The translations under genes and the position numbers were made by a program. A DNA stretch of 64,000 bases from NCBI RefSeq assembly GCF_014652415.1, contig NZ_BMYT01000003.1, positions 620,001 through 684,000 of the forward strand, in the 5' to 3' direction. Positions 1 through 64,000 of this stretch are shown in pieces; position 1 is the stretch's first letter; each line of letters begins with the position of its first letter. Source of the stretch: Affinundibacterium macrobrachii. GTDB lineage: Bacteria > Pseudomonadota > Gammaproteobacteria > Burkholderiales > Burkholderiaceae_D. The notes below the pieces were generated by a model. The model had not been told where the DNA came from. It saw nothing but the letters and a program-made list of their open reading frames with translations, and did not search any database.

Positions 1-542
1 AAGGAAAAGAGGAAGCGGCAAAAGCGTGGACAGTAGAACGCATTATCAAACAATATCGTGCCGCCAATGCAGCGTTCGACAGCGCTTTAGAAGACACAGC
101 AGCAACTGCCGATCCTAATTTAAGCTTACGTGAACCATCAAATGATTTGCCGACGAAGCAAGAGTTAGACGCCGCGAAAAACCAGTGGAACATTTTAATC
201 AAGTCACAGGCAGTTGGCGGCACCCAATCCAAACGCCAGTTCAAACTTGTCTATGCTTATCCAGCTACCTCATTCGAAAATCAAAACAAAAAACAATGGG
301 TGAATAATACATACACGGACACAATAGTTACCCGTAGCCGAGTTTATGTCGCAGTGTTTCAAGATCAGGAAAACAAGTACTGGACAAATCGCTTCTATTT
401 GGTTGAAAAAGCACCATTGGGCGTTTTCTTTGGCGAGCGGTGGTCTGGTCAATATGAATACGCATTGCCTGCAAGCGCACTACCTGTGGCGATAGACAAA
501 ACTGCTGCACTAAAGTATCAATCTGTGGTCAAAACAAAATAA
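1..542 (+). CDS. Unknown protein, C-terminal part (gene enters from the left edge)
   Basis: The reading frame is open from base 3 to the TAA at 540-542, so the gene starts outside the window; the TTG at 147 is unlikely to be the real start. About 179 residues are visible. The first 50 are helical and rich in Ala, Glu and Lys; the rest looks like a beta-rich domain with many Tyr, Phe and Trp residues (for example YEYALPASALP). There is no membrane segment in the visible part. I do not recognise the family. Codon use resembles the neighbours. It is followed by about 120 bases before a convergent kinase gene. The frame is well supported, the function is unknown. Confidence 0.7.
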   Translation, partial: GKEEAAKAWTVERIIKQYRAANAAFDSALEDTAATADPNLSLREPSNDLPTKQELDAAKNQWNILIKSQAVGGTQSKRQFKLVYAYPATSFENQNKKQWVNNTYTDTIVTRSRVYVAVFQDQENKYWTNRFYLVEKAPLGVFFGERWSGQYEYALPASALPVAIDKTAALKYQSVVKTK

Positions 543-659
543 GCTAGCTTCTTTTTCTGGCCTATTTCAAAGAACAATTTAGATGAAGAACGCGATGGAT
601 TAACAGATTCATCGCGTCATCAATACCGCAAAAATTGTTTGACTTAACAACTGAACCTC

Positions 660-3600
660 CTACATCACAACAGAGAACATAGGAAACTCCACAAAAAATA
701 TCGTGCCGCCAAGTGGATTGGGACAGAAGCCAATCTTGCCATCCATGCGTTCTACTAACTCTTTGGCAATCGTCAAACCTAGTCCAGTGCCGTCTTTGGC
801 ACGCGTGTCAGATGCATCTTCTTGTGAGAATTTTTGGAAAATTCTTTCGCTAAAACTGGCAGAAATGCCTGGACCGCGATCAATTACTTCGATCCGTACA
901 TGACCTTCTTTGTTCGGTAATAAACGGATGCGAACATGTTCTGCTGGTGGAGAATATTTACAAGCATTCGACAAAAGATTCGCCATCACTTGGGCGAAGC
1001 GATCAGGGTCGACCCGTAAGGCGTAATTCGGGATATCGCTATCGATCAACAGCGATACACCTAGACGTTGAGCAAACGCTTGGTTTGATTCTAATACGTC
1101 AGCGATCAAGCCAGCCAATGGCAACTTTTGAAAATTAAAGTCCATCATATTGGCTTCAATCTTTTGCATATCCAACAGATCATTGATTAAGCGACCAAGG
1201 CGCTCGGCGTTATTTAAAGCGATCTGTCCCAATTTGGCCGCAGCAACTGGCAACTCGCCAGCCACACCGCCGACCATGAGGCCAAGACCACCGCGAATTG
1301 CGGTTAGAGGGGTGCGCAATTCATGGCTCACGGTCGAGACAAATTGCGTTTTCATCCGCTCCACTCGCTTTTGCTCGGTGATGTCACGAACAATTAAAAT
1401 GAATTTTCTTTCTCCTGCATCGGCAAATCCACTCAGTGATAGTTCCGCTAAAAACAAGCTGCCATCGGCGCGTACTTGTTGTAGCTCCATTTCGCTGTGC
1501 CCCTTGCTGGCGAAATCTTCACTAGCTATCTTTGCCTGCAATTGCTCACTCACATCCTCTGCACACAAGCGAGCAAAAGGCATGCCTTTAATTGCATCAA
1601 GATGCCAACCAAACAAGGCTAAGCCAGCACGATTACATGACTCTATCTTCCAATATTTGTCGGTGGTTAAAATCGCGTCCGCTGCATTTTGAAGAATAGC
1701 TTGCATACGCTCCGCGTTATCTCGATTGACTTGCTGTTGCGCGACCAGTTCTTGCAAACGCTCTGCCACCAACGATTCTAAACGTGCCTGATCACGCGTT
1801 AAGTGTGCAACTCGCCAACGATAAATACCAAATAAGATCGCCGCCGTCAGCAACAGCATCAGCCAACGAAACCAGGTCGTTTGCCAATAACGTGGAGGAA
1901 TCGCGATTTTGACACTCGCCACTCTGTCACTCCAGACGCCAAGATCATTCGCCGCTTTGACTTGAAAAACATAATCGCCTGGATTCAAATTAGTATAAGT
2001 GGCGCTACGACGCTCGGCATCGACTTCAACCCAATCGCGATCAAATCCTTCTAAGCGATAGGCATAACGATTCAATGATGGATTGGTAAAATGAAGCGCC
2101 GCAAATTCAATCGAAAACACTGATTCTTGCTGCGTAATGACAAGTTCTTTAGGAGCGGTTACTGGGCCAGATAGACGTACTCCATTTGGTGGCAAGCCAT
2201 ACTTTAAGGATCGATTAAAAACCGAAATATTCGTAATCGCGAGCTGCGGCGGGATTGAAAAACTGCGCACCGCACTTGGCTCAATCGCCGTCAGGCCTTT
2301 GGTGCCACCGAAATAAAGCACGCCGTGAGCATCACGATACGAAGCGCCAGAAAAACTATCTGAAATACCGTCGCTAGCAGAATAGCGTTTAACCACGCCA
2401 CCGTCCGGATCAAAGCAAATTAGACCATCAACTGTACTTAGCCACAACTTACCTTGTAAATCACTTTCGATGGCAACGATCTTCGCTGGGCCAATGCTGT
2501 TGTTATCTGAAAAATGACGGAACGATATACGTCCATCTTGCGAGGTAATGATTTGATTTAAACCATTTGATGCACCGACCCAAATACGTCCTTTTGCATC
2601 TTCATGTAACGAGGAAATATTATCCGCACTAATGCTTGCAGCATCAGCGGGATTATGTCGAAAATGCGTGAACTTACCGGTCTTTTGATCTAATAAATCT
2701 AAACCGCCACCTACCCATTCCGAACCCGCCCAGAGACGCCCGCGACTATCTTGCAAAATCGTGGTGGTTCCCTTTGCGCTACGGCTATCGGGATCGGCTG
2801 GATCTGATAAATATTTATGATGTTCACCCGATCGAATATCGTAACGGATTAAGCTATTTCCGGTACCTAACCACAGTACGCCATCATCACCAGCAGCAAT
2901 GGTATTGATATAGTCATCAGCAATGCTGCCGAAATGAATCACCTTAAATTTCGCATCGCGTCCACTTGTATCATCAAGGCGATTTAAACCAACCGACGTT
3001 CCGACCCACAATGGTCCATTGGTTTGTTTATGTATGCTGTACACCAAATCATTACTCAAAGCGCCAGCTTGATTTTTATTTGCTCGGAAGTGCTTTAACA
3101 CTTTGCTGGTAGCCACATCAAATAAGGCAACGCCATTATTATTGGCTAACCAAATCCGCCCGTCTCCACCACTTGCAATCCGCCCAATCGCATTATTCGG
3201 GCGCGGATTTTGCGCATCGGCATCAAACGGAATAATTCGACGAAAGCCCTTACTATTCAGATTAGTGATTGCGATTCCATCAGTTAAGCTGGCGACCCAC
3301 AGCATGCCACCACGATCATGCAATATCGCCCGCACATCATCTGATGGCAAACTATAAGGATCAATTGCTTGCTTAACGAATTGCTTGAATTTTTTTGCGC
3401 TTGCATCCCATCGCAACAAGCCCGCAGATAATGTCGCAGCCCAAACAACACCATGACGATCGGCATAAATATGATTGACGCGACTAGCTGGCGTATCGAC
3501 GCGCCGACGGGTACTCCAATCGCTTGCCGTATGCCAAAGTACGATGCCATTTTCTGTCCCTATCCAAAGCATCCCTTGCGCGTCGAGATACATAGAGCGA

Positions 3601-4355
3601 ACGATGTTTAATTTCGAATCGGGCTGCTTTTCATCATCAATACGAAAATGACGAAAACGATTGGTGCCAGGTTCTAAATAATCGATGCCGGCTGGCCAAG
3701 TACCTGCCCATACACCGCCTTTTGTATCAACTGCAATCGCGTTCAAATCATTCGTGGCTAAGCTATCACTGCGCGCAGCTTCATGAGCGTACAAAGTAAA
3801 CTTTGCCTGAACCGGATCGAAGTGTTGTAAGCCGCCCCAAGAGGCAATCCAAAAACCGGATTTGCCATCGGACATAATGGATTTAATGATGCGCTGATTT
3901 GCCGCGCCAGAACTTGGGAAGTATCGTGTGAAATTATTCGTCTCGGCATTAAATTTGGCGAGGCCATTTTGCGTGCCGACCCAAATTTGACCGTCACCGT
4001 CTTCATACAAAGCAGAGATACGATCATGCGGCAGGCTAGTACTATCGGTTGCTGAACTTTGATATTTCTCAGTTTGATAACCATCAAAACGATACAAGCC
4101 CGCGTTGTTGGTACCTATCCAAATAAACCCTTGACGATCTTGCAGCAAGGACAAAGTAGAAAGCTGCTCCGCCCCCAATGCCGTCAGCCGTTGAAAGCGC
4201 AACTCCGAGCTAGTTGATGCATACACCGAGTAGCAAAAGCATACCAACACCAAGGTCGCCAAGCAGCAACGACTAAAGTACCAATACGATTTTTTCAACA
4301 TTGTTTGCAATAGATCACCCATGAAAGTAAGGCAACTGATCCGTCTCGAAATCAA
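660..4355 (-). CDS. Sensor histidine kinase with two-component-regulator propeller, Y_Y_Y and PAS domains
   Basis: Large membrane sensor kinase of 1231 residues. A hydrophobic signal/anchor (after M19, MLKKSYWYFSRCC) precedes many propeller repeats of the type 'GxIWIGTxxGL', to about residue 700. A Y_Y_Y domain follows ('LNPGDYVFQVKAAN'), then a membrane segment near 829-846, a PAS domain near 880-1000, a HisKA box with the phospho-acceptor His near 1010 (SHELRTPL), and a HATPase domain with N box (NLLSNACKYSP), G1 (DRGPGIS) and G2 (GTGLGL). The layout resembles the sensor half of Bacteroides-type hybrid regulators, but receiver and HTH domains are absent, so a separate response regulator must exist; none is adjacent. 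Known propeller sensors often read periplasmic saccharides; the ligand here is unknown. The start could be M1, M12 or M19. Confidence 0.9.
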   Translation of the reverse strand: MISRRISCLTFMGDLLQTMLKKSYWYFSRCCLATLVLVCFCYSVYASTSSELRFQRLTALGAEQLSTLSLLQDRQGFIWIGTNNAGLYRFDGYQTEKYQSSATDSTSLPHDRISALYEDGDGQIWVGTQNGLAKFNAETNNFTRYFPSSGAANQRIIKSIMSDGKSGFWIASWGGLQHFDPVQAKFTLYAHEAARSDSLATNDLNAIAVDTKGGVWAGTWPAGIDYLEPGTNRFRHFRIDDEKQPDSKLNIVRSMYLDAQGMLWIGTENGIVLWHTASDWSTRRRVDTPASRVNHIYADRHGVVWAATLSAGLLRWDASAKKFKQFVKQAIDPYSLPSDDVRAILHDRGGMLWVASLTDGIAITNLNSKGFRRIIPFDADAQNPRPNNAIGRIASGGDGRIWLANNNGVALFDVATSKVLKHFRANKNQAGALSNDLVYSIHKQTNGPLWVGTSVGLNRLDDTSGRDAKFKVIHFGSIADDYINTIAAGDDGVLWLGTGNSLIRYDIRSGEHHKYLSDPADPDSRSAKGTTTILQDSRGRLWAGSEWVGGGLDLLDQKTGKFTHFRHNPADAASISADNISSLHEDAKGRIWVGASNGLNQIITSQDGRISFRHFSDNNSIGPAKIVAIESDLQGKLWLSTVDGLICFDPDGGVVKRYSASDGISDSFSGASYRDAHGVLYFGGTKGLTAIEPSAVRSFSIPPQLAITNISVFNRSLKYGLPPNGVRLSGPVTAPKELVITQQESVFSIEFAALHFTNPSLNRYAYRLEGFDRDWVEVDAERRSATYTNLNPGDYVFQVKAANDLGVWSDRVASVKIAIPPRYWQTTWFRWLMLLLTAAILFGIYRWRVAHLTRDQARLESLVAERLQELVAQQQVNRDNAERMQAILQNAADAILTTDKYWKIESCNRAGLALFGWHLDAIKGMPFARLCAEDVSEQLQAKIASEDFASKGHSEMELQQVRADGSLFLAELSLSGFADAGERKFILIVRDITEQKRVERMKTQFVSTVSHELRTPLTAIRGGLGLMVGGVAGELPVAAAKLGQIALNNAERLGRLINDLLDMQKIEANMMDFNFQKLPLAGLIADVLESNQAFAQRLGVSLLIDSDIPNYALRVDPDRFAQVMANLLSNACKYSPPAEHVRIRLLPNKEGHVRIEVIDRGPGISASFSERIFQKFSQEDASDTRAKDGTGLGLTIAKELVERMDGKIGFCPNPLGGTIFFVEFPMFSVVM

Positions 4356-4646
4356 TCAAATCCACTTTGCCAACCCCTATCTTCACTGTCAACCGCTTTC
4401 ATTGTTAGCAATGTGAGCGATTGTTAGATTTAAGAAAATTCGGCCTTTTTTGCAACAGCCGATCTGTTTTTTGATCGGTTATTTAGATAATCACAAACCA
4501 TCTTGTTGCTCCTGCGCCCCATTACATCAACCTAAAAAACGCCAGTAAGTATTCAACACGACGAGTAATTGACATACTTTGCTATAAAATTAACAAAATA
4601 GTTCATCAAATTAATGCTTCATTACCCATATGTTGGTTTGATCAAT

Positions 4647-5204
4647 ATGAAAAATTCACTCAGCACAGAAGCCACACAACAAACGCTTTCGATTTTAGAA
4701 AAACGTTTCGCGACCAACCCACATCGCCATCCGAATATCGATTGGCAAGTGATTGCACTGCGTTTAAAACAATTTCCAGAGAAGTTAGCCAGCTTAGCGG
4801 AGATGGAATCAACCGGTGGCGAGCCTGATGTATTTACTTACGACGCGACCACAGATACTTATTATTTTTGCGATTGTGCGGTTGAAAGCCCGGCTGGTCG
4901 ACGCAGTGTTTGCTACGATCGCGCCGCCTTAGAAGCTCGCAAGGAACATCAGCCGCATAACAGTGCGGTCGAGATGGCGACCGCGATCGGAGTCGAGCTA
5001 ATGAGCGAACAACAGTATCGATTGCTGCAAAGTCTCGGTGAGTTTGATTTAAAAACATCTAGTTGGATTCTAACACCTAGCAATATCAGAAAATTAGGCG
5101 GCGCATTGTTTTGCGATCGTCGCTATGATCATGTCTTTGTTTATCACAATGGCGCGCAGTCTTACTATGCTGCGCGCGGATTTCGTGGGGTGCTTAAGTT
5201 GTGA
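4647..5204 (+). CDS. DUF4256 family protein
   Basis: Cytosolic protein of 185 residues when started at the ATG at 4647 (MKNSLSTEAT); an upstream ATG at 4614 would add 11 residues. Features typical of the DUF4256 family are visible: 'ESTGGEPDVF' near residue 65, 'CDCAVESPAGRRSVCYDRAALE' split around residues 84-105, and a C-terminal 'ALFCDRRYDHVFVYHNGAQSYYAARGFRG' region, here quoted only as landmarks around residues 150-180. The length matches the family. The function is unknown; the cysteines (CDC, VCYD) are an obvious conserved feature. It stands alone, divergent from the kinase gene across about 290 bases and followed by 119 bases before the next gene. Confidence 0.8.
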   Translation: MKNSLSTEATQQTLSILEKRFATNPHRHPNIDWQVIALRLKQFPEKLASLAEMESTGGEPDVFTYDATTDTYYFCDCAVESPAGRRSVCYDRAALEARKEHQPHNSAVEMATAIGVELMSEQQYRLLQSLGEFDLKTSSWILTPSNIRKLGGALFCDRRYDHVFVYHNGAQSYYAARGFRGVLKL

Positions 5205-5323
5205 AAAATCATGGCTACGACCTCAATCGAACCATCGTCTGCGCGATTATGAGAAGCCATTTATACTCAAGTTCTCATTGCAAGCACTCATTACAACTTC
5301 TACACTGAATTTAATCGACACCT

Positions 5324-6469
5324 ATGCGCGCAAAAATTTCTTCGCAAAAAAATTCACAATTCCTCGGCATACCGCGAATCGTGCTACCAGCGCTAGCCTT
5401 ATTGCCTTTACTTCTAACTGGTTGCGGACATCCCAACATCGTCAAAATCCATCACGCGCCGGATTACAAACAACCGATCAGCAAAGAAGGACGCTATCAA
5501 AATACGTATCCTGGCCAACAAAGCTATCCGTTCACTTGCGAAGCGGATTGTTATCAAGCGCAAACAACACTGCAATGTCAAAGCGATAGCCCAGCGGAAC
5601 AATGTCGCTACACAGGTCCACAAGCCAACATAGAAAATACCAGTGGTTTTAAAGTACGATGGTTTGGTCATGCGAGTTTTCAAATCAGTACTAGCGATGG
5701 TCAGCAAATTTTGCTCGATCCAGTCACCGAACAATTTGATTGGCCAGTGAATTGGGGTTTTCATTTATTACGTGGGTTTAGTCGCGGATTGCCCCAAGGA
5801 TTGAACGATCAAATTTTATCGAATGCGAATGTGGTCTTATATTCACATATCCACTACGATCATTTCAATAAAGCAGACATCGAACGAATCGGTAACAAAC
5901 CAGACTATTTGGTACCACTTGGCTTCGCTGATCACTTTCCTAAAGGCGCATATCGAATCAATGAAATGGCTTGGTATAGTCAGCAAAATTTTTCATCACT
6001 ACAAATTCATGCCGTGCCCGCACATCATTTTAGCAATCGCATTTTAGTACCGCTGGTGTACGAGGATTTTGCGAAAAGCGCTTGGAATGGCTGGCTACTT
6101 CAATCACACGGCAAATCATTATTCTTTGCCGGCGATACGGGTTACTCACAGCACTTTAAAGATATCCGCCAACGTTATGGTGCTATCGACGTGTGCCTGT
6201 TACCGATTGCCTCGTATTATCACAAAGAAGACGGTGCTCGCTACCGCAATGTTCACACCACACCCGAAGATGCGCTCAGCGCCGCGGTTGAGCTTGGCTG
6301 TAAAGTAATGATTCCTTGGGGCTATGGTAATGCTAGCTGGAAAATGGGCGACCACAGCAGCCATTCAGCCTTACAACGCTTATTGACCGTGCGCCAACGA
6401 ATTCAAGACAAACCGGAAGGCAAAGTACCTTTGTTGATCTTGAATGAGGGCGAGGAAGTTAGGCCTTAA
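5324..6469 (+). CDS. MBL-fold metallo-hydrolase lipoprotein (UlaG / NAPE-PLD-like)
   Basis: A 381-residue metallo-beta-lactamase-fold hydrolase. The N-terminus has a lipoprotein signal ending in LLLTGC near residue 34, so it is probably lipid-anchored in the cell envelope. The metal-binding motif HIHYDH lies near residues 175-180, a further 'PAHHFSNR' near 230, and 'FAGDTGYS' near 268 supplies the bridging Asp. 'FKVRWFGHASFQI' at the start of the domain and the C-terminal 'PWGYG' are typical of the Lactamase_B_2 branch that includes NAPE-hydrolysing phospholipase D and UlaG. The substrate cannot be deduced. Its stop lies 4 bases before the next gene's preferred ATG, which suggests co-transcription. 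Confidence 0.85.
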   Translation: MRAKISSQKNSQFLGIPRIVLPALALLPLLLTGCGHPNIVKIHHAPDYKQPISKEGRYQNTYPGQQSYPFTCEADCYQAQTTLQCQSDSPAEQCRYTGPQANIENTSGFKVRWFGHASFQISTSDGQQILLDPVTEQFDWPVNWGFHLLRGFSRGLPQGLNDQILSNANVVLYSHIHYDHFNKADIERIGNKPDYLVPLGFADHFPKGAYRINEMAWYSQQNFSSLQIHAVPAHHFSNRILVPLVYEDFAKSAWNGWLLQSHGKSLFFAGDTGYSQHFKDIRQRYGAIDVCLLPIASYYHKEDGARYRNVHTTPEDALSAAVELGCKVMIPWGYGNASWKMGDHSSHSALQRLLTVRQRIQDKPEGKVPLLILNEGEEVRP

Positions 6470-6473
6470 ATTG

Positions 6474-7001
6474 ATGAACACATCCCCTATTATTTTGCAC
6501 CCAGTGACAAGAGATCATCTGGAAGCGGGTCTAGCGATTCACTGCAATCCCGAAACCAATCGCTTTAATCCATTTGGACCACCGACACCAGAACGTTTTG
6601 AACAAGCCTTACTTGATTGGATTTCGCACTGGGAAAACTATGGCTTTGGCTATTGGGTAGTTAGTTTAATACAAGCGCCAAAACAAATAATTGGCTTTGG
6701 CGGCGTGATGGATACGATGGTTGGAACGCAGGTCGGTTTAAATTTGTATTTTCGTCTGTCTCCATCAGCTTGGGGAATTGGCGTTGGTACTGCCATCGCG
6801 GAAGCAGGACTTCATCAAGCCTTTGTTCAACAGCATAGAGATGCAGTGTTAGGACTGGTCAGACCCAAAAATCTGCCATCGCGCAAAACACTTGAAAAAG
6901 TGGGAATGCTTGCATTCGACACTTGCAAGGACGTGCCCGATCAAGAACCGAGCTTGATTTATCGCATCACCGCACATGAATATGCAAACCGCAAAAAATA
7001 A
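6474..7001 (+). CDS. GNAT family N-acetyltransferase (RimJ/RimL-like)
   Basis: A 175-residue acetyltransferase when started at the ATG at 6474 (MNTSPIILHPV), just after the preceding stop; an overlapping start at 6444 would add ten residues. The fold is recognisable from the beta-strand start, the 'YGFGYWVV' and 'IIGFGGVM' strands, the acetyl-CoA loop region 'WGIGVGTAIAEAGL' near residues 103-116, and the terminal 'NLPSRKTLEKVGM' typical of RimJ/RimL-type enzymes. The acceptor substrate is unknown. It probably forms a two-gene unit with the MBL-fold lipoprotein gene. Confidence 0.82.
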   Translation: MNTSPIILHPVTRDHLEAGLAIHCNPETNRFNPFGPPTPERFEQALLDWISHWENYGFGYWVVSLIQAPKQIIGFGGVMDTMVGTQVGLNLYFRLSPSAWGIGVGTAIAEAGLHQAFVQQHRDAVLGLVRPKNLPSRKTLEKVGMLAFDTCKDVPDQEPSLIYRITAHEYANRKK

Positions 7002-7173
7002 AGAGGAAGAAAAACGGTTGCAGTAGACCCGCTTGGATGTTGATCACAATTGCGCATAAAAATCATATTTACAATTTCTCACAGACTTCTGGCCGAACTC
7101 GCATAAAATGCCAACTTCGTTTCATGTTTATTCAACATGATTTTTCATTTATCTTTTTTAAAATGAGCTTCCT

Positions 7174-7884
7174 ATGAAAAAAGTTTCCCATGCTTCGTAT
7201 TTATTGATGGCATTGAGCTGCGCTCTGGCACTAGGCTGTAGCAAGAAAGCACCCGAAGCATCTGCTGAAGTTGCAGCGAGTGAAGTGGCACCAGTAGCAA
7301 GTGCAACAGCACCAGCACCTGCGCCAAAGCAAGCCGAACCGATTTCAAGCGAGCCAACTGCGGAACAACGCGAACAAGAAAAAAAGAAAGCCTTGATGGA
7401 TTACGCCAAGATGGAAGATCAATATTTGAACGACACCAAGGCGCAATGGGCGAGTAGCGCAAAAGCGAGTTCTACATTTGGTGAGGAAGGTAGCTCTGGC
7501 CCTTCGCCGTACAATGTCGCGAGTAATGCCAAAGGTGGTGTCGATGGCAAAGCATGGACCAACGGTCGTCAAGATATTGGTTTTGACTGGCTAGAAGTCA
7601 ATTACGACAAACCCGTCGCGGCGACTGAAGTACGGATTGTCTTTGATGATGGCAAAGGCGTTGAATCGATTAACAAAATCGAATTGCAAAGCATTGATGG
7701 AAAATGGAATACCGTTTGGGACGGCATTAGCGACCAAAAAGCGGATCGCCGCGGCAACCGTACTTGGTTCGTACGAAGCTTTGACAAAACCGATTACAAA
7801 GTGAAAGCGGTTAAAGTCACGATAGCGAATAACTTAGAACGCGGTTACAAAACAATCGACGCGGTGCAATTAGTCGGCGAATAA
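7174..7884 (+). CDS. Discoidin (F5/8 type C)-like lipoprotein
   Basis: A 236-residue exported lipoprotein. The signal peptide ends in LALGC (Cys near residue 22). A low-complexity Ala/Pro/Glu linker covers about residues 24-70. The C-terminal domain of about 150 residues has the pattern of a discoidin/galactose-binding-like module: 'WASSAKASSTFGEE' at its start, 'ARDGKAWTNG'-like 'VDGKAWTNGRQD', 'DWLEVNYDKPVAATEVRIVF', and a closing 'VKVTIANN...IDAVQLVGE'. This predicts a carbohydrate- or surface-binding function, but the ligand is unknown. RBS and ATG are clear at 7174. It stands alone. Confidence 0.8.
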   Translation: MKKVSHASYLLMALSCALALGCSKKAPEASAEVAASEVAPVASATAPAPAPKQAEPISSEPTAEQREQEKKKALMDYAKMEDQYLNDTKAQWASSAKASSTFGEEGSSGPSPYNVASNAKGGVDGKAWTNGRQDIGFDWLEVNYDKPVAATEVRIVFDDGKGVESINKIELQSIDGKWNTVWDGISDQKADRRGNRTWFVRSFDKTDYKVKAVKVTIANNLERGYKTIDAVQLVGE

Positions 7885-7912
7885 GTATGTGTGAGTGACT
7901 CGCTAGCGTATC

Positions 7913-7939
7913 TACGCCTCTTGCACCAGCAGAGGCGTA
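7913..7939. repeat. Perfect 9-bp hairpin downstream of the discoidin gene
   Basis: TACGCCTCT at 7913-7921 pairs perfectly with AGAGGCGTA at 7931-7939 around a 9-base loop. There is no T-run, so it is not a standard intrinsic terminator. It lies between two convergent genes and 38 bases beyond the end of the degenerate RAYT gene. It could be a REP-like element or a 3' end stabiliser; one copy was seen. Confidence 0.5.
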
Positions 7940-7976
7940 AGCGTCTCTCGCTGATAGCTTCTCTAGCAATCGCGAA

Positions 7977-8684
7977 TCAGCTTGATGTCGAAATCACTGC
8001 GTTCTTTCTAGGACGTCCTCGAGATACCGGTTCAACGCGCCGTTCAGTTAGTTTAGCCATTTCTGCCTTGAAGGTGGCAGAACCGAGAACCCATGCTTTA
8101 TTCGTCGCATCATTAATCGCTTGCAAAAGTGTTGACGACAAACCATTCTCAAGCAATTGACGGTAGGCTGCTTCGCGTTGAAATGGCGTATTCCCCAAGC
8201 CCCAATACATCGCATGATCGGCCAACAATGGATCAGTACGCATCCCCAAATGATGCTGGCAGCTCGACCACCAATAACTGCTCGGCTCTTGCACCAAATG
8301 CTGACGAACCGCCATCTCTTCTAACATGACACAACAGGGCAAAAAGTATTGGCTTGATTCCAGCACCGTCGCCTTAAATCTACCCTGCCACAGGAAACCA
8401 CTACGCTGATACTTCGCATTAAAGTAAGGCACGTAATATCTTCCTAACCACTGCATCAATTTTCCCAAGCCAAGTTCGTCAGTGGGCGTTACTAATAAAT
8501 GAAAGCGATTCGGCAATATGGTGTAGGCATGTACTTGCACCGCGAATTGTTTCGCCCCTGACTTGAGCCAATCTAAAAAAACTTGATAATCTGCAGTATC
8601 GACAAAAATGATTTTATTATCGATACCAGCTTGGGTAATGTGATGAGCCTGATGTGGAATTACCAGACGCGGAAGTCTTGCCAT
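7977..8684 (-). CDS. Degenerate REP-associated tyrosine transposase (RAYT, Y1_Tnp/IS200 family)
   Basis: A 235-residue protein starting at MARLPRLVIPHQAHHITQ, a classic RAYT opening. The family pattern is clear: 'VHAYTILPNRFHLLVTP' near residues 47-63, 'LMQWLGRYYVPYFN', 'GFLWQGRFKATVLES', 'YWWSS'. In active relatives the middle reads NHVHLL (the HUH metal site) and the catalytic Tyr lies in 'RYIELNPVRAG'. Here the first His is Arg (NRFHLL), and the Tyr segment reads 'CVMLEEMAVRQ', with Met in the place of Tyr. Both active-site elements are therefore missing although the frame is intact. It is likely a decayed or repurposed transposase. Confidence 0.88.
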   Translation of the reverse strand: MARLPRLVIPHQAHHITQAGIDNKIIFVDTADYQVFLDWLKSGAKQFAVQVHAYTILPNRFHLLVTPTDELGLGKLMQWLGRYYVPYFNAKYQRSGFLWQGRFKATVLESSQYFLPCCVMLEEMAVRQHLVQEPSSYWWSSCQHHLGMRTDPLLADHAMYWGLGNTPFQREAAYRQLLENGLSSTLLQAINDATNKAWVLGSATFKAEMAKLTERRVEPVSRGRPRKNAVISTSS

Positions 8685-9078
8685 GATGAGTGTTTTGCAA
8701 AGCCGATTTAATTGGGGACATTGTAGTAGAAAATGCTCGCCATGGGTCAACATCAGCGCCAAAGACATCCTCCTCGTAAAGGATAGGCATACTCGGCAAA
8801 GCCGCTCTTAACATAGCAATTAATATAAAAGTTAATGCACTCACAGTGCCAACCTCGGGTCGATTTATCCACACATAGTGCGGAGCGCGTCTACGCGTTT
8901 CACGCACGATATCAAACAGCGTTAATCGTGCCTTCTCTGCATCCAAACACTCAACTACATAGGCAGAATCTCGCCACGTGCCAAGCAACATACTTTCTTG
9001 ATTCGACGCTGTCGATGTTAACAAGCGCTGACCAAGTTCTGCTAGTGGCGGCACAATCAATAGTATCTTTGTTTTCAT
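8617..9078 (-). pseudogene. Truncated protein resembling a B12-binding domain, broken by the RAYT locus
   Basis: The frame starts with ATG at 9078 (MKTKILLIVPPLAEL) and gives about 110 plausible residues. A hydrophobic first strand, 'CLDAEKARLTLFDIVRE', 'RRAPHYVWINRPEVG' and 'PSMPILYEEDVFGAD' follow the alternating strand/helix order of cobalamin-binding domains found at the N-terminus of radical SAM proteins. The remaining residues run into low-quality sequence overlapping the RAYT start. No radical SAM domain follows. I read it as a 5' remnant of a longer gene whose 3' part was lost, perhaps when the RAYT arrived. The family call is tentative. Confidence 0.42.
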
Positions 9079-9335
9079 AAAGCACCTTTAAGAGAAATAG
9101 GCAGGAACTATAGAAAACCTATGTGATAAAACGATGTGTTTGCTGTGAGCTTGGAGTGAGCTTGAAGTGATGCCGCATTGAGCTTGCAATGTACATATGA
9201 GCAAATCGATATACCTAAACTTTTGAACCTTACTCAAAGCGCGAAGATACTCAAGTTAAGTTGGCGCGAATATTGCATCAAACTTTGCATATCTCGTTTT
9301 AAATGTGTCGTCTCGATCCATCTTTGGAGTCATAC

Positions 9336-9983
9336 TTGTCTGATCTGCATGCTTCAAGTTTAAAAATAGTCGTCATTAATACGATAACGTCAGCATCTGG
9401 GCAACACGATCAAGATGCGATCGCATTACAAAGACAAATGACGCGCTCGCGCGATTTGCGTATAGGCTTGTTACAAGCGGGTTATAACATCATCGCCTCG
9501 ATCCCCGGCGATATGTACTTGGTTGATCGCTTAACCCAGTTGCAACCCGATATGATCATTATTGATGCCGAGTCCGATGCACGCGATGTATTGGAAGAAT
9601 TGGTGCTAGTCAGTCGTGATGCGCCGCGCCCTATCGTCTTATTTACCGAAGAGGACAATCCCTCACAATTGGCGTCCGCAATGGCAGTCGGCGTCTCGGC
9701 TTACGTCGTCGCAGGGCTGCAAGTCGAGCGTGTCAAACCTGTGCTAGAAGTCGCTGTTGCGAGATTTCAAGCTGACCAAAAATTACGTACAGAACTGCAC
9801 GATACCAAAAATAAACTAGCAGAACGCAAGACCATAGAACGTGCCAAAGGCTTGCTGATGGCACGCCATCAACTCAGTGAAAACGATGCCTATCAACGCC
9901 TGCGAAAACAAGCGATGGAAAAAAATCTGAAACTAGTTGAGCTCGCACAGCGTATCTTAGATGTCGCTGATTTATTGGGATAA
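9336..9983 (+). CDS. nasT: NasT-like ANTAR-domain antiterminator of nitrate assimilation
   Basis: A response-regulator-like protein with a C-terminal ANTAR RNA-binding domain. The N-terminal half is a pseudo-receiver domain ('LQPDMIIIDAESDARDVLEEL', 'RPIVLFTEEDN'). The last 60 residues carry the ANTAR signature 'LAERKTIERAKGLLMARHQ', then 'ENDAYQRLRKQAM' and 'LVELAQRILDVADLL'. I prefer the TTG at 9336 as start, because GGAG at 9326-9329 is well spaced from it; an ATG at 9303 has no visible ribosome-binding site. In characterised systems NasT binds tandem hairpins in the nas leader and prevents termination, and the nitrate sensor NasS holds it back. The hairpin and terminator are present directly downstream; a NasS gene is not. 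Confidence 0.9.
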   Translation: MSDLHASSLKIVVINTITSASGQHDQDAIALQRQMTRSRDLRIGLLQAGYNIIASIPGDMYLVDRLTQLQPDMIIIDAESDARDVLEELVLVSRDAPRPIVLFTEEDNPSQLASAMAVGVSAYVVAGLQVERVKPVLEVAVARFQADQKLRTELHDTKNKLAERKTIERAKGLLMARHQLSENDAYQRLRKQAMEKNLKLVELAQRILDVADLLG

Positions 9984-9996
9984 GCGGTGACACAGT

Positions 9997-10013
9997 TTGG
10001 TGCAATGCACCAA
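9997..10013. promoter_or_regulatory. NtrC-like palindrome upstream of the nas promoter
   Basis: TTGGTGCA at 9997-10004 and TGCACCAA at 10006-10013 form a perfect 8-bp inverted repeat around one base. The half-sites GGTGCA and TGCACC are those of the NtrC consensus (TGCACC-N5-GGTGCA), but in the reverse order, so two overlapping imperfect sites are possible. It lies about 85-100 bases before the sigma-54 -24 element, a usual enhancer distance. Confidence 0.5.
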
Positions 10014-10095
10014 GTTGGCATCCAAAGCAGTGCAGTAAGATAGTAAAAATCTTATCAACAGCACCCTTTTAAGCTGAAACTCCGACAGAACCAGT

Positions 10096-10111
10096 TGGCA
10101 CACAACTTGCA
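10096..10111 (+). promoter_or_regulatory. Sigma-54 (-24/-12) promoter of the nrt-nir-nas operon
   Basis: TGGCAC (10096-10101), five bases, then TTGCA (10107-10111) matches the sigma-54 consensus, with GG and GC exactly ten bases apart. The predicted start of transcription is near 10122, which makes a leader of about 160 bases before nrtA that begins at the first hairpin. This fits nitrogen-limitation control through NtrC. Confidence 0.85.
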
Positions 10112-10124
10112 AAGAAAAGCTTAA

Positions 10125-10170
10125 GTACCGTTTTGGTACACCACGAAAACTTGCCAACGGCGGCAATTTT
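10125..10170 (+). ncRNA. ANTAR-binding tandem hairpins in the nrtA leader
   Basis: P1: GTACC 10125-10129 pairs with GGTAC 10135-10139 around a five-base loop. P2: TTGCC 10151-10155 pairs with GGCAA 10162-10166 around the hexaloop AACGGC, extended by GAAAA/TTTTC with one bulged C. P2 shows A at loop position 1 and G at position 4, the hallmark of ANTAR target RNAs; P1 deviates in loop size. Both lie between the predicted transcription start and the terminator. Confidence 0.72.
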
Positions 10171-10179
10171 CACAAGACA

Positions 10180-10230
10180 AAGGCGTCTTCCTACCTACTC
10201 CAATGAGTGCGGTAGTAAGACGCCTTTTTT
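10180..10230 (+). terminator. Leader terminator (attenuator) before nrtA
   Basis: AAGGCGTCTT at 10180-10189 pairs with AAGACGCCTT at 10217-10226, with further CTAC/GTAG pairing inside, followed by a run of six T ending at 10230. It sits 52 bases before the nrtA start and downstream of a consensus promoter, so read-through must be controlled. The adjacent NasT-type protein and hairpins explain how. Confidence 0.88.
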
Positions 10231-10282
10231 CGTTCTGACTTTGAAATTTATCATTTGAATACCATCACGCTGGAGTCTGATC

Positions 10283-11626
10283 ATGCATAAGCAAAATAAG
10301 TCCATCCTCAAACCGAATGAAACAGGTGCTCTCAATGAAAACTTTGCCACAGAACGCAAGACCGAACTCTCAGCCAAAAATCAAACTCGCCGTGAATTTA
10401 TACAAAGCGCCAGCAGCGTGGTCGGTCTTGGAGCAAGCAGCATGTTAGGCCTAAGTTCGATGGGAGCGGCCAGCACTGCGTGGGCAGCGGGCTCAGACAA
10501 GCCTGAAAAAGAAGAAGTCAAAATCGGTTTCATTCCGCTCACCGATTGCGCCTCGGTGGTGATCGCTGCCGTGATGGGTTTCGATAAAAAATATGGCATC
10601 AAAATCGTGCCCAGCAAAGAATCCTCTTGGGCCAGCGTACGCGATAAATTGGTCAATGGCGAACTCGATGCAGCGCACGTTTTATACGGTCTCGTGTATG
10701 GAGTACAACTCGGCATCGGTGGCCCCAAGAAGGATATGAATATCCTGATGACGCTCAACAATAATGGTCAAGCGATCACGTTATCGAAAAAGCTAGCTGA
10801 CAAAGGCGCCGTTGATGGCGCAGGTCTTGCAAAACTCATGGCGCGTGAAAAGCGGGAGTACACATTCGCGCAAACCTTCCCTACTGGCACCCACGCAATG
10901 TGGTTGTATTACTGGTTAGCGGCACACGGTATCAACCCGATGAAAGACGCGAAAGTGATCACCGTACCACCGCCACAAATGGTGGCGAATATGCGGGTCG
11001 ATAATATGGACGGCTATTGCGTTGGTGAGCCTTGGAATCACCGTGCGGTGGCAGATGGCATCGGTATTACTGCTGCGACCACGCAAGATATTTGGCGCGA
11101 TCATCCTGAGAAAGTCTTAGGATGCACCGCAGAATTTTCGCAAAAATATCCCAACACCGCACGCGCCTTGATCGCGGCGATTCTCGATGCGAGTCGTTGG
11201 ATAGATGCCTCGCTCATGAATAAACAAAAGATGGCAGAAATCATCGCTGAGAAATCCTATGTCAACACTTCTGTTGATGTGATTAATCAACGCATTTTGG
11301 GACGCTATCAAAATGGTTTAGGCAAGACTTGGGATGATCCTCACTACATGAAATTCTTCAATGATGGTGCGGTGAATTTTCCTTACTTATCAGACGGTAT
11401 GTGGTTCTTAACCCAGCACAAGCGTTGGGGCTTACTCAAAACAGATCCAGATTATCTGGGGGTGGCAAAAGCCGTCAATCGTATCGACATTTACAAAGAT
11501 GGTGCAACGCTGGCGAAAGTCAACGTACCGAAAGATCCTATGCGTAAGAGCAAGCTCATCGACGGCACAGTATGGGACGGACAAAACCCTGCAGCCTATG
11601 CCGCCGCATTTAAGATCAAAGTCTAA
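10283..11626 (+). CDS. nrtA: NrtA, nitrate ABC transporter substrate-binding protein (Tat signal)
   Basis: A 447-residue binding protein of the NrtA/CmpA family. It starts with a twin-arginine signal: RREFIQ at residues 36-41, then a hydrophobic stretch ending near AWAA at about 69. The mature protein shows 'VKIGFIPLTDCASVVIA', 'SWASVRDKLVNGELDAAH', 'FPTGTHAMWLYYWL' and 'GYCVGEPWNHRAV', all typical of NrtA. It captures nitrate in the periplasm for NrtB and NrtC. The secretion signal argues against it being the cytoplasmic sensor NasS. It is the first gene of the operon, downstream of a sigma-54 promoter and attenuator. Confidence 0.93.
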   Translation: MHKQNKSILKPNETGALNENFATERKTELSAKNQTRREFIQSASSVVGLGASSMLGLSSMGAASTAWAAGSDKPEKEEVKIGFIPLTDCASVVIAAVMGFDKKYGIKIVPSKESSWASVRDKLVNGELDAAHVLYGLVYGVQLGIGGPKKDMNILMTLNNNGQAITLSKKLADKGAVDGAGLAKLMAREKREYTFAQTFPTGTHAMWLYYWLAAHGINPMKDAKVITVPPPQMVANMRVDNMDGYCVGEPWNHRAVADGIGITAATTQDIWRDHPEKVLGCTAEFSQKYPNTARALIAAILDASRWIDASLMNKQKMAEIIAEKSYVNTSVDVINQRILGRYQNGLGKTWDDPHYMKFFNDGAVNFPYLSDGMWFLTQHKRWGLLKTDPDYLGVAKAVNRIDIYKDGATLAKVNVPKDPMRKSKLIDGTVWDGQNPAAYAAAFKIKV

Positions 11627-11635
11627 GGATTAGCG

Positions 11636-12568
11636 ATGACTACTCTGCTTTCAACTTATTCGGCAACCGATTCAGCTAGTGCTGACAACAACCCGCCGGA
11701 AAAAACCAAAACTGCAACGGCAAGCATACAAGTAATCAAGAAGGACACAATGATGGCCAAGCCCTCTGTATTCGCTAGTCTTACAATCAAGCTCAAAACG
11801 CTCGCTTTCAAGCTCTTACCGCAATTTCTGGGCTTAGCAATGCTGGTGTTGATTTGGGCAATTATTGCAGAGAAAAATACCTCGCTGCCCTCACCTTTGC
11901 TGACTCTGCAAGAAGCCATCAAATTATTTTCTGATCCCTTCTATCAAAATGGTCCGAATGATCAAGGCATAGGGTGGAATATCTATGCGTCCTTAAAACG
12001 CGTCGCGGTCGGCTTTGGTCTTGCCGCTGTGATTGGCATTCCACTTGGTTTCATGATTGGTCGCTTTAGTTTTATGGCGGGCATGTTTAATCCGATTATT
12101 AGCTTGCTCAAACCGGTCTCACCCTTGGCGTGGTTGCCGATAGGCTTGTTGGTATTCAAAGCCGCGCATCCAGCAGCGATTTGGTCGATTTTTATTTGCT
12201 CGATTTGGCCTATGGTCATCAATACCGCCATCGGTGTGCAACGCGTACCGCAAGATTATATGAATGTCGCACGCGTTTTAAATCTGTCTGAATGGAAGAT
12301 TCTGACGCGGATTTTATTACCTAGCGTCCTACCATATATGTTGACGGGCGTGCGTCTGGCAATTGGCACCGCGTGGTTGGTAATCGTGGCAGCAGAGATG
12401 CTCACCGGTGGCGTCGGTATCGGCTTCTGGGTGTGGGATGAGTGGAATAACTTAAACGTACCGCACATCATTATTGCAATTGTGGTGATTGGATTCGTCG
12501 GCCTGCTATTAGAACAAGCACTGGTGGCGATGGCACGTGCGGTCACCTATGAAGAAACAGGAGCGTGA
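11636..12568 (+). CDS. nrtB: NrtB, nitrate ABC transporter permease
   Basis: A 310-residue inner-membrane permease of the NrtB/SsuC type. A polar N-terminal extension of about 55 residues precedes the first membrane segment ('FLGLAMLVLIWAIIAE'). The inner-membrane-component signature lies around 'PISLLKPVSPLAWLPIGLLV' and 'EWKILTRILLPSVLPYMLTG'. The start at 11636 is backed by AAGGA in the preceding spacer; an internal ATG at about 11750 would remove the extension. The stop overlaps the next gene's start region, which implies translational coupling. Confidence 0.92.
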   Translation: MTTLLSTYSATDSASADNNPPEKTKTATASIQVIKKDTMMAKPSVFASLTIKLKTLAFKLLPQFLGLAMLVLIWAIIAEKNTSLPSPLLTLQEAIKLFSDPFYQNGPNDQGIGWNIYASLKRVAVGFGLAAVIGIPLGFMIGRFSFMAGMFNPIISLLKPVSPLAWLPIGLLVFKAAHPAAIWSIFICSIWPMVINTAIGVQRVPQDYMNVARVLNLSEWKILTRILLPSVLPYMLTGVRLAIGTAWLVIVAAEMLTGGVGIGFWVWDEWNNLNVPHIIIAIVVIGFVGLLLEQALVAMARAVTYEETGA

Positions 12569-12570
12569 AT

Positions 12571-13401
12571 ATGGAAAAGCTAAACACTGCCGAAGCAAAC
12601 GATAAAAAGTATATCGAAGTCCAACATGTAGATATGCGTTTCGACACCAAGAAGGGCAGTTTTCATGCGTTACGCGATATCAATTTGCGGATTGCGAGAG
12701 GTGAATTCATTAGCCTGATTGGTCACTCTGGTTGCGGCAAATCCACTTTACTCAATTTGATTGCGGGCTTAACCAGCGCGACTTCTGGTGCGCTGTTATG
12801 CGCGAATCGTGAAATCGCTGGTCCGTCGCCAGAACGCGGTGTGGTGTTTCAAAATCATTCGCTGCTGCCTTGGCTCACCTGTTTTGAAAACGTCTATTTA
12901 GCAGTGGAACGCGTATTCGCGGCCACAGAAAATAAAGCGGAATTAATCAATCGCACCCGCAATGCCTTGGCACTGGTGGGTTTGACTGCGGCGGATAAAA
13001 AGCGCCCACATGAAATCTCGGGGGGCATGAAACAACGCGTTGGCATCGCTCGCGCGCTCGCCATCGAACCGAAAGTTCTATTAATGGATGAGCCTTTCGG
13101 CGCACTCGATGCACTGACGCGCGCGCACCTTCAAGATGAGTTACTCAAGATCGTCGCCAAGACGCAATCGACGGTGGTGATGGTCACGCATGATGTCGAT
13201 GAAGCTGTACTCCTGTCTGACAAAATCGTGATGCTTACCAACGGCCCAGCCGCGACTATCGGAGAAGTGCTATCGGTGGAATTAGCACGACCACGTGAAC
13301 GGGTCGCGCTAGCCAACGATGCGCAATATGCGAAATATCGCAGCGCGGTGCTGGAGTTTTTATATCACCGCCAATCGCATCCTAGCAAAGAAGTCGCTTA
13401 A
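12571..13401 (+). CDS. nrtC: NrtC/NrtD-type nitrate ABC transporter ATP-binding protein
   Basis: A 276-residue ATPase. Walker A is GHSGCGKST near residue 50, the signature is 'EISGGMKQRVGIARAL', Walker B is 'VLLMDEPFGALD', and the switch His is in 'VMVTHDVDEAVLL'. I chose the ATG at 12571, with AGGAG at 12558-12562 at proper distance, over the GTG at 12565. It is NrtD-like in length, without the NrtA-like C-terminal domain of cyanobacterial NrtC. It powers nitrate import with NrtB. A 39-base gap leads to nirB. Confidence 0.92.
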   Translation: MEKLNTAEANDKKYIEVQHVDMRFDTKKGSFHALRDINLRIARGEFISLIGHSGCGKSTLLNLIAGLTSATSGALLCANREIAGPSPERGVVFQNHSLLPWLTCFENVYLAVERVFAATENKAELINRTRNALALVGLTAADKKRPHEISGGMKQRVGIARALAIEPKVLLMDEPFGALDALTRAHLQDELLKIVAKTQSTVVMVTHDVDEAVLLSDKIVMLTNGPAATIGEVLSVELARPRERVALANDAQYAKYRSAVLEFLYHRQSHPSKEVA

Positions 13402-13440
13402 ACCAGTCACACTAGACCCGAATTACCAAGAGAAAACATC

Positions 13441-15870
13441 ATGAAAAAACTCAAACTCGTCATGGTCGGCAATGGAATGGCAGGTGTGCGCACCTTAGAA
13501 GAATTGCTGAAAATTTCGCCGGATTTGTACGACATCACGGTCTTTGGCGCAGAACCTTATGCCAACTACAATCGCATTTTGTTGTCGCCCGTATTGGCAG
13601 GCGAACAGACGATCAAAGACATTATGCTCAATGATGTCGACTGGTATGCAGAGAATAATATCAATCTCCATCTGGGAAAAAAGATCGTCAAAATTGATCG
13701 TTATAAACGCGTCGTGATCGCCGAAAACGGTATGGAAACCGAGTACGATCGACTACTGATCGCCACCGGCTCTACACCATTCATGTTGCCCGTGCCGGGC
13801 AAAGATTTACAAGGCGTGATTGCCTATCGCGACATCCACGATACCAATGCCATGATCGCTGCAGCGGCAGAGCATACCCATGCGGTTGTCATCGGTGGCG
13901 GACTACTCGGTCTAGAAGCCGCGAATGGTTTAAAGATGCGCGGCATGAACGTATCAGTTGTACATTTACCCGCATGGCTGATGGATAGGCAGCTCGATGT
14001 AACGGCTGGCAAGATGCTGCAAAAATCCTTAGAAGATCGCGGGCTCAATTTTCTATTGGAAAAAAATACCGAAGCCCTGCTCGGTGATGAAAACGGTCAC
14101 GTCAAAGCCATTCGTTTTTCTGATGGTTTAGAAATTCCTACGCAGCTAGTCGTCATGGCAGTGGGCATTCGCCCGAATACTACCTTAGCAGAATCCGCCG
14201 GGCTGTATTGCAATCGCGGTTTGATTGTGAACGACACCATGCAAACTTATGACCCGCGTATTTATGCGGTCGGCGAATGCGTAAATCATCGCGGCACAGT
14301 GTATGGCTTGGTCGCACCTTTATTCGAGATGGCAAAAGTTTGCGCAAATCATTTGGCAAATTTTGGCATTGGTCGTTATCAAGGATCAGTCACCTCGACC
14401 AAACTCAAAGTGACCGGCATTGATCTTTTTTCGGCTGGTGATTTCTCCGGCGGTAAAGATACCGAAGAAATTATCTTGTCTGATCCTATCGGCGGCGTCT
14501 ACAAAAAACTCGTGCTGAAAGACGACAAACTCATCGGCGCTTGTCTGTATGGTGACACCGTCGATGGCAGTTGGTATTTCAAATTGCTACGAGAGGGTAA
14601 AAACATCGCCGAGATACGTGATTCGCTGATGTTCGGGGAATCAAATACTGGCGACGTTGGCCATGAAGGTCACACCAAAGCCGCAGCGATGCCAGACAAT
14701 GCTGAAGTCTGCGGTTGCAATGGCGTATGCAAAGGGACGATCGTCAAAGCGATTAAAGAAAAGGGATTATTTACCTTAGAAGATGTACGCAAACACACCA
14801 AGGCTTCGGCATCCTGCGGTTCGTGCACAGGCTTGGTCGAACAAATCATTATGTTCACAGCAGGTGGCGATTATTCAGCTACACCGAAAGCCAAGGCCAT
14901 GTGCTCATGTACCGACCACTCGCATCATGCAGTGCGTGAAGCGATCAAAGCCAATCATTTATTGACCGTGGCAGCGGTTCAACAATTCATGGAATGGCGC
15001 ACGCCGAATGGTTGCGCCAGTTGCCGCCCTGCTTTGAATTACTATCTCATTTCAACTTGGCCGAAAGAAGCAGTGGATGATCCGCAATCGCGCTACATCA
15101 ACGAGCGCTCCCATGCAAATATCCAAAAAGATGGGACTTACTCGGTCATTCCGCGTATGTGGGGTGGCGAAACCAATGCTTCCGAGTTACGTAGGATTGC
15201 CGACGTCGTCGACAAATTTAAGATCCCCACCGTCAAAGTCACTGGCGGTCAGCGTATCGATTTACTCGGCGTGAAGAAGGAAGACTTACGCGCAGTTTGG
15301 CAAGATCTGGGCATGCCATCCGGCCTCGCCTATGCCAAAGGGTTGCGCACGGTGAAGACTTGCGTGGGCAGCGAATGGTGCCGCTTTGGCACGCAAAATT
15401 CGACGTTGATGGGGCAACAATTAGAACGCGAATTGGCACGCATGTACGCGCCACACAAAGTCAAACTCGCAGTATCGGGTTGCCCGCGTAATTGTGCTGA
15501 AGCCGGAATTAAAGACGTTGGTGTGATCGGCGTCGACTCTGGTTGGGAAGTGTATGTGGGCGGGAATGGTGGCATCAAAACGGAAGTCGCTCAATTCTTA
15601 GTCAAGCTCAAGACCCACCAAGAAGTCATGGAATATACAGGCGCATTTCTACAACTGTATCGCGAAGAAGGTTGGTACTTAGAACGTACTGTGCACTACA
15701 TCGCCCGCGTTGGCCTTGATTACGTCAAACAACAAATTTTAGAAAATGCTGCGCGACGTAAAGAACTGTATCAACGCTTGCTGTTCTCGCTGGAAGGTGA
15801 AGCGGATCCTTGGCATGAACCGGAGAAGGCGCAAGTGGATACGCGGCAGTTTGAGCGCTTGTCGGGCTAG
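13441..15870 (+). CDS. nirB: NirB, assimilatory NADH-nitrite reductase large subunit
   Basis: An 809-residue cytoplasmic enzyme that reduces nitrite to ammonium with NirD. It opens with an FAD/NAD(P)H pyridine-nucleotide reductase domain (VMVGNGMAGVRTLEELL; second Rossmann motif 'VVIGGGLLGLEAANGL' near residue 150). Two BFD-like [2Fe-2S] segments follow (CGCNGVC near 423 with CGSC near 459; a second with CASC near 525). The siroheme/[4Fe-4S] domain then carries Cys near 640 and 646 (CVGSEWCRFG) and 680 and 684 (CPRNCAEAG). All expected cofactor ligands are present. Length is close to the family's norm of about 810-850. Confidence 0.95.
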   Translation: MKKLKLVMVGNGMAGVRTLEELLKISPDLYDITVFGAEPYANYNRILLSPVLAGEQTIKDIMLNDVDWYAENNINLHLGKKIVKIDRYKRVVIAENGMETEYDRLLIATGSTPFMLPVPGKDLQGVIAYRDIHDTNAMIAAAAEHTHAVVIGGGLLGLEAANGLKMRGMNVSVVHLPAWLMDRQLDVTAGKMLQKSLEDRGLNFLLEKNTEALLGDENGHVKAIRFSDGLEIPTQLVVMAVGIRPNTTLAESAGLYCNRGLIVNDTMQTYDPRIYAVGECVNHRGTVYGLVAPLFEMAKVCANHLANFGIGRYQGSVTSTKLKVTGIDLFSAGDFSGGKDTEEIILSDPIGGVYKKLVLKDDKLIGACLYGDTVDGSWYFKLLREGKNIAEIRDSLMFGESNTGDVGHEGHTKAAAMPDNAEVCGCNGVCKGTIVKAIKEKGLFTLEDVRKHTKASASCGSCTGLVEQIIMFTAGGDYSATPKAKAMCSCTDHSHHAVREAIKANHLLTVAAVQQFMEWRTPNGCASCRPALNYYLISTWPKEAVDDPQSRYINERSHANIQKDGTYSVIPRMWGGETNASELRRIADVVDKFKIPTVKVTGGQRIDLLGVKKEDLRAVWQDLGMPSGLAYAKGLRTVKTCVGSEWCRFGTQNSTLMGQQLERELARMYAPHKVKLAVSGCPRNCAEAGIKDVGVIGVDSGWEVYVGGNGGIKTEVAQFLVKLKTHQEVMEYTGAFLQLYREEGWYLERTVHYIARVGLDYVKQQILENAARRKELYQRLLFSLEGEADPWHEPEKAQVDTRQFERLSG

Positions 15871-15950
15871 GATTATTAACACCCGATTTCTCACCTAAAC
15901 AGCACTCTAGATAAGAGCTTCTACAAAAATTTGAAGTTCGATGAAAGTCC

Positions 15951-16057
15951 CCTCCCCTTCAAGGGGAATCGGTCAGACGAAAAAACCTGTTTCTTCGTCT
16001 GACCGATTCTAAGCTGCATGATTGCAGCGCAGTGGACGGGCTAGGGTGGGGATAGGT
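15951..16057. repeat. REP-like repeat interrupted by a 70-base palindromic segment
   Basis: The outer parts (15951-15967 and 16038-16057) together match the uninterrupted copy at 37511-37555, read in reverse: CCTTCAAGGGGA joined to GGGCTAGGGTGGGGAT. Between them lie 70 extra bases (15968-16037). The split lies in the 330-base gap between nirB and nirD. Confidence 0.65.
15966..16009. repeat. 16-bp perfect inverted repeat inside the interrupted REP
   Basis: GAATCGGTCAGACGAA at 15966-15981 and its exact reverse complement at 15994-16009 enclose a 12-base loop. The stem is long and stable, without a T-run. It forms most of the extra segment that splits the REP-like element. Confidence 0.8.
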
Positions 16058-16091
16058 TGAATGAAGAAAGCTGATAGCGCTCAATTGTGGT

Positions 16092-16130
16092 AACCCATCC
16101 CCATCCCAACCTTCCCCTTGAAGGGGAAGG
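16092..16130. repeat. Second REP-like copy before nirD, opposite orientation
   Basis: The sequence around 16093-16130 reads ACCCATCCCCATCCC, then a palindrome centred on CCCCTTGAAGGGG. It has the orientation of the copy at 37511 and is inverted relative to the interrupted copy at 15951-16057. The two facing copies could fold into one large structure in the nirB-nirD transcript. Confidence 0.65.
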
Positions 16131-16199
16131 AGCATTAATCGAAACTCAAGTTTAGGTAGATGCTGGTGCATAAAAATCTTTGATTGAAAAGGAAAACCT

Positions 16200-16544
16200 A
16201 TGTCCAAAGAATGGCAAATCATCTGTCGCATAGACGACATTCCTGTACTCGGTGCGCGCGTAGTCAAACGTCCAGCGCAAACCGATGTCGCTATCTTCAG
16301 AAACAAGGAAGACAAAGTCTTCGCATTATTGGACAAATGTCCGCACAAAGGCGGCCCCTTATCGCAAGGCATCGTCTTCGGTGAAAAAGTCGCCTGCCCT
16401 TTGCACAACTGGAATATCGAATTACCGACTGGTTGCGCCGTCTCGCCTGACGAAGGTTGCACGCAAAAATTTAGTGTCAAAGTGGAAGCCGATCAAGTGT
16501 ATTTATGTACGCAGGAATTACTCACGTTAGCGATCGATTCTTAA
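16200..16544 (+). CDS. nirD: NirD, nitrite reductase small subunit (Rieske-type)
   Basis: A 114-residue protein that partners NirB. The Rieske [2Fe-2S] ligands are visible as 'CPHKGGPLSQG' near residues 47-57 and 'CPLHNWNIELPTG' near 66-78, giving the CxH...CxxH pattern. Assimilatory NirD proteins of this length often keep or lose these ligands; here all four are kept. The start at 16200 has AAGGAAAA just upstream. It is unusual that 330 bases of repeats separate it from nirB, since the pair is normally tightly linked. Confidence 0.93.
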   Translation: MSKEWQIICRIDDIPVLGARVVKRPAQTDVAIFRNKEDKVFALLDKCPHKGGPLSQGIVFGEKVACPLHNWNIELPTGCAVSPDEGCTQKFSVKVEADQVYLCTQELLTLAIDS

Positions 16545-16578
16545 CGCCAATCAACGCCTACGATCAAGGTTAAATACG

Positions 16579-19353
16579 ATGCTAGAAACTAAATCTACCT
16601 GTTGTTATTGCGGCGTTGGTTGCGGTGTGATCATCGAATCCGATGGCGCTCAAGTTATCGGGGTGCGTGGTGATCCGGCGCATCCTGCGAATTTTGGGAA
16701 GTTGTGCAGCAAGGGTAGTAATTTACATTTGACGGCTCAGCCACTATTGCAACAACAGGTACGCGCACTGTATCCCGAAATGCGCACTGCACGCAATCAA
16801 GAAAGACAGCGTGTGAATTGGGATGTTTGCTTAGAAACGTTGGCAGATAAATTCGCAGATTGCATACAAACGCACGGTGTAGACAGCATCGGCTTCTACA
16901 TCTCCGGTCAATTACTGACCGAGGATTATTACGTCTTCAACAAACTAGCAAAAGGCTTGATCGGTACCAATAACATCGACAGTAATTCACGGCTTTGCAT
17001 GTCAAGCGCAGTCGCTGGTTATAAGCAAAGTTTGGGTGCCGATGCGCCGCCTTGCAGTTATGAAGATATCGAACTAGCGGACTTAATTTTTATCGCTGGC
17101 TCGAATACCGCTTATGCTCATCCAATTTTATATCGCCGCATAGAACAGGCGCGTGAGAACAATCCCACTCTCAAAGTAATCGTGGTTGATCCGCGTCGTA
17201 CCGATACCGCTCGAGACGCTGATTTGCATCTGGCGATTTTACCCGGCACTGATGTGGCGCTGTTTCACGGCATGCTGCATTTATGTTTGTGGGAAGATTT
17301 AATCGATACCCAATTTATCGCAGAACATACTGAAGGTTTTGCTGAACTCAAACAAACAGTGCGTGATTTCACGCCCGCATTTACTGCGCAAATTTGCGGC
17401 ATCGCTGAAAAAGATTTGATTCAAGCGGCGCGTTGGTTTGGGCAAAGCAAAGCGGCATTATCGCTGTATTGCCAAGGCCTAAATCAATCGAGCGCAGGTA
17501 CTGCAAAAAATAGCGCCTTGATTAATCTGCATCTGGCGACTGGGCAAATCGGCAAACCCGGTGCTGGTCCTTTTTCTTTAACTGGACAGCCAAATGCGAT
17601 GGGCGGTCGTGAAGTAGGTGGTATGGCAAATTTACTGTCAGCACATCGCGATTTGAACAATCCTGAACATCGTGCTGAAGTTGCCGCCATGTGGGAAATA
17701 CCTGAGGTTCCCGAACAAGCTGGCAAAACTGCGGTGGAGATGTTTGAAGCCGTGCGTACAGGTAAGATCAAAATTATTTGGATCGTCTGTACCAATCCAG
17801 CGCAATCGATGCCGGATCAAAATTTAATACGCGCAGCATTAGAAAAAGCAGAGCTGGTGATTGTGCAAGAGGCATATCACAACACCGCGACGGTAGCGTA
17901 TGCAGATGTACTTTTGCCTGCTTCGACCTGGTCAGAAAAGTCCGGTACCGTAACCAACTCTGAACGTAGAATCTCTCGCGTACGTGCTGCGTTACCAGCC
18001 ATCGGGGAAGCCCGCCACGACTGGCAAATTGCCACACAGTTCGCACAAAAATTGGGACGAAAATTAAATAAAACAAAACCCGATTTTGCTTACGACCATC
18101 CTGAGACGATTTGGAATGAACACCGTGACAGCACTGCGGGACGGGATCTCGACATCAATGGTTTGTCTTATACATTCCTAGAAAATCATGGGCCGCAACA
18201 ATGGCCCTTCCCTGCTGGTGCCACCAAAGGCAAAAATCGTCTATATCAAGACCATCAATTCGCCAATACAAGTGGTAAAGCACGCTTTATCAATTGCAGC
18301 TATGTAGCACCTGCTGAAAAAATCACACCACGACACCCATTTGCTTTAAATACTGGACGCTTGCGTGATCAGTGGCATGGCATGAGTCGCACCGGTTTGG
18401 TCGCGCAACTGTATGCCCATGCGCCTGAGCCTTGCATAGAAATGGCAACTCAAGATATGCAACGCAGCTTCATCAATGATGGTGATCTTGTCGAAGTCAG
18501 TAATCAACGAGGGACACAAATCCTGATCGCAAAAGCGAGTGCGCAACTCAAGGCTGGGCAGAGCTTTATCGCCATGCATTGGGGTGAAGAGTTTGTCTCG
18601 GGTTGCCAAGCGAATCAAGCCCTATTCGGTGTGAATAGCTTATGTAATCCGCGCTTTGATCCTATTTCTAAACAGCCAGAGCTAAAACACAGTGCGGTCA
18701 AAATCAGCAAAATTGACTTGGCATGGCAATTCCTCGCCTGTGCTTGGGTTGATTCCTCACAGATCTTCAATGTACAACAAACGCTGCGCCGCTATTATCC
18801 TCACTTCACTTACGCGAGTTGCGTGCTATTTGGACGCGAGCGTCAAGGTCTATTATTTCGTGCTGCGCATAGCATTGCGGTTGCAGCGGAGGTTATACAC
18901 GCGATTGAACGCCTACTTGGCTTGCATGGCGAGTTTGTGTTGCAATACGACGATATCAAACGTGGGACTGGGCGCAAAATTTTAATTGAGACGAAACAAA
19001 CTACACTTCCCCAAAAATGTATCGCGGGTTTTTCTTTAGCAGGCGATATTGCAGCAGAAAATTGGCTCAAACAATTGCTATTAGATGAAGAAGCGCTAAC
19101 GATTACACCCACCTTGCTCGCCCGATCTCAGCCTGCCGTGAGCAAGGTCTCTGGTGGCCAACAAGATAATCAAGTCGTGTGTACATGTTTCAATATCAAG
19201 GCGCAACAAATCAAACATTCGCTAAGCTTGCATAACGGAGATGAGAAACAGCGACTTAGTCAGTTACAACAAGCTTTAGCTTGTGGTACCAATTGCGGGT
19301 CTTGCATACCTCAACTAAAGCAGTTCGTGCGCGAGGCCGCGCTTACTGATTAA
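16579..19353 (+). CDS. nasA: NasA, assimilatory nitrate reductase catalytic subunit
   Basis: A 924-residue molybdopterin oxidoreductase that reduces nitrate to nitrite in the cytoplasm. The N-terminus has the [4Fe-4S] cysteines (CCYCGVGCGV near residues 8-17 and LCSKGSN near 43). The molybdopterin domains follow, with 'LTGQPNAMGGREVGGMANLL' and 'GRLRDQWHGMSRTG' as family landmarks. The last 60 residues form a BFD-like [2Fe-2S] domain (CTCFNIK near 869 and CGTNCGSC near 905-912), typical of longer NasA proteins. It lies 34 bases after nirD and ends the operon; a separate reductase component (NasB-like) is not present. Confidence 0.94.
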   Translation: MLETKSTCCYCGVGCGVIIESDGAQVIGVRGDPAHPANFGKLCSKGSNLHLTAQPLLQQQVRALYPEMRTARNQERQRVNWDVCLETLADKFADCIQTHGVDSIGFYISGQLLTEDYYVFNKLAKGLIGTNNIDSNSRLCMSSAVAGYKQSLGADAPPCSYEDIELADLIFIAGSNTAYAHPILYRRIEQARENNPTLKVIVVDPRRTDTARDADLHLAILPGTDVALFHGMLHLCLWEDLIDTQFIAEHTEGFAELKQTVRDFTPAFTAQICGIAEKDLIQAARWFGQSKAALSLYCQGLNQSSAGTAKNSALINLHLATGQIGKPGAGPFSLTGQPNAMGGREVGGMANLLSAHRDLNNPEHRAEVAAMWEIPEVPEQAGKTAVEMFEAVRTGKIKIIWIVCTNPAQSMPDQNLIRAALEKAELVIVQEAYHNTATVAYADVLLPASTWSEKSGTVTNSERRISRVRAALPAIGEARHDWQIATQFAQKLGRKLNKTKPDFAYDHPETIWNEHRDSTAGRDLDINGLSYTFLENHGPQQWPFPAGATKGKNRLYQDHQFANTSGKARFINCSYVAPAEKITPRHPFALNTGRLRDQWHGMSRTGLVAQLYAHAPEPCIEMATQDMQRSFINDGDLVEVSNQRGTQILIAKASAQLKAGQSFIAMHWGEEFVSGCQANQALFGVNSLCNPRFDPISKQPELKHSAVKISKIDLAWQFLACAWVDSSQIFNVQQTLRRYYPHFTYASCVLFGRERQGLLFRAAHSIAVAAEVIHAIERLLGLHGEFVLQYDDIKRGTGRKILIETKQTTLPQKCIAGFSLAGDIAAENWLKQLLLDEEALTITPTLLARSQPAVSKVSGGQQDNQVVCTCFNIKAQQIKHSLSLHNGDEKQRLSQLQQALACGTNCGSCIPQLKQFVREAALTD

Positions 19354-19463
19354 ACTTCTAATGATTAAACTTCTAAGTCAAATTCTGCTTTTTTATCCCA
19401 CCATCGGTTGATTACAGCTTGCACCAGCATCCCATTGTGTGGCACTCTCGCAGTTCATTTTCT

Positions 19464-19492
19464 GTCCGACCTCACATGCGTCGGACTTTTCT
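19464..19492 (+). terminator. Hairpin with T-run between nasA and the DUF475 gene
   Basis: GTCCGAC 19464-19470 pairs with GTCGGAC 19480-19486 around a nine-base loop, followed by TTTTCTATTT. It ends the nas operon, but as it is only about 20 bases before the next ATG it may also act as an attenuator for that gene. Confidence 0.75.
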
Positions 19493-19509
19493 ATTTGGAC
19501 TAAACAAGT

Positions 19510-20547
19510 ATGCAACATTTTCGATTATCTATTCTTATTTCTCTGATTTGCTTAGGCATCGCAACCTATTGGGGTTACACCCATGGCGGTGTGACTGCGG
19601 CAGCCAGTGCGCTTGGTATTGCGATGATTTTGGCGATATTAGAAATCTCGCTGTCATTTGATAATGCCGTCGTCAATGCTTCTGTCTTAAAGAATTGGGA
19701 TGCATTTTGGCAAACTCTATTTTTAACAGTGGGTATTATCATCGCGGTATTTGGTATGCGCTTGGTTTTCCCTCTGGTGATCGTAGCCGTTGCGGCAGAT
19801 TTGGGATTGGCTGAAGTTTGGAACTTGGCGATCGACAATCCTAAGGAATTCTCCACACATCTAATTAATCATCATGCTGAAGTAGCTGCTTTTGGTGGTG
19901 TTTTCTTATTGCTGGTATTTCTCAATTTCTTATTGGATGATGAAAAAGAAATGCACTGGCTTGGCAATGTCGAAGCCAAAATCGCCAGCTTTGGTCGTAT
20001 CAGTTCCATCCCTGTGTTGATTGCACTTGGCGTCGTGGTTGGTAGCGTCAGTTTGGTCGAAGCGTCACAACAATATGCTGTCTTATTATCTGGCGTGTGG
20101 GGCATCATCGTGTACGTTGGTGTTGACTTCATCAGCAGCTTGCTAGAAAAAGAAGAAGCAACGGATGTCAATGTCGGCGCGGTTGTTAAAACTGGCGGCA
20201 TTGGCGGCTTTTTGTATTTAGAAGTGCTTGACGCCTCATTTTCATTTGATGGCGTGATAGGTGCATTTGCTATCACCAGCGACGTGGTCATTATTATGTT
20301 GGGTCTTGCAATCGGCGCTTTGTTTGTGCGTTCAATGACTGTGTATTTAGTGCGCCAAGGCACGCTCGAAGAGTATGTTTATCTTGAACATGGTGCACAT
20401 TATGCGATTGGCATTTTGGCCTTAATCATGTTTGCGAGTATGAAATTTCATATTCCAGAAATCTTTACCGGATTGATTGGCGTTGCATTCATCGTGGCGT
20501 CGTTTTGGTCCTCATTGAAACATAAACGACTTGAGCATACGCGCTAG
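19510..20547 (+). CDS. DUF475 family integral membrane protein (TerC-related)
   Basis: A 345-residue membrane protein with about nine hydrophobic segments. The family features are the two acidic membrane motifs 'EISLSFDNAVVNASVL' near residue 50 and 'YLEVLDASFSFDGVIGAFAI' near 236-255, which resemble the metal-coordinating repeats of TerC proteins. Related proteins have been linked to metal (manganese) export or tellurite resistance; the role here is not shown. It stands alone after the nas operon, preceded closely by a terminator-like hairpin, so its expression may need its own leader control. Confidence 0.85.
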   Translation: MQHFRLSILISLICLGIATYWGYTHGGVTAAASALGIAMILAILEISLSFDNAVVNASVLKNWDAFWQTLFLTVGIIIAVFGMRLVFPLVIVAVAADLGLAEVWNLAIDNPKEFSTHLINHHAEVAAFGGVFLLLVFLNFLLDDEKEMHWLGNVEAKIASFGRISSIPVLIALGVVVGSVSLVEASQQYAVLLSGVWGIIVYVGVDFISSLLEKEEATDVNVGAVVKTGGIGGFLYLEVLDASFSFDGVIGAFAITSDVVIIMLGLAIGALFVRSMTVYLVRQGTLEEYVYLEHGAHYAIGILALIMFASMKFHIPEIFTGLIGVAFIVASFWSSLKHKRLEHTR

Positions 20548-20672
20548 AAAGTGAGGCTGAGCACTAAGCACCAAAGCGAGGCAGGGACGTGGTGAAGACG
20601 AGAAAGATCACATCTCTGCCTCACAGAGTGCAGGCGTAGAGAGCATCACTTTTTCAAAAATTCGGGCGGGTG

Positions 20673-21587
20673 CTAATTTGCTGCGTAGTCTTGTAATTGC
20701 GCCCGATAGAAATCAATAAATGCTCTCACCTTGTGCGGCACATGACGACCCGGTGGTAGCACTGCATAAATGCCACCGGATGGCAGTCGCCATTCGGGCA
20801 GTAAGTGTTGTAACTTCCCACTCTGCATTTCTGATTTTGCACTCATCGAATCCATCACCGAAATCCCCGCACCTTGCTGCAGCAAAGCCAATAAACTACT
20901 TGGTGCATCAACTTGTAAGCGGGACCGCATATGTACCGTCTGCATCTCACCATCAATATGACTGAACTGCCAAGTTAATGGCGTGGGCAAAAGGTTTAAA
21001 GCAATCCAGGCATGATTACGCAAGTCTTGTGGCAATTGAGGATGCCCATGTTTTTTCAAATAGGCAGGTGCCGCTAGCAAGATTTGATCAAACTCACTCA
21101 ACTTGATCGCCCGCTGTGACGAATCACGTAGCCAGCCCATACGAAACGATAAATCGATGCCATCAGTGACTAGATCACTAATGCGGTCGTTACTGCGCAA
21201 ATCAATACGCAAATCGGGATGTAAGGCAGCAAAGCGTGCCACTGAAGGTGCCAAGGATTGACTGGCATGCATCACGCTGGTGGCAATTCTTAACACCCCA
21301 GTCAGGGCTTTATTCGCCGCCCCCACTTGTAAGATAGCATCTTGCAACCCTAATAAAGCTGGTTGGCATTGCTCATGCAATTGACGCCCAGCATCAGTCA
21401 AACTCAATCGTCGCGTGGTGCGGGTGAATAAAGCGGTGCCCAATTGCTGTTCTAGACGTGCAATTTGCACGCTGATCTTCGCCTTCGCCACATTCAATCG
21501 GTGTGCCGCTGCGGTAAAGCTCCCTGCTTCGACCACCGCGTCGAAAATCCCAAGTGCATTGAGATCAATTTGATCGAGAGTCGGCAT
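20673..21587 (-). CDS. LysR family transcriptional regulator
   Basis: A 304-residue regulator. The N-terminal winged helix-turn-helix is clear ('LGIFDAVVEAGSFTAAAHRL' then 'KAKISVQIARLEQQLGTALF'). The C-terminal effector domain ends near 'ALLQQGAGISVMDSMS' and 'PPGRHVPHKVRAFIDFYR', typical of the CrgA/AaeR-like branch. It is divergent from the NAD(P)-binding protein gene across 266 bases, and such pairs are usually target and regulator; that is inference. Confidence 0.9.
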   Translation of the reverse strand: MPTLDQIDLNALGIFDAVVEAGSFTAAAHRLNVAKAKISVQIARLEQQLGTALFTRTTRRLSLTDAGRQLHEQCQPALLGLQDAILQVGAANKALTGVLRIATSVMHASQSLAPSVARFAALHPDLRIDLRSNDRISDLVTDGIDLSFRMGWLRDSSQRAIKLSEFDQILLAAPAYLKKHGHPQLPQDLRNHAWIALNLLPTPLTWQFSHIDGEMQTVHMRSRLQVDAPSSLLALLQQGAGISVMDSMSAKSEMQSGKLQHLLPEWRLPSGGIYAVLPPGRHVPHKVRAFIDFYRAQLQDYAAN

Positions 21588-21852
21588 GATGGCTCCGTCT
21601 TTGTGATTTATTCGTGGATTGAATACTTGCTTCTATGGAGATTGCAACGACAGAAGTCAATTCATCTGCTTCATATCTCAAAATCGAATCTCTATTGATA
21701 AGAATATGAGAACAATGAATTGTAGATTTGGTGGTTTATCTAGTCAATTAATTCGCCCATACTGCGTTTCATGCTGAGTTCTGTAATACAGACAAGCACA
21801 AATTCTCCATACATCTACGTCTTAACATCTACAACTTAACAAGGACTTCATC

Positions 21853-22491
21853 ATGAATATCGCACTCATCGGCGCGTCAGGCTTTATCGGTTCCGCATTA
21901 CGCCAAGAATTACTTAGCCGCGGACATCAAGTCACGGCATTCGTCAGCCAGCCCGCCAAATTAGCGGCACAAGAAAACTTGCGCGTAGAAGCGACCGACG
22001 TACAAGATTTAACGAGCTTGTGCACACAGCTTGCCAATTTCGATGCGGTGATCAGCGCATTTAGCGGGCATGCGCAAGCGAATACACTTGATTACTATGT
22101 ATCTGGCATCAAGAATATTATTCAAGCAAGTAAGTCGGCCAAAGTGCCGCGTTTGCTGGTAGTTGGAGGTGCTGGTTCACTCGAAATCGCACCAGGTTTG
22201 CAGTTAATTGATACACCTGAATTTCCTGCTGCTTATAAAGCAACTGCAGAAGGTGCGCGTCAAGCTTTGAATTTATTGCGCGCAGAGACAGAACTGAACT
22301 GGACTATGCTGAGCCCCGCAGGCGTGATCGCACCGGGGCAACGCACTGCTCAATTTCGCCTCGGCAAAGATCAACTCCTTACCGACGCAGACGGCAAGAG
22401 CCATATTTCGGTAGAAGACTATGCAGTGGCGATGGTGGATGAATTAGAGTATCCGCAACACCTCAAGCAACGATTCACACTAGCTTACTAA
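21853..22491 (+). CDS. NAD(P)-binding oxidoreductase of the NmrA / atypical SDR type
   Basis: A 212-residue protein with the dinucleotide motif 'IALIGASGFIGSALRQELLSRGH' (split at Gly8, Gly11 and Gly14), 'VEATDVQD', 'FDAVISAFSG' and 'RLLVVGGAGSLEI'. This is the NAD(P)H-binding family with Rossmann fold but no evident Tyr-x-x-x-Lys catalytic pair, as in proteins often annotated as NAD-dependent epimerases or YwnB-like. The substrate is unknown. It is preceded by a purine-rich AAGGAC at a proper distance and is the likely target of the divergent LysR regulator. Confidence 0.85.
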   Translation: MNIALIGASGFIGSALRQELLSRGHQVTAFVSQPAKLAAQENLRVEATDVQDLTSLCTQLANFDAVISAFSGHAQANTLDYYVSGIKNIIQASKSAKVPRLLVVGGAGSLEIAPGLQLIDTPEFPAAYKATAEGARQALNLLRAETELNWTMLSPAGVIAPGQRTAQFRLGKDQLLTDADGKSHISVEDYAVAMVDELEYPQHLKQRFTLAY

Positions 22492-22695
22492 GCACATCCT
22501 ATGGGCGAGAACGATGCTAGATTCTGCGCATCACAATGCCATTCGAGTTACGTCGATCTCGCCCCGCTGTGTGAATTAATCAATAGAAGTAAAGAATAAA
22601 CGCAATACATCCATCCCAGATCAAGAACAACTTGCTAGTAACAGAATCAAAAGCTATTCTGCAAATCTTCATTACAAGAATTTGGATGGGCGTCT

Positions 22696-23865
22696 ATGCG
22701 AAGTATTTTGATACGCATCGTGTTGTGCTGTAGCCAGTTGTTGCTGATCAGCGGATGTGCGACCAAGCCAGTGGCACTGACCAACGATAATCTGTTCCAT
22801 GACGAGCTGTTCGCGGCACCTACCGATCTTGTCAGTGCCGAGAGTATCTTCCAGCTCAGTCCCTCGATGCATCAATTTCTTGATCGTGAAATCCGTAAGC
22901 AATCAAGAATACACAGCGACCAACGTGCTCTGTATATGGCGCTCTACGATGAGGGCAAACTGCAATTACGTTACGATGCCAGTTACACCCGTAATGCCTC
23001 TGACACCTTTGAGTCTCGATCTGGCAATTGCTTATCCCTAGTGATTATGACCGCGGCGTTCGCGAAGGCAATGGGATTAACGACCAGCTATCAAAAAGTA
23101 TTTCTGGAGGAGGAATGGAGTCGTGCCGGCGAACTCTATTTTGCGAGTGAACACGTCAACGTCGTGCTCGGACAAAAAAGACTAAAACTCTATAACGATA
23201 GTACTGGGCCAGAAACCATGGTGGTCGATTTCTTGCAACGTGGTGAAGCCGCCAATTTGCGTTCGATAGAAATCGATGAAAATACCATCGTTGCCATGTT
23301 CATGAACAATCGCGCAGCGGAAGCGCTAGTGCGCAAGGATTACAACCAAGCATATTGGTTTGCGCGGGCGGCAATTCAGGCAGATGATCAGTTTGCGGCT
23401 GCCTATAACACGCTAGGCGTGATCTACATGCACCGTAATTATCACGAGCAAGCCTATCGTACGCTAAGCACGGCATTAATCCTTAACCCTAAAAGTTTAG
23501 CAACCATGTCAAACATGGTGCAAACACTGAATAATCTTAATCGCGTGGCGGAAGCCAAACAATTAAGCCAACGGCTATTGGATCTGCAACCACATCCACC
23601 GTTTCATTTCTTTCAGTTAGGTTTGGCGGCGATGAATAAGAATGATTATGTCGCGGCGAAAGCGATGTTTCAAAGAGAACTAAAACGCGCGCCTGATTAT
23701 CATGAGTTTCATTTCTGGCTGGGCTTGGCGCACTTTCGCTTAGGTGAATTAGCTGATGCTGAAAAAGAACTGAATTTAGCGAAACAAAATAGCATCAATC
23801 AAAAAGACTATGCTTTGTACGCTGCCAAACTGAATTATCTCAATGCGCTCAATGCAAACCAATAG
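22696..23865 (+). CDS. Lipoprotein with transglutaminase-like core and TPR repeats
   Basis: A 389-residue lipoprotein; the signal ends in LLISGC (Cys near residue 21). The middle has a transglutaminase-like catalytic order: Cys in 'SRSGNCLSLVIMTAAFAKAMG' (near residue 110), His in 'ASEHVNVVL' (about 152) and an Asp in 'LYNDSTG'. The second half holds tetratricopeptide repeats ('AAYNTLGVIYMHRNYHEQAY', 'PPFHFFQLGLAAMNKNDYVA', 'FHFWLGLAHFRLGELADAEK'). It probably works at the envelope as a scaffold or protease-like factor. I do not know a named homologue. It is a single gene followed by a terminator. Confidence 0.75.
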   Translation: MRSILIRIVLCCSQLLLISGCATKPVALTNDNLFHDELFAAPTDLVSAESIFQLSPSMHQFLDREIRKQSRIHSDQRALYMALYDEGKLQLRYDASYTRNASDTFESRSGNCLSLVIMTAAFAKAMGLTTSYQKVFLEEEWSRAGELYFASEHVNVVLGQKRLKLYNDSTGPETMVVDFLQRGEAANLRSIEIDENTIVAMFMNNRAAEALVRKDYNQAYWFARAAIQADDQFAAAYNTLGVIYMHRNYHEQAYRTLSTALILNPKSLATMSNMVQTLNNLNRVAEAKQLSQRLLDLQPHPPFHFFQLGLAAMNKNDYVAAKAMFQRELKRAPDYHEFHFWLGLAHFRLGELADAEKELNLAKQNSINQKDYALYAAKLNYLNALNANQ

Positions 23866-23950
23866 GATGTTCGACTTCTGACTAACTCAGGATGCTAGGC
23901 CATCATTCCTTAGTGTGTACTAGTGTTTGCTGGTGTTCATTGATAAATAA

Positions 23951-23980
23951 AAAACTGCCAAACTTGTTGGCAGTTTTTTT
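23951..23980 (+). terminator. Intrinsic terminator after the TPR lipoprotein gene
   Basis: AAAACTGCCAA 23951-23961 pairs with TTGGCAGTTTT 23967-23977 around a five-base loop and is followed by a long T-run. It ends the rightward transcript. Confidence 0.85.
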
Positions 23981-24115
23981 GTTTTTTTAACAGGAAACTA
24001 CTTGAGCTAGCGTGCTCGGTTTATCGAGAATGACGAAGTTTGTTGGATGCAACAATCTAGAGGCACCTGCTCGCACCAAGGCAAGCTAGATGCAAGCACA
24101 CTCGTATCGAGCGGA

Positions 24116-24439
24116 TCAAGCAGCTAAAAATACAGGTGCTTTCGCCGCAACTGGAACGCGCACAGCAGGGATATCTGCTAAATGCGTCGCACCACTCATT
24201 AATTCAGCGATACGATCAGTCAAGGCTGTTTCTTGGGTTGCCAATTGAAAATGCGCAGGACGTTGCGTTTGTACGATACCCCAACGAACGATAGGGGAGC
24301 GTCCACTGCCATCCAATAAAGCATGGTCACGCAACCATTGCTCAAAGAAACGTGTAGGCATATTGCTTTCCACCCAAATCAGATGATCCGATGTCATCAA
24401 TTTATTGTAGGATGGGCGAACTAAAATTTCGTAGATCAT
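24116..24439 (-). CDS. Unknown 107-residue protein
   Basis: The gene has a clear ribosome-binding site (GGGAG) before the ATG at 24439. The protein begins MIYEILVRPSYN, is soluble, and contains two small mixed regions; no membrane segment or known motif is visible. The C-terminus is rich in Ala, Val and Pro (VAAKAPVFLAA). Codon use looks native. I do not recognise the family. It stands alone, downstream of the terminator that closes the ornithine cyclodeaminase gene. Confidence 0.62.
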   Translation of the reverse strand: MIYEILVRPSYNKLMTSDHLIWVESNMPTRFFEQWLRDHALLDGSGRSPIVRWGIVQTQRPAHFQLATQETALTDRIAELMSGATHLADIPAVRVPVAAKAPVFLAA

Positions 24440-24599
24440 TTTGACAACTCCCTAAATGTCTTTGTCTTGTTGGATTCGACAAAGCTGCTGTTAGGCAAAA
24501 AACGTGATCGACTTCAGTCCGGTTGACACAAATACTTACAAGTTTCGAGATTTTTTAAAAAATTCGCGATTATTTTTATCGAAATCCACATTTCCATAC

Positions 24600-24635
24600 A
24601 AAAAAGGCCTGATTTTTTTCAAATCTAGGCCTTTT
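24600..24635 (-). terminator. Terminator after the ornithine cyclodeaminase gene
   Basis: AAAAGGCCT at about 24602-24610 pairs with AGGCCTTTT at 24627-24635, extended by GATTT/AAATC pairing in the loop. On the minus strand it ends in a run of six T, which closes the leftward transcript of the ornithine cyclodeaminase gene. Confidence 0.78.
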
Positions 24636-24677
24636 ATTGCTTTTTTGAAGTAACTAAATCACTTCTTCTTATGGCAC

Positions 24678-25808
24678 TTATGACACAAATGCCGGGCTTG
24701 TACGTTTGACAGGATTGCTTGTTTGAGCAGTATTGGCATGATCACCAATAAAACCGAACAAGTTCTTAGGATTTTCCATCGCTGGAATCAAGGACAAGGT
24801 TTCACTCATGCCCATCTCAACGGCGACATCGCGCATAAAACGCAATGCCGAGTAGTCTTCTAATGCAAAACCAACGGAGTCAAAAATAGTCACTTGATCC
24901 GCACTGCTACGCCCCACAACTTTGCCCGACAATACTGTCCACAATTCAGTGACGGGAAAATCTGCAGGCATTTGCTGCATATCGCCCTCGATACGCGATT
25001 GCGGCTCAAATTCGCAGAAAACTGGTCCCATGCGCAATACATCTGCGTGCAATTCTGTCTTACCTGGGCAATCGCCGCCAACACCATTGATATGCATACC
25101 CGGCTCAACCATATCGGGTGTGATGATCGTCGCATTGGTTTTATCTGCGGTCACCGTGGTAATAATATCCACGCCTTTCACTGCCTCTTTGGTGCTAGCA
25201 AAACGTTTGGTTTGCAAACCCATTTTGCGCAAATTCGCTTCTAATTTATCCGTGGCGGCAGTATCAATATCAAACAAATGGAACATTTCGACGCCAAGCA
25301 AATGGTGGAAAGCTAATGCTTGGAAATCGCTTTGTGCACCATTGCCAATGATCGCCATCGTTTTGCAATTGTCACGCGCTAATGCGCGTGCTGCTACTGC
25401 AGACATCGCAGCAGTGCGGATTGCGGTTGTCAAAGTCAATTCGCTAACCAATTCAGGCACACCTGTTTCGACATCCGCCAAAACACCAAATGCCATCACG
25501 GTTGGTAAATTAAAACGGTAATTACTTGGGTGACCATTCACATATTTAAATGCATACGATTTGTCGTCAGCGATTGGCATTAATTCGATAACACCCACAT
25601 CTGAATGGTTCGCGACACGCGCACATTTGTCGAAAGAATTCCAACGCAAAAAATCTTGGTTGATGTAAGAGGCTACGCCAGTAATACAAGCGCCAATGCC
25701 GCGCTTTTGAATAATTTCTGCGACGCGCTCAGCGCTTAAATATTGCGTCACGGCGCGACGTGGTGTAATGACTTGTTGGGATTGTGTAGTGTGGTTTGGG
25801 TTACTCAT
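24678..25808 (-). CDS. Ornithine cyclodeaminase family protein
   Basis: A 376-residue enzyme of the ornithine cyclodeaminase/mu-crystallin family. The NAD-binding motif is 'MAIIGNGAQSDFQALAFHHL' near residue 150, and 'YAFKYVNGHPSNY' and 'ELTLTTAIRTAAMSAVA' supply the usual substrate-site Lys and Arg. 'GVGGDCPGKTELHADVL' around 240 has the catalytic-Asp region of true ornithine cyclodeaminases (ornithine to proline and ammonia). GGAGA lies before the ATG at 25808. It is divergent from an Lrp-type regulator, which is the common arrangement for amino-acid degradation genes. Confidence 0.85.
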   Translation of the reverse strand: MSNPNHTTQSQQVITPRRAVTQYLSAERVAEIIQKRGIGACITGVASYINQDFLRWNSFDKCARVANHSDVGVIELMPIADDKSYAFKYVNGHPSNYRFNLPTVMAFGVLADVETGVPELVSELTLTTAIRTAAMSAVAARALARDNCKTMAIIGNGAQSDFQALAFHHLLGVEMFHLFDIDTAATDKLEANLRKMGLQTKRFASTKEAVKGVDIITTVTADKTNATIITPDMVEPGMHINGVGGDCPGKTELHADVLRMGPVFCEFEPQSRIEGDMQQMPADFPVTELWTVLSGKVVGRSSADQVTIFDSVGFALEDYSALRFMRDVAVEMGMSETLSLIPAMENPKNLFGFIGDHANTAQTSNPVKRTSPAFVS

Positions 25809-26069
25809 ATCGGTCTCCGTTTATTTGGTTTACTAATGAGAACTTGCGTAAAATTTCTACAACCAGCTGAGAGAAAACTAAGCACTTCACCATTAAAAAT
25901 ATGAACAACTAATTTCGGTGAATCTCGCTGCAACAACTTTGCGTAAGTTCTTAAAAAATTTTGATAGAAGCATCTTACGGGATGTCGATGTTAAACAGAA
26001 TCAGCAGAAATGTACCAAATTCATCAAATTTCTGCCAAAATGACAGCATTATTTGACGAAATACACAAA

Positions 26070-26504
26070 ATGGACGCACTAGATCAACAACTCATCAGCT
26101 TGTTACGCACCGATGCGCGGATGAGCATCGCCACCCTCGCACACAAGCTCAAAGTATCACGCGGTACGATTACAAATCGCATCACCAAACTCGAAGACGA
26201 TGGCATCATCGTCGGCTATACGGTACGTCTTCGTCCCGATGCCCAACAAAACGAAATTCATGCATGGATCAGCATCGCCGTCGAAGGGAATGAGACCCGC
26301 GCGGTTATTGCTTCCTTATTAGGCGAACCGGGCATAGAAGAAATTCACGACACAAATGGTCGCTGGGATTTATTAGCCAGTCTACGCGCAGCTAATTTGT
26401 CTGAACTTTCATCCGTACTAGAAAGAATACGTTTGATTAAAGCGATACAAAATACCGAGACCAGTATTCATTTGCAGACTTATCGTACTTCTAGCAAGAC
26501 ATAA
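26070..26504 (+). CDS. Lrp/AsnC family transcriptional regulator
   Basis: A small regulator with an N-terminal helix-turn-helix ('MDALDQQLISLLRTDARMS' then 'LAHKLKVSRGTITNRITKL') and a RAM effector-binding domain ('HAWISIAVEGNETRAVIASL', 'HDTNGRWDLLASLRA'). I chose the ATG at 26070 because family members start just before the LDxxD motif; in-frame ATGs at 26040 and 26010 would add 10 or 20 residues, and none of the three has a clear ribosome-binding site. It is probably an amino-acid responsive regulator of the divergent ornithine cyclodeaminase gene. Confidence 0.87.
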   Translation: MDALDQQLISLLRTDARMSIATLAHKLKVSRGTITNRITKLEDDGIIVGYTVRLRPDAQQNEIHAWISIAVEGNETRAVIASLLGEPGIEEIHDTNGRWDLLASLRAANLSELSSVLERIRLIKAIQNTETSIHLQTYRTSSKT

Positions 26505-26701
26505 AATAAGTTCATCACAAACTATCTATCCAAACAAATTCAGCACTTCAAATCTTGTAAAAGATAATCACAAAAATCCCTAGCTTATTAAACAAGCGTA
26601 GCACTTAGGCACAATTTCTGCTTTAACCCAAACTGAAATAATGCAATTGAACTCAACACACGAGTTTCCATGCATAAGAAAAATAAACTTAGGGATGAAC
26701 G

Positions 26702-27121
26702 ATGAACTTCTTCAAAAGACTTTTAGGCATCGATAAGAGTGCCGATAAAAAATCTTCACTCAAGCAAACGCCAGAAATCAAAGCCGCACAAGAACGTATC
26801 AAAGCACGACAAGAAAAAGAAGCGAAATTAGCAAGCGAAAAACAAAAACAAGAACGCGTGCTTAAAACGCAAAGTGCATCGGCTCGCGCTTCGCATCATC
26901 AATCCGTATCAGCACAAGAAGAATTGCGCCGCTTAGAAAGAAGAGCGCAACAACATCATCAGGACAAACTACAAGCCGATAGCGGCATAATGGCAAATAG
27001 CAAAATGGACTTATGGATGAACAGCATCGCACCAGAAGATCCACCTGATACCATCGCACCACACCTACGCATCCCCGATACCGTCTTTAATGTAGAGACG
27101 AATAAATTCGAAAAATCCTGA
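26702..27121 (+). CDS. Unknown basic coiled-coil protein
   Basis: A 139-residue hydrophilic protein. Residues 25-95 are almost entirely Lys, Glu, Gln, Arg and Ala and predict a long helix or coiled coil (for example 'AAQERIKARQEKEAKLASEK'); the C-terminal 40 residues are Pro-rich and mixed. The N-terminus MNFFKRLLGID is a short amphipathic patch that may touch the membrane. A ribosome-binding site (AGGGATG) precedes the ATG. I do not recognise the family. Confidence 0.6.
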   Translation: MNFFKRLLGIDKSADKKSSLKQTPEIKAAQERIKARQEKEAKLASEKQKQERVLKTQSASARASHHQSVSAQEELRRLERRAQQHHQDKLQADSGIMANSKMDLWMNSIAPEDPPDTIAPHLRIPDTVFNVETNKFEKS

Positions 27122-27423
27122 TTACATGTAAATTAGCGCAATGTTTTACAGGTGATCAGCGCTTGAATGATTTCGACCGTGAGCGTTCCATCTAGCTATT
27201 TTGCAAGTCAACTAAGCATGCAGCAAAACAACACGATCACCAATCGTCGTACGTGTCACATCCTCGTCATCAAAACTTGAAACAATCAGCAGCAATTTAG
27301 GTTCGGCAATGACGCGCCTATCGAAGGTACTTTTTACGTACTTTTTTGCGTGCTGATTTGAAGTACTCATTTGAAGTACTTATGTGCATTTTCATTTCAT
27401 TTTTTAATTTACGAAGGATCTTC
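27122..27423. other. Intergenic region with a 12-base tandem repeat
   Basis: No gene is visible. ATTTGAAGTACT occurs twice, at 27356-27367 and 27369-27380, one base apart, about 45 bases before the next start. Two closely spaced identical half-sites on one face of the DNA could be a regulator-binding site for the downstream lipoprotein gene. This is a guess. Confidence 0.4.
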
Positions 27424-29076
27424 ATGTTGAAATCTGGCCGACGCCATTTAATGGCATCTCTCATCATTCCTATCTCTATCTTAAGCGGCTGTGGCGGCAG
27501 TAACGATGAGGTCAAAGAGACCACCACTCCGGTTGCACCAACGCCAGTCAGCATGACATTAGAGAAAATCGGCAGCTATGATGGTGTCGCACTTGGTGCT
27601 GCGGAGATCACTGCGTTTGATCCTGCCAGCAAGCGACTCTTTGTGGTGAATGGTGCTAATGGTTCTGTTGATGTGCTCGACTTAACTAACCCAACTACGC
27701 CGAAATTAATTAGCACCATCAATGTCAGCAGCCTTGGCGGTGGTGTCAACAGTGTGGCGGTTCATGATGGCTTAGTCGCACTCGCAATCGAAGCAAAACA
27801 AAAAACTTCACCTGGCGTAGTCGCCTTTTACAACGCAGCTGATTTGAAACTGCTGCACTCCGTCACAGTCGGCGCTCTACCCGATATGCTGACTTTCACC
27901 TCCGATGGAAAAAGCTTATTGGTCGCCAATGAAGGCGAACCAAATAGCTATGGCTTAGCCGACTCGGTCGATCCAGAAGGCTCAATCAGCGTGATCACAG
28001 TCAATCGCAGCGGAACTTCAACTGTTAGCACAGCGGACTTCAAAGCCTATATTGGTAAAGAAGCCGAGCTACGCAGCAGTGGCGTACGCATCTACGGTCC
28101 TGGCGCGAATGCAGCGCAAGATATAGAACCTGAATACATCGCCATCAGTGCGGATAACAAAACGGCTTATGTGACTCTGCAAGAAAACAATGCGATTGCG
28201 ATCGTCGATATTGCAACGGCAAAAGTCACCGCAATCAAGCCATTGGGATTTAAAAATCATAATGTCGCTGGCGCTGGTTTAGATGCAAGTGATGAAGATG
28301 GCGGTACCAACACCAATAGCGGAACGCCTGCAATTAAAATTGTTCCGCAGCCAGTAAAAGGCATGTATTTACCTGACGCGATTGCGCGCTACACCATCAA
28401 TGGAAGCACTTATTTGATTACCGCGAATGAAGGTGATGCCCGCGCCGATTGGCCTGGATTTAATGAAGAAACGCGCGTAGCCACGCATTGCAAACTGGGT
28501 TTAGATCCAGCAATATTCGGCAGCGATGCAGCTAACTGGTTATTTGATTCCAATCTCGGACGCTTGCGTATCACCACGACACCAAATGGTGGCAGCGCAG
28601 GTAAAAATGCAGCGGGACTCTGTACTGATTTATATGCCTTTGGCGCACGTTCATTCTCGATCTGGTCTAGCGACATCGTACGTGTTTACGATTCTGGCGA
28701 TGAACTGGAGCAACGTACCAAAGCGCTCAACAATGTTGCGTTCAATGCCAGCCATGACAACAATACACTTGATGGACGCAGCGCCAGCAAAGGCCCTGAA
28801 CCTGAAGGCGTGGTAGTCGGTACTTTTGGTAACAAGACTTATGCCTTTATCGGTATGGAACGTGTTGGCGGTGTGATCGTGTATGACGTCAGCAATCCAA
28901 ACGCACCTAGTTATGTAACTTACCTCAATACCCGCAATGCACTAACAGGTGATCGCGGTCCAGAAGGTTTAACTTTGATCGCCGCAGACAAGTCACCGAA
29001 TAGCAAACCCTTGCTCATTGTTGGCAATGAAGTCAGTGGTACGACTGCGGTCTATCAACTGAATTTGACTTACTAA
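27424..29076 (+). CDS. Choice-of-anchor I family lipoprotein (beta-propeller)
   Basis: A 550-residue exported lipoprotein started at the ATG at 27424, with GAAGGA upstream. The signal ends in SILSGCGG (Cys near residue 23). The rest matches the choice-of-anchor I family: repeated blade-like strands such as 'RLFVVNGANGSVDVLDL', 'GALPDMLTFTSDGKSLLVANEGEPNSY' (landmark near 150-175), 'YLITANEGDARADWPGF' and 'GDRGPEGLTLI'. Relatives are secreted or surface-attached by different C-terminal anchors; this one is lipid-anchored at its N-terminus. Some are associated with phosphatase or phytase-like activity, but no catalytic motif is convincing here. Confidence 0.83.
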   Translation: MLKSGRRHLMASLIIPISILSGCGGSNDEVKETTTPVAPTPVSMTLEKIGSYDGVALGAAEITAFDPASKRLFVVNGANGSVDVLDLTNPTTPKLISTINVSSLGGGVNSVAVHDGLVALAIEAKQKTSPGVVAFYNAADLKLLHSVTVGALPDMLTFTSDGKSLLVANEGEPNSYGLADSVDPEGSISVITVNRSGTSTVSTADFKAYIGKEAELRSSGVRIYGPGANAAQDIEPEYIAISADNKTAYVTLQENNAIAIVDIATAKVTAIKPLGFKNHNVAGAGLDASDEDGGTNTNSGTPAIKIVPQPVKGMYLPDAIARYTINGSTYLITANEGDARADWPGFNEETRVATHCKLGLDPAIFGSDAANWLFDSNLGRLRITTTPNGGSAGKNAAGLCTDLYAFGARSFSIWSSDIVRVYDSGDELEQRTKALNNVAFNASHDNNTLDGRSASKGPEPEGVVVGTFGNKTYAFIGMERVGGVIVYDVSNPNAPSYVTYLNTRNALTGDRGPEGLTLIAADKSPNSKPLLIVGNEVSGTTAVYQLNLTY

Positions 29077-29142
29077 CTCTGCGACTATCTTGGGACTAAT
29101 TAAGAGCGCAAAGAGTATAAAAAGATAGTTATTGTGGATATA

Positions 29143-29193
29143 GAATCAGCGCAGATTGAAGCAAGAAATTCAAGCGACAATCTACGCTGATTC
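29143..29193. repeat. Long intergenic hairpin between convergent genes
   Basis: GAATCAGCGCAGATTG at 29143-29158 and CAATCTACGCTGATTC at 29178-29193 pair with a single mismatch. No T-run follows on either strand. It may mark a transcript end or a short mobile palindromic element. Confidence 0.6.
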
Positions 29194-29218
29194 GCACAAT
29201 ACTAGACCGACAACAAGC

Positions 29219-30025
29219 TTAATCCCAAGCAGTCGCGGGTATCTCTCCCAAGCCTTTAAAAACAGGCTGACTAAACCAGTAGCCCTGCATCAACTTGATG
29301 CCAATCGAAAACAGAAAATCACGCTCGGCGCGTGTTTCTATCCCTTCGGCCAAAATCTGAATGTTCAATTCTCGGCAGATCGTGGCGATCCCTCTTACAA
29401 TCGCTTGACGCGCTTTATCGGTATCAATACCACGCACCAAATCCATATCAATCTTAATGATGTCGGGCTGATATTCAGACAGTAAATTCAAACCCGCATA
29501 ACCCGCACCAAAATCGTCGATCGCGGTTCTAAAACCGAAATTGCGATACTGTCTAAAGATATTCACCAAATGTGGTCGATCTTGAACGCGCTCGCCTTCG
29601 GTTACTTCAAAGATGATTTTCTCAATCGGGAAGTTATGTTCACGCGCAGCCTCGAAAGTGGTTCGAATACACACTTCTGGTTTGTATACAGCATTAGGTA
29701 AGAAATTGATCGACAAAAATTCTTGCATACCCAAGCGCGCCGCCCCCTGCACAGCTTTTACTCGACACAATTGATCAAAACGATAGCGATTACGATCATT
29801 CACTTGCGCTAAAACACTCGCTGCAGATTCCCCGTTTGGACCACGTACCAAAGCTTCGTGCGCAAAAATAGTTCGCGATGCAAAATCGACGATAGGCTGG
29901 TAGGCAAATTCAATCTCAATCTCAAACGGACTGTCGCTTCGGCAACCACCACAAGCATCACTTGCAGCTAGCGATTCGGCATCATTAGCGCCTTGTAAAA
30001 ATACGGGGATAGTTGGATTGGTCAT
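29219..30025 (-). CDS. EAL domain protein, putative c-di-GMP phosphodiesterase
   Basis: A 268-residue protein that is almost entirely an EAL domain. The residues needed for c-di-GMP hydrolysis are visible: HEALVRG (the EAL motif), the Asn in 'SINFLPN', 'FEVTEGE', 'DDFGAGYAG', the Lys in 'IIKIDMDLV', the Glu in 'LAEGIET' and the Gln in 'MQGYWFS'. It should therefore be active, opening c-di-GMP to pGpG. The N-terminal 30 residues contain 'CGGC', a possible metal or redox site, with no sensor domain. It stands alone. Confidence 0.9.
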   Translation of the reverse strand: MTNPTIPVFLQGANDAESLAASDACGGCRSDSPFEIEIEFAYQPIVDFASRTIFAHEALVRGPNGESAASVLAQVNDRNRYRFDQLCRVKAVQGAARLGMQEFLSINFLPNAVYKPEVCIRTTFEAAREHNFPIEKIIFEVTEGERVQDRPHLVNIFRQYRNFGFRTAIDDFGAGYAGLNLLSEYQPDIIKIDMDLVRGIDTDKARQAIVRGIATICRELNIQILAEGIETRAERDFLFSIGIKLMQGYWFSQPVFKGLGEIPATAWD

Positions 30026-30203
30026 ATCGATCTAGATGCGCGCTACCTCATACATAGGTTCAACCAACTATATGTCAATGCGGAGACTCAAATCAAGAGG
30101 AATTTTGGTTTGAGTAAGGTACAGAAATGACATTATTGGTGAAGTCGTTTAAACATAAGGATTTAAGAAAAATATGCTGTGTCACAAAATACCAACAACC
30201 AAC

Positions 30204-30932
30204 TCAATTAGCATTTTTATCTAATTTTAAAATTCGAGAAACATGTTCTTTGTATACACGACCAACCGGAATGAGCGTGCTACCTAGTTCAATTTCATTT
30301 GCACTGATTAAGCTAATCGCATGATGAGCGATGATATAAGAACGATGTACGCGACTAAATTTATCCTTCGGCAAAATCTTTTCAAAATCCGAAATTTTCA
30401 TCTGACTGAGGATATGGCCATCGGCATGATAGACCGAGGTGAAGTTGCCATTCGCTTTAATATAAATAAGCGCATCGAGTGCGACCTGATGCTGCTTTTT
30501 GTCGTCCTTGATGAAAATATGTTTTGCCATAGACGAAGTGCTACCAGACTGCGCTTGCAGCAGCACTGCTTGTTTGGCGATATCTTTTTCTACCTTTTCA
30601 ATCGCATGGGAAAAACGCTGTAAATTAAATGGCTTCAACAGATAATCGGTGATCGCATATTCATAGCTTTCTAAAGCGTAATCCTTATGTGCAGAAATAA
30701 CGATGACGTGTGGCGGGTCGACCAGATTTTGTAAAAATTCAAAACCACTTTGCGCAGGCATTTGAACATCCAAGAAAATCAAATCCACTTTTTGCGTATC
30801 TAGCAAAACCTGCGCATCCGCAGCACGAAATGCGCTACCGACAAAGTGCAAGCTTCCCAATGTATCGGCAAATTGCCGAATCAATGTATGCACAATAGGT
30901 TCATCATCGATAATCAGATAATTTAAAGCCAT
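30204..30932 (-). CDS. LytTR family response regulator
   Basis: A 242-residue regulator. Receiver domain: 'LNYLIIDDEPIVHTLI' with the acidic pocket, phospho-Asp in 'LIFLDVQMPAQ' (near residue 55) and the Lys in 'YLLKPF'. The C-terminal LytTR DNA-binding domain follows ('ALIYIKANGNFTSVYH', 'FSRVHRSYIIAHHAISLI'). It is the partner of the adjacent LytS-like kinase, 33 bases upstream in the same operon. The divergent exporter operon is a likely target. Confidence 0.92.
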   Translation of the reverse strand: MALNYLIIDDEPIVHTLIRQFADTLGSLHFVGSAFRAADAQVLLDTQKVDLIFLDVQMPAQSGFEFLQNLVDPPHVIVISAHKDYALESYEYAITDYLLKPFNLQRFSHAIEKVEKDIAKQAVLLQAQSGSTSSMAKHIFIKDDKKQHQVALDALIYIKANGNFTSVYHADGHILSQMKISDFEKILPKDKFSRVHRSYIIAHHAISLISANEIELGSTLIPVGRVYKEHVSRILKLDKNAN

Positions 30933-30965
30933 AGTCGTTCTTTTGTAGTCCTTATTTTAGAATTG

Positions 30966-31745
30966 CTAACTTAAGTCGATATTCACTTCGGCTCGATAAC
31001 GGTCACCGCTAAGCTCGGTACGATACTGATGCTTATTCGGGAACAACAAAGCGAGTCGTCGCTTTATGTTCTCAGTCCCTAAGCCACCTTGCCCACGTTG
31101 TCGTTTATTTTTCTCTAGCACCTGCGCATCAAAATTATTTTCTATCGTAAATGCAATCGACTTCGCATTCGTGCGTAAGCTAAATTCAATGAAGGGATCG
31201 AGGCTCAAGGTCTCTACACCGTGCTTAAACGCATTCTCCAATAAATTGATAAACAATAAGGGCGGTATGCGTTGCTCAGGGTTTTCTATCTGTTGATCAA
31301 AACGAATCGCAATTCTATGCTGCTGACGAATTTGATTGAGTTCGACAAAATTTTCGAGATAGGCGATTTCTTCCTTCACACTCACGCTATCTTTGCGTCC
31401 ATCATAAATCGTAAAGCGCATCATTTGCGCCAACTTATGTATGACTTCTGGTGCAAGATCCGATTTGGCAATCGCCAAGCCATACAAGTTATTCAATGTA
31501 TTGAAAAAGAAATGCGGATTAATTTGACTCTTCAATAAATTCAATTCAGCCTTCAGGGTTTCTTGCTGTAAATGATCGATGACTTGCGCTTGCTTGTATT
31601 TATCGACGATCAAATAAACGATAGGAATCATCAATGATAGCGTCACAAACACCATCAATAAATCGGCATTATTGAGACGATAGATGGCATACAAAAGAGC
31701 GGCATAAATGCCACTCGCAATACTAATTTTGATGAGCGTTTTCAA
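30966..31745 (-). CDS. LytS-like sensor histidine kinase
   Basis: A 259-residue membrane kinase with two membrane segments at the N-terminus (about residues 7-23 and 28-48) and a His_kinase/HATPase core: 'LKSQINPHFFFNTLNNLYGL' with the phospho-acceptor His near residue 80, 'PPLLFINLLENAFKHGV' as N box and 'GQGGLGTENIKRRL' as G box. There is no obvious extracellular sensor domain, so it may sense membrane or transporter state, as in peptide-exporter-linked systems. It is divergent from the ABC exporter genes. Confidence 0.9.
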   Translation of the reverse strand: MKTLIKISIASGIYAALLYAIYRLNNADLLMVFVTLSLMIPIVYLIVDKYKQAQVIDHLQQETLKAELNLLKSQINPHFFFNTLNNLYGLAIAKSDLAPEVIHKLAQMMRFTIYDGRKDSVSVKEEIAYLENFVELNQIRQQHRIAIRFDQQIENPEQRIPPLLFINLLENAFKHGVETLSLDPFIEFSLRTNAKSIAFTIENNFDAQVLEKNKRQRGQGGLGTENIKRRLALLFPNKHQYRTELSGDRYRAEVNIDLS

Positions 31746-31878
31746 GGATCTACAGTGGTGAATTGGTTGTTCGACATGGTTTAAGCGTCGTTCGTCATTA
31801 GCTTATTTATTTTTATTTTACTAGCAGTATGATGAAATCGATCAATACTTTTTGTGCTACCAGCCGGAATTTCTAATT

Positions 31879-32769
31879 ATGCTCACACTACGTAATCTCT
31901 CAAAAACCTATGACAATGGCGTGCAAGCCTTGAAGGCGATCTCGCTTGATATCGAACCGGGTTTATTTGGATTGTTAGGCCCGAATGGCGCTGGCAAATC
32001 CACCTTAATGCGTACCATCGCAACGCTACAACAAGCCAGTCATGGGCAAATCAGCTTTGACAATAAAGACGTGATTCAGAACCCGAATGTCTTACGTAGT
32101 TGCCTCGGCTATTTACCGCAAGAATTCGGGGTTTATCCCAAAGTATCTTGCTATGACTTGCTCGATCACATCGCACTACTCAAAGGCGTGGTTGACCATA
32201 AAGCACGCAAGGCGCAAATCGAACAATTGCTACACCAAACGAATTTGTACGACGTTAGAAAGAAAGATGTGAGTTCTTATTCTGGCGGCATGCGTCAACG
32301 TTTTGGTATTGCGCAAGCGCTACTTGGCTCGCCACGATTGATCATCGTAGATGAACCCACCGCCGGACTCGATCCGCAAGAGCGTAATCGCTTTCATAAT
32401 TTATTATGCGAGATCAGCGAGAACGTGATCGTCATTCTGTCTACCCACATCGTTGAAGACGTAAGTCAACTTTGTCCTAACATGGCGATTTTGATCAATG
32501 GAGAAGTAAGGCTGCAAGGCAAACCCGCCCATTTGATACAAGAAATTGATGGCACGATCTGGAGCAAGCTGCTGCCGCGCAATCAAACTGAACAATACAG
32601 AGATAAATACAATGTTATCTCAGAGAGATTAGTCGTCGGTCAAACACAGATACTCGTGCAAAGCGAATTCCAGCCAGAAATTGGTTTCGAACTGGTGTCC
32701 GCCAACCTTGAAGATGTGTATTTTGCGACCTTGAAAAAATTTGAGCAAGGAGCACAACATGTTCGGTAA
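31879..32769 (+). CDS. ABC transporter ATP-binding protein
   Basis: A 296-residue ATPase when started at the ATG at 31879 (MLTLRNLSKTYDNG). Walker A is 'GLLGPNGAGKSTLMRTIA' near residue 37, the signature is 'SSYSGGMRQRFGIAQALLG' near 138, Walker B is 'LIIVDEPTAGLD', and the switch His is in 'VILSTHIVED'. It resembles the NatA/CcmA-like exporters. Its stop overlaps the permease gene by 11 bases, which implies coupling. Confidence 0.93.
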   Translation: MLTLRNLSKTYDNGVQALKAISLDIEPGLFGLLGPNGAGKSTLMRTIATLQQASHGQISFDNKDVIQNPNVLRSCLGYLPQEFGVYPKVSCYDLLDHIALLKGVVDHKARKAQIEQLLHQTNLYDVRKKDVSSYSGGMRQRFGIAQALLGSPRLIIVDEPTAGLDPQERNRFHNLLCEISENVIVILSTHIVEDVSQLCPNMAILINGEVRLQGKPAHLIQEIDGTIWSKLLPRNQTEQYRDKYNVISERLVVGQTQILVQSEFQPEIGFELVSANLEDVYFATLKKFEQGAQHVR

Positions 32770-35700
32770 TATGTTCGGTAACTTGCTCAAGTTTGAATTC
32801 AAAATCTATCTCAAACAAGCTGGACTATGGTTAGGTGTCTTGCTGTTTTCTGCACTAGCTGCACTCATCACGACCCAACGCAGCTTTGCCAATTCTTCGT
32901 ACGCGATTACGCAAACCTTGCTCTTCATCTCCCCGAATATTATTTTTTTGGTGTGCGTATTAGCGACGCCGGTATTGCTAAGAGATAGCCAGCATAAATT
33001 CGAATCCTTCATTTACACCACGCCACTCGACAAATTTGTTTATCTGGTCAGTCGTTACTTAGGCTTAATGTTAGCGAGCTTATTGGTGATGATAATCATG
33101 ATGTTGGCAATGATGACGACCGCCCTATTTCTTGATCCGAAACAGGCAGGTAATTTCAATCCGTTTTACTACTTGTCTAGTTTCGCGATTTTCATCGTGC
33201 CGAATGTCTTGCTCTGTGTTTCCATTATATTTTCGACTGCGATATTTACTAAAAATACCTTAGCCATGTATGTCGCAGCAATCGTGGTTTATGTGTTGTA
33301 TATCATCGGTTCAGTTTTAGGGAACTCACCTATCCTCGCCAATTCTTCTCCGCTTACCGCAGGCAACTACGGCTTCTCTGCTTTACTTGAGCCTTACGGA
33401 CTAATCGCATTTTTTGAGCAGTCCGCCTATTGGACAAGCACGCAAAGAAATCAACTAGAACCAACGTTGGCAGGTAGCCTGTTGAGCAATCGTCTACTGT
33501 GGCTTGCCGTCAGTGCAGCGATGTTTGCTTACACTTATCAAAAGTTTTCTTTCAAATTATTCGAAGAAAATTCAAAGAAAAAGCAGGCTACAGAAACAAC
33601 GATTGCAGAACCGATTCAGTCATACAAAGCGGTGAATCCACGCCACAACTTGGAAGATTTTCATATCGATATTTGGTTTTCTAAACTCAAACTGGAATAC
33701 TTGAGTCTGGCGAAAAGTCGCGTGTTCTTGGTGTTGGCACTCATCACCATCGTCTTCACTGCGGTGCATCTGCTGAGCGAAATCTTGACCGGGCCTATCA
33801 ATGGTGGGCGGCCTTACTATGCGACTACGGGAATGATTTTAGAATCACTAATTGAACCCTTAGTCATCTTTGGACAATTGATCGCGATTGTGTACGCGGT
33901 TGAACTCTATTGGAATGATAGAGCCGTGAATTTTCACGCTATCATCGATGCTAGCCCGACTAATAATCTCACTTTTTATCTAGCGAAACTCTGTAATGTG
34001 GTGGCTATTTTGTTTAGCTTCATCACACTCAGCGTGTTGACCGCGATTGCGTTCCAACTGATTCTCGGTCTACAGCGTGGCATGCATGAAATTAATCTTT
34101 CGCAGTATGTTCTGCTGTATTACTACGCGGGCATTCCCATTTTGTTGGTGGCTTTGTTTTGCCTATTTTTGCAGGGATTTGCAAAGAACAAAGCGATCGG
34201 TTTGCTATTGGGCATGGGCGTATTTTGTTTAAACATCATCTGGAAAACCTTCAGCATCAAACATCCTTTGTTGGTATTCGCGTATGTTCCCAAATTCTAT
34301 TACTCAGAAATGGCGGATACGATTTATCACCATGAAGCCTTTCATTGGATTAGCGCCTATTGGCTATCGCTAGGCGGCTTATTCGCGCTGCTTTCTGTAC
34401 TTTATTGGCGCCGTGGCGACTACAGTATTTTCAGCAATATGATAAGCAATGGTGGAAGCCGTAAGTGGACCTCGACAAGTCGCGTCTTATTGTTATGCGT
34501 CCTCATCAGCTTTATCGGCACGGGTAGCTATGTGTTCTATCAAACCAATGTTTTCAATAGCTATATGAGCGCCAAAGAGAAGTTGGCTTGGATGGCGCAT
34601 TACGAAAAGAGCTACGAACAATACAAGAACATGCCGCAACCAAGTATAGAAAGTGTCAAGGTTGAATTGCATATTCAACCCGAGCAACGTTCCTATCAAG
34701 CTACAGGCCAGTTACAAATTCGCAATCAAACATCAAAGACCATTCATAAGATTATGGTGAATGTGTTGAGGCAAGCTCACCTTCAACACAGTGTCAAATT
34801 GCAAGGTGCAAAACAAGCGTCTTATGATGCGGCTTATCAAACTTATTGGTTCGTCTTAGACCACCCCATGCAGGCGCAGGAGAGTAGACAACTCACATTT
34901 ACTTTGGATGTCACGCATAATGCATTTACCAAATTAGATGGCGAACATTGGGTCACTCAAGGAGGTAGCTATATCGAGCTAGAGGACGTGTTGCCGCAAT
35001 TTGGCTTTGATCAACGCTATATGATTAGTGATGAACAAGAACGACTCAAACATGGCTTGGCAGCGGTCGAGTTGGCGGCACCGACGGCGCAAGATCAACT
35101 GAGCAAAGACGATAATGTGACCTATGAAGCGACGCTATCAATGCCCATCGCAAGCCAACAAACCGTCGTCACGGTTGGTCAGTTACAAAGAGAATGGCAA
35201 GATGAAGGACGCCGCTATTTTCACTACAAGAGTCATCAAAAAGTAGGATTGCAATTAGCCATCGTTGCAGCCGACTTTCACACCACAAAAGCACAACACA
35301 AGGATGTGAACATCCAACTATATCGCAGCCCTAAGCACGATAAAGATGATGCCTTAATGCTAGAAGCTTTGACGCAAACCATGGATTATTTTGCGACGCA
35401 TATACAGCCGTATACCGACAAAGAATATAGCGTAGTCGAACTCCCTTACTTCGCCAAAGCGCAATCATTCGGTAGCGCGCAGCCGGGTATGTATTTGGGT
35501 GTAGAAAATCGTTTCTTCAATTTAGATAATCGCGGCATAAAAAGTAATCCATTATTGAATGGTGTTTCACATGAGTTTGCACACCACTTTTTCGGATTTG
35601 CCGTTGATCCAAATTACGTTGGCGGCTACCCCATGTTGACCGAAGTATTATGCAAATACATAGAACTCGTCATGAGCAAGAAATACCAAGGCGAAGCAAG

Positions 35701-36346
35701 TAATTTAGAAGCGATACATCAAGCAATAGATCGATATTTACGCCAACGTCCGTATAGCCAAAACACCGAACGACCATTGTTCAGCGTAGGCATGGAACCG
35801 CATATCTATTACAACAAAGGGCAACATAGTATGTACGCGCTGATGCATTTAATTGGCGAAGACAAAATCAATCTGGCCTTACGCAATTTACTCCAGAATT
35901 TTGCTTATCCACGCAAGCCAACTTCCTTAGACTTACTCAATCTGTTTTACCAACAAGCAGACGCGGCACAAGTCAAGATCATCGACGATCTATTCAAGCG
36001 CATCGTGTTCCATGATTTCACCGTACACGATGCCAAAACAGTACAACTAGCGAACGGCGAATTTGAAACCACAGTCGATTTAAGTGCGCTGAAATATGTG
36101 CTCAATGAAACGACGGGGGCAGAAGAGCAAGAGACCATCAACGACGACATAGAAATCGCCTTGTTCGCAGAATTTCCAATCAAGAAAGAGAGCGATCAAA
36201 TTCTGTTGAATAAGCAGTCACTCAAGCAGGCGCGCAATACTATCCAACTGCGCAGTAAAGTTCGTCCGCAGTATGTGCAGATCGATCCACGACGTTTGCG
36301 GATTGATCGGACGCCTAGTGATAATTTGTTGAAGATTGGGGATTGA
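32759..36346 (+). CDS. ABC permease fused to an M1 aminopeptidase-like domain
   Basis: A 1195-residue fusion. About the first 590 residues are ABC-2-type permease with some twelve membrane segments in two blocks. The C-terminal 600 residues are M1 (gluzincin) peptidase-like: a beta-sandwich start, then HEFAHHFF near residue 937 with the zinc-site Glu in 'PMLTEVLCKYIEL' one residue later than in classical M1 enzymes, as is usual for these fusions. 'QPGMYLGVENRFF' takes the place of the substrate-binding GAMEN region. I chose the ATG at 32759, with AAGGAG eight bases upstream, over the TTG at 32741. The peptidase is probably periplasmic and may process the exported substrate. Confidence 0.9.
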   Translation: MFGNMFGNLLKFEFKIYLKQAGLWLGVLLFSALAALITTQRSFANSSYAITQTLLFISPNIIFLVCVLATPVLLRDSQHKFESFIYTTPLDKFVYLVSRYLGLMLASLLVMIIMMLAMMTTALFLDPKQAGNFNPFYYLSSFAIFIVPNVLLCVSIIFSTAIFTKNTLAMYVAAIVVYVLYIIGSVLGNSPILANSSPLTAGNYGFSALLEPYGLIAFFEQSAYWTSTQRNQLEPTLAGSLLSNRLLWLAVSAAMFAYTYQKFSFKLFEENSKKKQATETTIAEPIQSYKAVNPRHNLEDFHIDIWFSKLKLEYLSLAKSRVFLVLALITIVFTAVHLLSEILTGPINGGRPYYATTGMILESLIEPLVIFGQLIAIVYAVELYWNDRAVNFHAIIDASPTNNLTFYLAKLCNVVAILFSFITLSVLTAIAFQLILGLQRGMHEINLSQYVLLYYYAGIPILLVALFCLFLQGFAKNKAIGLLLGMGVFCLNIIWKTFSIKHPLLVFAYVPKFYYSEMADTIYHHEAFHWISAYWLSLGGLFALLSVLYWRRGDYSIFSNMISNGGSRKWTSTSRVLLLCVLISFIGTGSYVFYQTNVFNSYMSAKEKLAWMAHYEKSYEQYKNMPQPSIESVKVELHIQPEQRSYQATGQLQIRNQTSKTIHKIMVNVLRQAHLQHSVKLQGAKQASYDAAYQTYWFVLDHPMQAQESRQLTFTLDVTHNAFTKLDGEHWVTQGGSYIELEDVLPQFGFDQRYMISDEQERLKHGLAAVELAAPTAQDQLSKDDNVTYEATLSMPIASQQTVVTVGQLQREWQDEGRRYFHYKSHQKVGLQLAIVAADFHTTKAQHKDVNIQLYRSPKHDKDDALMLEALTQTMDYFATHIQPYTDKEYSVVELPYFAKAQSFGSAQPGMYLGVENRFFNLDNRGIKSNPLLNGVSHEFAHHFFGFAVDPNYVGGYPMLTEVLCKYIELVMSKKYQGEASNLEAIHQAIDRYLRQRPYSQNTERPLFSVGMEPHIYYNKGQHSMYALMHLIGEDKINLALRNLLQNFAYPRKPTSLDLLNLFYQQADAAQVKIIDDLFKRIVFHDFTVHDAKTVQLANGEFETTVDLSALKYVLNETTGAEEQETINDDIEIALFAEFPIKKESDQILLNKQSLKQARNTIQLRSKVRPQYVQIDPRRLRIDRTPSDNLLKIGD

Positions 36347-36647
36347 GGGTTGATGAGGTTTTGGTAGCGTCAGACGAGGGTTAGCTCAGTGACACGGTTG
36401 GTGCAATTGGGCTTAACTCGTTTGAATTTGTGATATTTCCCCGCAAGGAATTTTTGATGAATCCGAGCAAGTTGTAGACATTACGTCTCTCTACAGTATT
36501 CGGGAGTTTTTTTGTCGTTGATGGAGCAAAAATACAGCGTTGACACCTTGGTTAACCCGCGCCGAAGGGCGGAGGGGGCCAACATTGGCCATGAAATTAG
36601 CCTATATTGGCATCGGCGTTAAACCGACGGTCAGACATTCGCGTGCC
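36347..36647. other. Intergenic region between the permease fusion and the cassette-like gene
   Basis: No gene is visible in this 300-base stretch. It contains 'TTGGTGCAAT', shared with the NtrC-like region near 9997, but without the palindrome. The right part (36550-36625) forms an attC-like structure listed separately. Confidence 0.5.
36550..36625 (-). other. attC-like recombination site
   Basis: The outer parts GGTTAACCCGCGCCGA (36550-36565) and TCGGCGTTAAACC (36613-36625) are imperfectly complementary, with conserved integron-core-like ends (RYYYAAC-type GTTTAAC on the minus strand, and GTTAACC, which differs from GTTRRRY at one base). Inside lies GGCCAA-CA-TTGGCC (36577-36590). The length of 76 bases is in the usual attC range. 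It directly follows the minus-strand gene, as in a gene cassette. Confidence 0.4.
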
Positions 36648-37364
36648 TCATTGAGTCTTAGATGAGATACCAATATTTCGCGCTCGCTTGTGAATTATTC
36701 TAGCTCCCAACAAGCCTACCTTTACGTAAACCTCTGGAACCTCGGTTTGAGAGAGTTGCTGCTCGATTTGCACTCGATAGCGTTCATAGTGACTTAGCGT
36801 GAAGTCATCAAAGCTCATAACGACGATGAAGGCTATGCCATCAGATCCCTTGCTGGTTATCTGCTTGTAGGCCATCGTCAAGTCAGCGTCGAGCTTGCGC
36901 AAAAATCCTACGCTGAGCTCATAGTAAATGGATCCGTCAAAGCCCTCCTCAGCCTCCCGGCGATTGATCTGCGCCTCTGAAATACCGATACTCTTTACTT
37001 CGCAGTATCTTGTCTCGTTACCGTGACGGTATGACAAGTCTGGCGTCGTTTTGCCGTCCTCCGGCAAGACCGAGACATGCGTATAACCCTGGCGGAGGAG
37101 GAACTGATAGGCAAAGGCTTCGTTTAGTTGGTTGAAAAATCCCTGTTTGAGTTGACCTTTCCGATGATCCCGGAAGTGCGCGACGGCTTTCTTTGACAGT
37201 CTTTCCCAAGACGCTTGATCCATACAATCGAACGCCTTGTCATAGGCTCGATAAGACGCGCGGGCCTGTTTTGATAGACGCAATGTTTCGCCCACTGACT
37301 CAAAAAATTTGTCGTATGGATAGTTTTCCTTGATCAACCGAATGAGTGCTGCCATCCGCCTCAT
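36648..37364 (-). CDS. Unknown protein with a PD-(D/E)XK-like motif
   Basis: A 238-residue soluble protein. 'GKTTPDLSYRHGNETRYCEVKSI' (about residues 100-125, landmark) gives the D...ExK arrangement of the restriction-endonuclease fold, with a preceding helical region that includes 'NEAFAYQFLLRQG'. No further nuclease motif is recognisable, and no methyltransferase is next to it. The gene is richer in G and C than its neighbours and stands between an attC-like site and a GTTAGGC core, as would a captured cassette. It could be a nuclease, or a structural relative without activity. Confidence 0.6.
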   Translation of the reverse strand: MRRMAALIRLIKENYPYDKFFESVGETLRLSKQARASYRAYDKAFDCMDQASWERLSKKAVAHFRDHRKGQLKQGFFNQLNEAFAYQFLLRQGYTHVSVLPEDGKTTPDLSYRHGNETRYCEVKSIGISEAQINRREAEEGFDGSIYYELSVGFLRKLDADLTMAYKQITSKGSDGIAFIVVMSFDDFTLSHYERYRVQIEQQLSQTEVPEVYVKVGLLGARIIHKRARNIGISSKTQ

Positions 37365-37371
37365 TTGACAT

Positions 37372-37378
37372 GCCTAAC
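37372..37378 (-). other. Integron-core-like heptamer before the cassette-like gene
   Basis: On the minus strand GTTAGGC stands immediately before the start region of the unknown gene (8 bases before its ATG). It fits the GTTRRRY consensus of an integron R' core, and known cassettes begin in the same way (GTTAGGC then ATG close by). It is only seven bases, so it could be chance. Confidence 0.35.
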
Positions 37379-37510
37379 GTGATTTAATTTAACAAGTCGC
37401 AAAGATAATCGAACATAAAAGAAAAGCCAATTCGTTTTAACTCTCTGCAAACCCGAATTCCACTTAGTTGGCTCTGTTTATACCGATTACTTGCTAGATT
37501 TCGTCCACAA

Positions 37511-37555
37511 AACCCATCCCCACCCTAGCCCTCCCCTTGAAGGTGAGGGGATTTA
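37511..37555. repeat. REP-like repeat, uninterrupted copy
   Basis: AACCCATCCCCACCCTAGCC followed by CTCCCCTTGAAGGTGAGGGG. It is the intact version of the element split at 15951-16057 and matches the inverted copy at 16092-16130 in its C-rich half. It lies in the gap between the cassette-like gene and ssb. Confidence 0.7.
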
Positions 37556-37630
37556 TCACTTGAATTACTCTTGCGGCAAACTGAAAAAGTGCAAGTTAAA
37601 TCGAAGCAACTTCTTTTACGTTCCATAAAA

Positions 37631-37671
37631 AAACACCCCAATTCAACACAGGGTTGAATTGGGGTGTTTTA
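37631..37671 (-). terminator. Bidirectional terminator after ssb
   Basis: AAACACCCCAATTCAAC (37631-37647) and its exact complement at 37653-37669 surround a five-base loop; T-runs are present on the minus strand (AAAAAAA before 37634 on the plus strand) and weakly on the plus strand. It ends the leftward ssb transcript. Confidence 0.88.
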
Positions 37672-37709
37672 GATTTGGTACTTAATGCTTATCTATTCTA
37701 AGGTACGCT

Positions 37710-38213
37710 TCAGAACGGAATATCATCATCCATATCGGAGAAGTTCGGTGCAGGACGTTGCGCTGGAGCTTGACGTGGTTGCTGCACGGGCGCGCTGTAT
37801 TGTTGCTGTTGACGTGGGGCTGGAGCGCCGCCGTAGCCGTCGTCATCCATCGGGGCGCCGCCACCGCCGCCCATGCCTTGGCGACTGCCTAGCATTTTCA
37901 TTTCGTCGGCACGAATGTCGGTTGCGTATTTTTCTACCCCGTCTTTGTCGGTGTATTTGCGAGTACGCAAGCTACCTTCAATGTAAACCTGTGAACCTTT
38001 TTTCAGGTATTGACCTGCGATCTCGGCCAATTTGCCAAAGAAAGTCACGCGATGCCATTCGGTCGCTTCTTTCTTTTCACCGGTTTGTTTGTCTTTCCAC
38101 GATTCTGTGGTTGCTACTGCAATGGTGGTCATTGCATCGCCACTTGGCATGTAGCGGGTTTCTGGATCACGTCCCAGATTGCCAATAATCAGAACTTTAT
38201 TTAGTGATGCCAT
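37710..38213 (-). CDS. ssb: Single-stranded DNA-binding protein
   Basis: A 167-residue SSB. It starts [18 protein letters not shown] at 38213, with AGGAGA (38222-38227 on the plus strand) ahead of it. The OB-fold is complete ('[20 protein letters not shown]', '[20 protein letters not shown]'). A disordered Gly/Pro/Gln linker follows, and the C-terminal tip is DMDDDIPF, which recruits replication and repair partners. It is essential in replication, recombination and repair. It lies 237 bases after the MFS gene in the same direction; the adjacent ssb and uvrA are common in Burkholderiales. Confidence 0.97.
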
Positions 38214-38450
38214 ATTTATGTCTCCTACTCTCAATGCGATAACATATCAATCTAATTTTAGAGGTCATCGCTGTGTTACAAAGCCTCGCAATACTAGTGT
38301 ATTGCTACGTTTTGATGCCTTGCGCTACCACTCTATAAGAATTGCTACCTTTATCGCTAATTTATCAACGTAACTCGCGTGTTTCAATAGATCAAAAATG
38401 CTTTCCTTTTAGGAGGACAATTTTGCTTACTACTTTTCCGACTTTGCTAA

Positions 38451-39716
38451 CTAACCGGCAGACGCTGCGTCGTTCGCATTGGCAGAATTCGGTTTGCTGG
38501 CGCGCTTAGGCAATTCCGGCATCCGGCTTGCGATTATAAGCCAGATCAAGGATAAAACTGCAGTAAATATGAAGACGGAACTAGCGCTGATGTGCTGCTT
38601 CATCCATCCACCTACAAAACCACCACAGGCCAAGCCCAGTGCTTGCAAAGTGTTATACACGCCGAGCGCCGCGCCCTTGGCTGAAGGTGGCGCGAGACGA
38701 GAAACCAAGGAAGGCTGACTCGCTTCCAAAATATTGAAGGCCAGAAAGAAAGCGAACAACATCGCAATCAGCATCCAAGCGTGGTCAAGGAAGCTCCAAA
38801 AGCCCAATTGCACCAGCATCAGCAAAGCAATGGCAGCAATAAAAACTTGCTTCATTTTGCCGCTACGTTCTCCTCGCATAATCGCGAATAGCATCACGAA
38901 GAAAGAACCAAATACGACTGGCAAATAGACTTCCCAATGCTTGTCTAGCGGCAGATGCACGGTTTGCACTAAGGCGGATGGCACAACCACAAACATCGCT
39001 ACCTGACTGAAGTGCAATACAAACACGCCTAAATTCAAACGCATGAGCTCAGAATTTTTTAGCACATCAAGCAAAGGCACTTTGGCGCTTGGTAAAGACG
39101 GTGCATCTGGTGTAATCCACATCACCACAGCGATAGCAGCAATTGCCATGATCGCGGTCATGATGAAAATGCCTGACATGCCGATACTCTGATATAACAC
39201 TGGAGCAAACACCAGTGACAAAGCAAAACTAATCCCGATTGATCCACCCACCATCGCCATTGCCTTGGTGCGATGCTCTTCTCGTGTAGTGTCGGCCAAC
39301 AATGCCGTAATCGCCGCAGAAATTGCGCCTGCGCCCTGCACTGCGCGTCCAATCAAAATGCCCATCACAGTATTCGACATCGCTGCAATCACCGCGCCGA
39401 GTGCAAATAAAATCAACCCAGCGATAATTACTGGCTTGCGTCCATACTTATCCGACGCCATGCCGAACAAAATCTGCAAGCAAGCTTGGGTTAAACCATA
39501 TACACCCATCGCCATTCCGACTAATGCGGTGTTATCGCCATCTGGCAGAGTTTTGGCATGAATTGCGAAGATCGGCAAAATCAAAAATAAGCCGAACATG
39601 CGTAAAGCGAAGATCGATGCCAAAGATGCGCCAGCACGGATTTCGGACGCGGACATTTTGCTAGAAGCGATAGTTGATGAGAGCGAATCTGTGCTCATAG
39701 GTGTTGCACTATTCAT
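38451..39716 (-). CDS. MFS transporter
   Basis: A 421-residue major facilitator protein with twelve membrane segments. 'GMASDKYGRKPVIIAGL' near residue 95 is the family loop motif between TM2 and TM3, and the proton-relay region around 'GRAVQGAGAISAAITALLAD' is typical of the drug/H+ antiporter (YajR-like) type. The YajR C-terminal domain is absent. The N-terminus has about 30 polar residues (MNSATPMSTDSLSS). The substrate is unknown. It is divergent from uvrA across 310 bases that hold the promoters of both genes and no other visible feature. Confidence 0.9.
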   Translation of the reverse strand: MNSATPMSTDSLSSTIASSKMSASEIRAGASLASIFALRMFGLFLILPIFAIHAKTLPDGDNTALVGMAMGVYGLTQACLQILFGMASDKYGRKPVIIAGLILFALGAVIAAMSNTVMGILIGRAVQGAGAISAAITALLADTTREEHRTKAMAMVGGSIGISFALSLVFAPVLYQSIGMSGIFIMTAIMAIAAIAVVMWITPDAPSLPSAKVPLLDVLKNSELMRLNLGVFVLHFSQVAMFVVVPSALVQTVHLPLDKHWEVYLPVVFGSFFVMLFAIMRGERSGKMKQVFIAAIALLMLVQLGFWSFLDHAWMLIAMLFAFFLAFNILEASQPSLVSRLAPPSAKGAALGVYNTLQALGLACGGFVGGWMKQHISASSVFIFTAVLSLIWLIIASRMPELPKRASKPNSANANDAASAG

Positions 39717-40026
39717 AAGACGATTAACAGCATTGCAAAAAGCAAAATAACGAGTACGGGTCAGCCGGAACCATGATTCTGAGGACTATTTACAGCGACA
39801 CTCGCGCTTATTTTTGAAAACCCGTTATAGTATCAGGTTGCTCGCTTTTCATTTCAAAATGCGGCAAGCTTGCGCGGCTTAATTGCATTTCACACATTGA
39901 TTTGGCTTAAATTTCATCACAAAAAATTGATCTGGCGATGGCACGCGCAGCAAATTAAAGAAAATTTCTACTTTTTATAGCATTTTGAATCCTTATTGAT
40001 CGACCATCATACGCAGGAAATGTTTC

Positions 40027-42963
40027 ATGACCATTAGCAAAACTAAGAAGTCCCTTAAGTCCGCACCGGCAGAAATCGAATTCGATCAGGTGGACATGCC
40101 GCTCCCCAAAAAGGATGCGATCCGGGTTCGTGGTGCGCGTACGCATAATCTGAAAAACATTAATCTCGATTTGCCACGTAATAAACTGGTGGTGATCACA
40201 GGCTTATCGGGTTCTGGCAAATCCTCACTGGCTTTCGATACTTTATATGCGGAAGGCCAGCGCCGTTATGTTGAATCTTTGTCGGCTTACGCGCGCCAGT
40301 TTTTGCAATTAATGGAAAAGCCCGATGTCGATTTGATCGAAGGTTTATCACCTGCGATTTCGATTGAACAAAAAGCGACTTCACATAATCCGCGTTCGAC
40401 GGTCGGCACGGTGACAGAGATTCACGACTACTTACGTTTGCTATACGCGCGCGTTGGCACACCCTATTGCCCCGATCATCCAGAAAATCCTCTTGCAGCG
40501 CAATCCGTCTCGCAAATGGTCGATGCGGTGTTAGCGATGCCAGAAGACAGCAAGCTGATGATCTTGGCGCCGGTAGTCTCAAATCGCAAAGGTGAGCACG
40601 TCGATTTATTTGAGCAAATGCAGGCACAAGGTTTTGTGCGCTTCCGTGTGCAAAGCGGCACGCATGCTGCGAAGATCTACGATGTCGATGATTTACCTAA
40701 ACTCAAGAAGACCGAAAAACATACGATTGATGTGGTAGTGGATCGCGTCAAGGTCAAAGCCGAAATCAAACAGCGTTTAGCCGAATCATTTGAAACCTGC
40801 TTGCGTATCGCTGAAGGTCGTGCCTTAGTCGTTGATATGGATAGCGGACACGAGCAATTATTCTCGAATAAATTCGCTTGCCCGACTTGCGGCTATAGTT
40901 TGCAAGAACTCGAACCTCGCTTGTTCTCATTCAATAATCCTATGGGCGCTTGCCCTGAGTGTGATGGTCTTGGTCACATCGAATTCTTTGACCCTAAGCG
41001 CATCGTCGCTTTTCCGAATTTGTCCTTAGCGAGTGGCGCGGTCAAAGGCTGGGATAGACGCAATCAATTCTATTTCCAGATGTTGTCGAATCTAGCGGCC
41101 TTCTATGATTTCGATCTGGATCTGCCGTTTGAACAATTGCCAGAAGCAGCGCAACAAGTGGTCTTGTATGGATCTGGCAAACAAAGTGTTCCCTTCACTT
41201 ATGTGAATGAAAAAGGGCGCACCGTCATTAAAGAACACCCATTTGAAGGCGTAGTCACCAATCTGCAAAGACGCTATCGAGAAACGGATTCGATGGCGGT
41301 TAAAGAAGAATTAGCAAAATTCATCAATGAAAAAGAATGCCCGTCATGCCATGGCGCACGTTTGCGCGTGGAAGCGCGCTATGTGAAAGTCGGCACGGGC
41401 AAACAAGAGCGCGCGATTTATGAAATCAGCGCGATGCCTTTGCGCGAAGGTATGGAGTTTTTTGGTAAGCTCAAATTAACAGGCGCCAAACGCGACATCG
41501 CCGATCGCATCATTAAAGAAATCAGTTCTCGCCTCACTTTCTTAAATAACGTCGGCCTTGATTATTTGTCGCTGGATCGCAGCGCAGATACTTTGTCGGG
41601 CGGCGAAGCGCAAAGGATTCGTCTTGCCTCACAAATTGGTTCGGGCTTAACCGGTGTGATGTATGTGTTGGATGAACCATCCATTGGCCTACATCAACGT
41701 GATAATGATCGATTGATCGGCACGCTCAAACATTTGCGCGATATCGGCAATAGTGTGCTCGTTGTAGAACACGATGAAGACGCGATTCGTTGCGCTGACT
41801 TTATTGTCGATATGGGAATTGGTGCTGGTGTGCATGGCGGTGAAGTGATCGCCCAAGGTTCACTCGACGATATCATGCAAAGCAAGCGCTCTTTAACGGC
41901 ACAATATTTGTCGGGCGACTTGGCAATTGAAGTACCGAAGAAACGCACTGCATTTAATCCCGAAAAACAATTCGTAATCGCTGGTGCCACAGGCAACAAC
42001 TTAAAAAAAGTCACGATGAAGTTACCCGTCGGTCTACTGACTTGTGTGACTGGCGTTTCTGGCTCCGGCAAATCTACCTTGGTCAACGATACTTTGTACT
42101 TGGCAGCATCACGTCATCTGTATGGTTCGCAAACGGAACCTGCTGCATTTGAGAGCATCAGCGGACTTGAACACTTCGACAAAGTCATCTCGGTTGACCA
42201 AGCGCCTATCGGACGTACACCACGCTCGAATCCTGCGACTTATACAGGTCTATTCACACCGATACGCGATTTGTTTGCGACCGTACCGGTTGCCAAAGAG
42301 CGCGGCTACAGTGCCGGACGATTCTCGTTCAACGTCAAAGGCGGACGCTGCGAAGCTTGCCAAGGTGATGGCGTGATCAAAGTCGAAATGCACTTCTTAC
42401 CTGATGTGTATGTACCTTGCGATGTCTGTCACGGCAAACGCTACAACCGCGAAACTTTGGAAGTGCAATACAAGGGTAAAAATATCCACGAGATTTTAGA
42501 AATGACGGTAGAAGATGCGCATGAATTCTTCAAACCAGTGCCCTTAATCGCTCGTAAATTGCAAACCCTGTTGGATGTCGGTTTAGGTTATATCCGTCTC
42601 GGACAAAGTGCGACGACGCTCTCTGGGGGGGAAGCACAGCGCGTCAAATTATCACTAGAGTTATCCAAACGCGACACAGGACGCACTTTGTACATCTTGG
42701 ATGAACCAACCACAGGTTTGCATTTCCACGATATCGCTCTGCTGTTAAAAGTCATTCATCGCTTACGTGATCAGGGCAATACCGTGGTCATTATTGAACA
42801 CAATCTCGATGTGATTAAAACCGCGGATTGGATTGTTGATATGGGACCAGAAGGCGGTGCTGGCGGTGGACGAATTATTGCGAGTGGTACGCCAGAAGAT
42901 GTCGCCGCGAATGAGCATAGCGTGACTGGGCATTATTTGTTGCCGCTGTTGAAGAAGAAGTAA
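40027..42963 (+). CDS. uvrA: UvrA, excinuclease ABC subunit A
   Basis: A 978-residue damage-recognition ATPase of nucleotide excision repair. Two ABC halves are visible: Walker A '[15 protein letters not shown]' near residue 60 and '[15 protein letters not shown]' near 676, with the signatures '[16 protein letters not shown]' and '[16 protein letters not shown]'. The zinc modules are 'CPTCGYSLQ...CPECDGLGH' near 280-320 and 'CEACQGDG...CDVCHGKRY' near 775-810. N-terminal residues 1-30 are an extra basic extension ([12 protein letters not shown]). The length is slightly over the usual 940, which the extension explains. Confidence 0.97.
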
Positions 42964-42984
42964 AATCCCTAGCAATGTATAAGG

Positions 42985-43022
42985 CTCCCTCTCTCGTATG
43001 CGGGAGAGGGTTGGGGTGAGGG
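42985..43022. repeat. REP-like palindromic repeat after uvrA
   Basis: CTCCCTCTCTCGTATGCGGG followed by AGAGGGTTGGGGTGAGGG. The stem pairs CCCTCTC with GAGAGGG around CGTATGCG. It faces the second copy 86 bases further on. Confidence 0.75.
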
Positions 43023-43107
43023 AAGTTCAGATAGGTCGAATGCTTGTTCAAAGCATCTATCAAAAAATCGGCATATAGACAGAAATCATCGTTTGCTGTG
43101 ATCCGAG

Positions 43108-43150
43108 CCCCCTCATCCCCGCCCCTTCTCCCGCTTGCGGGAGAAGGGAG
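43108..43150. repeat. REP-like palindromic repeat before pth
   Basis: CCCCCTCATCCCCGCC followed by CCTTCTCCCGCTTGCGGGAG and AAGGGAG. It is the inverted partner of the copy at 42985-43022, so the two form a REP pair; it ends only about 30 bases before the pth start. Confidence 0.75.
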
Positions 43151-43179
43151 TTGCAATATCAAAATTCGGTCAAATTATT

Positions 43180-43758
43180 ATGAGCATCAAACTAATCGTA
43201 GGCCTAGGCAACCCCGGCCCTGAATATGAACAAACCCGCCACAACGCGGGTTTTTGGCTAGTCGATCAACTCGCTGGCAGCAGCTTGCAACGCGATAAAA
43301 ATTTCAATGCTCTGGTCGCCAAGACGCGCATTGCAGGTGAAGAAGTTTGGCTATTGCAGCCACAGACTTTTATGAATCGCTCTGGACAATCGGTTGGCGC
43401 ACTCTGTCGTTTCTATAAGATCACGCCAGAACAAGTTTTAGTCGTGCACGACGAACTCGATATCGCACCAGGTTTAGCCAAACTAAAAAAAGGCGGCTCA
43501 TCGGGCGGGCACAACGGCCTCAAGGACATCACCGCGGCACTGGGTACACAAGACTATTGGCGTATGCGGATCGGCATTGGTCATCCGCGCACTTTGAATT
43601 TGCAGCAAGGTGTTGCTGATTTTGTTTTGCATAGACCACGTAAAGAGGAACAACCGTTGATTGATGAATCAATTGCACGTGGTTTGGAAATTATTCCCAT
43701 GCTGATCAAAGGCGAGTTTGCGGACGCGATGACGAAATTACATACCGTCTCAAAATAA
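43180..43758 (+). CDS. pth: Peptidyl-tRNA hydrolase
   Basis: A 192-residue enzyme that recycles tRNA from prematurely released peptidyl-tRNA. It starts at the ATG at 43180 ([16 protein letters not shown]), as in all family members; an upstream in-frame ATG at 43135 lies inside the REP repeat. The catalytic set is visible: Asn and His in '[19 protein letters not shown]' (residues 8-26), Asn in 'PQTFMNRSG', Asp in 'LVVHDELD' and Asn in 'HNGLKDI'. It stands alone between REP repeats and a terminator rather than beside rplY, the common partner in this group. Confidence 0.96.
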
Positions 43759-43780
43759 TCTAAATAAAAAACACAAAACA

Positions 43781-43818
43781 AAATGCCCGTTGCACTTATC
43801 ATGCAACGGGCATTTTTA
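43781..43818. terminator. Bidirectional terminator between pth and the TonB receptor gene
   Basis: AAATGCCCGTTGCA (43781-43794) pairs with TGCAACGGGCATTT (43802-43815), with T-runs on both sides. It serves two convergent genes. Confidence 0.9.
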
Positions 43819-43862
43819 CTTGAGCAGAACTTACATTCTGCTCAAATGCTGCCATCCGTTTC

Positions 43863-46658
43863 TTAGAACTTGTAAGTACCGTTCACATAGAAAGTACGGA
43901 AGCTTGGTGCCCAACCACCGCGCCAGTCGGTTGGGTTTTCTGCCGCAAATACATTACCAACGAAGAAGTTCAGTTTTGTATTTTTAATGCCAGTGTATGA
44001 CAAGCTGTAGTTCACAAACGTACTTGCATCGATACGCTCACAAGTTGCCATATTTTCTGGCGCTACTTTTTGCGTTACGCAGTAAGTTGGGGAAGACAAG
44101 CTATTTGAGCTGTATCCACTTGCATAGTTAACGATAACGGCATTATCCCAGTTACCAGTTTTCAATGCTGCAGTCACTTTTGCACCCAATTGACCGCCAC
44201 GATCGTAAGTACCAACTACGTTTTTGTTCCATGTGTTATCTGCAACACTGAAAGTTTGATATTTCAACTCGTAGTTACCATCAAGATTCAAACGCAAAGT
44301 ACCAATGTTATCCAACTTGATTGTTGTTCTCGCGTCGAAATCGAAACCAGAAGCACGTGTTTTACCAGTGTTCACGTATGGGTTGTAAACCATACCCAAT
44401 TTGCCGATATTTTGGAAAGTAACGCTATTGGTTGGTGCGTATTTCTTCACCAATGCCAAGAATTCGTTATCTGTCGCAGAATTATCAACACGCAACAATT
44501 GACCTGCTGGCAAAGTAGCTTCGCCTTTCAAGATGTCAACAACAGAACGTGTGCCGATTTCATCTTTACGTTCGATATTGTAGTAGTCGATACCAAATGA
44601 CCATTGTTTAGATGGTGCAAATACCAGACCCATCGTGTACGAACGTGAAGTTTCTGGTTTCAAATCAGGATTTGAAGACACGAAACTTGGCAAGCTTGCT
44701 GAGCAATCGCCGTTACGATAGCTGTTACCCAAAGCTTTATCCGCTGTTGTTGCCGCTGGGTTGCTTTGAATCAGATTATTCAAAGTAGTCGCGATTGGGC
44801 AACGACGCAAATCATTGTTGCCGTTGGATACTGAGCTACGACCCAAACCATTACCAGATTCAACGATGTTTGGTGCACGGAAACCACCAGATGCTGTTGC
44901 ACGAACTAACAATGCATCAGTTACTGTGTAACGCAAGCCGAGTTTTGGAGAAACGTGAGCATCGAAGTCACCTTGTTTATCCGCACGCAAAGCTGCACTT
45001 ACTTCGAAGTTCTTCACAACAGGAATAGTCGCTTCTGAGAAGATAGAGTATTGGTTACGTGAATCTTTCACTTGCAAGCCGAAAATACCAACCAATTCAC
45101 CATTCAATACGTTGTCAGAGCTCTTCATTTCATAAGCTTCATGACGCACATCTGCGCCAACCGCAAATGACAATGGACCAGCTGGCAATTGCATCAATTC
45201 ACCAGTCAAAGTCGCATCCATAAAGGTGATCGCAGATTTACCATTTGTCGTACGAATTGGGAACATGGACTCTAACAAGGCACGGTCATTCTTTTTGCCA
45301 AAAACATAGGTCTTGTTAATGATCGCATCGGTGTAACCTTTAGCGCTAACCGCACGTGTTACCTTATCAGCAGTCGATTCCATATGGCCGAATGCAGATT
45401 TCCAATCATAGTTGCCCAAAGTGCCGTCCAACGCCAACATGACACGGTATTGATCAGAATTAGTTTTGTTGAAGTTAAAACCATCGCCAGTATCCATCAT
45501 ACGTGCGCGATATTCGACTGGCGTTGTGTATGGGTTATTTGGGTGGCCAACTGGGAGTTTTGGATAGCTGAATGGGCCAACCATCTTGCCGCCATACACG
45601 TTGTACCAGATGCTGCTTGAAGAAGTAGCTGAACCATTACTTACATTGAATGGTGCCAAAATGTAAGAGTCGAAAGACTTAGAGTAAGTAACTTCGAAAT
45701 TTGCATCGATCTCTGAGCCAATTTTGAAACGTGTGTTACTTGCTAAAGCATAGCGTTCGCTGTTAGTAGTTTGACCACCGTACTGCAAGATATCCATCTT
45801 ACATTGCTTATCAACTGGATCGATATCACCTGCTGGGCAACCAGGTGCAGCAACAATGTTGGTGCTGCTTAAGAAGTAGTTACCAGTTGGTGAAAAAGAA
45901 CTTCTTGCATCCCAAGTCGAACGACCTGGTGTTAAACGATGCCAATCTGGGTACAAGTTACGCATTTCTTCAGTGGTGTAACCGTCGCGCTTATTGCCTT
46001 CAATCGTCAAATAAGTATTGAAGCCATTTTTTGCAACATCACCGTATCCATAGATTGCTGATACGTTGCGTGTACGACGGTCAGAAAGATTTTCTGTACC
46101 TGTGTAACCTGCTTTGATTTGTGCGCCTTGGAAATTTTTACGCAAAATAATATTAATAACACCTGCGATCGCGTCTGAACCATAGATAGCAGATGCGCCA
46201 TCTTTCAAAATTTCAACACGGTCAATTGAATCCGCAGCAATTGCGTTCAAATCCGTGAAGTTATCTTGCGCACCATCGGACAAGCCATAAGGAGCGATAC
46301 GACGGCCATTAACCAATACCAGAGTCGCTACTTTACCCAAGCCACGCATACCGACTGCAGATGCACCAGTCGCGAAGCTACCAGAAGAACTAGATGCTGC
46401 ATTCAAGCTCGTGCCAACAGCAACAGAATCAGTCAAAACGCCGAGCGCAGTCGTTGCACCAGAACGCTCGATGTCTTCACGCGTTAACACTTGCACGGAT
46501 GCAGATGTCTCAATATTTGTACGTTTAATACTTGAACCAGTAATTTCAATTTTTTGAATTTTTGGTGCAGTATCTTGAGCAAAAGCTGGCGCAATGCTAA
46601 CCATCGCATGTACGACGCCAACTGCCATTAAGGCCTTAGTCATCTGTTTGAGTTTCAT
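43863..46658 (-). CDS. TonB-dependent outer membrane receptor
   Basis: A 931-residue outer-membrane transporter. The signal peptide ends near 'VSIAPAFAQD' (about residue 27). The TonB box region is around 'QKIEITGSSIKRTN', the plug contains 'LVLVNGRRIAPYGLSD' and 'VEILKDGASAIYGSDAIAGV', and the barrel covers the rest, ending in the typical aromatic C-terminus (FYVNGTYKF). The conserved plug motifs and size are those of receptors for oligosaccharides or peptides rather than classical siderophore receptors; no helper gene identifies the substrate. Upstream lies a hairpin in its leader. It is transcribed towards a bidirectional terminator. Confidence 0.93.
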   Translation of the reverse strand: MKLKQMTKALMAVGVVHAMVSIAPAFAQDTAPKIQKIEITGSSIKRTNIETSASVQVLTREDIERSGATTALGVLTDSVAVGTSLNAASSSSGSFATGASAVGMRGLGKVATLVLVNGRRIAPYGLSDGAQDNFTDLNAIAADSIDRVEILKDGASAIYGSDAIAGVINIILRKNFQGAQIKAGYTGTENLSDRRTRNVSAIYGYGDVAKNGFNTYLTIEGNKRDGYTTEEMRNLYPDWHRLTPGRSTWDARSSFSPTGNYFLSSTNIVAAPGCPAGDIDPVDKQCKMDILQYGGQTTNSERYALASNTRFKIGSEIDANFEVTYSKSFDSYILAPFNVSNGSATSSSSIWYNVYGGKMVGPFSYPKLPVGHPNNPYTTPVEYRARMMDTGDGFNFNKTNSDQYRVMLALDGTLGNYDWKSAFGHMESTADKVTRAVSAKGYTDAIINKTYVFGKKNDRALLESMFPIRTTNGKSAITFMDATLTGELMQLPAGPLSFAVGADVRHEAYEMKSSDNVLNGELVGIFGLQVKDSRNQYSIFSEATIPVVKNFEVSAALRADKQGDFDAHVSPKLGLRYTVTDALLVRATASGGFRAPNIVESGNGLGRSSVSNGNNDLRRCPIATTLNNLIQSNPAATTADKALGNSYRNGDCSASLPSFVSSNPDLKPETSRSYTMGLVFAPSKQWSFGIDYYNIERKDEIGTRSVVDILKGEATLPAGQLLRVDNSATDNEFLALVKKYAPTNSVTFQNIGKLGMVYNPYVNTGKTRASGFDFDARTTIKLDNIGTLRLNLDGNYELKYQTFSVADNTWNKNVVGTYDRGGQLGAKVTAALKTGNWDNAVIVNYASGYSSNSLSSPTYCVTQKVAPENMATCERIDASTFVNYSLSYTGIKNTKLNFFVGNVFAAENPTDWRGGWAPSFRTFYVNGTYKF

Positions 46659-47066
46659 AGTTTCTCTCTTGTGTTTGTTGAAATTCTACCACTATTTTGT
46701 AATCACCCTAGCGTACGAGGCAAGGGTGACACTGCCAATTATGAAAGTTATTTTTCACAATCAAAAATGAAGCAACTTGAAATAATACAAGATTTAAGCG
46801 GAAACTATCTATAAATATTTTAGTTACCACAACATTTTCAATTGGTTTTGAGGAAGATCACTTGAAATTATGAAAATTAAATTGCAAATTTGAGCAGTGA
46901 ATCGCCGAACTTCAAAAACAAAAGCACGATCAACAAGATTGGGCAGCAGAATAGAAATTAAAAACCATCAGGGTATGAAGTTGCGCAAGATGAAATTAAT
47001 TTGCGCGATGGGGCTATTTGCGAAATTTCGATAAGAGAGAACGATCTCTTGAGCGCTATGGGGAAG
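46659..47066. other. Upstream region of the TonB receptor gene
   Basis: No gene is visible. TCACCCT (46703-46709) and AGGGTGA (46723-46729) form a seven-base stem about 45 bases before the receptor's start, inside the likely leader; it might be an operator or a leader hairpin. The remainder (46730-47066) is AT-rich and holds nothing further that I recognise. Confidence 0.4.
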
Positions 47067-47264
47067 TTACAAATCACCTTGATTATCGGGCTCAGCGCTC
47101 GTCTTGGCATCAAGCTTTCTGCCTCGTTGCTGCAAAGCCTGACGCAACAAGTACTCGACTTGCGCATTTGCGCTGCGCAATTCTTGCGCTGCCATGCGTT
47201 CAATCTCGACCCAAAGCACAGGGTCGATACGAAGTGGAAATGATTTTTTACCGGGACTAGCCAT
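47067..47264 (-). CDS. Ribbon-helix-helix (Arc-type) DNA-binding protein
   Basis: A 65-residue protein with the RHH pattern: short beta-strand 'KSFPLRIDPVLWVEIERMAA', then helix 'SANAQVEYLLRQALQQRGRK'. Proteins of this form are also found as antitoxins, but no toxin gene is adjacent. It is the last gene of the SPFH operon, six bases after the preceding stop, so it may regulate that operon. Confidence 0.78.
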   Translation of the reverse strand: MASPGKKSFPLRIDPVLWVEIERMAAQELRSANAQVEYLLRQALQQRGRKLDAKTSAEPDNQGDL

Positions 47265-47270
47265 GGCGAT

Positions 47271-47750
47271 TTACTGTAATTGAGTGAGGCGTGCCTGCAA
47301 TTTTGCATAAAGCACTTCAGGCTCAGCAGAACCTAGACGAATTTTGCTGCCATCTTTCTTGTAGATTCGTACTGCGCCATTGCCAGCCGCGTTATACAAC
47401 ATACCTTCTCTGGTAAGGCGTATTCCCTTCCCCTCATACCAGCGTGTACGACAAAGCTCAACGCGTTGAATCTGCGAGATCGCCAAGCACCAGCTTGGCC
47501 ATTTCAATAGCCCAAAGTGCCAACGCAAAGTTTGTTCGTCAAGCTGCACCGTGAAATGACCGAAAATAAGCAAAGCAATCAAATTGATCAAGCTCATGAA
47601 GACCACGAGCTGAATCATCTGCGCTGCTCTTTGTTCAGGCGGCGCATCTACACCAAACAAGGCGACCGCGACCGTGCTGATTGGCAGTATCAACCATAAC
47701 AACAGCAAAAATTGTCGCGATTCGTATTGAGGCATTTGTTTACTCTTCAT
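47271..47750 (-). CDS. Unknown two-TM membrane protein
   Basis: A 159-residue protein with two membrane segments near residues 14-32 and 45-65 ('FLLLLWLILPISTVAVALF' and 'MIQLVVFMSLINLIALLIFG') followed by a small cytosolic domain of about 90 residues with beta-strand pattern ('LRWHFGLLKWPSWCLAISQI', 'GAVRIYKKDGSKIRLGS'). The domain resembles bacterial PH-like domains. The start codon overlaps the end of the 36-residue gene upstream by 11 bases, so the two are coupled. Confidence 0.78.
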   Translation of the reverse strand: MKSKQMPQYESRQFLLLLWLILPISTVAVALFGVDAPPEQRAAQMIQLVVFMSLINLIALLIFGHFTVQLDEQTLRWHFGLLKWPSWCLAISQIQRVELCRTRWYEGKGIRLTREGMLYNAAGNGAVRIYKKDGSKIRLGSAEPEVLYAKLQARLTQLQ

Positions 47751-47850
47751 TGTTTGCAGGTTCGACTACTGCGATCCTTGCAACAGATTTTTTCTTGGCA
47801 GCGATGCCAACACATACGGCAATAAAAACGATGATCATCACAGCTTGCAT
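47740..47850 (-). CDS. Small membrane protein of 36 residues, not in usual gene lists
   Basis: On the minus strand an ATG at 47850 (or the one just before it at 47853) is preceded by AGAGGGG (47857-47863) at a proper distance of six bases. The frame gives 36 residues: one hydrophobic helix (QAVMIIVFIAVCVGIA), a KKK stop-transfer and a short cytosolic tail ending VVEPANNEE. Its stop lies inside the start region of the next gene, and it follows the SPFH gene by 39 bases in the same direction. Position, ribosome-binding site and topology argue for a real gene. Confidence 0.7.
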   Translation of the reverse strand: MQAVMIIVFIAVCVGIAAKKKSVARIAVVEPANNEE

Positions 47851-47889
47851 CATGCACCCCTCTTTCTCAAATCTTACTCAAAATCGAAT

Positions 47890-48798
47890 TTAATTGTACA
47901 AAGTACCTGTATTAATCACCGGCTGCGTTTCTTTATCTGAACACAAAACCACTAATAGGTTACTCACCATGGCCGCTTTGCGCTCGTCATCTAATTCCAC
48001 AATTTGACGCTCCGACAATCCTTGCAGTGCCTCTTCCACCATGCTGACAGCACCTTGCACAATTTTCTTGCGCGCACTAATAATCGCTTCAGCTTGCTGA
48101 CGACGTAACATGACTTGCGCAATTTCCTGCGCATACGCTAAGTGCGTAAGCTTGGCATCTTCTACATCAATCCCTGCAGCGACAAACCGGTTATGCAATT
48201 CTTGTCGCATTGCGTTGGCAACCACGTCCATCCCTGCACGCAAGGTAGTTTCGCCAGTCGCCAAGTCTTCACCATCATCATAAGCATATTGTGCCGCAAG
48301 ATGGCGAATCGCCGCCTCCGCCTGCACTTGGACAAAACGCTCGAAGTCATCCACGTTAAAAATTGCTAAAGCTGTTTCTTCAACGCGCCAAACAATTGCA
48401 GCACCAATCTCCACCGGATTACCACGCTTGTCATTCACTTTAAGCGGTGGCGTATTCAAAGTGCGGGCACGCAAACTTAACTTGCGTTTGGTATATAAAA
48501 AATTTGCCCAACGCAGACCTTCACTACGGTCGGTTCCTTTGTAATCCCCAAACAAAGAAAGTAACACCGCCTCATTTGGTTGCAGCATATACAAGCCTGC
48601 AAAAATCATCGTGCCAATCACGTTCAATAACAACTTTGCAACCACACTCACTAGCGTGTGCTCACTCGCATTAAGCAATAGCGCAACGCCAGCAACTTGC
48701 AAGAACACGCCTAAACCCAACATTGCATAACCATTTTTTGATTGTAATTGGCGCTCTTGAATAATCTTTTTTGTCGATAACTGCTTCTCTTGAACCAT
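47890..48798 (-). CDS. SPFH domain (stomatin/prohibitin-like) membrane protein
   Basis: A protein of 302 residues when started at the ATG at 48798 (MVQEKQLSTKK), with GGAGA (48804-48808) upstream; the ATG at 48801 is equally possible. Two membrane segments near residues 27-44 and 52-75 are followed by the SPFH core ('PNEAVLLSLFGDYKGTDRSE', 'LKVNDKRGNPVEIGAAIVWR', 'DFERFVQVQAEAAIRHLAA') and a long helical region ('VMLRRQQAEAIISARKKIVQ'). Such proteins organise membrane microdomains. The following small genes probably belong to the same complex or operon. Confidence 0.88.
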   Translation of the reverse strand: MVQEKQLSTKKIIQERQLQSKNGYAMLGLGVFLQVAGVALLLNASEHTLVSVVAKLLLNVIGTMIFAGLYMLQPNEAVLLSLFGDYKGTDRSEGLRWANFLYTKRKLSLRARTLNTPPLKVNDKRGNPVEIGAAIVWRVEETALAIFNVDDFERFVQVQAEAAIRHLAAQYAYDDGEDLATGETTLRAGMDVVANAMRQELHNRFVAAGIDVEDAKLTHLAYAQEIAQVMLRRQQAEAIISARKKIVQGAVSMVEEALQGLSERQIVELDDERKAAMVSNLLVVLCSDKETQPVINTGTLYN

Positions 48799-48989
48799 CA
48801 TTTTCTCCGTTAGATTAAGTGATCTGATGAAATTACAAAACGATTCATATGAAATCAAAGTGATATCACTTTAATTTCACTCTAATCAGAAGTCAAGTTT
48901 TTTTATCAAAATTTTTCAATGTCCGACAACCAACAAAATTGGCACATCAGGTAAGATGCTTCGCAATAGAAGAATCTTATTTCCCACCC

Positions 48990-50375
48990 ATGAAAACCAA
49001 AATACGTACCGAGCTTGCGAAGCTTTGGCAAATTGCATGGCCTGTACTCATTGGTCAACTTGCAACAGTTGGTATGTCTGTTGCCGATGTCGCCATGACT
49101 GGGCATCTGAGTGCAGAAGACCTAGCCGCGGTAGCGCTCGGCGCATCGCTCTGGTCCATTATCTTAGTGACCGTCATGGGCGTGATGATTTCAATTAACG
49201 CCGTGGTTGCGCACGAGGTAGGTGCCGGCGCATTCGAAAAAATCCCCCACATCATGCGCCAATCCATGTGGATGGCATTTGGTGTTGGCATGATTGCCTG
49301 CCTGATTCTCAATTTATCAACGCATGTATTTAGTTACTTGCAACTTGATCCCTTTGTTCAGAAAAAAGCCACCGAATTTGTGCGCGTGATCAGCATAGGC
49401 ATGCCCGCCTTCGCCATGTACCGAGCGCTGTATAGCTACACCACAAGTCTGAACGAAACCAAGCCAATTATGATGATTGCGATCCTTGGTTTGATATTCA
49501 ATGTGATCGTCAACTACCTATTCATCTACGGTAAATTTGGACTGCCGCAGCTTGGTTCCACGGGTTCTGCAATGGCAACCGGGATTGCAATGTGGCTAAT
49601 GTTAGGAGCCATGCTTTGGTGGATACACCATTCGCCGATCTATAAACGAACCTTCCCTTTCACACACAGAGAAAAACCAAACTGGGTAGAAATTCGCTCT
49701 ATGTTGCGCATAGGCTTACCAATTGGCGTTACTTACTTTGCCGAAGTGTCGGCATTCTCCGCCGTCGGTCTATTGGTGGCACGCTTCGGCGTTGTAGCGA
49801 TTTCAGCGAATCAAATTGCTTTGAATTTTTCGTCTCTAGTATTCATGGTGCCGATGAGTTTAGGCATTGCGCTCACAACCCGCGTTAGCCAAACTTTAGG
49901 TGAAGGTGATGTCGTTCATGCGCGCTTTGTATCGTGGACAGGGGTTGGTGTTTCTTTAGTTTTTGCCGTCATTTCAGCGAGCATGATGACGCTGTTACGT
50001 TATGAAGTTGTCGCGGCTTATACTTCAGATCCGATGATTCAAGAAGTCACCGCAAATCTCTTATTGCTTGCTGCAATTTTCCAGCTTTCAGATGCAGCGC
50101 AAATTACCATCTCTTGCGCACTGCGCGGCTACAAAGTCACGCGCATCCCGATGTTCATTCACATCATGGCGTTTTATGGTTTCGCAATGCCGATAGGATT
50201 AGTCTTGGGATTAGCACCAGATTGGATGCCTTGGCACCCAGCAAAACCGATGGAAGCCAGCGGTTTCTGGATTGGCTTAGTGCTCGGATTAACAGTGGCT
50301 GCAATTATGTTAGGCATCTTTCTACATCGTTTATCCACCTCACGTATCGCTTATCATTTGCGTACCAACCCATAG
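48990..50375 (+). CDS. MATE family multidrug efflux protein (NorM-type)
   Basis: A 461-residue transporter with twelve membrane segments in two pseudo-symmetric halves ('LAKLWQIAWPVLIGQLATV' at the start, and 'LRIGLPIGVTYFAEVSAFSA' at the start of the second half). NorM-type exporters use Na+ or H+ to expel cationic compounds. The start at 48990 follows the family length; the ATG at 48939 would add 17 poorly conserved residues. It is divergent from the SPFH operon across about 190 bases. Confidence 0.9.
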   Translation: MKTKIRTELAKLWQIAWPVLIGQLATVGMSVADVAMTGHLSAEDLAAVALGASLWSIILVTVMGVMISINAVVAHEVGAGAFEKIPHIMRQSMWMAFGVGMIACLILNLSTHVFSYLQLDPFVQKKATEFVRVISIGMPAFAMYRALYSYTTSLNETKPIMMIAILGLIFNVIVNYLFIYGKFGLPQLGSTGSAMATGIAMWLMLGAMLWWIHHSPIYKRTFPFTHREKPNWVEIRSMLRIGLPIGVTYFAEVSAFSAVGLLVARFGVVAISANQIALNFSSLVFMVPMSLGIALTTRVSQTLGEGDVVHARFVSWTGVGVSLVFAVISASMMTLLRYEVVAAYTSDPMIQEVTANLLLLAAIFQLSDAAQITISCALRGYKVTRIPMFIHIMAFYGFAMPIGLVLGLAPDWMPWHPAKPMEASGFWIGLVLGLTVAAIMLGIFLHRLSTSRIAYHLRTNP

Positions 50376-50507
50376 CGCAACGAAGCATACAATGGCGCAA
50401 ACTAGTCGCGCTGAAAAGCACATAGTGTAAAATGTCGGATTAAATCCAATAATCTTTCCATTTGCGCAATCCCGATTTTGCGTGAATATTTTTAAGCAAA
50501 GTTCATT

Positions 50508-51599
50508 ATGAGTCTCCAATGCGGCATCGTCGGCCTACCCAATGTCGGCAAATCTACGCTTTTTAATGCCTTAACAAAAGCAGGTATCCCAGCCGAAAAC
50601 TATCCTTTCTGCACGATCGAACCAAATGTTGGCGTCGTCGAAGTACCTGATCCGCGCCTAAAACAGTTGTCTGAAATCGTTAAACCAGAACGCGTACAAA
50701 ATGCGATTGTGGAGTTTGTCGATATCGCCGGCTTGGTTGCAGGTGCTTCCAAGGGCGAAGGCTTAGGCAATCAATTTCTTGCACACATCCGCGAAACCGA
50801 TGCGATTGTGAACGTAGTTCGCTGCTTTGAAGACGACAACGTAATTCACGTTGCCGGCAAAGTAAGCCCGTTAGATGATATCGAGGTTATTCAAACCGAG
50901 TTATGCTTAGCTGACATGGGCTCAGTGGAAAAAGCGATTCATCGCGAAAATAAAAAAGCACGCTCTGGCGACAAAGATGCACTCAAGCTCGTTACCTTGC
51001 TTGAGAAAATCATGCCAGGCTTGAATGACGCGGTACCAATTCGCGCGATGGGCTTAGACAAAGAAGAAATGGCGTTGATCAAGCCGATGTGCCTGATCAC
51101 AGCCAAACCAGCAATGTATGTAGCCAATGTGTCGGATGACGGCTTTACTAATAATCCTTTGTTAGACCAATTGACCGAATTCGCAGCTAAACAAAATGCG
51201 CCTATCGTCGCAATTTGTGCCGCGATCGAATCTGAAATTGCGGATTTAGAAGATGAAGATAAAGCCGCTTTCCTAGCAGACATGGGAATGGAAGAGCCAG
51301 GATTAGATCGCTTGATTCGCGCTGCGTTTAAACTATTAGGCCTGCAAACCTATTTCACCGCAGGCGTAAAAGAAGTACGCGCTTGGACTATTCATATTGG
51401 CGATACAGCACCACAAGCAGCGGGCGTTATTCATACTGATTTTGAGCGCGGTTTCATTCGCGCGCAAACCATCGCATTTGAAGATTACGTCGCACACAAA
51501 GGCGAAGCAGGTGCAAAAGAAGCGGGCAAGATGCGCGCCGAAGGTAAAGAGTATGTTGTTAAAGATGGCGATGTTTTGAATTTCTTGTTCAACGTCTAA
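50508..51599 (+). CDS. ychF: YchF, redox-regulated ATPase of the Obg family
   Basis: A 363-residue P-loop NTPase that binds ATP rather than GTP. G1 is '[14 protein letters not shown]' near residue 9, G3 is '[19 protein letters not shown]', and 'NVSDDG' stands in the place of the NKxD motif. The C-terminal TGS domain is complete ('[20 protein letters not shown]', '[17 protein letters not shown]'). The length equals the family standard. It is a single gene, followed by a strong terminator. Confidence 0.96.
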
Positions 51600-51647
51600 A
51601 TCGTATTTCCGTTCATCACGTCCAATGCATCCAGCGTTGGGCGAATA

Positions 51648-51690
51648 AAAAATCCCACGTACCAAACTAAACGGAGCGTGGGATTTTTTT
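51648..51690 (+). terminator. Intrinsic terminator after ychF
   Basis: ATCCCACG (51652-51659, preceded by six A) pairs with CGTGGGAT (51677-51684), followed by seven T. It also serves the convergent gene in the other direction. Confidence 0.9.
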
Positions 51691-51730
51691 ATGCTCTCTA
51701 CTCTCAATGTGCGATTAGGTGATCCAACTT

Positions 51731-52555
51731 CTACAACCCCACCGCGACACTTAGTCCATTAAAATTGCGTTTACGCGACTCACTCGCTTCAGTTTTACTA
51801 TCTTCATAAACCAGCTCAATCACCGCATCATCAGAATAAGCATTATTGAACAAGCTTAAAGAGTAACTCGACTTTGATAAATCGACAGGAAGCGATTGAC
51901 GACGATCACCTTCGATGAGGGTTGCTTCCTTCAAGCCCATAAATTCAGCCGGAAAACTAAAGCTCACTTTCTTGGTATTGCAAGGACCACCTAAAGCTCG
52001 TACGAAATTTCTCGCTATAAAAGGCAAGTCATCGTAATAGATTGCCCAAAACATTTCGCACTCCAAACGCAAATCGCCAAGACGGCGTTGATTCACCAAC
52101 ACTGTTGGACTACGTACCAAAGGCCACCAGCGGAACATATCTTTTTTTCGATTAATCATTAACTCAGCGTTTTGCTCTTTTGCCTGCGAATCGATAGGCA
52201 AACTAAAGCTACCATCTTCGGCAATTGGAATGGGACGAGAGAATGTATCTGTCGATAAACGCAAACTCACCCCACGCAATTCAACTTCAGCGCGACGCGG
52301 TTTCAAAATAAATTTATGCGATGCTTGCGGCGCGCGCGCATGAAATTTCTCAAATGCATCGACACCCTTTAGCATGACACGATATGATTTCCAGTCAGGG
52401 TTTTTGGCATTCGTTACCTCTACCGTTTGCGTTACGCCATCATCAGATTTCTCTTGTGGCGGAGGCGCCTCGCCTTGTTCCTGCGCAAATGAGATCGATG
52501 CAAATGAGAACGAGCAACACAACAATATCAACAGAGTTCGAAACGAGAATTTCAT
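51731..52555 (-). CDS. Unknown secreted protein
   Basis: A 274-residue protein with a clear signal peptide (MKFSFRTLLILLCCSFSFAS, cleavage near residue 24). A Pro/Glu-rich linker follows (residues 25-50), then a beta-rich domain: 'HKFILKPRRAEVELRGVSLR', 'RWWPLVRSPTVLVNQRRLGD', 'CEMFWAIYYDDLPF' and 'PAEFMGLKEATLIEGDR'. I do not recognise the family. The two Cys near 'LECEMFW' and 'GPCNTKK' could form a disulfide in the periplasm. It stands alone, convergent with ychF. Confidence 0.65.
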   Translation of the reverse strand: MKFSFRTLLILLCCSFSFASISFAQEQGEAPPPQEKSDDGVTQTVEVTNAKNPDWKSYRVMLKGVDAFEKFHARAPQASHKFILKPRRAEVELRGVSLRLSTDTFSRPIPIAEDGSFSLPIDSQAKEQNAELMINRKKDMFRWWPLVRSPTVLVNQRRLGDLRLECEMFWAIYYDDLPFIARNFVRALGGPCNTKKVSFSFPAEFMGLKEATLIEGDRRQSLPVDLSKSSYSLSLFNNAYSDDAVIELVYEDSKTEASESRKRNFNGLSVAVGL

Positions 52556-52844
52556 AGATCAAGACAGACGAGTTAGGAGGAGAAGTATTATTGAAGCGCA
52601 GAAAAAAATTCGCAAAAGAAATTTACAAAGTACATTCAGCTAAGCCCAATTGGTAGCAAGCAACTTGATTTATGCCTTGCGGAAACTATGTAGTATTAGG
52701 ACGACATATTCCATGTCACGAAATCGTATGCATGTCGCTCGCATGTTAAAAAGTGTAAGTTGATTCCAGCATATCCAAGCACATGATACAGTTATAGCAT
52801 TGATGTAGACCGCCTTGATTGATACATCTGTACGCGAGAAATTT

Positions 52845-54259
<1,415 letters not shown>

Positions 54260-54301
54260 TTATTGCTGAGAAACTACACATAAAACGATTTACTAAATAA
54301 A

Positions 54302-54840
<539 letters not shown>

Positions 54841-54909
54841 TTATTTTTACTAAGTTCACTTGGTAAAACGCGACTTAGCGATTATTTTAGACGGGCATTA
54901 TCCCAGATT

Positions 54910-55569
54910 TTAAGCGGCTTCACCGGAATCCGTGTTGCGTTGCAACAAATGAAAGTACACACTCCCCGCTTTATCTTCTCTCAGCACTTGCCACCTCATC
55001 GTCTGCGTTGTAGCCAAGCTTGCGAAGGCTTGCTCCGATTCCACATACAAAACGCCATTTGGCGCCAACAAATCTACGCATAGCGGCAACACTTTTTCCA
55101 AGAAGCCCAAATTGAATGGCGGATCAAGAAAAATCACTTCGAACTTGTCGGTTTTAGCAAATAAGCTTTTTAACAATACCAACGCATCACCACGCTGCAA
55201 GTAAATTTGATCCGCTTTGAGTTTTTCCTTGACCTGCTGTAGTTGGGCAAATGCCGCAGGAAAAGCCTCAAACATGGTCACTTTTTTTGCGCCACGACTA
55301 GCAGCCTCAAATCCCAACGCACCACTGCCAGCAAAAACGTCTAAGCATGACAGTTGCTGCCATTGACCATCCCACACATGATTCAACCAATTAAACAGCG
55401 TTTCTCTCACCCGGTCAGGTGTCGGTCGCAAACCCTCGCCATCAATCACAGTCAAAGGCGTACGTTTCCACTCGCCACCAATGATGCGGACTTGATGACT
55501 TGCTTTGGCATGCTTGGCTGGCTTGCTTGATGATGCGCTTGGATTGTGGCGTTTCTTGATGTGATTCAT
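54910..55569 (-). CDS. rsmD: 16S rRNA m2G966 methyltransferase
   Basis: A 219-residue SAM-dependent methyltransferase that methylates G966 of 16S rRNA. 'VRIIGGEWKRTPL' and 'LRPTPDRVRETLFNWL' mark the N-terminus, 'CLDVFAGSGALGFEAASRGA' is the SAM motif near residue 75, and 'VIFLDPPFNLG' near 137 is the DPPF catalytic motif. The first 28 residues are a basic extension. It is divergent from ftsY across about 170 bases. Confidence 0.95.
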   Translation of the reverse strand: MNHIKKRHNPSASSSKPAKHAKASHQVRIIGGEWKRTPLTVIDGEGLRPTPDRVRETLFNWLNHVWDGQWQQLSCLDVFAGSGALGFEAASRGAKKVTMFEAFPAAFAQLQQVKEKLKADQIYLQRGDALVLLKSLFAKTDKFEVIFLDPPFNLGFLEKVLPLCVDLLAPNGVLYVESEQAFASLATTQTMRWQVLREDKAGSVYFHLLQRNTDSGEAA

Positions 55570-55743
55570 AGCGGGGGGCGAAAAATCGCGGTAAGGCTCT
55601 GTTAGAATGGCAGCATTCTAAAGGTTTTTCGCACACGCTTTGCATTTCTCCGATGATCGGCAACCGACTTCACCGAATTGTCTTAGCCGGCACTCCAGTC
55701 TTTGCGAAATCTCTCAACACTATTTTTGAGTACAAGTTCATCA

Positions 55744-56832
55744 ATGTTTAGCTTTTTTAGAAAAAAAACACCTGAAGTCGTTGCAACTCCAGCTGCCTCA
55801 GAAACCCCAAATACCCCAATTACCTCACATCAGAGCGGCCAGATCGAGTCCGCTACTGCGACAGCTCAAATTGAAGTTCAAGCCGAAGCTCCAGTTGAAA
55901 CAAAAGCAGAAGACAAACCAGAAAGCACGCCTGCCAAACTCTCTTGGATTGCGCGCCTAAAACAAGGTTTAGCCAAAACGTCATCCAGTTTAACCACGCT
56001 ATTTGTTGGCGCTAAGATTGACGATGATTTGTATGACGAATTAGAAGCTGCTTTACTCACTGCGGATGCAGGTGTAGAAGCAACCATGTATCTACTCGAC
56101 AATTTAAAACGCAAAGTCAAAGAAGAAAAATTAACTGAAGCTGAGCAAGTCAAAGCTGCACTGAAAGTTTTGTTACTCGACCTACTCAAACCTTTGCAAA
56201 AACCTTTTGAACTAGGTCGTTATCAGCCTTTGGTCATGATGATCGCTGGTGTGAATGGCGCAGGGAAAACCACCACCATAGGCAAACTCGCCAAACACAT
56301 GCATGCACATAATCAATCGGTGGTCTTGGCGGCGGGTGATACTTTCCGCGCCGCCGCTCGCGAACAGTTAATGGTCTGGGGTGAACGCAATAATATTACG
56401 GTGATTGCACAAGAGTCTGGCGATCCAGCAGCAGTTGCATTCGACGCTGTTGCTTCTGCGAAGGCACGCGGCACCAACGTCGCTATGGTTGATACCGCTG
56501 GTCGACTACCAACCCAATTACACTTGATGGAAGAACTCAAAAAAATCAAACGTGTGATTGGCAAAGGTATGGATGGTGCACCACAAGAAGTCGTCTTGGT
56601 GATTGATGGTAACACTGGCCAAAATGCACTAACTCAAGTTAAAGCATTCGACGACGCCTTGCAATTAACAGGTCTAATCATCACCAAGCTCGATGGTACA
56701 GCCAAAGGCGGCGTGCTAGCTGCGATTGCAAAAACCCGCCCTATTCCTGTGTACTTTATTGGCGTCGGCGAACAAATTGAAGATTTACAAGCCTTCAACG
56801 CACAAGAATTTGTTGACGCGCTATTACAGTAA
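55744..56832 (+). CDS. ftsY: FtsY, signal recognition particle receptor
   Basis: A 362-residue GTPase that docks SRP-bound ribosomes to the membrane. I use the ATG at 55744 (MFSFFRKKTPE); the frame is open back to a TTG at 55702. An acidic and low-complexity A domain (residues 10-75) is followed by the N domain ('ARLKQGLAKTSSSLTTLF') and the G domain with G1 'GVNGAGKTTTIGKLAKH' near residue 170, 'DTAGRLPTQLHLMEELKK' and 'TKLDGTAKGG'. It leads the ftsY-ftsE-ftsX cluster, 33 bases before ftsE. Confidence 0.96.
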   Translation: MFSFFRKKTPEVVATPAASETPNTPITSHQSGQIESATATAQIEVQAEAPVETKAEDKPESTPAKLSWIARLKQGLAKTSSSLTTLFVGAKIDDDLYDELEAALLTADAGVEATMYLLDNLKRKVKEEKLTEAEQVKAALKVLLLDLLKPLQKPFELGRYQPLVMMIAGVNGAGKTTTIGKLAKHMHAHNQSVVLAAGDTFRAAAREQLMVWGERNNITVIAQESGDPAAVAFDAVASAKARGTNVAMVDTAGRLPTQLHLMEELKKIKRVIGKGMDGAPQEVVLVIDGNTGQNALTQVKAFDDALQLTGLIITKLDGTAKGGVLAAIAKTRPIPVYFIGVGEQIEDLQAFNAQEFVDALLQ

Positions 56833-56865
56833 TACCGCCAAAAATACGACGAAGGAAAGTTCACG

Positions 56866-57552
56866 ATGATTGAATTCCAACATGTCAGTAAAGCCTTTGG
56901 CAACGACATCTATGCCCTAAGAGACGTATCCTTAACTATCGGTGATGGCGAACTAGTTTTCTTAGCGGGACCATCCGGTGCTGGCAAATCAACGCTATTG
57001 CGCATGATCGCTGGTTTAGAAAAACCTAGCAGCGGCACGGTGTTAATGAATGGTCAAAATTTGGGTCAATTAAAAGCTAGCAGCCTGCCTTATTTACGTC
57101 GTAAATTAGGACTGATTTTACAGGGACAAGGTTTGCTATTAGATCGCAGTGTTTTAGCCAATGTGATGTTGCCGATGATAGTGGTCGGTGAGTCAACGAC
57201 AGAGGCGGAAACACGTGCGCGCGCGGCATTAGATCGCCTGAATATTCTCGATAAAGCACATGCATCTCCTCTCGCTTTGTCTGGCGGTGAGCAACAACGC
57301 GTCGCAATTGCGCGCGCGATCGTCAATCGTCCCAAAATCATTTTGGCCGATGAGCCAACCGCTTATTTAGATCGTGATAATGCCATCATCGTAATCAATG
57401 CCTTAAAGGCATTTCAACGCTCGGGCGTGACTTGTATTATTTCTAGCCACGATGAACAGTTTTTAGAGCAAGCGAATCGCGTCATTTATTTAAGCAAGGG
57501 CGAAGTTACCGACTCTTGGACTTCCGCAGTTGAGTCAGTTGTTGCCGCTTAA
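56866..57552 (+). CDS. ftsE: FtsE, cell division ABC ATPase
   Basis: A 228-residue ATPase that works with FtsX to activate cell-wall hydrolases at the division site. Walker A is 'AGPSGAGKSTLLRMIAGLE' near residue 37, the signature is 'LALSGGEQQRVAIARAI' near 138, Walker B is 'IILADEPTAYLD', and the switch region is 'ISSHDEQFLEQAN'. GGAAAG precedes the ATG. It lies 27 bases before ftsX and is clearly co-transcribed with it. Confidence 0.96.
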   Translation: MIEFQHVSKAFGNDIYALRDVSLTIGDGELVFLAGPSGAGKSTLLRMIAGLEKPSSGTVLMNGQNLGQLKASSLPYLRRKLGLILQGQGLLLDRSVLANVMLPMIVVGESTTEAETRARAALDRLNILDKAHASPLALSGGEQQRVAIARAIVNRPKIILADEPTAYLDRDNAIIVINALKAFQRSGVTCIISSHDEQFLEQANRVIYLSKGEVTDSWTSAVESVVAA

Positions 57553-57579
57553 GTCAGACTTCAAGGATACATATTCACT

Positions 57580-58497
57580 ATGACCAATTGGTTCCGTCAA
57601 CATGCCTATGCCATGCGCAGCGCACTCACGCATTTACGCGCCGCGCCGGGTAATTTTTTATTCAATGTATTGGTGATCGCCATTGCCTTGTCTTTACCGA
57701 TCGCTGGCTTAACTGTGTTAGAAAATATTCGTCCAGTCGCATCGCAGCTATCAATCGAGCCCGAAGTCAGTATTTTTCTGAAACCAGAATTAGCAAGTGC
57801 TGATGCCGCAGCATTGCAAGCGCCGATCAAAAAAACTTTAAAAGATTTACAAATCACGGCAAAGTTACGCTTTGTGCCGAAAGACAAAGCCTTGGCCGCA
57901 ATGGAAGGTACAAATAATCTTGCCGAAGTTCTGGCCACCTTGGGCGGTAATCCACTGCCGGATGCGTTTGTCCTGTCTTTATCCAGTGCAGATAGCGCTA
58001 AAGTTGAACAATTGACCAGCGCCTTACAAGGTCTCGATCACGTCGATGTGGTGCAAGTCGATTCAGCTTGGGTCAAGCGCTTAGCGGCACTTTTACAGGT
58101 CTTGCAAATGGCTTTGCTGTTTTTAGCGGGTACTTTGGCTGTGGTTGTTATCGTCGTGATTTTTAATGCGACACGTCTGCAAGTCATCTCACATCAAGCT
58201 GAAATCAGCGTCAGCCGCATGTTAGGGGCGACTAATGGTTTTATTCATAAACCGTATTACTACACCGGTGCAATGTTAGGTGTGCTCGCTGGTTGTTTGG
58301 CCTTGGGCTTGGTTGCACTTTCATTGCAACCCTTAAATCAAGCGATTGCTGAATTTGCTAAATTATATGCATCAGAATTTCATTTAAGCCCACTCGGCCT
58401 TCTGCCTAGTCTAGGCTTAATTTTGATCAGCAAACTACTTGGTTTGTGTGGAGCCTATCTTTCTGTGCGTCGTCAACTGTCTAAAATTCCGGCTTAA
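57580..58497 (+). CDS. ftsX: FtsX, cell division membrane protein
   Basis: A 305-residue membrane partner of FtsE with four membrane segments: one near residues 25-45 ('NFLFNVLVIAIALSLPIAGL'), then the periplasmic domain with 'PEVSIFLKPELASADAAALQ' and 'LRFVPKDKALAAMEG', and three in the C-terminal half ('LAALLQVLQMALLFLAGTLA' and following). The usual length and layout. The end of the ftsYEX transcript is not marked by a strong terminator. Confidence 0.95.
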   Translation: MTNWFRQHAYAMRSALTHLRAAPGNFLFNVLVIAIALSLPIAGLTVLENIRPVASQLSIEPEVSIFLKPELASADAAALQAPIKKTLKDLQITAKLRFVPKDKALAAMEGTNNLAEVLATLGGNPLPDAFVLSLSSADSAKVEQLTSALQGLDHVDVVQVDSAWVKRLAALLQVLQMALLFLAGTLAVVVIVVIFNATRLQVISHQAEISVSRMLGATNGFIHKPYYYTGAMLGVLAGCLALGLVALSLQPLNQAIAEFAKLYASEFHLSPLGLLPSLGLILISKLLGLCGAYLSVRRQLSKIPA

Positions 58498-58633
58498 AGC
58501 ACTCAGCCCATAATGCAGCAATGCAATTTTTTGATGAAATTTCAGTCTTAGCCATCAATCTGCTGCCGTAATTTCCACCGAAATTAATTTTTTTACAGCA
58601 AAACCCTTGAATTTTGAGAAAACAAACAGATTA

Positions 58634-58660
58634 TTAGCACTCATCCCAATTGAGTGCTAA
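58634..58660 (+). promoter_or_regulatory. CIRCE operator (HrcA-binding site) before rpoH
   Basis: TTAGCACTC (58634-58642), nine bases, GAGTGCTAA (58652-58660): a perfect match to the CIRCE consensus. It lies 77 bases before the rpoH start. A possible -35 element TTGAAT lies at 58607-58612. It implies HrcA repression of the heat-shock sigma factor gene. Confidence 0.92.
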
Positions 58661-58737
58661 TATTAGAACTTGAAGGTGCCAGAAAAATTTTTGGTACGGC
58701 TCTAAAGATACAATCTGATTTGATATCAGGAGGAAAC

Positions 58738-59637
58738 ATGACACAAACATCAGCACAAGGCATTTTGCGTTCTTCGGATAGCACCGCTTTAGCACTGGGG
58801 TTTACCGGTACATTGGGCAATATTGATGCCTATATCTCTGCGGTCAATCGTTTACCTATGTTGACGCAAGAAGAAGAAACCAATCTTGCTACTAAATTAA
58901 AATTACATAACGACTTAAATGCTGCGCAACAATTAGTTATGTCGCATTTACGTCTGGTCGTCTCCATTGCGCGCGGCTATTTAGGTTATGGTTTGCCACA
59001 TGCGGACTTAATCCAAGAAGGCAATATTGGCCTAATGAAAGCGGTTAAACGCTTCGATCCAGATCAAGGCGTGCGTTTGGTCTCTTACGCGATGCATTGG
59101 ATTAAGGCTGAAATGCATGAATACATTTTGAAGAACTGGCGCTTAGTGAAAGTAGCAACAACAAAAGCGCAGCGTAAATTGTTCTTCAATCTGCGTTCAA
59201 ATAAAGAAGGCTTGGATTCTATGACGCCTTCTCAAATCGATCATTTAGCGAGCAAACTCGATGTCAAACGTGAAGACGTCATTGAGATGGAAATGCGTCT
59301 ATCAGGTCGCGATGTTGCACTCGATGGCTCTAGCGATGATGAAGACGAAAAATTTGCGCCAATCGCGTATTTAAAAACCGACGCTGGTGAGCCAAGCAAT
59401 GTGATCGAAGCACAACAATATGATCGCTTACAAGGTGAAGGCTTAGAGACTGCATTAGCGAAACTTGATCCACGTTCACGTCGCATCATCGAATCGCGTT
59501 GGTTGCAAAATGATGATGGCTCAGGCGCAACTCTGCATGAATTAGCGGATGAATATGGCGTTTCTGCTGAACGCATTCGCCAAATCGAAACTGCGGCATT
59601 AAAGAAGATGAAAACTGCCCTCAGCGATTACACTTAA
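58738..59637 (+). CDS. rpoH: RpoH, heat-shock sigma factor (sigma-32)
   Basis: A 299-residue sigma factor started at the ATG at 58738, with an excellent AGGAGGA ribosome-binding site. Region 2 ('LIQEGNIGLMKAVKRFDPDQ', 'RLVSYAMHWIKAEMHEYILK') and region 4 ('LDPRSRRIIESRWLQNDDG', 'LHELADEYGVSAERIRQIET') are complete. The RpoH box is visible as 'QRKLFFNLRSNKEG' near residue 142. The CIRCE operator just upstream predicts control by HrcA in addition to the usual RNA thermosensor and chaperone feedback. Confidence 0.96.
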   Translation: MTQTSAQGILRSSDSTALALGFTGTLGNIDAYISAVNRLPMLTQEEETNLATKLKLHNDLNAAQQLVMSHLRLVVSIARGYLGYGLPHADLIQEGNIGLMKAVKRFDPDQGVRLVSYAMHWIKAEMHEYILKNWRLVKVATTKAQRKLFFNLRSNKEGLDSMTPSQIDHLASKLDVKREDVIEMEMRLSGRDVALDGSSDDEDEKFAPIAYLKTDAGEPSNVIEAQQYDRLQGEGLETALAKLDPRSRRIIESRWLQNDDGSGATLHELADEYGVSAERIRQIETAALKKMKTALSDYT

Positions 59638-59710
59638 GCAGTTGTCTGGCGCAAGCTGCTCAGTTTGCTCTGTTATGCTCAGTTAAATTCTTAGCTAAAT
59701 CTAATAAAAC

Positions 59711-59743
59711 AAAAGGCACTCAATTGAGTGCCTTTTGTTTTTT
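59711..59743. terminator. Bidirectional terminator between rpoH and the SCO gene
   Basis: AAAAGGCACTCAA (59711-59723) and TTGAGTGCCTTTT (59724-59736) form a perfect 26-base palindrome with T-runs to the right. It serves convergent genes. Confidence 0.85.
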
Positions 59744-59766
59744 CTGCTTCTTCAATACCAACTATT

Positions 59767-60378
59767 TTATTTCAAGAGAAGCTTCAAATCATGCACAATC
59801 GCTTCAGGCTTTTGTCCATATTGAATATACAAACGAATCCGACCTTGTGGATCAAATACATAACTCGCTGCAGTATGATCCATCGTATAACTTTCTGGCG
59901 TTTTGCCTGGGCTCTTTTGATAGAAGACTTTAAATTCTTTTGCGACTTTAGCGGTTGCTTCCGCATTGCCATAAAGCCCTAAAAAACGCTTATCAAAATT
60001 AGGAACATACGCTGCCAACAAATCTTGTGTGTCTCGCTCAGGATCTACAGTGACAAACAAAACTTGCACGCGTTCGGCCAATGGCCCCAGTTGCGTCATC
60101 ACCTTAGTCATTTCAAACATCGTTGTCGGACAAACGTCTGGACACTGGGTATAACCAAAGAAGAAGACGACAGCTTTACCTTTGAAATCAGCCAAGGTGC
60201 GCGGCTGCCCATTTTGATCAATCAATGCAAAATCTTTTGCATAAGAAAGTCCTGTCAAATCTGTATTTAAAAATTTTTCTTCCTGTTTACTGCATGCACT
60301 CAGTATCAAACCAGTCGCGAGCGCAAAACCGAAGAAGGCAATTCGACTCCAAACAGAACGTATAGAAAGAGTTTTCAT
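59767..60378 (-). CDS. SCO1/SenC family copper chaperone of cytochrome oxidase
   Basis: A 203-residue lipoprotein that delivers copper to the CuA site of cytochrome c oxidase. I use the ATG at 60378 (MKTLSIRSVWSRIAFF); the longer open frame is antisense-like. The signal ends in LILSAC. Copper ligands are seen as 'GYTQCPDVCPTTM' near residues 85-97 and His in 'TMDHTAASYVF' near 172. It lies one base after the ctaB stop, so translation is coupled. It is the last gene of the cytochrome oxidase assembly operon. Confidence 0.94.
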   Translation of the reverse strand: MKTLSIRSVWSRIAFFGFALATGLILSACSKQEEKFLNTDLTGLSYAKDFALIDQNGQPRTLADFKGKAVVFFFGYTQCPDVCPTTMFEMTKVMTQLGPLAERVQVLFVTVDPERDTQDLLAAYVPNFDKRFLGLYGNAEATAKVAKEFKVFYQKSPGKTPESYTMDHTAASYVFDPQGRIRLYIQYGQKPEAIVHDLKLLLK

Positions 60379-60379
60379 A

Positions 60380-61264
60380 TCAGAATTTAATGTAATGATC
60401 GACCAACAATGCAGCAAACAATAATGAGAGATAGACGATGGAAAACGTAAAGGTTTTACGCGCCAACACATCATCATAGTGACGATAGATACGCCACGCG
60501 TACCATAAAAACCCTATCCCCAAAATCACTGCGCTAATCAAATAAATCATGCCACTCATCTTGACCGCATACGGCAGCAAAGTAGTCGCGAATAAGGCGA
60601 TGGTATAGAGCCAAATGTGGAAACGTGTAAATTCAGGTCCATGCGTGATTGGCAGCATAGGCAAGCCAGATTTTGCATAATCATCGCGGCGATACATCGC
60701 CAGCGCCCAAAAATGCGGCGGCGTCCATACGAAAATAATCAGCACTAACAACCATGCTTGCATCGGCACTTCGTTGGCGATCGCGGCCCATCCTAAGGCT
60801 GGCGGCATCGCCCCAGATAAGCCACCGATGACAATGTTTTGCGGTGTAGCTGGCTTCAAGATAATTGTATAGATTACGGCGTAACCAACAAAGGTAACGA
60901 AAGTGAGCCACATCGTCAGTGGATTGACCAAGGCATACAATATCCACATGCCCGCACCGCCAATCAAAAACGAAAATGCCAAGATCTGTTTGGTGCTCAT
61001 CTCGCCTTGCGCACTTGGGCGACGCGCAGTGCGTGCCATACGTGCATCAATCTCGCGTTCAACCAAGCAATTCACCGCAAAAGCGGCACCTGCCAATAAC
61101 CAAATCCCAATTGTGGCGGCAAGCACGATGCGCCAGTCTGGCAAGCTAGGTGTCGCCAAGAACATGCCAATTACCGCACAAAAAACGGCCAACTGCGTTA
61201 CTCGTGGCTTAGTTAGTGCCACGTATTGAGAAAAACGATTTAACAAGGTACTTTGAGTTGTCAT
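60380..61264 (-). CDS. ctaB: Protoheme IX farnesyltransferase
   Basis: A 294-residue membrane enzyme that makes heme O from heme B for cytochrome oxidase. I chose the ATG at 61264 ([12 protein letters not shown]); a TTG at 61273 would add three residues. The prenyltransferase motifs are '[19 protein letters not shown]' near residue 68 and the second polar region '[19 protein letters not shown]' near 185-205. Seven to nine membrane segments. It is nine bases after ctaA and is translationally linked with the SCO gene. Confidence 0.95.
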
Positions 61265-61273
61265 TGGAGGCAA

Positions 61274-62338
61274 TTAGGATTCATTAGCAACACTGGAGCG
61301 AACCCGATAGTTTAACATGCTCAATAGCAGCACAAGCAGCGCCGCACCCGCATTATGCAAAACAGCGATAGCCAAAGGCCAAGAAAAGTAAATTGTCGCT
61401 ACACCTGTTATCAATTGCATCAGCAAAACCGCCAAAACACCGTTTGATAAGGTTTTGGTATCGGCATGCTTTCTACCGAGATAGGCGACATAAGCTAACA
61501 AAGCAAACACCACCCAAGCAAAGGTTCGATGTACCCAATGAATAGTAATCAATGCAGAAAATGGCAGAAAGTCACCACTTCCAGTGCGTCCCAATTCTCG
61601 CCACAATACGTAGGCATGTTCAAAATCAAGTTGCGGCACAACTTCACCATTACATAAGGGATAGTCATGGCAGGCTAAAGCCGCGTAATTGGTGCTCACC
61701 CAGCCGCCAAGTGCTACTTGCATCAATAAAACAATAAAGGCTAACGGTAATAAATTGCGGAGTTTTAAAGAGTATTTAGTAGTAGTTCGCGGCGATTCGC
61801 GCTGCCATGCCCAGACCAACAGCGACAAAATGATCAAGGCAAGAATCAAATGTATCGTCACGATAATCGGCTGCAACTTCATGGTGACTGTCCAGGCGCC
61901 GAAAGCACCTTGAATGCCGACTAAAACAAATAAGCTGGTCGCCAACCATGGCGAAAAAGGACGCGTCTTACGCTTCCACCAAGCAATCCCCATTTGCAGC
62001 ATAATCAAGAATCCAACGCTCATCGCAAGATAGCGATGTATCATCTCTACCCATGCTTTCGCAACTGTGACTGGTCCGGTGGGCAATAGGTTTTCAGCCG
62101 CTTTAATCTCACTATGTGCTTGGAAAGGATTGGCCTCTCCGTAACACCCAGGCCAATCTGGGCAACCTAAGCCAGAGTCAGTTAAACGCGTAAAAGCACC
62201 AAAAATAATGAGATCAAAGGTCAAAAACAAGGTAACTGCGATCAGCTTCTTGTATTTATTCTGTTCTTTAGAAAACAGCACCACTGCCAGCGGAATCACC
62301 GCGAACAATATTCCGATAATAGCAAGTTGAATCAGCAT
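61274..62338 (-). CDS. ctaA: Heme A synthase (COX15/CtaA)
   Basis: A 354-residue membrane enzyme that converts heme O to heme A. Eight membrane segments are visible, with the heme-ligand histidines in 'VEMIHRYLAMSVGFLIML' near residue 88-105, 'TIHLILALIILSLLV' near 160, 'ITIHWVHRTFAWVVFAL' near 265 and 'AIAVLHNAGAALLVLLL' near 325. The extracytoplasmic 'DSGLGCPDWPGCYGE' near residue 55 and 'CHDYPLCNGEV' near 220 hold the two Cys pairs. It lies 7 bases after the thioredoxin-like gene's stop. Confidence 0.95.
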   Translation of the reverse strand: MLIQLAIIGILFAVIPLAVVLFSKEQNKYKKLIAVTLFLTFDLIIFGAFTRLTDSGLGCPDWPGCYGEANPFQAHSEIKAAENLLPTGPVTVAKAWVEMIHRYLAMSVGFLIMLQMGIAWWKRKTRPFSPWLATSLFVLVGIQGAFGAWTVTMKLQPIIVTIHLILALIILSLLVWAWQRESPRTTTKYSLKLRNLLPLAFIVLLMQVALGGWVSTNYAALACHDYPLCNGEVVPQLDFEHAYVLWRELGRTGSGDFLPFSALITIHWVHRTFAWVVFALLAYVAYLGRKHADTKTLSNGVLAVLLMQLITGVATIYFSWPLAIAVLHNAGAALLVLLLSMLNYRVRSSVANES

Positions 62339-62345
62339 GTTTAGT

Positions 62346-62939
62346 TCAACCTATCGCCGAGGCTTTCAATAATTTGATCAAGTCTTTTTTGATCTTGTTG
62401 GGATCTGCATCTTTGGGATAACGCATCATCAGATTGCCCAATGGATCAACCAAATAGATATGATCTTGCAAGCTAGTGCCATTCTCTGTTGGTAGCCATT
62501 TCTCCAATTTGTTTTTATCCCCACGCAACATATGTGTGCCAGCAATACCGGGCTTTAATTGTTCCGGCACAGCCTGCGAATCGGTAATTAACCACACTCG
62601 TTCAATGCGATCCATTCCCTTCCCTTGCGCTAATCGTAATTGGCGCATTTCGAGTAATTTGCGTTGACAGGCTTCGGCACAACTCGCCTCGTCGATTTGC
62701 AGCATTAACCACTTACCTTTTAAGCTACTTAGCTCCGTAACTTTGCCATCTTGATCAATCAGGTTCAAAGACGGCATAGGATACTGACGCGGATCAATTA
62801 AGGTGCCGTAGTTATTTTTGGGACCTGGTTTAATGACGTAATAAGTAAAATAAGAGGCGATCAAAGGTGAGGCGCATACTGCCAACACTGCCAACAATTT
62901 CCAACGCCCTGCAGTTTTTTTATTTTCTATTTTTTCCAC
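62346..62939 (-). CDS. Thioredoxin-like membrane protein of the cytochrome oxidase operon
   Basis: A 197-residue protein anchored by one N-terminal membrane segment ('LLAVLAVCASPLIASYFTYY' near residues 16-35). The periplasmic domain is SCO/thioredoxin-like with a CxxxC pair in 'DEASCAEACQRKLLE' near residues 86-92 and a cis-Pro region around 'HIYLVDPLGNLMMRYP'. It starts with GTG at 62939, inside the SURF1 coding region (20-base overlap), with an AGGA sequence upstream. It probably helps copper or disulfide handling at the oxidase; known in many Burkholderiales as an unnamed assembly protein. Confidence 0.85.
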   Translation of the reverse strand: MEKIENKKTAGRWKLLAVLAVCASPLIASYFTYYVIKPGPKNNYGTLIDPRQYPMPSLNLIDQDGKVTELSSLKGKWLMLQIDEASCAEACQRKLLEMRQLRLAQGKGMDRIERVWLITDSQAVPEQLKPGIAGTHMLRGDKNKLEKWLPTENGTSLQDHIYLVDPLGNLMMRYPKDADPNKIKKDLIKLLKASAIG

Positions 62940-63639
62940 GACGAATTCCTGTAACTACAAAAAAGATAGCCGCCATCAAGGCTAAGCCATACCATTGAAA
63001 TGCATAAGCTCGATGTTTGTCTGCACCAGCCGAAGGCTTAGGCCAATCACGCACCAAACTGTCGCTCGCGTTCGAAGTCTGCTCTAACACTTTATCAAAA
63101 ATGGAAAAGCCAGTTAATTTGCTGAGCTCATCCAAAGGAAGGTGCTGGACTATACTTCCTGGCTTTAAAGTTTCAGATTTACCGAGCTGCATGGTGCGAT
63201 CTAGTTGATCTCGCACGACGCCTTCAATTTCGATAAGGCCATTATCCGTTAACAAAGGCGGTATTTTAGTCCGTTCTACTGGATTGCGTTGAAGCCAACC
63301 GCGTGCTACCAAAACGTAGCGATCACTGCCCTCAATCTTAAACGGCATGAGCACATAGAATCCGGCGACGCCGTATAGAGGACGATTATCCAAATAGAGT
63401 GGCCAATCTCTTACGAATTGACCGCGCAATTTTACTTTTTGAAATGCTTTTAACTGATCAAAATCTGCTGCCTGCACAAGCACTTTCGGAGCTTGCTGTA
63501 ACTGTGCTTGAATCAGTGTAGCAATTGCGTCTTTTTCTTCTGCTCTTCGTGTTTGCCAATTTCCCAATGAAATACCGATAGCACACACGATTGCCGTTGC
63601 AAGCAGGGGTAATATACGAATCAACTTCGACTTAAGCAT
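62920..63639 (-). CDS. SURF1 family cytochrome oxidase assembly protein
   Basis: A 239-residue inner-membrane protein that helps insert heme A into subunit I. The two membrane anchors are near residues 7-25 ('ILPLLATAIVCAIGISLGNW') and 213-230 ('FQWYGLALMAAIFFVVTGI'), with the periplasmic domain between. The SURF1 landmarks 'GNWQTRRAEEKD', 'LYLDNRPLYGVAGFYVLMPF' and 'RGWLQRNPVERTKIP' are present. It leads the minus-strand assembly operon and is divergent from the DUF2909 gene. Confidence 0.93.
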   Translation of the reverse strand: MLKSKLIRILPLLATAIVCAIGISLGNWQTRRAEEKDAIATLIQAQLQQAPKVLVQAADFDQLKAFQKVKLRGQFVRDWPLYLDNRPLYGVAGFYVLMPFKIEGSDRYVLVARGWLQRNPVERTKIPPLLTDNGLIEIEGVVRDQLDRTMQLGKSETLKPGSIVQHLPLDELSKLTGFSIFDKVLEQTSNASDSLVRDWPKPSAGADKHRAYAFQWYGLALMAAIFFVVTGIRRGKNRK

Positions 63640-63672
63640 TACAATAGCTCTTTTGCGAAAAAAGTGATTAAC

Positions 63673-63873
63673 ATGAAAATTCTGGTTGCACTCGCCTTTG
63701 TACTCATTCTATTTAGCTTAGCCTCTGCTTTAGTTTATCTCATGAAAGATAAGGGAAGGAGTAATCGAACTGTCAGAGCTTTAGCATTTCGGGTTGGCTT
63801 CTCTGTTAGCTTATTCATCTTGATTTTAATCGCCAATCACTACGGCTTAATACAACCAACAGGGATACGTTGA
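63673..63873 (+). CDS. DUF2909 twin-transmembrane protein
   Basis: A 66-residue protein with two membrane segments (residues 3-22 and 43-61) joined by a basic loop 'MKDKGRSNRTVRAL'. Proteins of this size and pattern occur next to cytochrome oxidase genes in Betaproteobacteria and are listed as twin-transmembrane or DUF2909; the function is unknown. I chose the ATG at 63673, not the GTG at 63664. It is encoded on the opposite strand from both neighbours and ends before a strong terminator. Confidence 0.85.
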   Translation: MKILVALAFVLILFSLASALVYLMKDKGRSNRTVRALAFRVGFSVSLFILILIANHYGLIQPTGIR

Positions 63874-63910
63874 TTTACCACTAAGTGACATCAAGGATGC
63901 CAACAAATGA

Positions 63911-63939
63911 GAAAAAGCCGCACTGAGTGCGGCTTTTTC
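63911..63939. terminator. Bidirectional terminator between the DUF2909 gene and cytochrome oxidase subunit III
   Basis: AAAAAGCCGCAC (63912-63923) and GTGCGGCTTTTT (63927-63938) pair around a three-base loop, with T-runs on both strands. It serves convergent genes. Confidence 0.9.
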
Positions 63940-63966
63940 TTCAACTAAATAGCTAACTTCTGGCGC

Positions 63967-64000
63967 TTACAACCAGTACACAACAACGTACAAGCCCAGC
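63967..64000 (-). CDS. ctaE: Cytochrome c oxidase subunit III, last ten residues (gene cut by the right edge)
   Basis: On the minus strand the last codons before the TAA at 63967-63969 read LGLYVVVYWL, which is the characteristic C-terminus of bacterial CoxC/CtaE (WLGLxxxVYWL). The location beside DUF2909, SURF1, ctaA, ctaB and SCO genes fits the standard betaproteobacterial order. Only ten residues are visible, so the call depends on this context. Confidence 0.75.
   Translation of the reverse strand, partial: LGLYVVVYWL

Follow-up and report, generated by a model that had tools for sequence, protein, structure and literature searches.

Control of nitrate assimilation by a sigma-54 promoter together with NasT has already been described in Pseudomonas, and the mechanism is known. 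In the nirBD operon of Pseudomonas, the NalA leader is started by sigma-54/NtrC and controlled by NasT (Romeo 2012; Nie 2024), as given in the available part of a review (PMC12830290). The antitermination mechanism of EutV is published and the two-hairpin motif has been recognized in NasT systems, according to the accessible portions of three papers (PMC8934654, PMC3369931, PMC7496416). NasS is a relative of NrtA without a signal sequence, and loss of NasS in Paracoccus leads to constitutive expression (PMC3795266, available text). In Bradyrhizobium a NasT-type hairpin was predicted before narK, and narK expression rose in a nasT mutant, contrary to expectation (PMC6759348, available text).

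We compared these systems with a locus of Affinundibacterium macrobrachii found in a stretch of 64,000 nt (the window); all features described below are on the forward strand. The nasT gene (9303-9983) encodes an ANTAR protein of 226 aa (PF03861, 75.6 bits). The nrtA gene (10283-11626), named from its context, encodes a substrate-binding protein (PF13379, 350.7 bits) whose N-terminus reads as a twin-arginine type signal; NCBIfam gave nothing for it except a sub-threshold match to the SsuA family. Pfam and NCBIfam searches of the downstream genes (11636-19353) identified a nitrate ABC permease, an ATPase and nirB over the NCBIfam cut-off, a Rieske protein (nirD-like), and a molybdopterin oxidoreductase that scored below the NCBIfam cut-off and is probably the assimilatory nitrate reductase. 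Very probably the 300 bases between nasT and nrtA combine a promoter of the sigma-54/NtrC type with a downstream leader for ANTAR antitermination, which gates this nitrate assimilation operon.

Model R1 matches 140 of the 392 genomes of the family, including that of A. macrobrachii, and at most 70 leaders from these 140 genomes were examined. The 70 leaders comprise 30 loci of the window's genus (best nasT matches) and 40 loci hand-picked for genus spread, which is a non-random sample. Hairpins are numbered H1 to H3 from the 5' end. One leader (L109) was dropped for lack of an H2/H3 anchor, leaving 69, and L014 was dropped from the H2+H3 alignment A1 of the genus, leaving 29 of 30. Alignment A5 leaves out six of the 17 class-level loci (L127 to L130, L132 and L133), in which inspection by eye revealed no leader-like context for H3. 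The earlier note on this DNA had named absence of the hairpins and terminator in related genomes as a finding that would speak against its proposal; both are conserved, as seen in the R1 matches (140/392) and in the terminator overlap that holds in the leaders examined. Its central idea, a sigma-54 start combined with ANTAR-type attenuation, is well supported by this conservation and by the covariation described below. In 63 of the 70 leaders nasT is the gene immediately upstream and nrtA follows downstream. Besides A. macrobrachii, 40 further genomes with the leader each have at least one ANTAR protein (the search was confined to genomes with the leader). Among 43 genomes of the genus, 32 have both the window-type nasT and the leader at R1 E≤1e-6, two have nasT only, none has the leader only and nine have neither (Fisher p 1e-7). 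At R1 E≤0.001 the counts are 33, 1, 2 and 7, respectively. This co-occurrence is weak evidence because the cut was chosen after the list had been seen and the two genes are neighbours. Counting against the model, nasT also occurs without an adjoining R1 leader, as in G045, G046, G084 and G004.

The sigma-54 -24/-12 promoter TGGCACACAACTTGC at 10096-10110 is an exact motif match and the only exact TGGCAC-N5-TTGC in the 64-kb window. When one mismatch is allowed, nine matches are found vs 7.1 expected, so the looser matches are uninformative on their own. In 66 of 69 leaders, that of the window among them, the strict motif stands before the hairpins (shuffle mean 0.15), and the consensus sigma-54 promoter proposed in the earlier note is borne out both by the exact match and by this conservation. 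In L016 the promoter motif is absent by the pattern used and a fixed segment was substituted. A sigma-54 start is expected 11-13 bases past the -12 element, and the promoter geometry would place the transcription start near 10122. A sigma-70 promoter for the leader was considered and discarded (one weak match, 1 found vs 1.0 expected). Further upstream, back-to-back NtrC-type half-sites at 9988-10013, weak in A. macrobrachii, form a putative NtrC binding site. They contain a 17-nt palindrome, TTGGTGCA-A-TGCACCAA, at 9997-10013. The NtrC-like palindrome that had been pointed out is present, but its half-sites stand back to back (GGTGCA..TGCACC), unlike the usual consensus TGCACC-N5-GGTGCA, and the best site score in the window is a weak 9/12, the middle of the shuffle range. 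Scores of 10-12 were found in 59 of 69 leaders vs 94 of 345 shuffles. Better sites (TGCRYC-N5-GGTGCR) occur in many other leaders, often about 70-130 bases upstream.

Two hairpins of the leader carry A1/G4 hexaloops. H2 (10145-10171 with its outer stem; core 10151-10166, UUGCC-AACGGC-GGCAA) would be the recruitment hairpin; both A1 and G4 are present in its loop AACGGC, as had been claimed for the hairpin called P2 in the earlier note. H3 (10174-10189, AAGAC-AAAGGC-GUCUU), the predicted antiterminator, forms in the fold of a shortened leader (10120-10190). Both were identified by folding and covariation. The original assignment of P1 and P2 as the hairpin pair missed H3; the working pair is H2 (10151-10166) and H3 (10174-10189). 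Judged from the sequence, H2+H3 is the canonical ANTAR dual hexaloop with H3 as putative antiterminator: it has two six-base A1/G4 loops (AACGGC and AAAGGC), and the distance from the H2 loop to the H3 loop is short and nearly fixed (22-25 nt in 69/69 leaders). A1/G4 loops were counted in 69 of 69 leaders for H2 and in 68 of 69 for H3, counts which are partly circular because the loops served as anchors. When the 29 genus leaders are aligned over H2+H3, 87.8% of the cells are paired, and the covariation score is 0.305 vs 0.156 in shuffled alignments (0 of 500 shuffles as good). Across the 69 leaders, H2 shows 16 two-sided cells vs 4.5 in shuffles. H3 is near-invariant and its covariation within the family is weak (10 vs 6.4 cells, 21 of 500 shuffles); after inclusion of 11 class-level sequences there are 19 two-sided cells vs 10.3, and 0 of 500 shuffles reached the score.

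An intrinsic terminator lies at 10179-10230. Its 5' arm starts at 10179-10189, which is the H3 loop plus the 3' arm of H3; its 3' arm ends at 10227 and the T-run is at 10225-10230. The window segment 10179-10189 is common to both structures, and H3 and the terminator are mutually exclusive. The leader folds at -45.6 kcal/mol (z -6.6; none of 200 shuffles did as well). The strong terminator ahead of nrtA reported earlier is upheld by the stem at 10179-10227, the T-run and the z value of the leader. The terminator was not listed by a simple scan, which allows loops of 3-8 and unbroken stems. A terminator on the H3 loop and 3' arm with at least 8 of 11 pairs and a T-run is found in 70/70 leaders, compared to 21.1 in shuffled downstream DNA; at 10 of 11 pairs it is found in 66/70, compared to 3.1 in shuffles (largest 7). 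By the shuffle control the 8/11 count is loose, and 10/11 is the strict count. In the terminated fold H1 and H2 remain formed.

H1 (10125-10139, GUACC-GUUUU-GGUAC), found by folding and leader comparison, corresponds to P1 of the earlier note and has a degenerate 5-nt loop, GUUUU, which is not an A1/G4 hexaloop. Leaders of related bacteria often have three recognition hairpins instead of two: an A1/G4 hexaloop is found in H1 of 43 of 69 leaders (shuffles: mean 1.27, largest 6) and in 13 of 15 genera. The shuffle test left out seven of the 69 leaders, all without H1, whose segments were too short; a canonical upstream H1 in L011 was missed by the hairpin-picking step and is outside the 43. H1 is absent in 8 of 69 leaders, in seven of which the promoter abuts H2, and is merely a weak hairpin in two more. 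The stem is kept without an A1/G4 hexaloop in the window, in L006 and L009, and in all ten leaders with H1 of genus g27. In four genomes of this genus the single ANTAR match falls in a frame of 425-470 aa that lies away from the leader, and the one such frame that was scanned contains NIT plus ANTAR. The g27 data show no dependence of the H1 loop on the type of regulator, as 0/10 H1 loops are A1/G4 hexaloops with either regulator.

The earlier note took H1 and H2 as the ANTAR dual hairpin, with a variant five-base P1 loop and nitrate acting through NasT. The H1 stem is conserved and covarying (two-sided changes at 5 of 6 pairs, the stems having been chosen for pairing), and the H1 and H2 loops are 25-36 nt apart in 40 of the 43 canonical cases. 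However, their spacing varies from 25 to 138 nt across the leaders vs 22-25 nt for H2 and H3, H1 is missing or weak in the ten leaders mentioned above, and the terminator is overlapped by H3, not H2. H1 was rejected as P1 for these reasons. As NasS was not found either (see below), we regard the H1+H2 reading as very improbable. The hairpin with the five-base loop does exist, but it is not P1 of the dual motif, and the notion of a variant ANTAR target falls with it, since the hairpin it rested on is accessory, with a canonical form in many relatives and a degenerate one here.

An ordinary attenuator, i.e., a simple NasT dual hexaloop like that of Pseudomonas NalA, with H1 here merely protecting the 5' end of the RNA, is a plausible reading, if not the one we would choose. 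It agrees with the H1 stems kept without A1/G4 hexaloop in the window, L006, L009 and the ten g27 leaders, and with the sigma-54/NtrC start and NasT control described for NalA (PMC12830290, available part); it leaves unexplained why H1 carries an A1/G4 hexaloop in 13 of 15 genera. It may be correct for A. macrobrachii alone. It is unlikely that the terminated leader (about 109 nt, with H1 and H2 kept) serves as a sponge that titrates NasT in the manner of EutX/Rli55, with H1+H2 as the binding site. Such a role would fit the persistence of H1 and H2 in the terminated fold, the related P11, which is an sRNA in Rfam and has two hexaloops besides H3 in its consensus, and the additional single hexaloop of EutX (PMC8934654, accessible portion). 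Against it, H1 in the window has no A1/G4 hexaloop, and R1, run with filters that miss weaker hits, finds one place only in the A. macrobrachii genome; a second target is therefore not known.

NasT has the C-terminal ANTAR domain of the NasS-NasT two-component system and is the sole ANTAR protein found in its genome by the ANTAR family search. The cytoplasmic NrtA-like nitrate sensor NasS was not found in the same genome (99.18% complete): the one NMT1_2 protein is the NrtA of the transporter, and the same search gave matches in 12 of 14 control genomes. The nitrate input through NasT assumed in the earlier note does not fit, because NasS was not found and the Paracoccus system is constitutive without NasS (PMC3795266, available text); gene content lends this claim no support. 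Nor is the protein a NasR (NIT-ANTAR), as the sole ANTAR protein was found without NIT; a NIT search of the whole genome gave nothing, and this search is weak since the controls likewise had no match. The N-terminal half of NasT is a divergent receiver-like domain with an insert after the first strand (seen in a five-protein alignment). The domain profile search of the window proteins gave no Response_reg match in NasT, and the nearest solved structures are 1s8n and 6wsh. The idea that the insert substitutes for NasS was dropped because the NasT of G060 has a similar insert and adjoins a NasS-like protein.

It is quite unlikely that NrtA, exported folded via Tat, has taken the place of NasS as NasT's cytoplasmic nitrate sensor. 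In favour of this, no other NMT1_2 protein was found in the genome, NrtA has a twin-arginine type signal, NasS is its relative without signal sequence (PMC3795266, available text), and the nasT-leader-nrtA order is kept in 63/70 leaders. The proposal is weakened by G046 (100% complete), which has this NasT type and a single, very weak NMT1_2 match (E 1.5e-5); G046 lacks an R1 leader beside nasT and therefore may use NasT differently.

In the antitermination mechanism that we favour, RNA polymerase would start near 10122 under nitrogen limitation, and H1, H2 and H3 would fold as the leader emerges. Since the terminator uses the H3 loop and 3' arm as its own 5' arm, the downstream arm would invade H3 in the absence of NasT, and transcription would stop near 10230. 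NasT would land on the H2 hexaloop and then hold H3 (AAAGGC); with H3 held, the terminator would be blocked and the polymerase would enter nrtA. H1 may be an accessory loading hairpin in the leaders with a proper hexaloop (43/69). Here, with the loop lost, it is probably at most a 5' stabilizing hairpin.

Two Rfam families resemble this leader. The consensus of narK RNA (RF03032) reads as a sigma-54 -24/-12 element (GGCaCagcucUUGC) followed by H2 (CC AACGGC GG) and H3 (CGAC AAAGAC GUCG); unlike the leader type described here it has no room for H1. The window scores 32.3 bits against it, below the gathering score of 43.2, and in 145 family genomes there were no matches at the gathering score and 14 below it. 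The P11 consensus (RF00625) has a sigma-54-like element, the hexaloops AACGau, AuaGAA and AAAGGC, and an overlapping terminator. The window scores 28.7 bits vs a gathering score of 70, and a wider search gave no P11 match in the A. macrobrachii genome. A P11-carrying genome likewise has three such hexaloops; P11 in L136 precedes a nirB-like gene (by eye), unlike this leader, which precedes nrtA. From their consensus sequences, both families resemble a sigma-54 promoter joined to an ANTAR target. If so, they gain a likely common function, and promoter DNA may have been modelled as RNA in both. We tentatively propose a wider scheme, doubtful as it is, in which NasT in this family is uncoupled from NasS and acts alone, receiving another signal via its divergent, insert-bearing receiver half; H1 loads NasT and H2 passes it to H3 in a three-hexaloop relay; and narK RNA and P11 are fragments of one sigma-54-plus-ANTAR element. 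If ANTAR targets can be three-hexaloop relays, they would lend themselves to comparison with the successive-binding model of ANTAR antitermination. The question is raised how NasT is controlled without a nitrate sensor: removal of NasS in Paracoccus gives constitutive expression (available text of PMC3795266), yet the leader and NasT are kept in at least 32 of 43 genus genomes. Neither a three-hexaloop NasT leader, nor narK RNA in the role of an ANTAR target, nor a NasT that lacks NasS is mentioned in the literature searched (partial texts, with most subscription papers outside its scope).

Like the ANTAR targets of eut (Enterococcus) and nasF (Klebsiella), this leader has two A1/G4 hexaloops, a short linker and a second hairpin exclusive with the terminator. 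Unlike them, it has the extra upstream H1 (canonical in 43/69 leaders) and is immediately preceded by a sigma-54 promoter. As far as the available NalA text goes, the locus shares with Pseudomonas NalA a sigma-54/NtrC-type start (the NtrC part putative here), a leader RNA, a terminator, predicted antitermination by NasT and nitrate assimilation genes. It differs in its leader sequence, its first gene (nrtA here) and its H1 loop, and nitrate acts via NasS there whereas NasS was not found here. We conclude that a known mechanism occurs in a variant form, whose new traits are the third hexaloop, seen in many relatives, and the apparently NasS-free NasT.

The nasT gene (9303-9983, + strand) encodes a product with an ANTAR domain in Pfam; a response-regulator domain was not recognizable in the same search. 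It is the sole ANTAR protein found in its own genome (99.18% complete). A gap of 299 bases separates nasT from nrtA (10283-11626, + strand, named from context), and 3' of nrtA are genes for a nitrate ABC permease and ATPase, nirB, a Rieske protein and a molybdopterin oxidoreductase. The permease, ATPase and NirB passed the NCBIfam cut-offs; the molybdopterin oxidoreductase, below its cut-off, is probably the assimilatory nitrate reductase. Upstream of nasT we found an IS200-like (Y1) transposase-related reading frame (7977-8768, - strand) and, just 5' of the gene, a sigma-54-like element TGGCGCGAATATTGC (9262-9276). A relaxed pattern finds such an element before nasT in seven loci of the genus, the window among them, and, across all 65 leader loci, in 12; nasT itself may be under nitrogen control.

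For the leader (10120-10235) the predicted fold (-45.6 kcal/mol, z -6.6) comprises a 5' hairpin H1 (10125-10139), a recruitment hairpin H2 (10145-10171, core 10151-10166) and a terminator (10179-10227). Truncated at 10190, as it would emerge from the polymerase, the same RNA (10120-10190) forms H1, H2 and an antiterminator hairpin H3 (10174-10189), whose hexaloop AAAGGC carries the A at position 1 and G at position 4 (A1/G4) typical of ANTAR targets. On its own H3 has only modest stability (-3.8 kcal/mol, equalled by 22 of 200 shuffles), which fits a hairpin that depends on protein to hold it. Its loop and 3' arm make up the 5' arm of the terminator. In published descriptions of ANTAR targets, P1 is folded in both states and P2 is embedded in the terminator (PMC8934654, PMC3369931); the window leader is alike, with H2 in the P1 role and H3, inside the terminator, in the P2 role. 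The hairpin called P2 in the earlier note is therefore the P1 of this published motif; its P2, here H3, had been overlooked.

For the conservation analysis, leaders were taken from 30 loci in the genus of the window and from 40 loci elsewhere in the family. In an H2-H3 alignment of 29 genus leaders 87.8% of cells were paired and covariation was 0.305 (0.156 after shuffling; all slid controls were lower). Among 69 leaders (window included; one lacking the H2/H3 anchor left out), H2 was 92% paired with 16 two-sided cells versus 4.5 in shuffles, while H3 was nearly invariant with weak covariation (10 cells versus 6.4). The evidence for H3 is clearer with 11 class-level sequences added (19 cells versus 10.3; covariation score reached by 0 of 500 shuffles) than within the family. 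The H3 arms also change together from AGAC/GUCU to GGAC/GUCC, which argues for H3 itself because its 5' arm has no part in the terminator. All 70 leaders have, before a T-run, a terminator arm able to form 8 of 11 pairs with the H3 loop and 3' arm, but this is a loose criterion that shuffled downstream DNA also passes in 21.1 of 70 cases. When 10 of 11 pairs are required, 66 of 70 leaders remain versus 3.1 in shuffles (largest 7). R1, an RNA model built from the genus alignment of H2 and H3 (cut-off E<=0.001), matched 140 of the 392 genomes searched in the family and 15 of the 369 in the class, the own genome, matched at one place, being counted in both. Six of 16 class-level R1 loci did not look leader-like by eye.

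The only exact TGGCAC-N5-TTGC match in the window is TGGCACACAACTTGC at 10096-10110. The strict motif TGGCAY-N5-TTGC lies 5' of the hairpins in 66 of 69 leaders, window included (shuffle mean 0.15). Sigma-54 promoters have a usual spacing from promoter elements to transcription start, from which we infer a start near 10122. The NtrC-like palindrome of the earlier note does exist (9997-10013), but its half-sites face away from each other. TGCRYC-N5-GGTGCR-type sites are found in many other leaders, often ~70-130 bases 5' of the promoter. The best site scores 9 of 12 in 10 leaders, 10 in 18, 11 in 30 and 12 in 11; 345 shuffles peaked at 9 and 94 scored >=10. Since many leaders score high and the window only 9 of 12, NtrC control is likely in the family but no more than plausible in this species.

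In a search for the best hairpin between promoter and H2, with no loop criterion applied, 61 of 69 leaders had a hairpin at the H1 position. Its loop is six bases in 48 of the 61, with A1 and G4 in 43 of these 48, spanning 13 of 15 genera. Of the 62 segments of testable length, 43 contain such an A1/G4 hairpin (shuffled mean 1.27, maximum 6). Five of six stem pairs covary, although stems were chosen for pairing. On these grounds much of the family has, in H1, a third hairpin of the ANTAR type. Several lineages have lost or changed it: the loop is GUUUU in the window and L006, CAAUC in L009 and five bases long in seven of ten leaders of genus g27, and H1 is absent from eight leaders, in seven of which the promoter abuts H2. 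In L007 and L008, the nearest relatives that retain an intact H1 (NasT 95 and 92% identical), the stem is the same as in the window and the loop is AAAGCU, so the loop in the window seems to have changed recently. Loop-to-loop distance varies from 25 to 138 nt for H1-H2 and is 22-25 nt for H2-H3, which suggests an accessory role for H1. Under the successive-binding model of ANTAR antitermination (PMC8934654), H1 could load NasT earlier. One leader (L030, G042) has a ~100-nt insertion between H1 and H2 with, by eye, a long imperfect inverted repeat.

The least supported step of the earlier note is nitrate acting through NasT, because NasS is apparently missing. In known NasT systems nitrate acts via NasS, an NrtA relative without signal sequence, and a Paracoccus nasS mutant expresses the pathway constitutively (PMC3795266). 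No NasS was found in the own genome, where the one NMT1_2 protein is NrtA itself. Window-type NasT (over 240 bits) is present in 34 of 43 genus genomes, and a second NMT1_2 protein above 120 bits was not seen in 30 of these 34, several being incomplete drafts. In 63 of 70 leaders nasT is directly 5' of the leader with no NasS-like gene between; one locus (L107) has a NasS-like gene, and in six nasT was not seen. All these loci are short, and a more distant NasS is possible. In some relatives (G022 and G060, Pfam-confirmed) a NasS-like gene follows nasT at once. In G060, nasT, a NasS-like gene and a weak match to the leader follow one another, which makes it plausible that nasS was lost from a gene order of this kind. 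Candidate signals for NasT are NrtA before export, another ligand of the divergent receiver half, or c-di-GMP, reported for P. putida NasT (PMC12830290).

Counting against a tight NasT-leader picture, four genomes (G045, G046, G084, G004) have window-type NasT without an adjoining R1 leader, and two genus genomes without such a NasT (G020, G040) have weak R1 matches. In G046 (L181) NasT is, by eye, beside a narK-like transporter and a Ser/Thr kinase-like gene; this genome has only one very weak NMT1_2 match. Four g27 genomes (L175 in G068, and L171-L173) have the leader, but their only ANTAR match lies away from it in a frame of 425-470 aa, which in the single case scanned (G068) encodes a NIT-ANTAR protein. 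A regulator swap on the same leader is possible in these genomes.

We conclude that the earlier note was largely correct in what it observed and that the mechanism belongs to a known type. The window matches Rfam narK RNA and P11, both under threshold. The narK RNA gave 14 matches in 145 family genomes, none above gathering score; P11 matched in 9 of 185 class genomes, once above gathering score, and was absent from the own genome in that search. One class-level locus (L125, G611) contains a frame that looks NasS-like by eye, then nasT, a leader whose narK RNA score of 55.1 bits exceeds the gathering score of 43.2, and a major-facilitator transporter; the same genome has P11 (126.2 bits) before a nirB-like gene. 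The narK RNA consensus runs from sigma-54 -24/-12 elements to CC-AACGGC-GG and CGAC-AAAGAC-GUCG, and that of P11 has UUGGCAC-N5-CUGC and three hexaloops, AACGau, AuaGAA and AAAGGC (L136 was also folded). With these elements each family resembles a sigma-54 promoter joined to an ANTAR target, which in P11 has three hexaloops. As far as we have seen, this interpretation is new, as are the widespread yet dispensable third hexaloop and the apparent absence of NasS. We infer that P11 is the counterpart of the NalA leader known from the literature. Since NalA is reported to be sigma-54/NtrC-initiated and NasT-controlled (PMC12830290), control in two layers is not a new principle.
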